DNA of 34,419 nucleotides, taken from assembly GCA_030682385.1 (NCBI GenBank), contig JAUXOG010000118.1, forward strand, positions 1-34,419, written 5' to 3'. This document shows positions 1 through 34,419 of the stretch, piece by piece. A model generated the notes under the pieces. The model was not told the DNA's origin. It did no database searches and saw only the letters and a program-made list of their open reading frames with translations. Every line of letters starts with the position of its first letter. Positions within the stretch are counted from its first letter, which is position 1. This DNA comes from Bacteroidota bacterium (GTDB lineage Bacteria > Bacteroidota > Ignavibacteria > UBA10030 > BY39). The translations under genes and the position numbers were made by a program.

Positions 1-203
1 CTCAACCGAACGTTGCGATACTTGGAATCGGTGCAATTAAAAAGCAGCCGGTTGTAATAAATGATGCGATAGCAATCCGGTCAATCTCGTATCTTACTTT
101 ATCCTTCGATCACCGCATAATAGACGGAGCGCTCGGCGGTATGTTTGTTGAGAGAGTTGTGAAATATTTGGAAGAGTTTGACCCTTCGGCAAGCTCAGGG
201 TGA
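1..203 (+). CDS. 2-oxoacid dehydrogenase E2 acyltransferase, C-terminal fragment
   Basis: The reading frame is open from the left edge (first full codon at base 3) and ends at TGA 201-203, so only the last ~66 residues are present. The visible sequence contains the E2 catalytic-domain signature SFDHRIIDGALGG, with the active-site His and Asp of the DHRxxDG motif. This motif is typical of the lipoyl-dependent acyltransferase of pyruvate, 2-oxoglutarate or branched-chain dehydrogenase complexes; the fragment cannot tell which. The domain ends naturally near KYLEEF. The extra tail DPSASSG is encoded by CCCTTCGGCAAGCTCAGGG, which looks like a dispersed repeat supplying a new C-terminus. lipA, which makes the lipoyl cofactor, lies directly downstream, so the pairing is functionally sensible. 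Confidence 0.9.
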   Translation, partial: QPNVAILGIGAIKKQPVVINDAIAIRSISYLTLSFDHRIIDGALGGMFVERVVKYLEEFDPSASSG

Positions 204-250
204 ATTTATGATTTATAATTTTAGATTTTTGATTTTCTTTAAATCAAGTC

Positions 251-1144
251 GTGATTGGCGAGTGTCAATTGTATAAAAAATTTTTTCAAGAAGGTGAAAT
301 AACGACTCGGATTTCCCGTCCTGATTGGTTAAAAGTTCGCATTCCAGTTGGCGAAACTTATAGCAGCATCAAGTCGATAATTGATAAGCACAAACTTCAC
401 ACAGTTTGCGGCGAAGCTCACTGTCCGAATATGGGCGAGTGCTGGAACAGCGGCACGGCTACATTTATGATTCTCGGAGATATTTGTACGCGAACCTGTG
501 GTTTCTGTGCAGTAAAAACCGGTATGCCGACAGAACTTGATGCCGACGAACCGCGGCGTGTTGCTGAAGCTGTAAAACTGATGAACGTTAAATATGCTGT
601 CGTAACATCGGTGAACCGAGATGAGTTGTACGACGGCGGCGCTACAATTTTTGCCGAAACAATCCGAAAGATTCGAGAGGCAAGTCCCACTTGTAAGGTT
701 GAAGTGTTAATCCCTGACTTCAAGGGAGATGAGTTTGCGCTGAACATCGTTCTCGATGCTTTCCCTGATGTACTCAATCATAATATCGAAACAGTACCAC
801 GTTTGTATAAGACAGTCCGACCGCAGGCGAAGTATGAACGCTCACTCGAACTTCTCGAACGGGCGAAGAAACGGGGTTTCACTACGAAGTCGGGTTTGAT
901 GGTCGGCTTGGGCGAAACAATAGAGGAAGTAATTTCAGTGATGAAAGATTTACGAAAAGTTCAATGCGATATACTAACTCTCGGACAATATCTACAACCT
1001 ACAAAAGAACATTTGCCGGTAGTCCGTTTTCTACATCCAAACGAATTCAAAGAAATTAAAGAAAGAGGTATCGCCTTGGGCTTCAAACACATCGAATCAG
1101 GTCCTTTGGTCAGGTCATCTTATCACGCGGAAAAACAGATTTGA
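251..1144 (+). CDS. lipA: Lipoyl synthase
   Basis: LipA is a radical-SAM enzyme that inserts two sulfurs into protein-bound octanoyl groups, making lipoyl-E2 and lipoyl-GcvH. The auxiliary-cluster cysteines are C53, C58 and C64 ([12 protein letters not shown]). The radical-SAM CxxxCxxC motif is at C79, C83 and C86 (CTRTCGFC). The C-terminal RSSY, whose serine ligates the auxiliary cluster, is present. The length (297 aa) is normal. The start is uncertain: GTG at 251 gives the longest frame but has no clear ribosome-binding site, and conserved sequence begins only at [10 protein letters not shown] (~residue 23). A TTG at 269 is an alternative. It follows an E2 gene whose protein needs lipoylation. 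Confidence 0.95.
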
Positions 1145-1219
1145 AAATAGTTTGTCATAATTCCATATTTTTCCTTTTGTAATTTTTTATAAACTTTATT
1201 GTAAACAACAATCTTCTCT

Positions 1220-1693
1220 TTACCTATAATGGATATAATCAGAAATCTTTATATTCCATGCGTGCAGTTCATCAATCGCTAGTATATCGAGGTGTTCTTT
1301 CCTTCCTTTGCTGAAGTAATCAATGTAGCTTATAACCGGAACTGCGATTTGATCGACGAGAACACGGTCAGCAGTTTGTAAATAATTTCTTAAATGATTA
1401 AAATCCCCTAATTGAGCTATAGCGTGGTCAGAGAGAGATATTTTTTTTATGAACATGCAGAGTATTTGTGCTTGTTCGATCTCATCACAGATAAATCCTT
1501 TTTTGATCTCATTAATCTTCAGTAGGTCAGCTTTCCTTATTTGTGAAATATTACCATTCTTAATTTCTTCGCCGACTGGATGTGTATGTAAGGATATTCC
1601 ATGAGTTATTTCGTAGGAAAAATCTAAGAATGGTTCTTTCTCAATGATTTTTTCGAACTCTTCATTAGTTAACTGTTCATATATCCAAATCAT
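1220..1693 (-). CDS. Hypothetical protein, downstream partner of the R-M enzyme
   Basis: This 157-aa soluble, acidic protein has no family I recognise. It has no signal peptide or membrane segment. Its start lies 7 bp downstream of the stop of the restriction-modification gene on the same strand, so the two are almost certainly co-transcribed. Charged helical stretches such as NEEFEKIIEKE and KADLLKINEIKKG suggest an all-helical or alpha/beta fold. A role as accessory, specificity or control factor of the R-M enzyme is possible from position alone. It ends 75 bp from the convergent lipA stop. Confidence 0.7.
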   Translation of the reverse strand: MIWIYEQLTNEEFEKIIEKEPFLDFSYEITHGISLHTHPVGEEIKNGNISQIRKADLLKINEIKKGFICDEIEQAQILCMFIKKISLSDHAIAQLGDFNHLRNYLQTADRVLVDQIAVPVISYIDYFSKGRKEHLDILAIDELHAWNIKISDYIHYR

Positions 1694-1700
1694 ATCATTT

Positions 1701-4700
1701 TTAGAGTTGTACTTGTTTATTTATTTCTATAATATTTTTTTCAACGATTTCAAAAAGTTCAGCAAGTGATTTCTGTACTTTCATAGTCTCTGCCAATGCT
1801 GTAACAACTTTGCAATAATGGCTCACTTCTTCCGATGAGAGAACTCTTCCTTTTCTATCTTTCAACCACTTCGCCGCAACCTGATATCCGCCGATATGAT
1901 ATTCCCATACTTCTTTTGCGACACCGGTAAAGTATTGCACCGGATTAAAATGTACTCGTTTCTTTTTTTCGTCGTATGTTACTTTCTCAACTCTGTTATC
2001 TCCTTTACCTTCGCAGCGTGCAATTGATTTGCCGAGCTTCTTTGATTTTAGAAGATGAAGGGCAACGAGTGCTTCTCCCTTTTCTGCCAACGACTTAAAC
2101 ACTTTGTGACTAGATGTGAAAGGTACTCTCGGGAAATCCGTCTTCAAAAACTCTGCGTACTTTTGGCGGTAGGCATTCGAGTACAACACGCCGTAAATGT
2201 AATAGAAAATATCTTCAGGACTTGGCTGTTTTTTGTAAGCCTCTGTTAGCATCTCAAAAATCTTCGGAGCAATATTAGGAATTTTTTTGCCACTACCATA
2301 AGATACTTCCGGTTCAAATAACATCATGGTAATTCCGCCGCCAGACCTGCTTTTCTTCCGTTCAGGATAAAGATAAAGAGGTACAACATAACTAATACCC
2401 AATGCGCCTGATAAAACATGTCCTTCAACAATCTTATCTCCAACAAAAACATCATTATATTCACCAACAGGATGTCGGTTGGTAAGTAAAAGAGCCAAAT
2501 TTTCCTGCATCATATGTTGCATGACTTCTTTTCTGGAACGCTCAACGAGAGCATCATGATAAAATATCTCACGGACATCGAACGGTCTGTAAAGTAATTT
2601 GGTGAAATGATCTTTCCAATCTTCATCTTTAAACAACGCTTTTCTTGCATCCCGTAATTTCCATGCGCCTGTATTTTTTAAGTCATACGTTTTTGCTATA
2701 AAAATATCATCTAACGAAGATTCCGTAAACTGTGTAATTCTCCTCTTAAGCTCTCTCCGGTCAAAATCAATTACAAAGTTATCTCTTGCCGTAACGATTC
2801 CAACACTATTCACCGGAAAAATTTCCGGTACACTTGGATACGCTTGATATCTGAGTGAGCGTTTTTCGTCTCTCGGCACAAACAAATATAAGGGTGAGCT
2901 TGGTTGAAATTGCTTCCACTTTACGGTCTTGTGGCTAAGAGTGGTTAACTTCTTATACTTTTGTTCTCTCAGCCCCCATAGATCTGCATGGAATATTTTT
3001 TTCTCACCCTTGTGTTTTTTCTTCTTCACAAACAATCCGATGGCAACGCCCTGTTGTATATCGAACACGTTTTCATCTTTTGAGCCGCCTGCCTGCCGCG
3101 CCATAAGTCGCCCTGCTTCATACTCTCTTTTTAGCCATTTTCTACCAAAACCAGTCTTTAAATTCTGTTCCCTTTTAACAGATTCTTCTCTGCTACTAAG
3201 TTCTTCTAAGTGTATTATTTCAATCGGTAACCGTGATTTTGTCCATGAAACTTCGCCTTTTAAATGCTCATCAAATCTACGCCTTATATTATCTGTCTGC
3301 CCAATATAAAAACTTTCGTCCTTACATTTCAGAACATAAACCCAAAATAACCCTGAACGCGGCGCAGGCAGGTCGGGGGCTTTTTCTTTCTTCAATGAAT
3401 TGCCGTGCAAATCGAGAAGATAAATCTCATCAAACGAGTTCATCAACGATTGCCGCATACCACGGAACGTTGGATTATCGAGATAACTGTGGTTCGTTAT
3501 GAAGCCGAGTACCCCTTCACCAACCTGATCAATTTTCCATTGTGCAAAGCGGATGAACTTCACGTAATCATCCTGTAACCATTTCGGATTTTTCTCGCCC
3601 AGCGGCTTACCATCTACTTTCTTGTAAGTTTCTATGAGTTCCGAAATCCACTCTCCTTTATTGACGGAGTGCCCCGAATAGGGTGGATTGCCAAGCACAA
3701 CGAGAATGGGCTGCTTTTTCTTTACTTGTCCGGCAAGATGAGATTCTTCCGAGAGCGACGACATACCCGGTAGTGATGTCTGCACAAGCTCTTCCATCTC
3801 CAGTGTGTTAGTCAAATAAAACTGAAACCGCTCATCGCCGCTCAGCTTGTGCCCCAATTCTTCGAGCAGGTAACCCATCTTCAAATGTCCTGCCGCGTAC
3901 GGAGCCATCATCAGCTCGAAGGCGTAAAAATGTTTCAGGATGTGGTCTTCAATGAATTTGCGGCGAGAACCATCACCGTATTTCGAAACAAATTCTTCAA
4001 CTGCAAGCTTTGCCGCTTCGGCAAGGAATGTCAACGTTCCGCCGGCAGGGTCGAGTACCGTAACGCTTGGAGTGGCAAATCCATCTTCGCGCCCGAACTT
4101 TTCTTTAAGAATTATATTGAGCGAACGGACGATGTACGAAACAACCGGCTCAGGTGTGTAATAAACTCCTCTTCGTTCACGTTCTTGCGGATTGTACTCA
4201 GCAAGGAACGTTTCGTAGAAATGAAAAATCGGATCGCTTCCTTTGCCTTCATCGAAATACTGGTGTAGAATTTTCTTTACATCGGCGGCAGCAAGAACTT
4301 CTGCAATATCATCGACTGTGGCTTGCAATTGCTCTGGTGGATCAAAAGAAATGAAATGAAAAATCTCACGCAGGATTCCTATAGTTTTTGGAATCAAGTC
4401 GTATGCAATCTTTCTATTGAAAGAACCGTCGGCTCTTGTTCGTGCTGCAAACAATCCATACGTAATCGTTTGTGCATAAAGGTCTGCAAATTGTTCCGGT
4501 TTAAGATTTGCGATAAGATGTTTTTGAAACGCCTCGTAAAATCCGAGAATCTTCTTCGCTCCAGGTGTCGATGCTTCGCGTAGCTCTGCTGTTATTACCT
4601 GATCGCGGAGAAAACGTGTACGGCTCGCAAGCTCGCGTGCAAGCGTTTCGGCAGTAAAATCTTCAGGAATCGAAAATTGGAAAAACTTTTCGAGCAAGGC

Positions 4701-5132
4701 AAAGAAATCTTCCGTATGCTCGGCGGGCGGGATAATTTTTCCTTTTGCCGCAACAAACGGTCGTGCCAGTAAGACTGCTGCCAATAATTTACCACGACGG
4801 TAAAGTCGGAATTCATAGAAGTTCGTGAGTATAAGATTTGGGAAAGTTTCGATGTAGCGCTGCAACTGTTCCGATTCTTCAATATCATCGAGATTTGCGG
4901 TGGGTGGTTTAGCTTCTATATATCCTACTTGCGAATGCACACCATCCCATATTCGAAAATCGGGATTACCAGCTTCTGTTTTTTTTGGTAGAACAGTAAT
5001 CTCTATTTTCTTTTTTAGTTTTGCCTGTGAGTATTCCTTTAGAAAGGTTTCCAGAATAGAGTAATAAGACTCTTCTCTTGCATCACCCCTTTGTGTTTTC
5101 GCAGCGATTTCTTTTAGGTAAGTCGCAATCAT
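1701..5132 (-). CDS. Single-chain restriction-modification enzyme (type IIG / type ISP-like) with inserted GIY-YIG domain
   Basis: This 1143-aa protein combines cleavage and methylation. The N-terminus carries a PD-(D/E)XK nuclease core: PDF at ~57-59, then GYIEAK with the Glu/Lys pair at ~73-75. An N6-adenine methyltransferase follows, with SAM motif I DPAGGT (~360) and catalytic motif IV NPPY (~480). The rest resembles the target-recognition C-terminus of type ISP-like enzymes (LDLHGNSLKKE, DENVFDIQQGVAIGLFVKK). No helicase motifs are seen, which fits type IIG-like enzymes rather than true ATP-driven type ISP. Residues 588-682 are a complete GIY-YIG nuclease-like segment inserted between APD and GSKDENVF. 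Without it the protein would be 1048 aa. It is transcribed divergently from rplM. Confidence 0.88.
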   Translation of the reverse strand: MIATYLKEIAAKTQRGDAREESYYSILETFLKEYSQAKLKKKIEITVLPKKTEAGNPDFRIWDGVHSQVGYIEAKPPTANLDDIEESEQLQRYIETFPNLILTNFYEFRLYRRGKLLAAVLLARPFVAAKGKIIPPAEHTEDFFALLEKFFQFSIPEDFTAETLARELASRTRFLRDQVITAELREASTPGAKKILGFYEAFQKHLIANLKPEQFADLYAQTITYGLFAARTRADGSFNRKIAYDLIPKTIGILREIFHFISFDPPEQLQATVDDIAEVLAAADVKKILHQYFDEGKGSDPIFHFYETFLAEYNPQERERRGVYYTPEPVVSYIVRSLNIILKEKFGREDGFATPSVTVLDPAGGTLTFLAEAAKLAVEEFVSKYGDGSRRKFIEDHILKHFYAFELMMAPYAAGHLKMGYLLEELGHKLSGDERFQFYLTNTLEMEELVQTSLPGMSSLSEESHLAGQVKKKQPILVVLGNPPYSGHSVNKGEWISELIETYKKVDGKPLGEKNPKWLQDDYVKFIRFAQWKIDQVGEGVLGFITNHSYLDNPTFRGMRQSLMNSFDEIYLLDLHGNSLKKEKAPDLPAPRSGLFWVYVLKCKDESFYIGQTDNIRRRFDEHLKGEVSWTKSRLPIEIIHLEELSSREESVKREQNLKTGFGRKWLKREYEAGRLMARQAGGSKDENVFDIQQGVAIGLFVKKKKHKGEKKIFHADLWGLREQKYKKLTTLSHKTVKWKQFQPSSPLYLFVPRDEKRSLRYQAYPSVPEIFPVNSVGIVTARDNFVIDFDRRELKRRITQFTESSLDDIFIAKTYDLKNTGAWKLRDARKALFKDEDWKDHFTKLLYRPFDVREIFYHDALVERSRKEVMQHMMQENLALLLTNRHPVGEYNDVFVGDKIVEGHVLSGALGISYVVPLYLYPERKKSRSGGGITMMLFEPEVSYGSGKKIPNIAPKIFEMLTEAYKKQPSPEDIFYYIYGVLYSNAYRQKYAEFLKTDFPRVPFTSSHKVFKSLAEKGEALVALHLLKSKKLGKSIARCEGKGDNRVEKVTYDEKKKRVHFNPVQYFTGVAKEVWEYHIGGYQVAAKWLKDRKGRVLSSEEVSHYCKVVTALAETMKVQKSLAELFEIVEKNIIEINKQVQL
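3087..3371 (-). mobile_element. 285-bp in-frame GIY-YIG cassette inside the R-M gene
   Basis: The cassette encodes 95 residues that interrupt the R-M protein after APD. Domain features are WVYVLKC, FYIG, a basic RRRF segment and REQNLKTGFGRKWL, so the GIY-YIG Tyr, Arg and Glu positions are kept. It is bounded by GC-rich inverted ends: CCTGCCTGCCGCGCC at 3088-3102 and GCGGCGCAGGCAGG at 3359-3372, which share a 9-bp core GCAGGCAGG in opposite orientation. Deleting 285 bp rejoins GCC CCC GAC with GGC TCA AAA, giving KAPDGSKDENVFDI, which is what this family should read. No target duplication is evident. The mobility mechanism is inferred. Confidence 0.8.
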
Positions 5133-5189
5133 AATGGCAATTTATGTAATAATAAAATCATTATCAAGTGATATTATTTTTCGAATGTA

Positions 5190-5220
5190 TTGACTATTAC
5201 CGAAATATTTGGTAAATTTG
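5190..5220 (+). promoter_or_regulatory. Bacteroidota-type promoter of the rplM operon
   Basis: TTGAC at 5190-5194 is followed after 18 nt by TAAATTTG at 5213-5220. The latter matches the Bacteroidota -7 consensus TAnnTTTG. The expected transcript start lies ~50 nt before the GTG start of rplM. A near-perfect palindrome, ACCGAAATATTTGGT (5199-5213), fills the spacer and could be an operator. Confidence 0.55.
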
Positions 5221-5273
5221 AGAGCTTTTAAATCAATAATGCTTAAATCAGCACATAATATGGAGACTTTATA

Positions 5274-5717
5274 GTGGCACTAAATGAAAAATTAACACAT
5301 TTCTTTACAAATGAAGAAGTGGAAAAAAAATGGTTCCTAGTGGATGCAGACGGAAAAACATTAGGACGATTGGCAAGTAAGGTTGCCCATATCTTACGTG
5401 GGAAACACCGGCCTACTTTCACACCCAATTCAGATGTCGGCGATTTTGTAATCGTGGTGAATGCCGATAAAATTAAATTAACTGGTCGGCGACCGGAATT
5501 AAAAAAGTATTTTCATTATACCGGATATCCGGGCGGCGCAATTTTTGAAGATTTCAAAGATATGATGAAAACCAAACCTGAAAAAGTAATTTATCATGCT
5601 GTGAAGGGAATGATTCCCCATAACAGGTTAGGTAAAAGAGTAGCTTCAAAACTAAAAGTGTATGCTGGACCCAATCATCCTCACTCAGCACAAACACCAG
5701 AAAAATTGGATATATAA
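5274..5717 (+). CDS. rplM: Large ribosomal subunit protein uL13
   Basis: This 147-aa protein binds 23S rRNA early in 50S assembly. It shows the L13 hallmarks KWFLVDADGKTLGRLAS near the N-terminus, the TGRRPELKKYFHYTGYPGG region in the middle, and GMIPHNRLGKRVASKLKVYAGPNHPH near the end. The start is GTG at 5274, supported by GGAG at 5262-5265 with 8 nt spacing; the nearby ATG at 5284 is out of frame. It is the first gene of the usual L13-S9 pair, with rpsI 10 bp downstream. Confidence 0.97.
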   Translation: MALNEKLTHFFTNEEVEKKWFLVDADGKTLGRLASKVAHILRGKHRPTFTPNSDVGDFVIVVNADKIKLTGRRPELKKYFHYTGYPGGAIFEDFKDMMKTKPEKVIYHAVKGMIPHNRLGKRVASKLKVYAGPNHPHSAQTPEKLDI

Positions 5718-5727
5718 GGAATTGCAG

Positions 5728-6114
5728 ATGCAAAACATCATAACAGTAGGAAGAAGAAAAAACGCAGTTGCACGGGTTGTACTAAAATCGGGCACAGGCG
5801 AATTTTTAGTAAACAACAAACCCATGGAAAAATTTTTTCCTGTCGATACTCATCGTCGCGATATTCTATTGCCATTCGAAGTAACTGAGAGCGGCGGGAA
5901 ATACGATATCAGCGCAACTGTACATGGTGGCGGTGTGAGTGGACAAGCGGGTGCTTTAAAACTAAGCGTAGCTCGTGCGTTACTCGAGTTGAATGAAGAA
6001 AACAGGATACCGCTCAGGACTGCAGGACTGCTTTCGCGCGATCCCCGTATGGTGGAACGTAAAAAGTATGGACAGAAAAAAGCACGCAAGCGCTTCCAGT
6101 TCTCGAAACGTTAA
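5728..6114 (+). CDS. rpsI: Small ribosomal subunit protein uS9
   Basis: This 128-aa protein has a conserved C-terminal tail (KKARKRFQFSKR) that reaches the ribosomal P site. The S9 N-terminus VGRRKNAVARV and GGGVSGQAGALKLSVARALL confirm the family, and the final residues SKR match the usual S9 end. The reading frame stays open 22 codons further upstream into rplM, but the ATG at 5728, preceded by TAAGGA, gives the normal family start. Confidence 0.97.
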   Translation: MQNIITVGRRKNAVARVVLKSGTGEFLVNNKPMEKFFPVDTHRRDILLPFEVTESGGKYDISATVHGGGVSGQAGALKLSVARALLELNEENRIPLRTAGLLSRDPRMVERKKYGQKKARKRFQFSKR

Positions 6115-6234
6115 TTTTTTAAATCAAGCATACCGTCGGATTTTTTAGAGTGTGTCCCGCCCGATATGAGCGGAATCTCTGAAAAAGTTGAAGCCGGTAG
6201 AAGTATAACAAAAATAAAAAGGAGTAATAATTTT

Positions 6235-6969
6235 ATGCCTCGTGTAGAATTAACTGACCTGCTTAATGCAGGAGCCCATTTCGGGCATTTAACCCACCGA
6301 TGGAATCCCAAAATGAAACCTTTCATTTTTATGGAACGGAACGGGATTCATATAATCGATCTTAAAAAATCTCAACAATTAATTGAGCAAGCGGGTAATG
6401 CGCTCGCGAAATTAGTTTCCGAAGGCAAACGCGTTTTGTTTGTCGGAACAAAAAAACAAGCCAAAACTGTGATTCGTGAAGAAGCCGACAGATGCGGTCA
6501 GTTTCATGCTTCAGAAAGATGGCTCGGCGGAATGTTAACTAATTTTACTACCATCCGCAAAAGCGTAAAACGCCTCAATAATATTGAAAAAATGGAAACA
6601 GACGGTACGTTCGATAAAATTACTAAGAAAGAAATTTTATTCCTCGACCGTGAAAAAGAGAAATTACAAAAAGTTCTTTCTGGTGTTGCAAATATGTCAC
6701 GCTTACCGGGAGCTCTTTTTGTTGTCGATATTAAAAAAGAAGCTATCGCAATTGCTGAAGCGAAACGTTTGCGCATTCCGGTTTTTGCTATAGTTGATAC
6801 CAACGTCGATCCAACTCTGATTGATTATCCGATTCCAGCAAATGACGATGCAATTAAATCGGTTCAATTAATTACAAAAGTTATGGCTGATGCTGTTAAT
6901 GAGGGGAAAGAAATGATATCCGCACAGTATGAAGGCGCCGACACAAACGCAACAGGAAAAGAAGGATAA
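6235..6969 (+). CDS. rpsB: Small ribosomal subunit protein uS2
   Basis: This 244-aa protein is a late-assembling 30S protein that anchors S1 in many bacteria. Signature segments are [24 protein letters not shown] at the start, [23 protein letters not shown] and [20 protein letters not shown]. The start is ATG 6235 behind a clear GGAG at 6221-6224; an upstream in-frame ATG at 6166 would add 23 non-conserved residues and is rejected. The 120-bp gap after rpsI shows no other gene. tsf follows 6 bp later, the classic rpsB-tsf order. Confidence 0.97.
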
Positions 6970-6975
6970 ACAATA

Positions 6976-7821
6976 ATGGCAATAACTAGTGAACTTGTTA
7001 AATTATTACGAAATAAAACCGGAGCCGGAATGATGGATTGTAAAAAGGCTCTCGAAGAAACTGCCGGAGATTTAGATAAAGCTATTGAATATCTCAGAAA
7101 AAAAGGTGCGGCTACAGCACAAAAGCGCGCTGACAAAGCTGCCAAAGAAGGAACTATTGTAACACGCGTTAATGAAAAAAACGATTTCGGAATTATTGTA
7201 GAAATAAACTGTGAAACCGATTTTGTTGCACGAGGTACCGATTTTGTTAATTTTTCAGATTTAGTTACAAATATTATTGCATCTAAAAAGCCTGCTTCTC
7301 TTGAAAAACTTTTAGAAGTAACCGACGATTCAGGGAAAGCTATTTCCCAGCATTTAAACGATATGATGGCTAAAATTGGTGAACGTATTGAAATTCGGCG
7401 TTACAAGATGCACCAAACAGAAAACGGTTTTATTGCATCTTATACGCACATGGGAAATAAAATCGGAGTTCTTATTGAATTATCGAGTACCCCCGGCAAT
7501 GCGCTCCAAATCGGACGCGATATCGCAATGCAAATTGCCGCGATGAACCCGTTGTATATTTCGCGTGATCAGGTATCGCACGAGGTGATACAACGTGAAC
7601 TCGAGATTTACCGCACTCAGGCGCGCAACGAAGGTAAGCCCGATCAAATAATTGAACGGATTGCCAACGGAAAGTTAGAAAAATATTATCAGGATGTTTG
7701 CTTGTCCGAACAGGTGTTTATTAAAGACTCAAGCAAAACTATTAAAGATGTTCTGACAGAAAGTAGTTTCGGTTTGACGATAAAGTCTTTCGAAAGATTT
7801 CAACTTGGTGAAGAAAAATAA
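6976..7821 (+). CDS. tsf: Elongation factor Ts
   Basis: EF-Ts (281 aa) is the nucleotide-exchange factor that recycles EF-Tu-GDP. The N-terminal UBA-like module carries RNKTGAGMMDCKKALEE, and the core contacts include INCETDFVAR. The dimerisation and C-terminal modules are present, so it is full length. It lies 6 bp after rpsB. A strong hairpin with a T-run follows directly, so this four-gene ribosomal unit probably ends here. Confidence 0.97.
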   Translation: MAITSELVKLLRNKTGAGMMDCKKALEETAGDLDKAIEYLRKKGAATAQKRADKAAKEGTIVTRVNEKNDFGIIVEINCETDFVARGTDFVNFSDLVTNIIASKKPASLEKLLEVTDDSGKAISQHLNDMMAKIGERIEIRRYKMHQTENGFIASYTHMGNKIGVLIELSSTPGNALQIGRDIAMQIAAMNPLYISRDQVSHEVIQRELEIYRTQARNEGKPDQIIERIANGKLEKYYQDVCLSEQVFIKDSSKTIKDVLTESSFGLTIKSFERFQLGEEK

Positions 7822-7828
7822 TAAACTT

Positions 7829-7857
7829 AAAAATCCGCTAACAAGCGGATTTTTTTT
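7829..7857 (+). terminator. Rho-independent terminator after tsf
   Basis: The perfect 9-bp stem AAATCCGCT / AGCGGATTT with a 4-nt loop (AACA) runs into eight T residues. It lies 9 bp after the tsf stop and 24 bp before pyrH, so it either separates the units or attenuates readthrough into pyrH-frr. Confidence 0.85.
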
Positions 7858-7881
7858 AACTTTTAATAATATATAAAATCA

Positions 7882-8619
7882 ATGAAAGAAATAATGAAAT
7901 ACAAACGCATTCTTTTAAAGTTGAGCGGCGAATCGTTGATGGGAAAAAAAGAATTCGGAATTGATGCCGATGTTTTAAAACAGTATGCAGAAGAAATTGG
8001 AATGGTCAGGGATTTAGGTGTTCAAATTGGAATAGTTATTGGCGGTGGAAATATTTATCGCGGTGTCGGGAACTCATCGGACGGTATCGATAAAGTAACG
8101 GGTGATCAGATGGGGATGTTAGCTACCATTATCAATTCGTTGGCATTACAAAGTGCTCTGGAACATGTAGGAATTTTTACACGATTATTAAGCGCCATTA
8201 AGATGGAGCAAATCGCCGAATCATTCATCCGCAGGCGAGCAATCAGGCATCTTGAGAAGGGAAGAGTTGTGATTTTTGGCGCCGGCACAGGCAACCCGTA
8301 TTTCACGACCGATACTGCCGCAGCTTTAAGAGCAATCGAAATACAAGCCGATGTAATATTGAAAGGCACGCGCGTTCAAGGTGTATATGACTCAGACCCT
8401 GAATTGAATCCAAACGCTGTTAAATTTCAAAATATTTCCTATTTTGATATCTTAAATAAAGACTTGAAAGTTATGGATTTAACGGCGATAACACTTTGTC
8501 GGGAAAATAAACTTCCAATAATAGTTTTTGATATGAACACCCCTGGAAACTTGAAAAAACTTTTAACGGGTGAAAATATCGGTACTTTGGTTCAGAATGT
8601 TCAAATTGAATCTATATAA
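7882..8619 (+). CDS. pyrH: UMP kinase
   Basis: This is the bacterial hexameric UMP kinase of the amino-acid-kinase fold, which converts UMP to UDP with ATP. Motifs: LLKLSGESL (phosphate binding) near the N-terminus, GGGNIYRG (~55), [17 protein letters not shown] (~135, UMP binding), and [13 protein letters not shown]. The 245-aa length is normal. The start could be ATG 7882 or the fifth codon ATG 7894; neither has a good ribosome-binding site. It pairs with frr, the usual pyrH-frr order. Confidence 0.96.
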
Positions 8620-8648
8620 AATATTGTCTAACAAATTTTGGAGTAAAA

Positions 8649-9206
8649 ATGGTTAAAGATATTTTACGGGAAACCGAAAACAAAATGAAAAAAGCCGTTG
8701 AGGTAGTAAGGCAGGAATTTATAAAAATCCGTTCCGGCAAAGCTACTACAACTCTGCTCGACGGAATCAAAGTAGATTATTATGGATCCATAATGCCTCT
8801 TAATCAAGTTGGTACTGTTGGTACTCCGGATATCCGAATGATTACTGTAACTCCGTGGGACAAAGGGATGATTGGTCCAATCGAGAAAGCAATTCTCGCT
8901 GCAAACATCGGATTGAATCCTGCAAACGATGGAACTGTAATTCGCTTGCCTGTTCCGCCGTTAAACGAAGAACGCCGTAAAGAGCTTGTAAAATTGATTA
9001 AAAAATTTGCTGAAGATGGCAAAGTTGCTCTCCGAAACGTCCGGCGTGATGCGAACGAACATTTAAAAAAATCTGAAAAAGAAGAACATTTTTCTGAAGA
9101 TGAAAGAAAAAGGGGCGAAGAAGATGTTCAGAAACTCATCGATAAACATATTAAAGAAATTGATTCACTCGTTACACACAAAGAAAAAGAAATTATGGAA
9201 GTTTAA
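8649..9206 (+). CDS. frr: Ribosome recycling factor
   Basis: RRF (185 aa) splits post-termination ribosomes together with EF-G. The family sequence IRSGKATTTLLDGIKVDYYGS, the VTPWDKGMIGPIEKAI segment, and LNEERRKELVKLIKKFAEDGKVALRNVRRDA are all present, covering both RRF domains. It starts 29 bp after pyrH with a GGAG site just upstream. A hairpin ends the unit at 9231-9270. Confidence 0.97.
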   Translation: MVKDILRETENKMKKAVEVVRQEFIKIRSGKATTTLLDGIKVDYYGSIMPLNQVGTVGTPDIRMITVTPWDKGMIGPIEKAILAANIGLNPANDGTVIRLPVPPLNEERRKELVKLIKKFAEDGKVALRNVRRDANEHLKKSEKEEHFSEDERKRGEEDVQKLIDKHIKEIDSLVTHKEKEIMEV

Positions 9207-9230
9207 ATTAAACTCTATATGCTAATTATC

Positions 9231-9270
9231 AAGCCATAACTTTAGTTCTTAAGTTGTGGCTTTTGTTTTG
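9231..9270 (+). terminator. Terminator after frr
   Basis: The inverted repeat AAGCCATAACTT / AAGTTGTGGCTT forms a 12-bp stem (including a G-T pair) with an 8-nt loop, followed by the T-rich TTGTTTTG. It lies 25 bp after the frr stop, as expected for the operon end. Confidence 0.75.
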
Positions 9271-9326
9271 AAACAATAAAACTAATGCTGCGTAGGTTTT
9301 GAAGAAATAATTATCAAGGATTGATT

Positions 9327-10001
9327 ATGGAAAATGGTACAAAAGAAGTTAAGCGTTTGCATCGGTCGATGCAAAACCGTTGGATAGCAGGCGTTTGCGG
9401 CGGTGTAGGAGAATATTTAGATGTTGACCCGCTGATTATCCGTCTGCTATTATTAATTTTAGTGTTTTTGGGTGGTTCCGGAATAATAATTTACATCGTA
9501 GCCTGGATAATGATGCCTTTAAAGCCCAACCAAACAGGAGTTGTTACTGTCAAAAAAAGTTCCGCACAAGTTTGGGGAATCATCCTTATCTTTATCGGAG
9601 CTTTGTTGTTGCTTTCAAATATGGAGTTGTTACCATATTTTCACTGGTTTGAATTTTGGGATATATTTTCTTGGAAAGCAATTGTTTCGGTGATAATAAT
9701 TATTATCGGCGTAATGTTAGTCTTGAATTTTTTTAGAACTCCGGAAAAACCTTTAACTCAACCTTCAACTGAACCTGTAATCGAGTCGCAGCAAGAAACA
9801 CCCCGCCCTGCTTCAAAAATTCTTCGACGTTCAATAGAAAATAAAAAAATTGCGGGCGTTTGTGGCGGATTAGCTGAGTACCTTGATATCGATCCTACAA
9901 TCGTTCGACTCATTTTTGTGTTATTAACTCTAAGCTCATTTGGATTAGGTATTTTATTGTATGTTGTGCTTGCAATCGCAATGCCTCAAGAAAAAAAATA
10001 A
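9327..10001 (+). CDS. PspC-domain membrane protein with two PspC modules
   Basis: This 224-aa protein has one PspC domain at each end: RLHRSMQNRWIAGVCGGVGEYLDVDP (~10) with a membrane segment, and LRRSIENKKIAGVCGGLAEYLDIDP (~168) with another. Between them lie two hydrophobic segments resembling the LiaF/DUF5668 membrane core (VWGIILIFIGALLLL and VIIIIIGVMLVLNFF). PspC proteins sense or relay envelope stress in the phage-shock response. The start is ATG 9327, set by AAGGA at 9316-9320. A second LiaF-like gene lies 27 bp downstream and probably shares the operon. No PspA or two-component genes are seen nearby. Confidence 0.88.
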   Translation: MENGTKEVKRLHRSMQNRWIAGVCGGVGEYLDVDPLIIRLLLLILVFLGGSGIIIYIVAWIMMPLKPNQTGVVTVKKSSAQVWGIILIFIGALLLLSNMELLPYFHWFEFWDIFSWKAIVSVIIIIIGVMLVLNFFRTPEKPLTQPSTEPVIESQQETPRPASKILRRSIENKKIAGVCGGLAEYLDIDPTIVRLIFVLLTLSSFGLGILLYVVLAIAMPQEKK

Positions 10002-10017
10002 TCCGTTAGCTAACGGA
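10002..10017. repeat. Perfect 16-bp palindrome between the PspC and LiaF-like genes
   Basis: TCCGTTAGCTAACGGA is its own reverse complement. It starts at the base after the PspC stop codon and ends just before the AAGGA of the next gene. As RNA it could form a small hairpin near the start site; as DNA it could be a dimeric operator. Confidence 0.7.
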
Positions 10018-10028
10018 AGGAAAACGTT

Positions 10029-10544
10029 ATGGGAAATCAAAAAAAATATCCATGGAATGGAATAATTCTTATACTTTTGGGAACCGCTTTGCTAATACAT
10101 CAAACCGGCTTAATCAACATCCGATTTTTTCAAATAATATGGATAGCACTTGCGTTATGGGGATTTATTATAACTATACGGGGTTTCGCAACTAACAGCA
10201 ACGGTAAAATATTTTGGGGAACTGTACTGTTCTTGTCCGGAATTTCTTTTATTATTCATTCATTTGATTTAATCGAAATGCCGCATCGGATATTTTTACC
10301 CGCGGTATTTATAATATTCGGTTTCGCTTTTCTAATGATGTTTGTAAATAATATCAGGGAATTTAGTTCATTCCTTTTATCAATAATATTTTTTGTAATA
10401 GGCGGTTTATTAATTCTTGCAGAAATCGGATATCTGAACCGGTGGGATGTTGTGTATTACATTAAAAATTATTGGCCCGTAATTTTAATAATATTAGGTG
10501 CTGGATTAATATTGAAACGCAGACAGAAGCAATTAGATAGTTAG
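10029..10544 (+). CDS. LiaF-like multi-pass membrane protein
   Basis: This 171-aa protein is almost entirely hydrophobic, with about five membrane segments (for example WNGIILILLGTALLI, IIWIALALWGFIITI, FLPAVFIIFGFAFLMMFV, FFVIGGLLILAEIG, YWPVILIILGAGLIL) and a basic tail KRRQKQ. The repeated 'WGxILILxG' pattern and final 'YWPVILIILGAGLIL' resemble the LiaF/DUF5668 transmembrane module that accompanies PspC genes. Its stop overlaps the convergent polA stop by a few bases. The exact role in envelope-stress control is inferred from the neighbour. Confidence 0.75.
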   Translation: MGNQKKYPWNGIILILLGTALLIHQTGLINIRFFQIIWIALALWGFIITIRGFATNSNGKIFWGTVLFLSGISFIIHSFDLIEMPHRIFLPAVFIIFGFAFLMMFVNNIREFSSFLLSIIFFVIGGLLILAEIGYLNRWDVVYYIKNYWPVILIILGAGLILKRRQKQLDS

Positions 10545-13435
10545 TGTGCTTCGAACCAGTTCTTTCCAGAACCCACTTCAATTTCCAATGGGACATTCAG
10601 TGGGAGTGCGTTTTTCATTTCTTCTACGATTAATATTTTAGCATCCTCCATAAAACTATTCTGCACTTCGAAAACAAGCTCATCATGAACTTGAAGCAAC
10701 ATCCTGATTTGTTTGTTTGAAATTCTCCGATGGATTCTAATCATTGCTAACTTAATCATATCCGCCGCAGTTCCCTGAATAGGCATATTAATCGCCTGCC
10801 GCTCAGCGTTGCTCCTGATATTTTGATTGCGGCTTTTTATGTCGGGAAAATAACGGCGCCTGCCCAATAAGGTTTCAACATAACCATCGCGTTTCGCTTT
10901 ATTAATAGTTTCTTCCATATATAGTTTTACATTCGGAAAACGTTCGTGGTATTTTGCAATAATAGTACGTGCTTCCTCTTTCGGAATATCCAACCGGTTT
11001 GCTAATCCAAAATATCCGAGTCCGTACATAATTCCGAAATTCACCTCTTTAGCTTTTCGCCGCATTTCTTGTTTTGTCTCTTTCGGCAACGATTTAAAAT
11101 CGTTTAATTCATAACCAAATATTTTTGCAGCCGTGGATGCGTGAATATCTTCCCCGGCATTGAAAGCTTCAGTTAATCCTGGGTCGTTCGAGATGTGTGC
11201 CATTATTCGTAACTCTATCTGGGAGTAGTCTGCCGATAAAATTGCCCATTTAACGTCTTCGGGGATGAATGCTTTGCGGATTTCGCGCCCCAATTCACTG
11301 CGTATGGGAATATTTTGCAGATTCGGATTACTGCTTGATAAACGCCCTGTGGTGGTGATTGTTTGATTGAATGATGTGTGGACACGTCCGGTTTTCGGAT
11401 TTATTAAAGCCGGCAATGCGTCCACATAAGTTGATTTAATTTTCGATATTGTTCTGTATTCCAACAATTTATCGACTATCGGATGTTGATGTTTAAGACT
11501 TTCCAAAACACCGACGTCTGTTGAAAAACCGGTTTTGGTTTTTCGGCCTGTAGGAAGTTTTAAATCTTCGAACAAAATTATTCCAAGTTGCTGCGTGGAA
11601 TTAATATTAAACTTCTTTCCCGCGAGATGATAAATATCTTCTATAGTATTATATAATATCCCCTCAAGTTCTTTTGATAGTAATTTCAGAAATGGAGTAT
11701 CCAATTTTACACCCGCGAATTCCATATCGGTAAGAACTTCGATTAATGGGAATTCGATATCGTTCGAAATTTTTAATAAGTTATCATCCCGAAGCTTTTT
11801 GCCTAAAATTTCATAAAGCCGAAATGTTATATCTGCATCTTCTGCTGAGTATTCACCAACCTTTTCAACAGGAACAAATCTGAGGTTACTCTCTTTTCCG
11901 ACTAATTCTTCGAACGTAATAGTTTTGTAATTCAAATGTTCTAATGCCATAGAATCTAAATTGTGTCTGCCGTCCGGGCGAAGAATGTAGTTTGCGATCA
12001 TCGTATCAAAACAAGTTCCTGCAGTTTCAAGTCCATTCTGTTTGAGCACAATCAGATCGTACTTAATATTCTGCCCGCATTTATAAATCGATTCATCTTT
12101 AAAAATCGGAGAGAGCAGATTTAGGACATGCTTATATTCAAAACCGATTAGTCGAGATTTGGGATTTGTCCCGACTTTGTCGGGATGAGATTTGGGATTT
12201 GATACTGAATGATCATCGAAAAGAGATTTTTGAGATACGATTTCATCTAAGATGAAATCATTTTTCTCAACCTTATCGCTTTTTATAGGGATGTAGTATG
12301 CTTCTTTTGGCTTCAGAGAAAACGATAAGCCGACTAACTCTGCTATCAAAGGATTTGTGCTTGTAGTTTCAGTATCGAATACAAAAAATTTTGAAGCTTT
12401 TAACTTTCGGGCTAAATCGTCCAACTCCTTATCTGTTTTGATAATATGATATTGATGTTGGTCTGTGGTAATATTTGTGGTAGCTTTTGCTATTTTATCT
12501 TCCGTTGGTAATGTTTGTAAGATTTCCGATTTTACTGATGTTAGTTTACGAATGAGGTATTTAAACTCTAATTCAGTAAAAAGCTCTGTAAGTTTAGCGA
12601 TATCTTTTTGTTGAGCTTTGAGATGATGAATATCCACATCAATTGGTACATTCGTATCGATGGTTACAAGTGTTTTGGAGAGGAGGGCTATTTCTTTATT
12701 ATCTCTTAATTTTTGTTGAAGTGCCGGCTTTGAAATTTTGTGTATGTTATTTAAAATATTTTCAATCGTACCGTATTCACGAACAAGCGGGATTGCAGTC
12801 ATCTCACCGATTCCCGGCACTCCGGGTACATTATCTGATTTGTCGCCGGTGAGACCTAAAACTTCCACAACTTTATCGGGGGTAACGCCGAACTTTTCTT
12901 CCACGTGTTCGAAGTCGATAATTTCCCACTCGTCACCACTTTTACCCGGTTTATAAATTTTTGTGAGGGGAGAGATCAACTGCATAAAGTCTTTATCGCT
13001 CGTTACAAGAAAAGTTTCCATTCCTTCAGCTTCGGCTTTGTGTGCGAGTGTTCCCATTATGTCGTCAGCTTCGTAACCAGCCATTTCAAGTATCGGAACG
13101 TTGAAAGCTTCAACAACTTCTCTTAACCGAGCGAGTTGTGAAGCCATATCCTCGGGCATTTTTTGTCGCGTAGCTTTATACGGCTCGTACATTTTATGGC
13201 GGAAAGTTGGCTCCGGTCTATCAAACACGACCGCGATGTGGTCGGGTTTTTCCTCATTTAAAATCTTCATCAAGCTGTTTACAAATCCAAAAACTGCGCC
13301 CGTGTTTTCACCCTTCGATGTTATCAGCGGTCGTGAGATGAAAGAATAATAAGCACGGTAAGCGAGCGCGCTCCCATCCAATAGAAATAATCGTTCCCGT
13401 TGCTTATGCGTGATATTGTTGTCGTTTATAACCAT
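10541..13435 (-). CDS. polA: DNA polymerase I
   Basis: PolA (964 aa) fills gaps and removes primers. The 5'-3' exonuclease occupies ~15-300 (LFLLDGSALAYRAYYSF, GYEADDIMGTLA, GLTGDKSDNVPGVPGIG). The 3'-5' exonuclease follows and keeps its acidic residues (FDTETTSTNP, QNIKYDL, YSAEDADI), so proofreading should be active. The polymerase domain has SADYSQIELRIMAHIS, RRKAKEVNFGIMYGLGYFG and LQVHDELVFEV. The frame is open 51 codons upstream of the chosen ATG at 13435, but that stretch is hydrophobic and unlike PolA, so it is rejected. An 11-residue repeat-derived insertion lies at ~412-428, between exonuclease motifs. Confidence 0.96.
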   Translation of the reverse strand: MVINDNNITHKQRERLFLLDGSALAYRAYYSFISRPLITSKGENTGAVFGFVNSLMKILNEEKPDHIAVVFDRPEPTFRHKMYEPYKATRQKMPEDMASQLARLREVVEAFNVPILEMAGYEADDIMGTLAHKAEAEGMETFLVTSDKDFMQLISPLTKIYKPGKSGDEWEIIDFEHVEEKFGVTPDKVVEVLGLTGDKSDNVPGVPGIGEMTAIPLVREYGTIENILNNIHKISKPALQQKLRDNKEIALLSKTLVTIDTNVPIDVDIHHLKAQQKDIAKLTELFTELEFKYLIRKLTSVKSEILQTLPTEDKIAKATTNITTDQHQYHIIKTDKELDDLARKLKASKFFVFDTETTSTNPLIAELVGLSFSLKPKEAYYIPIKSDKVEKNDFILDEIVSQKSLFDDHSVSNPKSHPDKVGTNPKSRLIGFEYKHVLNLLSPIFKDESIYKCGQNIKYDLIVLKQNGLETAGTCFDTMIANYILRPDGRHNLDSMALEHLNYKTITFEELVGKESNLRFVPVEKVGEYSAEDADITFRLYEILGKKLRDDNLLKISNDIEFPLIEVLTDMEFAGVKLDTPFLKLLSKELEGILYNTIEDIYHLAGKKFNINSTQQLGIILFEDLKLPTGRKTKTGFSTDVGVLESLKHQHPIVDKLLEYRTISKIKSTYVDALPALINPKTGRVHTSFNQTITTTGRLSSSNPNLQNIPIRSELGREIRKAFIPEDVKWAILSADYSQIELRIMAHISNDPGLTEAFNAGEDIHASTAAKIFGYELNDFKSLPKETKQEMRRKAKEVNFGIMYGLGYFGLANRLDIPKEEARTIIAKYHERFPNVKLYMEETINKAKRDGYVETLLGRRRYFPDIKSRNQNIRSNAERQAINMPIQGTAADMIKLAMIRIHRRISNKQIRMLLQVHDELVFEVQNSFMEDAKILIVEEMKNALPLNVPLEIEVGSGKNWFEAH
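12154..12201 (-). repeat. In-frame palindromic repeat unit within polA
   Basis: Two 15-bp direct copies of GAGATTTGGGATTTG (12154-12168 and 12187-12201) flank TCCCGACTTTGTCGGGAT, whose core TCCCGAC / GTCGGGA is a 7-bp inverted repeat with a TTT loop. The repeat period is 33 bp, so 11 codons are added in frame. In the protein this reads as two NPKS copies around HPDKVGT. It lies in a loop of the proofreading domain where related polymerases have no such sequence. Confidence 0.75.
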
Positions 13436-13674
13436 TTTAATTTTACATAAAATAAGGAATGTAATCAAGACAAGCAAGACGAAGGGTGAAAAGAAAAGAT
13501 AAGCGGAACTGTCAAGTTTAGAAGTTGCTATTTTCAAAACAATGTAGTAACTTTCACACGTTAAGATGGATATCCGTGAGGCTATCAAATTGTTTCTTGA
13601 GCCGGACAGAGAAAATTTTTGAGATAAAAAATGTGTATATAAAATTTATTTTTACACAACAATTCAATACTTGT

Positions 13675-14537
13675 ATGAACTTTACAAAAAGTCATTGCAT
13701 TGCTTTCATATTTTTAATTCTTTTTACCCAGTCTATATTTTCTCAAAATGAGAAAGAACCGCACTGGTATCAAGGCGATGGGGTTGCGCAAGGCACTGAC
13801 CTTAACGAGATGCGTGTACGAGCTTTAGATGCAGCCCGGGCAGATGCTTTGAAAAAAGCAGGATAATAATCAAAGCTGCCGATATTGCTCTGAAAACCGA
13901 AACAAACCAAACGCTAACCGACTTTTTTACTCAATTTGCAGAATCTAATACGAGGGGATTGATTTTAGATGAGCGACATGTAAAAGTTAGCCATCCCATT
14001 CCGATTTCAGGAACAGGTGACGAACTCAGCTCATCCTACCAAATCAAAGTATCTCTCGAAGCTCTCATTGCAATTCAGATGGGTGAACCTGACACTGGTT
14101 TTGAGGTGAGTTTGGAATCCAACCGCGAATCGTATGCGGAAAACGAGCCGGTTTTTCTTACTATTACTTCAACCCGAAGCGGTTTTCTGACAATATTTTC
14201 GATTGAAAACGATTCACTAACACTTTTATTTCCAAATAATCTCAGCCGCAATAATACAATTAAAGCAGATGCCCCAATTTATTTTCCTCCAACGACAGCT
14301 TATAAATTGACATTACAAACACTACCAAACCAAAAGAAATCCTATATTACATTTGTTGCTGTTGTATCAAAAGATAAAGTTCTGTTTTCGTCTATTGAAG
14401 AGACAAAATTCGAAGGGAATTATATTAAACTTAAACAGGCAATGTTAACACATTATGCTAAATGGCTTTATAAGATACCGATAGACAGGCGAAGCTCGGA
14501 TGCAAAGATTCTCACTATTTTTAAAAAGAAAAATTAA
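13675..14537 (+). pseudogene. Frameshifted secreted DUF4384-type protein
   Basis: The first part (ATG 13675 to TAA 13864-13866, 63 aa) has a signal peptide (MNFTKSHCIAFIFLILFTQSIFSQ) and an LPP20-like stretch (WYQGDGVAQG, ARALDAARADALKKAG). Reading resumes one base back (-1 frame) at IIIKAADIALK and runs to 14537. That part contains the DUF4384 pattern YAENEPVFLTITSTRSGFLTIFSIENDSLTLLFPN. Joined, the protein would be ~287 aa. The shift lies beside a run of six A (13852-13857). A base deletion, an assembly error in the homopolymer, or translational slippage could each explain it. DUF4384 proteins commonly accompany caspase-like proteins, as here. Confidence 0.75.
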
Positions 14538-14589
14538 GAATAACTATATGAAAATACCAAGATTATTTAAATTAGTTGGTGAGGATAAA

Positions 14590-14712
14590 ATGAAACATAA
14601 CGGATGGATTATTATTTGGCTTGCTTTCATATTTGCTATGGGCATGGAGGCACAACAACAATTGACACTTGAGCAGGCGAAGACGAAATCGAAACAGTTG
14701 CAAACGGGATAG
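14590..14712 (+). pseudogene. Truncated signal-peptide ORF
   Basis: This 40-residue ORF begins with ATG 14590 behind GTGAGG. It encodes a convincing signal peptide (KHNGWIIIWLAFIFAMGMEA) and then only QQQLTLEQAKTKSKQLQTG before a stop. It looks like the start of an exported protein whose body is gone. The next gene begins 27 bp later. It may be the remnant left when the following AT-rich genes were inserted; it could also be a tiny secreted peptide. Confidence 0.4.
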
Positions 14713-14739
14713 GAAAAACTCAATATAAAATAATTTGCA

Positions 14740-15630
14740 ATGAATGACTTAACAAAAGAAACAGATAAGATATACTTGAAAGAATGGGTAGAGAAATATT
14801 GTCCAACTCTAATTAAACACTTTTCTCCTAGTAAATCAGACTGGAAAAAAGTAATAATCCCCAAATTTATTCGTAGAAATAATGCAAGAGATGAAGCAAT
14901 TCAAAGAGATGAATTTTATCCCGCTGAAACTTGCTTATATGATTTGATAGAGTTCGCGGAAAAAGGGGATGCACATCATCTAAAGATGTTGAATCATATC
15001 GAAGAACTTTCCCAAAAACTTGTTTCTATTTTGAAGTCGGAATTAATTTCTAAAATGAGAAAACAACTTTATAGCCTTTTTACCAACTTTGATGATTTTG
15101 AATCTGAGTATTTACATAAGTTAGCGGAAATGGAAACGGTTCTGTTCGTAAAGAATATAACTAACTGTGAAATAATAGATATTGAATACAAAGTTTCTAA
15201 AAACAGAAAATCTCCCGATTTTTCAATAAGGTTCAAAGACTCAAAAAGTGGTGAAGAAAAAATATTTCATATTGAAGTTTTAAATATTTGGGTTAAATAT
15301 GAAGAAGTAGAAAATGCTTTTACATTCAGAAATTTTATTGATTACAGGGTTGCGCAGAAAAGAATAAAAGAGCAACAGGTTTTTAATGAATTGGGAAAAC
15401 AAGGAGTCTCAATTTTGCCGGTTCTGTGGTTTATCTCTGATACTGAGGAGAAGAATATAGATATAAAAACAATTTTGAAAGTAGAATCCTATTTTAAAGA
15501 ATCGCCAACTTGTAAATATCAGTCACCATGTTGTTGTCTATTGCAAGGTTATAAAAATGATGAATTACATTTCGTTTTTAATAGCATTGCTTCGCATTTA
15601 GAGTTTATAAACAAAGATATTCATCGTTAA
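14740..15630 (+). CDS. Unknown protein with a PD-(D/E)XK-like core
   Basis: This 296-aa protein has no signal peptide, unlike its neighbours. I do not recognise the family. Residues ~160-190 read SPDFSIRFKDSKSGEEKIFHIEVLNIW, which resembles a PD-(D/E)XK nuclease core (PD, a beta-hairpin, then a hydrophobic strand with Glu), although the usual Lys after E-x is replaced. A Cys-rich segment TCKYQSPCCC lies near the C-terminus. The N-terminal half is helical and charged. It sits between a truncated signal-peptide ORF and the caspase gene, and looks out of place in an envelope cluster. Nuclease activity is a guess. Confidence 0.7.
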   Translation: MNDLTKETDKIYLKEWVEKYCPTLIKHFSPSKSDWKKVIIPKFIRRNNARDEAIQRDEFYPAETCLYDLIEFAEKGDAHHLKMLNHIEELSQKLVSILKSELISKMRKQLYSLFTNFDDFESEYLHKLAEMETVLFVKNITNCEIIDIEYKVSKNRKSPDFSIRFKDSKSGEEKIFHIEVLNIWVKYEEVENAFTFRNFIDYRVAQKRIKEQQVFNELGKQGVSILPVLWFISDTEEKNIDIKTILKVESYFKESPTCKYQSPCCCLLQGYKNDELHFVFNSIASHLEFINKDIHR

Positions 15631-15646
15631 TTGTTAGAGGTGAAAT

Positions 15647-17962
15647 GTGAAAAAGTATTATTTAATATTATTCGTAGTAATACTTTCCGTTCAAAAACTT
15701 GACTCTCAAGAAAACAAAAATGATTTTAATTCTATTGGGTTTTCGTTTAACCATCATTTTATAGAGGGAGGAAATTTTGAAAATGTTTCTGCATACTACT
15801 TTTTTCACATAAATGGAATACAGAATACAATTTCTCTCTCGTATATATTTAACGGTAGCGCAAAGATTGATGACAGTTATGAAGGGTGGGGTGGAAAGAA
15901 AGATGAAAAAACTGATATAAGTACATTAGTTGGAGAAGGATTAATGTGGCGTATCAACAATGTTATACCAGTGTACCCATTGGATTTGTACTTTGAAGCT
16001 GGGGTTTTTAATCTTACCACTAAGTATAGACACATTAGAATAAAATACCTATATCGTAATGATATTTATCAAGGGTGGGAGATAGATGATGTAAAAAATG
16101 AAAGTCAATCGAAAAAGAAATTAGCATTCCTTTTAGGAACAGGAATATTATATAAATGGAAAAACTTTACAACAAACATTGGTGTAAATTTGCTTCCACT
16201 TCCAGTACCAGTAACACCGGGTGGAGGGATCGAAACTAAAGATCAAACATTAGAAAATGGTTCGTTATGGTCATTTTCTTTAGGTATTAATTTTGATTTT
16301 CCTAGTTTAAAAGAGATAGGTAGCTTTTTGGGAATTAAGAATAATTCAACATCAACTACAGAAAAAAATAATATTCCCATACCAACATTTCCCCCCGCAA
16401 TAAATGTAACAACAAAATTAGATGGTGCTATTGAAGATGGTTTTCTTGATGCAACCGAACAAACCAATCTTTCTCTCAAACTCACCAATATTGGCAAAGG
16501 CAGTGCGTACGGTCTTTCAGTAAAACTTTCTCCCGAGAAGATTTCTGGGCTTACATTTCCTTCGGAAATGTTTATTGGCGAAGTTGGTGTGGGCGAAACT
16601 AAGGAAGTCTCAATTCCTATTTCCGCATCGTTGGATGTGGAATCGAAAGAAGTTTCGCTGATGCTGACCTTTTCGGAAAGCAACGGTTTCCCCCCTCCGC
16701 CTACTAAAATTACCTTTTCAACAAAAGCATTCACACCGCCCAAACTTGAAGTAGTAGATGTTGGAATTGATGATGCAAATGGAAATGGAAGAATTGAAGT
16801 TGGAGAAGTTGTGAAAGTAACAACACGCATCCAAAACACGGGAGCCGGTAAAGCATCGGATGTTTCTGCATCAGTGAATATTGGCGAGAATATTTTTCTT
16901 ACGCCGGATAGTAAGACGAATTGGCAATTCGTCCTACTGAATAGCGGAGAATACAAAGATATTTCGTTTTCCATTTTTGCAAACCAAAAAGCTACAGGTG
17001 TACCGGTATTTGTTTCTATCACGGAAAAGCATAAAAGGTTTGGTGTAAGCAACTATCTACTGCCGCTGGAATTGCACAAAACAATTCCTAAATTAGAAGA
17101 GGTTGTTGTTAAAGGAAAAATGGAAGATGAAATGAAAAGAGTTGAGCTGGCAACGGGTCTATCAATTGATATCGAACAAAACATTCCTGTAACACATCAA
17201 AAAAATCCAGACGCTGTTGCAGTTGTTATCGGTATTTCGCGTTATAAAAATACGGACGTTCCATCTGTGGATTATGCCAATCGAGGCGCTACAATAATGA
17301 AAAAATATTTAACCGATATATTTGGGTACGATGAAAGACGTATTATTTTTGCAGATAATGAGAACGCTTCTTTAGGCGACTTCAAGCGCATATTTGAAGA
17401 ACAACTACGTAATTATATTAAGCCCGGTAAATCGGATGTTTTCATTTATTACAACGGTCACGGCGCACCAGACCCGGAAACAAAAGAAACATTCTTCGTT
17501 CCTTACGATTGTAATCCTGCATACGCTAAATCAACCGGATATCCTTTAAAAGAGTTTTACAATCAACTCGCTAAACTACCGGCAAAAAGTATTACCGTTG
17601 TAATTGATGCTTGTTTCAGCGGCTCAAGTCCGAAAGGTGCGTTATTAAAACAAGTCAGCCCGGTATTTATTTCAGTCGAAGAACCTATTATGGCAATCGA
17701 GAATGGACTTTTATTTGCATCTTCAACAGGGCAACAGCTTTCAAACTGGTATCCTGAGAAAAAGCACGGTTTATTCACCTATTATTTTTTAAAAGCATTA
17801 CAAGGCAACGCAGATATAAACAACGATAAACAGTTAACAGTCGAAGAGGTTGAGCAGTATCTTTTAAATAATGTTCCCGAACAAGCGCGGTATTTAAACA
17901 ACCGCGAGCAAACGCCGCAGGTGGTAGGGAAAGGAAAAAATAGGATAATGGTAAACTATTGA
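15647..17962 (+). CDS. Beta-barrel / CARDB-like / caspase fusion protein
   Basis: This 771-aa exported protein starts at GTG 15647, 6 nt after AGAGG. Signal peptide 1-20. Residues ~25-215 have the alternating strands and aromatic ends of a small outer-membrane beta-barrel (for example TISLSYIFNG, LWSFSLGINFDF). Residues ~250-490 hold two CARDB/Ig-like domains (NLSLKLTNIGKGSAYGLSVKL; KVTTRIQNTGAGKASDVSASV). Residues ~522-771 form a C14 caspase-like peptidase with both catalytic residues: His605 in YYNGHG and Cys656 in DACFSG. The barrel should hold the peptidase at the cell surface or in the periplasm. Substrates are unknown. The LPP20 and DUF4384 neighbours are frequent companions of such proteins. 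Confidence 0.85.
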   Translation: MKKYYLILFVVILSVQKLDSQENKNDFNSIGFSFNHHFIEGGNFENVSAYYFFHINGIQNTISLSYIFNGSAKIDDSYEGWGGKKDEKTDISTLVGEGLMWRINNVIPVYPLDLYFEAGVFNLTTKYRHIRIKYLYRNDIYQGWEIDDVKNESQSKKKLAFLLGTGILYKWKNFTTNIGVNLLPLPVPVTPGGGIETKDQTLENGSLWSFSLGINFDFPSLKEIGSFLGIKNNSTSTTEKNNIPIPTFPPAINVTTKLDGAIEDGFLDATEQTNLSLKLTNIGKGSAYGLSVKLSPEKISGLTFPSEMFIGEVGVGETKEVSIPISASLDVESKEVSLMLTFSESNGFPPPPTKITFSTKAFTPPKLEVVDVGIDDANGNGRIEVGEVVKVTTRIQNTGAGKASDVSASVNIGENIFLTPDSKTNWQFVLLNSGEYKDISFSIFANQKATGVPVFVSITEKHKRFGVSNYLLPLELHKTIPKLEEVVVKGKMEDEMKRVELATGLSIDIEQNIPVTHQKNPDAVAVVIGISRYKNTDVPSVDYANRGATIMKKYLTDIFGYDERRIIFADNENASLGDFKRIFEEQLRNYIKPGKSDVFIYYNGHGAPDPETKETFFVPYDCNPAYAKSTGYPLKEFYNQLAKLPAKSITVVIDACFSGSSPKGALLKQVSPVFISVEEPIMAIENGLLFASSTGQQLSNWYPEKKHGLFTYYFLKALQGNADINNDKQLTVEEVEQYLLNNVPEQARYLNNREQTPQVVGKGKNRIMVNY

Positions 17963-18051
17963 ATAACTATTTATTAAAATAATACATCACAATAAATACA
18001 TAATACATAATACTTAATTCACAATAATTAATAATAATATAGGAGGTTCAA

Positions 18052-18618
18052 ATGCGTAATTTAATTCATCTTTTTATTGCTTTAGTAATCATTATATCAA
18101 TCATTGGTTGCAGCAGCAGCTCAAAAATGGAGAAATCTTGTGAAGTTCCAGAATGGTATAATAATGTACCGCAAGATCCTAATTATCTTTTTGCTCCTAA
18201 TACTGCAACATCAAAAGATTTACAATTATCGGTCGATAAAGCTACACAGGCTGCTCGAACTGAAATAGGCAGACAACAGGAAATCAAGATTAATGGACTT
18301 CAAAAGAGATTTAATGAAGAAACAGGTTTCATGCAGGATGCTCAGTTATTAGATATGTACACTCAAGCGAGTAAAACAGTGGTTTCAACGGTTCTCTCAG
18401 GAAGCCGTGCAAAATATCAGGAACAATGTAAAGAAGGAGAGATTTGGCGGGCTTGGATTTTAGTTGAATATCACGTAGGTGCAGCAAACCAGGCTTTTTT
18501 AGAACAGATTAGAAAAAATGAGCAGATGTACACAAGATTCCGTGCGACGCAAACATTTAAAGAATTAGATGACGAAGTCCAAAAATACGAAGATTGGAAA
18601 AAACAACAAGGTCAATAA
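18052..18618 (+). CDS. LPP20-family lipoprotein
   Basis: This 188-aa protein has a lipoprotein signal peptide with lipobox IIGC (Cys20), followed by serines. The mature part (PEWYNNVPQDPNYLFAPNTATSKDLQLSVDKATQAARTEIGRQ) matches the LPP20 lipoprotein pattern: 'P.W....P.....Y..' followed by an Ala-rich helix. The C-terminal third is a charged helix (LDDEVQKYEDWKKQQ). A strong AGGAGG precedes the ATG. It follows the caspase gene by 89 bp, an AT-only stretch with repeated ATACATAAT motifs. A hairpin at 18637-18680 ends the transcript. Confidence 0.85.
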   Translation: MRNLIHLFIALVIIISIIGCSSSSKMEKSCEVPEWYNNVPQDPNYLFAPNTATSKDLQLSVDKATQAARTEIGRQQEIKINGLQKRFNEETGFMQDAQLLDMYTQASKTVVSTVLSGSRAKYQEQCKEGEIWRAWILVEYHVGAANQAFLEQIRKNEQMYTRFRATQTFKELDDEVQKYEDWKKQQGQ

Positions 18619-18636
18619 TCAAAATACTTTAAATTA

Positions 18637-18680
18637 AATATGGTGTGTCAAAGATTTATTTTTGCGCACCATATTGTTTT
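18637..18680 (+). terminator. Terminator after the LPP20 lipoprotein gene
   Basis: AATATGGTG (18637-18645) pairs with CACCATATT (18667-18675), 9 bp with a 21-nt loop, followed by GTTTT. It argues against a start at 18645 for the next gene. Confidence 0.65.
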
Positions 18681-18695
18681 AATCATTATTCACCA

Positions 18696-19463
18696 ATGGA
18701 AATAAATTATAAAAATAATAGATCGAAACATTTTATTTCATTAATCATTTCAATGGTGTGCTTAATATACTTCAATACCAAATCTTTTTGTCAAGAATAT
18801 CCCAAATGGTTTATTGAACAAGGCAAGATAGATGCTAATAACACAGCGGTAGGTTATGCCCGCCTCTCTTTTTATACCGATTCTTCGACAGCATTAGCAT
18901 TCAAAAATGCCTGTGAAAACTATGCAAGAAATAAAAATTCTCGAATTACCGGTGGGCAAGCTTTTTGGGCTACAGAAATCGGTACGTTTTGGATGGGTCA
19001 CAATTTCAAGGAAACTTACGATACTCTTCAATATTTTAAAGCTTTAAATTCTTTCAAAGGAATTGATACACTGATTACTGATAAATTAATTATAATTCTT
19101 ATCGGTGATTCAAATAATGTTTCAGACCAATTACAACCTGAACGGATATCTTTTTCAGATATAAAATCTCCGGTATGGATTAATTCTCCTCCAACTGATT
19201 CATTATTTATTCCTGCCGTGGGTATTGCGCCTGAGTATTTCTATGAAACAAGTTCCTGGTTGGAAGCCGAGCGGTTAGCGCGATTAAACTTAGCCCGTCA
19301 GATCTGTACAAAATTAAAATCTATCCAGAAAGCAGATAATTATGAAGGACAAGAAGTGCGACACGAAGAGACTTACGTTGATTTACAAAATATTATTATA
19401 ACCGCGAGATGGCGAGATTTACAGAAAAAGTTGTTTTATGTTTTAATTAAAATGTCAAAATAA
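18696..19463 (+). CDS. Exported LPP20-like protein
   Basis: This 255-aa protein starts at ATG 18696, after the hairpin; an earlier in-frame start at 18645 would lie inside it. An N-terminal basic stretch (YKNNRSKH) precedes a hydrophobic segment (FISLIISMVCLIYF), giving a signal peptide that ends near SFCQ. The mature sequence has two LPP20-like modules: EYPKWFIEQGKIDANNTAVGYARLSF with a helix, and SPVWINSPPTDSLFIPAVGIAPEYFYETSSWLEAERLARLNLARQICTK. It is likely a periplasmic or surface partner in the caspase cluster. Function unknown. Confidence 0.75.
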   Translation: MEINYKNNRSKHFISLIISMVCLIYFNTKSFCQEYPKWFIEQGKIDANNTAVGYARLSFYTDSSTALAFKNACENYARNKNSRITGGQAFWATEIGTFWMGHNFKETYDTLQYFKALNSFKGIDTLITDKLIIILIGDSNNVSDQLQPERISFSDIKSPVWINSPPTDSLFIPAVGIAPEYFYETSSWLEAERLARLNLARQICTKLKSIQKADNYEGQEVRHEETYVDLQNIIITARWRDLQKKLFYVLIKMSK

Positions 19464-19483
19464 AATGTGAGGTCGATTAACCT

Positions 19484-19759
19484 ATGCAACCAAACACAAT
19501 ACCCAAAGATTTTTTAACATCAATTTTAGAATTCATTTATACTGCCGCTAATTTCATCGGGCAAAAAATCATAGATAGCATACTTGTAATATTTCCAAAT
19601 GCTCAATCATTACATCAATTAACTGAACCAATCGGACTCTTGGCTATTATAACCATCATACTTATTATCGCACAAATAGCTAAAAAAGTGGCTTGGATAA
19701 TTGTGGGAGTTGGTTGGATTCTCATTTTCATCAGAGTTGTTATTTTGATGTTCTCTTAA
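19484..19759 (+). CDS. Small two-pass membrane protein
   Basis: This 91-aa protein has an amphipathic N-terminal half and two hydrophobic helices (~51-65 GLLAIITIILIIAQI and ~69-90 AWIIVGVGWILIFIRVVILMF). GAGG lies ~12 nt before the ATG. I do not recognise the family. It follows the LPP20-like gene by 20 bp and may belong to that operon, as a membrane anchor or accessory protein. The 121-bp gap to the porin gene has no clear feature. Confidence 0.6.
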   Translation: MQPNTIPKDFLTSILEFIYTAANFIGQKIIDSILVIFPNAQSLHQLTEPIGLLAIITIILIIAQIAKKVAWIIVGVGWILIFIRVVILMFS

Positions 19760-19880
19760 AATGCAAGAACAATCCAATAGTCGTTTTAGAGTGTACCAGA
19801 CATCCAAATTTGTTTTTATAATATTCATTTTCTATATTAAGACAAATTACTCTTATTATCAACAATAAAAGGAAAGTGCT

Positions 19881-21140
19881 ATGAAAATTTTAACAATAAT
19901 TCTTGTAGTATTAGTAGTTATTTCTTCTTCTAAATCTCAGGAAATTAAATGGGACGGGGAACTTCGTGTTCGGAGTGAACTTGATGGAAGAGATTTTAAA
20001 AATGCTACTCCCCCAAATTATTTTAGCTTATTTCGTGCACGACTTGGGGCAAATATCCAACCAATCGAAAATGCAAAAGTCTATCTTCAAATACAAGATG
20101 CACGAATATATGGTGAAGAAAAAGATGCAAACGGTTTTAATACTATCAGCAACACAAGCAATCTTGATTTGCATCAGGGCTATTTGCAACTCGATAAGTT
20201 TATTTATGATGAGATATCTTTCAAATTAGGCAGGCAACGTTTATCATACGGAAGTGAGCGGATGATGGGCGCAGTTATGTGGAACAACATCGGCCGGATT
20301 TATGACGGTGGGTTGCTTCGTTACGAAATTCCTGAACACCGCTTCGATTTGTTTGTTATGAATACAGCCGAAACGAATAAAGCTCCGTCCGCAGCTACTC
20401 CGGCAGATGTAAAGTTTGTAAGAGATGCCGGACAATTATTCAGCGGACTGTATTATTCTACAAAATACTTTTCCGGTCACCAAGTTGATTTGTTTACACT
20501 TCATCAACTTGATAGAAATGTATCTGTATCCGGTTTTAACGATTTATCACGCTTCACGAGCGGTTTATATGCAAAAGGAGCTATCACCAATGAATTATTT
20601 TATGAAGGCGACCTCGCAATTCAAAACGGTTGGAAAAAAGGGAATGATATATCGGCTTATCTATTTGCTCTAACAGCAGGTTATAATTTTACTGACATCC
20701 CAATTTCTTCTGCATCTATTTCATTCGAAAGATTATCTGGCACACCGGCGGGCGATGCAAAGTACAAAACATTCGAACCACCGTATGCTACCGGGCATAA
20801 ATTCTACGGCTTTATGGATTACTTCATAAGCATACCAAAACATACCGACGAGCGAGGGCTGCAAGATATCTACGCTCGGATTATTTTCCATCCTTATGAA
20901 TCGGTAACCGCTAACATCGCGTTACATAATTTTACACTGGCAGAAAAATTAAATCCGCCTGCGTCGGACGAAACAGAATTAGGTCAAGAGATTGATTTCG
21001 TTTTAAATTGGAAGTACAACAAATACGTAAGTTTCGAATGCGGCGGTGGTTTATTTTTACCGGGCATAGTGATGCGTAATAAGTTTGGCGGTGCCGATGT
21101 AGCACATTGGGGATATTTAACAACTTCATTTTCATTTTAA
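19881..21140 (+). CDS. Alginate-export-type outer-membrane porin
   Basis: This 419-aa protein has a signal peptide (MKILTIILVVLVVISSSKSQ) and then repeated amphipathic beta-strands with the pattern of the alginate_exp porin family: IKWDGELRVRSELDGRDF, SLFRARLGANIQPIENAKVYLQIQDARIYG, LGRQRLSYGSERMMGAVMWNNIGRIYDG. It ends in an aromatic strand (TTSFSF), as outer-membrane barrels do. AAAGGA precedes the ATG. It is 15 bp upstream of nrfA, so it probably supplies the nitrite system; nitrite or nitrate as the permeating solute is inferred from this position. Confidence 0.85.
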   Translation: MKILTIILVVLVVISSSKSQEIKWDGELRVRSELDGRDFKNATPPNYFSLFRARLGANIQPIENAKVYLQIQDARIYGEEKDANGFNTISNTSNLDLHQGYLQLDKFIYDEISFKLGRQRLSYGSERMMGAVMWNNIGRIYDGGLLRYEIPEHRFDLFVMNTAETNKAPSAATPADVKFVRDAGQLFSGLYYSTKYFSGHQVDLFTLHQLDRNVSVSGFNDLSRFTSGLYAKGAITNELFYEGDLAIQNGWKKGNDISAYLFALTAGYNFTDIPISSASISFERLSGTPAGDAKYKTFEPPYATGHKFYGFMDYFISIPKHTDERGLQDIYARIIFHPYESVTANIALHNFTLAEKLNPPASDETELGQEIDFVLNWKYNKYVSFECGGGLFLPGIVMRNKFGGADVAHWGYLTTSFSF

Positions 21141-21155
21141 TGAGAGAGATAAAAT

Positions 21156-22469
21156 ATGGAAATTAAAAAAAGATATTTCGCTTTATTGGCAGTGAGCATA
21201 ATTCTCACTATTGCTGTAGTTGGTTTATTGGTAAATATATTTGAGCATAAACAAGAAGGACGGATTACCTACTTACAACTCAAAGAAATACCGGAAGGCG
21301 AACCTGACCCGGCGGTTTGGAGAGATAATTTCCCAAGAGAATACGATTCCTATATAAAAACGATGAGAACGAGCGAACTGGAAGATTATAGTAAGTATGG
21401 ACGTTACGGTGGGTCGGAATCATTCCAAAAATTAGATAAACATCCTGATTATAAACGACTTTTTGCCGGCTACCCCTTCGGTATAGATTACAAAGAAGAA
21501 CGCGGGCATATGAATGCTTTGCAGGATATGCTTTCTTCGCAAAGATTGGGCGATAATAAACCGGGAACGTGTATGAGTTGTAAAAGTCCGCAAGTACCGA
21601 AGTTAATCGATTCGATTGGGGCGGAAGCTTTTTATAAAATACCTGTAAAAGATTTGGTAGAAAAGCATGGATTCAAGCATTCCGTTTCCTGTGCCGATTG
21701 CCACGATGCTAATACGATGGATTTAAAAATTACCCGCATCGCATTTAAAGAAGCAATGGAACGTCGGGGAATTGATTTGTCGAAAGCCGACCGACAGCAG
21801 ATGCGAACTTATGTATGCGCCCAGTGCCACGTTGAATATTACTTTAAAGGACCGGGAAAATATTTAACATTCCCTTGGGATAAGGGCTTAAACATCGATA
21901 GCATCGATTCATATTATTCCGATGTTGCTTTTACTGATTGGAATCATGCTGAAACTAATTCGCCGATGATAAAAATTCAGCACCCTGAATTTGAGTTTTG
22001 GTCGACGGGTATTCACGCACGCTCGAACGTTGCTTGTGCCGATTGCCACATGCCCTATAAACGCGAAGGTGCAATTAAGATAACTGATCACTGGATAAGA
22101 ACTCCTTTGGAAAATATTTCCAACACTTGCCTGAACTGCCATCGTCAAAGTGAGGCGGAGATGAAAAGCCGTGTATTGGAGATACAGGATAAAACTTATC
22201 AATCTATGCAGAAGTCCGAAAAAGCAATTCTCGCTGCAATGGATGTTTTAAAAATGGCTATGAAATCAGGTGTGAGCGATAAGGAATTAGAAGAAGCGCG
22301 GCTGTTGCATCGGAAAGCTCAGATGCGTTGGGATTTTATCAGCGCTGAAAATAGTATGGGTTTCCACAGCCCGCAGGAGTCAGCACGAATCTTGGCTGAT
22401 GCACGCGACTTTGCACGACAAGCAGAATTATCGGCATTTAAAATTTTAACAAAAGTTACCCGTAAATGA
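21156..22469 (+). CDS. nrfA: Cytochrome c nitrite reductase, pentaheme catalytic subunit
   Basis: NrfA reduces nitrite to ammonium with six electrons in the periplasm. Five heme sites are visible: the Lys-ligated active-site heme CMSCK (139-143) and CADCH (179), CAQCH (221), CADCH (294) and CLNCH (325). Catalytic-region residues are present: Tyr in CAQCHVEYYF and His287 in FWSTGIHARSNVACADCH. An uncleaved or cleaved N-terminal hydrophobic segment (FALLAVSIILTIAVVGLLV) exports it. The 437-aa length is normal. It overlaps nrfH by ATGA; the order A-H is the reverse of the more usual nrfHA. Confidence 0.97.
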   Translation: MEIKKRYFALLAVSIILTIAVVGLLVNIFEHKQEGRITYLQLKEIPEGEPDPAVWRDNFPREYDSYIKTMRTSELEDYSKYGRYGGSESFQKLDKHPDYKRLFAGYPFGIDYKEERGHMNALQDMLSSQRLGDNKPGTCMSCKSPQVPKLIDSIGAEAFYKIPVKDLVEKHGFKHSVSCADCHDANTMDLKITRIAFKEAMERRGIDLSKADRQQMRTYVCAQCHVEYYFKGPGKYLTFPWDKGLNIDSIDSYYSDVAFTDWNHAETNSPMIKIQHPEFEFWSTGIHARSNVACADCHMPYKREGAIKITDHWIRTPLENISNTCLNCHRQSEAEMKSRVLEIQDKTYQSMQKSEKAILAAMDVLKMAMKSGVSDKELEEARLLHRKAQMRWDFISAENSMGFHSPQESARILADARDFARQAELSAFKILTKVTRK

Positions 22470-22912
22470 GTAATCTGAAAAAATCTTTTTTACCTTTGCT
22501 GTTTTCTGCTATCGGAATATTATTAGGTGTTGGTATTTATACTTTTATCTATGCAAAAGGTTATTCGTATATGTCGGACGATCCAAAAGCATGTGTTAAT
22601 TGTCATCTAATGCGGGAAAATTATTCTTCATGGAACGCAGCAAGTCATAGAGATATCGCATGCAATGGATGTCATACTCCTGATAACATCATTAGGAAAT
22701 ATTTAGTAAAAGCAGAAAACGGTTTTAATCATTCTTGGGCATTTACATTCGGTCCGCCAGAAGTGATTCAAATTAAATCCCGAAGCTCTAACGTAGTGGA
22801 AGATAATTGTATCCGTTGTCATAAAGAAACATTATCGGCAGTTTTTATACAAACACATAAGAACAGACAAAAGTGTTTTACCTGCCATCAAAGTGTAGGA
22901 CATAGCTTTTAA
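22466..22912 (+). CDS. nrfH: Cytochrome c nitrite reductase, tetraheme membrane subunit
   Basis: NrfH is a NapC/NirT-type quinol dehydrogenase that anchors NrfA to the membrane and feeds it electrons. This 148-aa protein has one N-terminal membrane helix (FLPLLFSAIGILLGVGIYTFIY) and four heme sites: CVNCH (43), CNGCH (66), CIRCH (115) and CFTCH (137). The start codon overlaps the nrfA stop (ATGA), showing translational coupling. It may also serve the octaheme cytochromes downstream, which have no membrane anchor partner of their own here. Confidence 0.95.
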   Translation: MSNLKKSFLPLLFSAIGILLGVGIYTFIYAKGYSYMSDDPKACVNCHLMRENYSSWNAASHRDIACNGCHTPDNIIRKYLVKAENGFNHSWAFTFGPPEVIQIKSRSSNVVEDNCIRCHKETLSAVFIQTHKNRQKCFTCHQSVGHSF

Positions 22913-22918
22913 GAAGAT

Positions 22919-23347
22919 ATGAGTTTAATATTTAGCCGACAATGTGAGTATGCCATCCAGGCGTTGATATATTTAGCAAAAAAAACTGAGACGGAATGGA
23001 TTTCGATTAAGGAAATTGCTGATCATATTAATATACCTCAGCATTTTCTTGGAAAAATATTCCAAATGTTATCGAATAAAGGAATCTTAAAATCGAAGAA
23101 AGGTTTGCAGGGTGGTTTTTGCCTTAGCAAACCTTCTTCTGATATTAATCTCAAAGATATTGTAGATACGATTGATGGTGTTGCCTACAGCACTGCGTGT
23201 GTTGCAGGTTTTCCAAATTGTTCTAATGATAGTCCATGCCCGTTGCATAATAGCTGGAAAGATTTACGAGAAGGAATCGTAAAAATGTTAAAGATGAGAA
23301 ATTTAAAGCAAATGGCTGACGAAATTAGTAAACCCGGTTACAATTAG
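22919..23347 (+). CDS. Rrf2-family regulator, NsrR/IscR-like
   Basis: This 142-aa protein has the Rrf2 winged helix at its N-terminus (SRQCEYAIQALIYLA, IKEIADHINIPQHFLGKIFQMLSNKGILKSKKGLQGGF). Three cysteines follow in CVAGFPNCSNDSPC (C-x6-C-x5-C), the position where NsrR and IscR bind an Fe-S cluster. It lies 6 bp after nrfH and ahead of the Fe-S genes. It probably senses NO or redox state and controls this island; in other bacteria NsrR represses nrf and NO-detoxification genes. The target sites were not identified. Confidence 0.88.
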   Translation: MSLIFSRQCEYAIQALIYLAKKTETEWISIKEIADHINIPQHFLGKIFQMLSNKGILKSKKGLQGGFCLSKPSSDINLKDIVDTIDGVAYSTACVAGFPNCSNDSPCPLHNSWKDLREGIVKMLKMRNLKQMADEISKPGYN

Positions 23348-23440
23348 TTTTTTTTATCTTATAATAAGACAAAAACCTCTGATTTCTGGCATAGGATTTG
23401 GACTATTTTTACATATTAAACGAAAATTATCGATAAATAT

Positions 23441-24442
23441 ATGTCGTACAAAGAAAGCATTATTGAAAATAATAAATCTAAAAAAGATATTATAAATTTT
23501 GAGAAAGCATCTTTCTTCCTAAACGATCGAGGAATCAAAAAAATACCATCTGAATTAAGGAAACCCAAGCTGAATTTCAACAATGAACCAAATTTGTTGA
23601 GGCGAATTACCTGGCGGCTGAAGGAAGATTCACAATATTTCAGAAACGTTGTACAGATAAGTTTTGCACTTTTGGTAATCTGGATCGGAATCGAGTTCTA
23701 TCTGTTTATAAAATGGGGGGAATCCGGTGGCTCTTTTCCTTATTTTGGACGCCCTGCGGGTGTCGAAGGATTTCTACCAATTAGCGCACTGATTAGTTTG
23801 AAGTACTGGTTTCAAACAGGTATCATTAACGAAATCCATCCGTCGGGTTTGATAATATTTGTAGCGATTGTCGCAACCGGGTTGCTTCTCAAGAAAAGTT
23901 TTTGCAGTTGGCTATGCCCAGTTGGATATATAAGCGAAGCTTTGTGGATGTTCGGGAAAAAACTATTTGGTAAAAACATTTCGGTAAATAAATTCCTCGA
24001 TTACCCCTTACGTTCTTTGAAGTATCTACTGCTTGCTTTTTTTGTATGGGCAATTTTTTGGACGATGGATACAGAAGCCTTGAAAGCTTTTATCTATAGT
24101 CCGTATAACAAAGTTGCCGATATCAAGATGTACTACTTTTTTGAAAACATTTCTCAATTTGCACTTTGGACAATAATTATATTGGTTTTACTCTCGGTTG
24201 TAATCAAAAACTTTTGGTGTCGCTATCTTTGTCCTTACGGTGGTTTGTTAGGAGTTTTGAGTTGGCTGAGTCCAATAAAAATTAAGCGGGCTGAATCTAA
24301 TTGTGTTAACTGCGACTTGTGTACAAAAGCGTGCCCGAATACTATAAAAGTTCACAAAGTCAAAACCGTGTGGAGCGACGAATGCACAAGGTGTTTAGAA
24401 TGTGTGCAAGCTTGTCCGGTAAAAAAGACGCTTGAGTTTTAA
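23441..24442 (+). CDS. NapH/NosR-like 4Fe-4S membrane protein, cut short by in-frame TAA
   Basis: This 333-aa membrane protein has about four helices and the polyferredoxin motifs of the NosR/NapH/CcoG group: FCSWLCPVG (~154-162), FWCRYLCPYGG (~258-268), and two 4Fe-4S sets CVNCDLCTKACP (288-299) and CTRCLECVQACP (315-326). It would move electrons from quinol or to periplasmic reductases. The stop at 24440-24442 is followed in the same frame by 69 more sensible residues, including a membrane helix, so this is probably the larger piece of a ~403-aa protein. The clusters remain intact, so partial function is possible. Confidence 0.85.
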   Translation: MSYKESIIENNKSKKDIINFEKASFFLNDRGIKKIPSELRKPKLNFNNEPNLLRRITWRLKEDSQYFRNVVQISFALLVIWIGIEFYLFIKWGESGGSFPYFGRPAGVEGFLPISALISLKYWFQTGIINEIHPSGLIIFVAIVATGLLLKKSFCSWLCPVGYISEALWMFGKKLFGKNISVNKFLDYPLRSLKYLLLAFFVWAIFWTMDTEALKAFIYSPYNKVADIKMYYFFENISQFALWTIIILVLLSVVIKNFWCRYLCPYGGLLGVLSWLSPIKIKRAESNCVNCDLCTKACPNTIKVHKVKTVWSDECTRCLECVQACPVKKTLEF

Positions 24443-24652
24443 TCTCAGTTCACTAACACACGAGTATCGAACTGGGTGTTTGCATCCCTTATAATCGGTG
24501 TGTTTGTCGGAATTACCGGTCTTGCTATCTTGACTGGAAATTGGCAGAATAAAATTTCTGAAGAAGAATACTTAAAAAGATTTAAAGAGTTGGATAAACC
24601 ACTTTACCAACATTTCGGCGGTCAGGTGCCTGAGTATGGACCGAAGGATTAA
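24443..24652 (+). pseudogene. Continuation of the NapH-like protein after the in-frame stop
   Basis: The same frame continues for 69 codons to TAA 24650-24652. It encodes SQFTNTRVSNWVF, a membrane helix (FASLIIGVFVGITGLAILTG) and a soluble tail with WQNKISEEEYLKRFKEL and PEYGPKD. A C-terminal helix with 'WQNxISxEEYL' is what I expect at the end of this NapH-like family (recalled, not searched). There is no good start site inside, so without readthrough or suppression it is not made. Confidence 0.7.
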
Positions 24653-24654
24653 AT

Positions 24655-24930
24655 TATAGATGAACATACCGCTCCTCTGGAGCGGAAATATGGTTACGAT
24701 CATTCTTCTACAAACATGCGAGTCCTACGGACTCATGCATAAAATTTAACTGTGATTGTCTCCGTTAGGAGGCAGATGTCTGTAGATAAGATTTCGGATA
24801 TGATTTCGACTCCGTAGGTGTCGAATGTCTGTAGAACATGAAATACGGTAGCAAACCGACCCCAGCGGCCTGCCCGCCGTCCCGCTTTGCGGGACTATGG
24901 TAGGCGGGGGGCGAATGTTTGTATGATAAA
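24655..24930. repeat. Array of five stem-loop repeat units
   Basis: This gene-free stretch holds five hairpins, most with a tail like (g)aatgtYtgtaga. Unit 1: CCGCTCCTCTGGAGCGG (24669-24685). Unit 2, reverse orientation: stem GAGTCC/GGACTC (24720-24734), tail at 24706-24719. Unit 3: CTCCGTTAGGAG (24760-24771) with tail at 24774-24787. Unit 4: CGACTCCGTAGGTGTCG (24807-24823) with tail AATGTCTGTAGAACAT. Unit 5 (24857-24927): tail GAATGTTTGTATGAT and a nested GC-rich palindrome GTCCCGCTTTGCGGGAC (24879-24895). Spacing and orientation are irregular. No transposase is present. Confidence 0.75.
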
Positions 24931-24965
24931 AGAAAAATATCAGTTGATTAAAAAAAGGAAAATAA

Positions 24966-25760
24966 ATGGTAAAAAGAAAAATTATAAAAATAGATGAATC
25001 ACTTTGCGACGGATGTGCCCTCTGTATTCCCTCTTGTCCCGAAGGTGCACTGCAAATTGTAAATGGGAAAGCAAAACTTGTTAAAGAAAGTTTTTGCGAT
25101 GGATTAGGTGCCTGCCTCGGAGATTGTCCTCAGAATGCTTTAACAGTTGTCGAAGAATTTACTGAAGAATATGACAATGTAAGTGTAAATGAACATATTA
25201 AATTAAATGCACCGGATAAACTGCAAACCCACATTGACCACATGGCTCAGCACGGGCACGAATTATCTTTTTCAAAAATGAATATGTTGGGTGGTGGCTG
25301 TCCGTCAGCACGAACTATCCAGTGGGCGCAACCACAAGCACAAGCACAAGAACAAGAACAAAAAGTAAATTTTGCATCACAGCTTCGTCAGTGGCCCGTT
25401 CAACTCCATTTGGTCCCGCCAACTGCGCCTTATTTCCAGAATGCTGATTTTGTGCTTGTTGCCGATTGCGTTCCGTTTGCTTATCCAAATTTTCATTCCG
25501 AATTTTTATCGGGTAACGCAATTGCCATCGCCTGTCCGAAATTAGACGATACAACTCCTTATGTTCAAAAGCTTGCTCAGATATTTAAAACAGCAAATTT
25601 AAAGAGTGTAAAGGTTGTGATGATGGAAGTTCCGTGTTGTTCGGGATTAGTGAGGTTGGTACAAGAGGCAGCTAATTATTCCGGGCTCGTTTTACCGATA
25701 GAAATAGTAACAATAGGTATTAAAGGAAACTTATTGGGAAGTAAAATCCTACAACATTAA
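24966..25760 (+). CDS. Ferredoxin-type 4Fe-4S protein with C-terminal redox domain
   Basis: This 264-aa cytoplasmic protein has an N-terminal ferredoxin pair. Cluster 1 is complete (CDGCALCIPSCP, C14/C17/C20/C24). Cluster 2 (CDGLGACLGDCP, 44-55) has Leu where the second Cys is expected. A His/Met-rich stretch and a low-complexity QAQAQEQEQ segment (~123-131, from near-perfect CAAGCA/CAAGAA repeats) follow. The C-terminal half is conserved-looking, with VADCVPFAYPNFHSEFL, AIACPKLDD and MMEVPCCSGLVRLV; these cysteines could bind a further metal site or supply missing ligands. Its position suggests a reductant or electron carrier for this nitrogen-oxide island. Exact role unknown. Confidence 0.8.
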   Translation: MVKRKIIKIDESLCDGCALCIPSCPEGALQIVNGKAKLVKESFCDGLGACLGDCPQNALTVVEEFTEEYDNVSVNEHIKLNAPDKLQTHIDHMAQHGHELSFSKMNMLGGGCPSARTIQWAQPQAQAQEQEQKVNFASQLRQWPVQLHLVPPTAPYFQNADFVLVADCVPFAYPNFHSEFLSGNAIAIACPKLDDTTPYVQKLAQIFKTANLKSVKVVMMEVPCCSGLVRLVQEAANYSGLVLPIEIVTIGIKGNLLGSKILQH

Positions 25761-25772
25761 AAAAAGAACACT

Positions 25773-26531
25773 ATGGATTCTGATCAAATAAAATATTTTT
25801 ATGATGAGTTTGCCGGTGATTACGACTTGATGACTCAGTTTGAATCTCGTTTTAAAAAAGAGAGTTCTGCTTTTCAAAAAATTGTTGACCAATTTTATAT
25901 TAAGAAAGTTCTTGATGCGGGTTGCGGGACGGGCTTCCATTCGATTTTACTATCTAAACTTGGCTGCGAAGTTACTGCTGCCGATATATCCCAAAATATG
26001 ATAGACCTCTTAAATTCAAAAAAGGCATCTTACGGTGTAGAGATAAAAACTGTATTAGCGAGTTTTCAGGAGTTAGCAGCCAAAGTGGATTCCGGGTTCG
26101 ATGGTGTATTCTGTATGGGAAATTCTCTTCCCCACTTGCTCACAACTGAAGAGATAAAAACAGCGTTAGACAATTTTTATCGACTTCTAATGAAAGGCGG
26201 AAAGTTAATTTTACAAATATTGAATTACAATAAAATTCTTTCAGAGAAGAAAAAGATACAAAGTGTCCGCGAGATTCAGGGCAAAACATTTATACGATAT
26301 TATACATATACAGAGTCATTATTAGAATTTAATATTATGACTATAGACAAAGCAGGAAACAATATTGGAGCGGACATCCGGTCGATCTTATTATTTCCAA
26401 TTCAAAAAGAGTTGTTAGAAAGATTACTAACAGATTCAAAATATATTAACATAAATATTTACGGAACAATTTCTATGGGTCAATACAATCCGAGAGAATC
26501 TAACGATATATTTATCATCGCTGAGAAATAA
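25773..26531 (+). CDS. Class I SAM-dependent methyltransferase
   Basis: This 252-aa soluble protein has methyltransferase motif I VLDAGCGTGFHSILLSKLG (~46-64), motif II VTAADIS with the acidic residue that binds the ribose, and motif IV-like GFDGVFCMGNSLPHLL. The C-terminal half is a beta-rich substrate region. It starts 12 bp after the ferredoxin gene and so probably shares its transcript. The substrate cannot be told from the sequence. Confidence 0.85.
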   Translation: MDSDQIKYFYDEFAGDYDLMTQFESRFKKESSAFQKIVDQFYIKKVLDAGCGTGFHSILLSKLGCEVTAADISQNMIDLLNSKKASYGVEIKTVLASFQELAAKVDSGFDGVFCMGNSLPHLLTTEEIKTALDNFYRLLMKGGKLILQILNYNKILSEKKKIQSVREIQGKTFIRYYTYTESLLEFNIMTIDKAGNNIGADIRSILLFPIQKELLERLLTDSKYININIYGTISMGQYNPRESNDIFIIAEK

Positions 26532-26633
26532 AGTTGATATTATCAATTGAGATAAGTATATTTTATCAGTCTGATTCGGGTAGTAATTATACTTAAAACA
26601 ATAATCGGTATAAATTAAATTATGGAGGTTTTT

Positions 26634-27965
26634 ATGAGTAGACAAAAATATTCGTCAATAATTACAGTTCTAGCTGTTTCTATTTGTGTGCTATATCTCT
26701 CCCTGGGATTTAAAAACTCTGAAAATAATCGCCCCTTAAAAGATGATGACAGTAAAGCGTGTATTGACTGTCATTCGAAAGAGGGGATGGGGGTGAGTAT
26801 CGTACAGATGTGGCGCGAAAGCAAACATTCTAAAAATGACATTGGTTGTTTCGATTGCCATGAAGCCGAACAGAGTGATGCCGATGGGTTCGACCATTAT
26901 GGAAAGCGAATTGCAACCATAGTTTCACCAAGGGATTGCGGTAAATGTCATGAGCAGGAGGTAACAGAATTCGACGGAAGTCACCATGCGAAGGCTGCCC
27001 AATTCATCGGCTCTTTGGATAATATCCTCGGAGAGATTGTTGAAGGCGCAGCCGCTGCAAATTCCGGATGCAGACAGTGTCATGGAAGTATTGTTCAAGT
27101 AAAAAACGGCAAGCTCGATGCTACAACTTGGCCCAATACGGGCATCGGTCGGGTAAATCCTGATGGAAGTAAAGGCTCTTGCACAGCTTGTCATTCAAGG
27201 CACAGTTTCTCAGTCGCACAAGCCCGCCAGCCTGAGGCATGCGGTAAATGCCACATGGGACCCGACCATCCTCAGATGGAAATTTATACTGAATCTAAAC
27301 ACGGTATAAAATTCCAAGCCGTTCGAAGCACAGGTCTAATGAATTTAGATAAAGAGGAATGGGTTGTAGGAAAGGATTATACCTCAGCGCCTACATGTGT
27401 AACGTGCCATATGAGTGCTACACCGAGCCAGAAGGTAAGCCACGACATCGGAAGGAGAATTAGCTGGACACTGCGCCCGCCAGTCTCAATTAAATTAGAA
27501 AACGATATTGAAAAACGTTCAAGGATGAAAGATGTTTGTATGCAGTGCCATGCGAAAGAACACACCGAAAATTTCTTTACACAGTATGACGAGGCTGTAG
27601 AACTGTATAACGAGAAATTCGGTAAACCGGCAAAGGGCATAATGGATAAATTTTATGCTGATAAAAAACTTACAAAGACACCGTTCGATGAAGAAATTGA
27701 GTGGATTTATTACGAGCTTTGGCATCACGAGGGAAGACGTGCGCGTATGGGCGCATCAATGATGGGTCCTGACTATACACAGTGGCATGGTTTCTATGAA
27801 GTCGCAAAACATTTTTACAACAAATTTATCCCGGACGCTGAAAAGATTCAAAAAGGTTCAACCAAGCAGGTTATGGATTCGAAATTTCATGAATGGAAAA
27901 AAGGATTAACAGAGGAACAGAAAAAAGAAATACTCGATTTTTATAAAAAACGATATGGTGAATAA
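26634..27965 (+). CDS. Octaheme cytochrome c, hydroxylamine oxidoreductase (HAO) family
   Basis: This 443-aa periplasmic protein has a signal or anchor helix (IITVLAVSICVLYLSLGF) and eight CxxCH sites at 43, 72, 102, 146, 183, 203, 255 and 302. The segments CTACHSRHSFSVAQARQPEACGKCHMGPDHPQ and YELWHHEGRRARMGASMMGPDYTQWHGFYE are typical of HAO-family octaheme proteins. Members without the heme-crosslinking Tyr reduce nitrite or hydroxylamine to ammonium; the context favours a reductive role but the Tyr cannot be placed with confidence. The start is ATG 26634 behind GGAGG at 26624-26628; an ATG at 26622 lies on the ribosome-binding site itself and is rejected. Confidence 0.9.
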   Translation: MSRQKYSSIITVLAVSICVLYLSLGFKNSENNRPLKDDDSKACIDCHSKEGMGVSIVQMWRESKHSKNDIGCFDCHEAEQSDADGFDHYGKRIATIVSPRDCGKCHEQEVTEFDGSHHAKAAQFIGSLDNILGEIVEGAAAANSGCRQCHGSIVQVKNGKLDATTWPNTGIGRVNPDGSKGSCTACHSRHSFSVAQARQPEACGKCHMGPDHPQMEIYTESKHGIKFQAVRSTGLMNLDKEEWVVGKDYTSAPTCVTCHMSATPSQKVSHDIGRRISWTLRPPVSIKLENDIEKRSRMKDVCMQCHAKEHTENFFTQYDEAVELYNEKFGKPAKGIMDKFYADKKLTKTPFDEEIEWIYYELWHHEGRRARMGASMMGPDYTQWHGFYEVAKHFYNKFIPDAEKIQKGSTKQVMDSKFHEWKKGLTEEQKKEILDFYKKRYGE

Positions 27966-27991
27966 AACAAACAATTTACAAGGAGACATAA

Positions 27992-29245
27992 ATGAAAAAT
28001 TTACTTTTACGTACAACACTTGTGGTAGTTGTGACAATGTTTGTGTCCGGTGGCTTAACCGCACAAACCTGCGTTGAGTGTCATAAAAAGACTACTCCGA
28101 ATATTGTCACAGACTGGCAGTTAAGCAAACACAGTCAGAATGATATCACGTGTTCCACCTGCCATGGCAAGGAACATAACTCAGCGACCACCGTCGAGTT
28201 GGTAAAAATTCCCACACCCGAAAAATGTGCAGAATGTCATGATGAAAAAGTTGAGCAATACAAAAAAGGTAAACATGCACTGGCTTGGGCAGCTATGAAA
28301 GCCATGCCCACTGCACACATGCAGCCGATGGCATTGATGGAAGGTATGAAAGGCTGTGGCGGTTGCCATAAAATTGGAATGAAAACCGAAGCCGAGATAA
28401 AAGATTTAAAAAAGAGTGGTGCTGGATTCGGAGTCGCTTCATGCGATGCTTGTCATACTCGACACACTTTTTCAGTGCAAGAAGCAAAACAACCGCAAGC
28501 TTGCCAGACTTGCCATATGGGTTTCGACCATCCGCAATGGGAAATGTATTCTTCATCTAAACACGGTGTACGTTATTTATTAAAACAAAATAAAACACTG
28601 CCAGAAAACACTGCCGCACCTACTTGTCAAACTTGTCACATGCAGGAAGGTAACCACGAAGTTAGAACTGCTTGGGGATTTCTTGCTGTTCGACTCCCAT
28701 TACCTGAGGACAAACAATGGGCTGCAGACCGAGCAACTATTCTTCAAGGTTTAGGTGTGCTTGACCCTGAAGGAAAACCTACACCGCGTCTCGATATTGT
28801 AAAAGCTGCCGATGTTGCCCGACTTACACAAGAAGATTGGCAGAAAGAACGTGATAAAATGATTAAGACTTGTAATCAGTGTCACTCGGCAAACTTTGCA
28901 AAAGGAGAGTTGGAGAAGGGCGACAATATGATTAAAGAAGCTGACAGGTTGATGGCGGAAGCAATCCGAACGGTTGCAGGTTTGTACAAGGATGGAGTAA
29001 TTAAAAAAGCTAAAAACTACACGTACAATTTCCCGGATTTGCTTACTTTCCACGATGCACCGACAGAGGTCGAACAAGAGTTGTTTGTAATGTTTCTTGA
29101 ACATAGGATGCGAGCGTTTCAAGGTACTTTCCACGCAAATCCCGATTATGCTTTGTGGTATGGTTGGAGTGAGATGAAGAGGAGCTTGACAAAAATTAAT
29201 AATCTTGCAGTTGATATGCGAGAGAAAACAAAGAAAAAGAAATAA
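27992..29245 (+). CDS. Second octaheme cytochrome c of the HAO family
   Basis: This 417-aa protein has a cleavable signal peptide (LLLRTTLVVVVTMFVSGGLTAQ) and eight CxxCH sites at 27, 54, 79, 122, 151, 171, 212 and 294. It shares with the preceding gene the motif CDACHTRHTFSVQEAKQPQACQTCHMGFDHPQWE and the end pattern HRMRAFQGTFHANPDYALWYGW, so it is a diverged tandem paralogue. The spacing between hemes 7 and 8 is longer (78 residues against 43) and the conserved WHHEGRRAR is changed to FLEHRMRAF. A different substrate or an electron-transfer role is plausible. AAGGAG precedes the ATG. Confidence 0.88.
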   Translation: MKNLLLRTTLVVVVTMFVSGGLTAQTCVECHKKTTPNIVTDWQLSKHSQNDITCSTCHGKEHNSATTVELVKIPTPEKCAECHDEKVEQYKKGKHALAWAAMKAMPTAHMQPMALMEGMKGCGGCHKIGMKTEAEIKDLKKSGAGFGVASCDACHTRHTFSVQEAKQPQACQTCHMGFDHPQWEMYSSSKHGVRYLLKQNKTLPENTAAPTCQTCHMQEGNHEVRTAWGFLAVRLPLPEDKQWAADRATILQGLGVLDPEGKPTPRLDIVKAADVARLTQEDWQKERDKMIKTCNQCHSANFAKGELEKGDNMIKEADRLMAEAIRTVAGLYKDGVIKKAKNYTYNFPDLLTFHDAPTEVEQELFVMFLEHRMRAFQGTFHANPDYALWYGWSEMKRSLTKINNLAVDMREKTKKKK

Positions 29246-29252
29246 CGTAAAC

Positions 29253-29804
29253 ATGAAAGCAACTGAACAATTAATGCAAGAGCATCAGGGCATTATGTTA
29301 ATGCTAAATATAATGAGCAAAGTAGTTGATAAGGTTGAAAAAGTTCAGGAACTAAATATTGTTCATCAGGAAAAGATAATAGAATTTCTTAAGGTATTTG
29401 CCGATAAATGTCATCACGGAAAAGAGGAAGATATATTATTTCCTGTCCTGGAGAGCAAAGGAGTCCCGCGTGAGAATGGCCCAATCGGTGTTATGCTATT
29501 CGAGCATAAAGTAGGCAGGGGATTTATCAAAGAAATGATTGAAGCTTTTGAACAGTTCAAGACCGGTGATAAAAATGCTTTGTCTAAAATATCTAACAGC
29601 ATGAGAAGCTATATTAATCTCCTCACAGGACACATACACAAGGAGAACAATATTCTTTTTCCGATGGGTGATAGAGTTTTATCCGACCAGCTTCAGACTG
29701 AGTTATACGAGAAATTCGAGAAGTTGGAAGAAGAGAAAATCGGACTTGGTAAACACGAAGAGTTCCACCGGATGTTGAAAGAGTTGAAGGATATTTATCT
29801 ATAA
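29253..29804 (+). CDS. Hemerythrin-domain protein
   Basis: This 183-aa soluble protein is a four-helix di-iron hemerythrin-like fold. Ligand motifs: MQEHQGIML (His11 region), KCHHGKEEDILFPVLE (HxxxE), MLFEHKVGRG and GHIHKENNILFPMGD (HxxxE). Such proteins bind O2 or NO or help repair Fe-S clusters. The start is ATG 29253; the frame is open upstream into the octaheme gene, but the conserved part begins here. It lies 7 bp after the octaheme stop, so it is co-transcribed with the cytochromes. A role in NO handling is inferred from that position. Confidence 0.88.
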   Translation: MKATEQLMQEHQGIMLMLNIMSKVVDKVEKVQELNIVHQEKIIEFLKVFADKCHHGKEEDILFPVLESKGVPRENGPIGVMLFEHKVGRGFIKEMIEAFEQFKTGDKNALSKISNSMRSYINLLTGHIHKENNILFPMGDRVLSDQLQTELYEKFEKLEEEKIGLGKHEEFHRMLKELKDIYL

Positions 29805-29815
29805 TTAATTAAAAT

Positions 29816-29855
29816 AAGAAGGGTGGTGAAAGCTAACTCACCACCCTTCTTTGTT
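29816..29855. terminator. Bidirectional terminator between convergent genes
   Basis: A perfect 14-bp inverted repeat, AAGAAGGGTGGTGA (29816-29829) and TCACCACCCTTCTT (29838-29851), has an 8-nt loop. T-rich sequence follows on the plus side and A-rich sequence precedes it for the minus strand. It separates the hemerythrin gene from the convergent T9SS protein gene. Confidence 0.9.
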
Positions 29856-29880
29856 ACTCGCTTAGTCTGGACTATTGTCC

Positions 29881-32800
29881 TTATTTGAGAATTACCATCT
29901 TCTTAACACCCATAAATTTCTGTCCGACTGGATTGTCTTCATCTTTTACTGATTCGGCAACGATGCGGTAGAAGTAAATTCCAGAAGACAACTGAGCATC
30001 CGCCGATGAAAACTCAACTTCCTGCGCCCCATCATCCATCTCTTGTCTATCGAGCAGAGTTGCTACTTCCTGTCCTAAAGTGTTATATACCTTTAATGTT
30101 ACGATACTCACCTGAGGTAAGTAGAATTCAATTATCGTAGATGGATTAAACGGGTTAGGATAATTCTGGTTGAGTGTAAATTGTTCAGGTATTGCTGATG
30201 GGATTGATATAATCGATATCGTTCCCATACTTATTGCTATACTATCCAGACGTAAGAAAGGAACTTCATCCAATGGTTTCACACCTTTGAGTTCTAATTT
30301 AGTCCCAAAGCTTATAGTGTCAATCGGACCACTGAAAGCGCCGTTAATCTTTCTTATCTTTGTCCAAAGTGTTTCAGGGTCAATACCAGCAAAGAGGGGA
30401 GGCATTATGCATTGCGGGGTCTGTGCAGTGTCTTTGTACGAGGACATGTAAATATCCAACATATCTGCAATCGTCCTGATTGGAGCATTGTTCATTGGAT
30501 TTGTACCGCCCTCGTCGAAGATTAAATTTCCGAAGCCAGGTGGTAATATTCCATAATCGCTGCCTAAAATATTTGCCCGCAGAGCTATTGCCTCTGCAAA
30601 TAGTTTATTGTTGTGTTTTGTCGGTGTGAGTGATTTTTGTTCATTTCTAATCGTCCGCATGTTGGAGAATTTGTCCAAACATCTTGCAATGCCAATATGC
30701 ATTCGGTCATTCTTCTCGACTAATGATTTTTGAACGTACTTGTAATTTGGATGCACCACGGAATGTGGCCCACCTACACCGACTTTCAAGTTAGTTCCTC
30801 CACCTGCTGCCAAAAAATTGATGGCATTAGGCATCGGAAGTCGATACGCATTTGTAAACGTTTCCAAGTGTCCGACATAAATTCCGCCAACCGCGGTCAT
30901 CCACTTTTGAGTTGAAGCATGTTGCACTCCAATCTTTTGCGAGTATCCATGCAGAGTAACTGAATCACCGGGTTGAACATATTCCTCAAATATTATTTTA
31001 ATCCTCTTGTATTTTACGTCGAGGAATTCAATAGTCCCAGGTTTTGAACAAGTTACCGTTGACGGGATCATAGATTTTGATGTATGAACAATAAGTCCGA
31101 GAGCTGGCGCGGTATAATCGTTATGGAGTGTGATTGTGAACTCGGTCTTATCGGGCTTTGGTTTTATTAAATTGTGTTTATTTTTCTGGTCTACTGCAAG
31201 CGCTAAACTTTCAGGTAAGAAGGTCCTGAATGTAAGTGTGAAGTTACTGTCAGGAGTGTCGCCGAAATTTTTATCTATGAGGGCTTCTTCTGCACCGAGG
31301 TCAACAAAATAAGGTCTGAAGTAAGTGGGAAGAGTTTGTCTCCAGTAGGGCCGCCATACTTCGCTAACTGTGTATTTACCGGGCCAGATTCCTGTAAAAC
31401 TGTAATTTCCATCCTGATTGGTAGCAACAGTCTTGCTTATCATTGTTTCATAGATAGTAGAACCGCTGAGTATAATTGTCCAGTTAACTAATCCGTTCTC
31501 TCCATCATCTTTTTTTCCATTTCCATTTGAGTCGTTGAACTTCATTCCGCCGACGGAACCCGGTTCAATTTGGTAATTACCAAAATCGAGTGTGTCGAAT
31601 TTACCATCTGGAGCCATTAAAATGATGTAGCACGATTCGGGGTACGATTGATACCAGCCGAGTGATGGTATTTCAAAAACCTTATAAGTTCCTTCCGGAA
31701 GGTTTAGGAATTGATAGTAACCGCTGCTGTCTGTTGTTGTTTTTCTGTAGTTATTAAATTTACCACCTGAGCCTTGTTTGTATAAACGTATATTAACACC
31801 TGCTAAACCCTCATCGTTTTGATCCCGTAAATGGTTCTTGTTACGGTCATGAAATTTCTGACCTAATATTCCGTTTACGGTTGGATCATAATAGTTTCCA
31901 AAATCTTTACCATTCACTGTTGAAAATAAATCAGGAACTTCAACGATATAATATTCTTCAGCTGGATAAGTTTGCACCCACCCACGTTTCGTGTTCTCCT
32001 TTACGATGTATGTTCCCGGTTCATAAACATACAATTGATATTGACCGATGGAGTCTGTACGGTCATAATCGATCACGTTACCAAGCGTATCTGTGATAAG
32101 GATTTTCCATTCGCCGATTAATGTATCTCCACCGTCGTATGAACTGCTCCGATTTAGGTCGTGGAATTTAATACCGTTAATAAAACTTGCATGAGTGTAA
32201 TTGCCAAAGTGGATACTATCGACAAGTGTATCGGGAGTTGCAAGATTAATATCCCATTGACCCGATTGTGGATATGTCTGTACCCAATTTGGTTGTGGTG
32301 TTTCAGTTAATATATAACTGCCAAGTGGCAACGGTAACCAATATCTACCGCGATAATTTGTGCGTGTCGTAAGTGAAATTTCTTGTCCTGTTGCTGTAAT
32401 TAACCAATCTTTAACTCCGCGTTCCCCGATGTCCTTGATGCTGTTATTATTGACGTCGAAGAATTTTTTACCTGTTATCATTCCGCTTTGGTCGAAAATT
32501 ATTACATCATCTACAAACCAGCCGGGGAATTCATTAAATAATGGATCTCCTGTATCAAAGTAAAAACGTATTTTTATGCTTTGGTTGGCATAAGGAGTAA
32601 GGTCGAGTGTAGTAATTATCCAGCCATCGCTTGTACCTGATGGGGCAACTCCGTAACCACCTCTTAAGTGGGACCAACTTGCACCGTCGTCAGTTGTAAC
32701 ATCCACCATACAATAATCCCAACCTAATTCAGTTGTATAGTTTTCTGTGAACAATAAATTGATAGACCCCACGGTTCCGGTGAGGTTAATTGTTGGTGAT

Positions 32801-33267
32801 ATAAGTGCGTTGTTAATTCTCGAGTCGTTGTTGTAGTTTTCTTGCTGGTCGAAACCGGGCCACCAGCTTTTAACCGCTGAAGTTGAGTTCAAAATAGTTT
32901 GGTGCCAAATATCGGAGTTGGAATAAGCAACTGTTGTCCAACCACCTACGCCTCCTTCCATGTTGTCGTAGAATATTATATTGGAAGAAGTTTTATAGTT
33001 TAGGTCGACTTGGATTCCGACTTTGCCTGTTGAGGATGATTGTTTATAAAGATTTTCTTTTTTAGTTTCTCTCGCAATTCTCTGTTGATAATTGCGTAGT
33101 TGCTGATTAGCGTTCATTGCACGTTCACGTAAAGAATTTGATTGTTGTGGGGAAGCTTGTGAATGTGTAGATAATAAGAAACAAGCTAGTACGAAATACA
33201 GAATACGAACGAAATACTGCCTTCCCTCGATAATCAATGATTTAAAAAATGTCGAATAGGTGTTCAT
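29881..33267 (-). CDS. Large secreted SdrD-repeat protein with T9SS sorting domain
   Basis: This 1128-aa exported protein has a signal peptide near 10-38 (YFVRILYFVLACFLLSTHSQA). Residues ~97-260 (FYDNMEGGVGGW ... FPGWFVDDVIIF) form a jelly-roll like the MAM or choice-of-anchor type. Four SdrD-B-type repeats follow, each beginning like GKKFFDVNNNSIKDIGERGV, GIKFHDLNRSSSYDGGD, GQKFHDRNKNHLRDQNDEG and GMKFNDSNGNGKKDDGENG, with Asp/Asn-rich calcium-binding-like loops. The middle region (~690-1030) is unassigned. The last ~90 residues are a type A sorting domain (NYPNPFNPST, YNTLGQEVATLL, SGIYFYRIVAES), so it leaves by the type IX system. Probable surface adhesin or matrix protein; monocistronic. 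Confidence 0.88.
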   Translation of the reverse strand: MNTYSTFFKSLIIEGRQYFVRILYFVLACFLLSTHSQASPQQSNSLRERAMNANQQLRNYQQRIARETKKENLYKQSSSTGKVGIQVDLNYKTSSNIIFYDNMEGGVGGWTTVAYSNSDIWHQTILNSTSAVKSWWPGFDQQENYNNDSRINNALISPTINLTGTVGSINLLFTENYTTELGWDYCMVDVTTDDGASWSHLRGGYGVAPSGTSDGWIITTLDLTPYANQSIKIRFYFDTGDPLFNEFPGWFVDDVIIFDQSGMITGKKFFDVNNNSIKDIGERGVKDWLITATGQEISLTTRTNYRGRYWLPLPLGSYILTETPQPNWVQTYPQSGQWDINLATPDTLVDSIHFGNYTHASFINGIKFHDLNRSSSYDGGDTLIGEWKILITDTLGNVIDYDRTDSIGQYQLYVYEPGTYIVKENTKRGWVQTYPAEEYYIVEVPDLFSTVNGKDFGNYYDPTVNGILGQKFHDRNKNHLRDQNDEGLAGVNIRLYKQGSGGKFNNYRKTTTDSSGYYQFLNLPEGTYKVFEIPSLGWYQSYPESCYIILMAPDGKFDTLDFGNYQIEPGSVGGMKFNDSNGNGKKDDGENGLVNWTIILSGSTIYETMISKTVATNQDGNYSFTGIWPGKYTVSEVWRPYWRQTLPTYFRPYFVDLGAEEALIDKNFGDTPDSNFTLTFRTFLPESLALAVDQKNKHNLIKPKPDKTEFTITLHNDYTAPALGLIVHTSKSMIPSTVTCSKPGTIEFLDVKYKRIKIIFEEYVQPGDSVTLHGYSQKIGVQHASTQKWMTAVGGIYVGHLETFTNAYRLPMPNAINFLAAGGGTNLKVGVGGPHSVVHPNYKYVQKSLVEKNDRMHIGIARCLDKFSNMRTIRNEQKSLTPTKHNNKLFAEAIALRANILGSDYGILPPGFGNLIFDEGGTNPMNNAPIRTIADMLDIYMSSYKDTAQTPQCIMPPLFAGIDPETLWTKIRKINGAFSGPIDTISFGTKLELKGVKPLDEVPFLRLDSIAISMGTISIISIPSAIPEQFTLNQNYPNPFNPSTIIEFYLPQVSIVTLKVYNTLGQEVATLLDRQEMDDGAQEVEFSSADAQLSSGIYFYRIVAESVKDEDNPVGQKFMGVKKMVILK

Positions 33268-33346
33268 ACGTAACCTCGTTTTATTAATATAAATTGAATT
33301 GTTCCCAGTACGACTAACTCCTAGGAAATTAATTATTTAAACAATG

Positions 33347-33697
33347 TCAGGTAAGTGGTGGCGAACGGTCCTGATTTTCAAAAAAGTAAATAGTAGATAT
33401 TAACCCGTTTCCACAACTCCACAAAAGAGTGTAATAAAAAATATTGTTTTCAGAGAAGAGAGAGGGGAAAAAAATAACATGACAGGTCGATTTATTGTCC
33501 TCTTTGATATGTCTCTTGTGTGACCATATAGGTCGGATGTTTTGAGGAAAATTGCTTTCGTCGGGGGAATCTTTGGTAGATAGGGTGGTCTCTATGATCA
33601 TATTGTATGAATAAGTTCCATAAACTGCACCCTCGAAAGTATAAAGAAATAAAACAGAAAATAATAGAATATGTTTTGTAAATCTTATCATAAACAT
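33347..33697 (-). CDS. Doubtful small exported protein
   Basis: This 116-aa ORF starts with a plausible signal peptide (TKHILLFSVLFLYTFEGAVYG). The rest is low in family-like features and rich in Phe, Tyr and Ser, and there is no ribosome-binding site. It may be real but unconserved, or chance reading of the leader region. Nothing recognisable. Confidence 0.25.
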   Translation of the reverse strand: MFMIRFTKHILLFSVLFLYTFEGAVYGTYSYNMIIETTLSTKDSPDESNFPQNIRPIWSHKRHIKEDNKSTCHVIFFPSLFSENNIFYYTLLWSCGNGLISTIYFFENQDRSPPLT

Positions 33698-33772
33698 TAT
33701 AAAAGGTTATGGAGATTATTCTCTAAATATGATAATGATTATATACGAGAAAAGCAATTTTTTAAAATATTT

Positions 33773-33801
33773 TTGCAAGTGTTCACATTAATTCGTATAT
33801 T
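33773..33801 (+). promoter_or_regulatory. Promoter of tRNA-Asp
   Basis: TTGCAA (33773-33778), a 17-nt spacer and TATATT (33796-33801) match a sigma-70-type promoter. The tRNA begins 16 nt after the -10 box. Confidence 0.5.
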
Positions 33802-33816
33802 AAACAGTTAAAAATT

Positions 33817-33890
33817 GGGGCCGTAGTTCAACTGGTTAGAGCGCCGCCCTGTCACGGCGGAAGTTGCGAGTTCGAGTCTCGTCGACCCCG
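33817..33890 (+). tRNA. tRNA-Asp (anticodon GTC)
   Basis: The 74-nt cloverleaf folds fully: acceptor GGGGCCG with CGACCCC, D-arm GTTC/GAGC, anticodon stem CCGCC/GGCGG around loop CTGTCAC (anticodon GTC), T-arm GCGAG/CTCGT with loop TTCGAGT, and discriminator G. Position 5-68 of the acceptor is a C-A mismatch. No CCA is encoded. A terminator follows at once. Confidence 0.95.
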
Positions 33891-33891
33891 C

Positions 33892-33934
33892 AAAAACCCA
33901 GCCTCCCGAAACGGATGCTGGGTTTTGCATTTTT
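33892..33934 (+). terminator. Terminator after tRNA-Asp
   Basis: AAAACCCAGC (33893-33902) and GCTGGGTTTT (33917-33926) form a perfect 10-bp stem with a 14-nt loop, followed by GCATTTTT. The start codon of the split GIY-YIG gene directly follows the T-run. Confidence 0.8.
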
Positions 33935-34080
33935 ATGGGATACTTCGTGTATATATTGCAAAGCGAGAAAGATGGGTCATTTTATATTGGTTCAACTTCA
34001 AATGTATCTTTGAGATTGGAGAGACATAATTTAGGATGGAGTAAATCTACCAAAGGAAAAGGACACTGGAAAGTAGTTTA

Positions 34081-34284
34081 TGGGTGGATCTAAAAATCCA
34101 AAAGAATATCGAATATCGAACCCGCCTGCCGGACGGGCAGGCAAGGAATTATTCACCCCATTGGATAGCCGACGATGGAGTGAATTAAAAAACAAAAACA
34201 ATATCCAACGGGGTAAATTTTGAAGTAATTTTCCAATTCGTCATTCGACATTCGGTGTTCATTATTCATTATTAGAACTACCCT
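34081..34284. mobile_element. 204-bp MITE-like palindromic element with TA duplication
   Basis: Terminal inverted repeats TGGGTGGATCTAAAAAT (34081-34097) and AGGGTAGTTCTAATAAT (complement of 34268-34284) match at 13 of 17 positions. TA lies at both flanks (34079-34080 and 34285-34286), a Tc1/mariner or IS630-type duplication. Inner arms also pair: ATTCACCCCATTGGATA (34151-34167) with the complement of TATCCAACGGGGTAAAT (34202-34218), 15 of 17. There is no coding capacity. A GC palindrome GCCTGCC/GGCAGGC (34124-34142) is nested inside. Confidence 0.82.
34124..34142. repeat. GC-rich CCTGCC palindrome nested in the MITE-like element
   Basis: GCCTGCC-GGACG-GGCAGGC is a perfect 7-bp inverted repeat in AT-rich surroundings. 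The GCCTGCC core also occurs at the ends of the GIY-YIG cassette in the R-M gene and in repeat unit 5 (about 24868). Confidence 0.7.
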
Positions 34285-34419
34285 TATACAGAAAAGTATG
34301 TAATGAAACACGAATCATTGGTAAGGGAGAAAGAGATCAAATCAAAGAAGAGCAAAAAGTATATTACAAAATTGGTTCACGGCGGAAGTTTATAGTGAAC
34401 TTGCCGAACTGTTGTCCCG

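Follow-up and report, generated by a model that had tools for sequence, protein, structure and literature searches.

An IS5-related MITE within a tRNA-linked GIY-YIG gene of a Bacteroidota genome

The stretch of DNA analysed here (34,419 nucleotides, hereafter the window) is a complete contig, C25, of a 3.38-Mb draft genome in 140 contigs. At positions 34082-34283 it carries a non-autonomous, IS5-related MITE of 202 bp that is loaded with nested palindromes. The MITE is of an ordinary kind, and the gene in which it sits is the more surprising part. That gene, of the GIY-YIG type, belongs to a family found beside tRNA genes in many genomes, a relationship that the preliminary description of this DNA had missed, and the MITE has silenced a cassette adjoining a tRNA-Asp gene, the sole one detected in this genome. 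Taken together, the data make it highly probable that a MITE moved by an IS5-family transposase broke a GIY-YIG gene of a tRNA-linked cassette family that, most likely, homes into tRNA genes. The MITE defines a new IS5-related family with its true duplication length, and provides a clean case of gene inactivation. The tRNA-linked cassettes, if correctly interpreted, would represent a testable set of tRNA-specific nucleases and account for the large number of short GIY-YIG genes located beside tRNA genes.

The interrupted gene and its target-site duplication

The sequence of the MITE runs GGGTGGATCTAAAAATCC...TCATTATTAGAACTACCC, with no open frame through its 202 bp. The left terminal inverted repeat, GGGTGGATCTAAAAATCC, occupies positions 34082-34099 on the plus strand, and the right one, reading GGGTAGTTCTAATAATGA on the minus strand, occupies positions 34266-34283. 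The termini pair at 13 of 17 positions and the inner arms at 15 of 17, exactly as previously described, and as single-stranded DNA the MITE folds better than 199 of 200 shuffled sequences (z = -3.3). An element of 204 bp had been proposed at 34079-34286; it is indeed real and at that place, with boundaries now set at 34082-34283. Its MITE-like nature is borne out by inverted ends, target duplication and multiple copies in its own genome and in relatives, and mobilisation in trans is supported by the lack of a transposase in the window.

Direct repeats TTAT flank the MITE on the left (34078-34081) and on the right (34284-34287). The TA previously noted on both sides is present, but only as the centre of this 4-bp repeat. 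The bases directly outside GGG...CCC were compared for 19 elements, i.e. 16 MITE copies, two IS5-family elements and one relic. Flank repeats of 4 bp were found in 10 of the 19 pairs, against 1.6 expected (permutation mean), and none of 20,000 shuffled pairings reached 10, whereas flank repeats of 2 bp, in 2 of 19 pairs, showed no excess over the permutation mean of 2.9. Since 4-bp repeats exceed chance and 2-bp repeats do not, TA is read as the centre of a 4-bp duplication. Duplications among the 19 elements include TTAT (three copies), TAAA, AAAA, TGAA, TATA, ATAA and AATA; the 9 pairs lacking a perfect 4-bp duplication have perhaps decayed.

The 5′ part of the GIY-YIG gene (33935-34081, plus strand) comprises 49 codons and includes the conserved Arg without the conserved Glu, which is found in the 3′ part (34288-34395, plus strand; 35 codons and a stop). 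As long as the MITE is present, the frame meets a stop three codons inside it. Removal of the MITE and one TTAT, not one TA as first suggested, restores the 84-aa frame of the preliminary description, which matches PF01541 with 51.5 bits (cut-off 22.6) and contains the conserved Tyr, Tyr, Arg and Glu residues of the domain. Residues Y6, Y17, G19, R27 and E63 are invariant in 15 relatives. Intact homologues, of up to 59% identity, align without gaps over the junction, in agreement with the clean empty site reported earlier, and the element was not found as coding sequence in such homologues. The insertion would have inactivated a small free-standing GIY-YIG endonuclease gene, presumably functional until then, by parting its Arg half from its Glu half.

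Copies, nested palindromes and relationship to IS5 elements

An exact-pattern scan of GTDB genomes for a 63-bp module of the MITE gave no matches, and copies were therefore looked for by whole-genome search. With BLAST, the MITE matched 29 places in its own genome (best E-value 4.6e-105). At least 12 of these are related MITE copies with one or both ends recognisable, some of them cut by contig ends, so that the lack of further copies, named at the outset as grounds for rejecting the element, did not materialise. The copies share a common plan, with GGGTGGTTCTAAAAATCC, GAATGTCGAATATCGAAC, a central fold-back GAAGTAAATTTCCACTTC and ATTCGACATTCGGTGTTCATTATTCATTATTAGAACTACCC in that order. A survey of 98 genomes of the order by MITE ends revealed several copies, located at unrelated sites, in the genome itself, in G001 of the same genus, and in two genomes of another family, G041 and G042; G002 and G081 gave a single end match each.

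The body of the MITE is variable. The nested palindrome GCCTGCCGGACGGGCAGGC (34124-34142) is missing from the copy on contig C36, and other copies have different palindromes at this place. The 63-bp hairpin module TCACCCCATTGGATA...TATCCAACGGGGTA (34153-34215) is also missing from the C36 copy, which reads GGAATTATGAATTTTGAAGT instead, and is found in other contexts in C24 and C130. Palindrome CACCTGTCTGCGTGCCCGCACAGGCAG is set into several MITE copies, the C4 copy features CCCCGATTCTATCGGGG in place of the central fold-back loop, and a copy in G001 contains a double hairpin. Palindromes of the TCCCGA..TCGGGA class occur at 65 sites in the genome, compared to 2 for a control pattern.

Some further observations were made on these modules. 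The 63-bp module (ACCCCGTTGGATA...TATCCAACGGGGT) is multicopy both within and outside MITEs (C24, C44, C64, C101, C4, C63, C116, C62, C35 and C130), and several contigs end inside it. At locus L089 of genome G032, the arms of the module are the same and the loop is different. A reading of the GTTGGAT...ATCCAAC arms as attC was rejected, as the arms match attC only weakly and follow each other in the reverse order. Palindromes of similar class occupy the loops of MITE copies and those of the partial tRNA copies described below.

An intact IS5-family element was identified in the same genome, on contig C38. Its transposase matches NCBIfam NF033581 (IS5_4) with 263.9 bits (cut-off 140) as well as PF05598 and PF01609, and the element has ends GGGGACTTCCAAAAACT and target-site duplication ATAA. 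Another intact IS5-family element, in G001, has ends GGGTATCTCTAAAAACT and duplication AATA. The ends of both elements are similar, not identical, to those of the MITE, and their duplications are of equal length. The closest ends are those of a relic on C72, GGCGGTTCCAAAAATTGC and GGGCAGTTCTAAAAATGC, which surround a shrunken frame. This frame, starting MISSKKQPSRGFFDEQEQLEKLSKLKDPLEKL, resembles the start of the C38 transposase and IS5 transposase ends; a Pfam search with it gave no transposase match. Comparison by eye showed the MITE end GGGTGGTTCTAAAAACTAC of G042 to agree with both IS5 ends at 14 of 19 places. For the left end of the MITE in the window, agreement with the C38 end is lower, at about 11 of 19 places. 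Neither its own genome nor the 98 genomes of the order yielded an intact IS sharing the exact ends of the MITE, and no transposase was recognised among the open frames listed at L107, L110, L112, L115, L121, L126 and L128, near matches to a TIR-like pattern. An IS5-family DDE transposase is a feature of the related full element on C38, and not of the MITE itself. Because the ends are similar, the duplication length is the same and no identical-ended parent was found, the MITE is labelled IS5-related. We infer that an IS5-family transposase acting in trans moved it, joining its GGG...CCC ends to a staggered cut of 4 bp rich in A and T, in this case TTAT.

Assignment of the MITE to the Tc1/mariner or IS630 class with TA duplication, as first proposed, would fit the TA that flanks the element in the window on either side and adjoins several further ends. 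It is nevertheless extremely improbable, in view of the chance level of 2-bp and the excess of 4-bp repeats over the 19 elements and of copies flanked by AAAA, TGAA, TAAA and TATA, those with AAAA and TGAA having no TA at all. If RAYT (Y1) transposases had spread REP-like palindromes and the element were a composite of these, not a MITE of a DDE transposon, this could account for the GC-rich palindromes present in several copies and for the TCCCGA..TCGGGA class with its 65 sites, and the genome has 10 matches to Y1 transposases. REP units, however, lack terminal inverted repeats and target duplications, whereas the palindromes observed here are nested in a larger unit possessing both features, and are missing from some of its copies; we regard such an origin as quite unlikely. 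Eight Y1 (RAYT-like) genes of the genome, on C105, C115, C120, C98, C45, C74, C139 and C94, have full or near-full domain matches.

The split gene might also be an artefact of assembly, the gene being intact in the real genome. The contig does end at 34419, only 136 bp past the MITE, and contigs C35, C62, C63 and C116 break inside or beside the 63-bp module. Yet the MITE is bounded by its own target duplication, and the same boundary is found with TTAT duplications in other contexts on C64 and C36, which renders an artefact very improbable.

GIY-YIG genes beside tRNA genes

An intact tRNA-Asp(GTC) gene (33817-33890, plus strand; ARAGORN) ends 44 nt upstream of the GIY-YIG start at 33935, and Rfam revealed nothing besides tRNA. 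The genome contains 18 GIY-YIG matches and 39 tRNA genes, and 8 of the 18 matches are within about 400 bp of a tRNA gene, compared to roughly 1% expected by our estimate from tRNA density. Within the order, 79 of 91 GIY-YIG relatives have a tRNA gene no more than 500 bp away, in many cases at 0-50 nt, in a set picked by similarity to the protein of the window and counting both halves of its gene, and hence not an unbiased census. Strand agreement with the adjoining tRNA gene is complete (79/79). The closest relatives, from many genomes, nearly all adjoin tRNA-Asp(GTC), and other GIY-YIG groups adjoin Pro, Ser, Ala, Val, Arg and Cys tRNA genes. A profile search built on five GIY-YIG proteins retrieved relatives in named GTDB genomes. 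A tRNA gene adjoins 54 of these 78 loci, always on the same strand, and is tRNA-Asp in 36 cases; such linked loci occur in Ignavibacteria, Bacteroidota, Neomarinimicrobiota, Cloacimonadota, Elusimicrobia, Deltaproteobacteria, Nitrospirota, Methylomirabilota and others. A tree built from 172 proteins requires 61 changes of the tRNA label, compared to 103 when labels are shuffled (0 of 200 as low), although the tree is based on few columns and host kinship adds to the clustering of labels. In phage records only two weak matches to the family were found, and in plasmid records none.

Additional GIY-YIG sequences were noted in other settings. At locus L287 (C63:13400-13766), a tRNA-Asn gene reads in frame into the GIY-YIG start (SSMVEHAAVNRRVVGSSPTRGA...), and tRNA-derived stretches of this type may turn up in automatic annotation. 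A type ISP-like restriction-modification protein encoded in the window (1704-5132, minus strand) has an in-frame GIY-YIG domain (3144-3347, residues 596-663) between its methylase and specificity domains, and contig C39 has a second GIY-YIG match, inside a 1158-aa frame.

Partial copies of the adjoining tRNA are frequent at such loci. Of 82 tRNA genes adjoined by a GIY-YIG gene, 64 are accompanied by one or more additional partial matches to their own sequence, in most cases beyond the GIY-YIG gene, although some of the shorter matches may be due to chance. The window shows this pattern in short form, with a 14-nt exact copy of tRNA-Asp positions 36-49 (3′ side of the anticodon arm and variable loop) at 34377-34390 on the plus strand, at the end of the GIY-YIG frame and close to the contig end at 34419. 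The breakpoints of partial copies cluster in the D loop, anticodon arm and T loop, and the gap between two collinear tRNA pieces is in many cases a perfect hairpin of a length not attained in 100 shuffles. The tRNA-Asp cassettes have, in place of the T loop, TCCCGA...TCGGGA with middles that differ yet pair (L135, L136, L138, L139, L142 and L143). The hairpin is in the anticodon arm in Val, Gln and Asn cassettes and in the D loop in Arg and Ala(CGC) cassettes, and Pro cassettes have a 22-nt double hairpin. A hairpin position typical of the tRNA isotype was also noted in the partial copies at L042, L146, L154, L156 and others, besides the six tRNA-Asp loci just listed.

Because of this linkage and of the tRNA duplications, we infer that tRNA genes are most likely the homing targets of GIY-YIG cassettes, with partial duplication of the tRNA and one copy kept intact; the GIY-YIG genes would accordingly be mobile and their products able to cut DNA. 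The nuclease would cut the tRNA gene in a stretch coding for a loop, and repair would leave an intact tRNA gene, the nuclease gene and a displaced tRNA copy with a hairpin interrupting the cut site. It is tempting to speculate that the hairpin protects the displaced copy from renewed cutting. More broadly, we lean slightly towards the view that a large and hitherto undescribed class of mobile cassettes on bacterial chromosomes, with free-standing GIY-YIG endonucleases of which each lineage is tied to a tRNA isotype, inserts at tRNA genes, preserving one tRNA intact and leaving another, partial copy with a perfect hairpin within its D, anticodon or T loop. This hairpin would indicate where cutting takes place and could protect the copy.

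Comparison with known systems

The MITE shares with the IS5 family and its derived MITEs short ends starting with GGG, a 4-bp A/T-rich duplication and non-coding derivatives mobilised in trans, and differs from them by the nested palindromes and the 63-bp hairpin module in its body. MITECca01 of Cardinium, also from the Bacteroidota, is likewise a widespread MITE with inverted repeats of IS type (PMC9769881). The counterpart with which MITECca01 was compared there, ISCca4, is listed under the IS982 family, unlike the IS5 elements considered here. REP and BIME sequences are similar in featuring GC-rich palindromes dispersed in many copies, but the palindromes described here are located within the loops of other hairpins, those of the MITE and of the tRNA copies.

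For the tRNA-linked GIY-YIG family, no report of such genes on bacterial chromosomes was found in the open-access literature, which yielded only papers on phage SegB, group I introns and organelles. The nearest known case is SegB of phages T4 and T6, a free-standing GIY-YIG homing endonuclease (PMC2988022, PMC13096335) that cuts within tRNA genes in the vicinity of RAWTSGAAC and drives the amplification of tRNA segments in tandem (PMC13096335). In the opposite orientation, this motif appears to resemble the T-loop sequence GTTCSAWTY. By analogy, the bacterial cassettes would most likely arise in a SegB-like manner, and if tRNA genes serve as landing sites with preservation of the tRNA across bacterial phyla, the family would constitute a chromosomal counterpart of SegB. 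Common to both is a small, free-standing GIY-YIG gene situated among or beside tRNA genes. SegB, however, is a phage system, whereas the family described here, almost without match in phage or plasmid records, resides on bacterial chromosomes of many phyla, with subtypes tied to tRNA isotype and with partial tRNA copies that bear hairpins.
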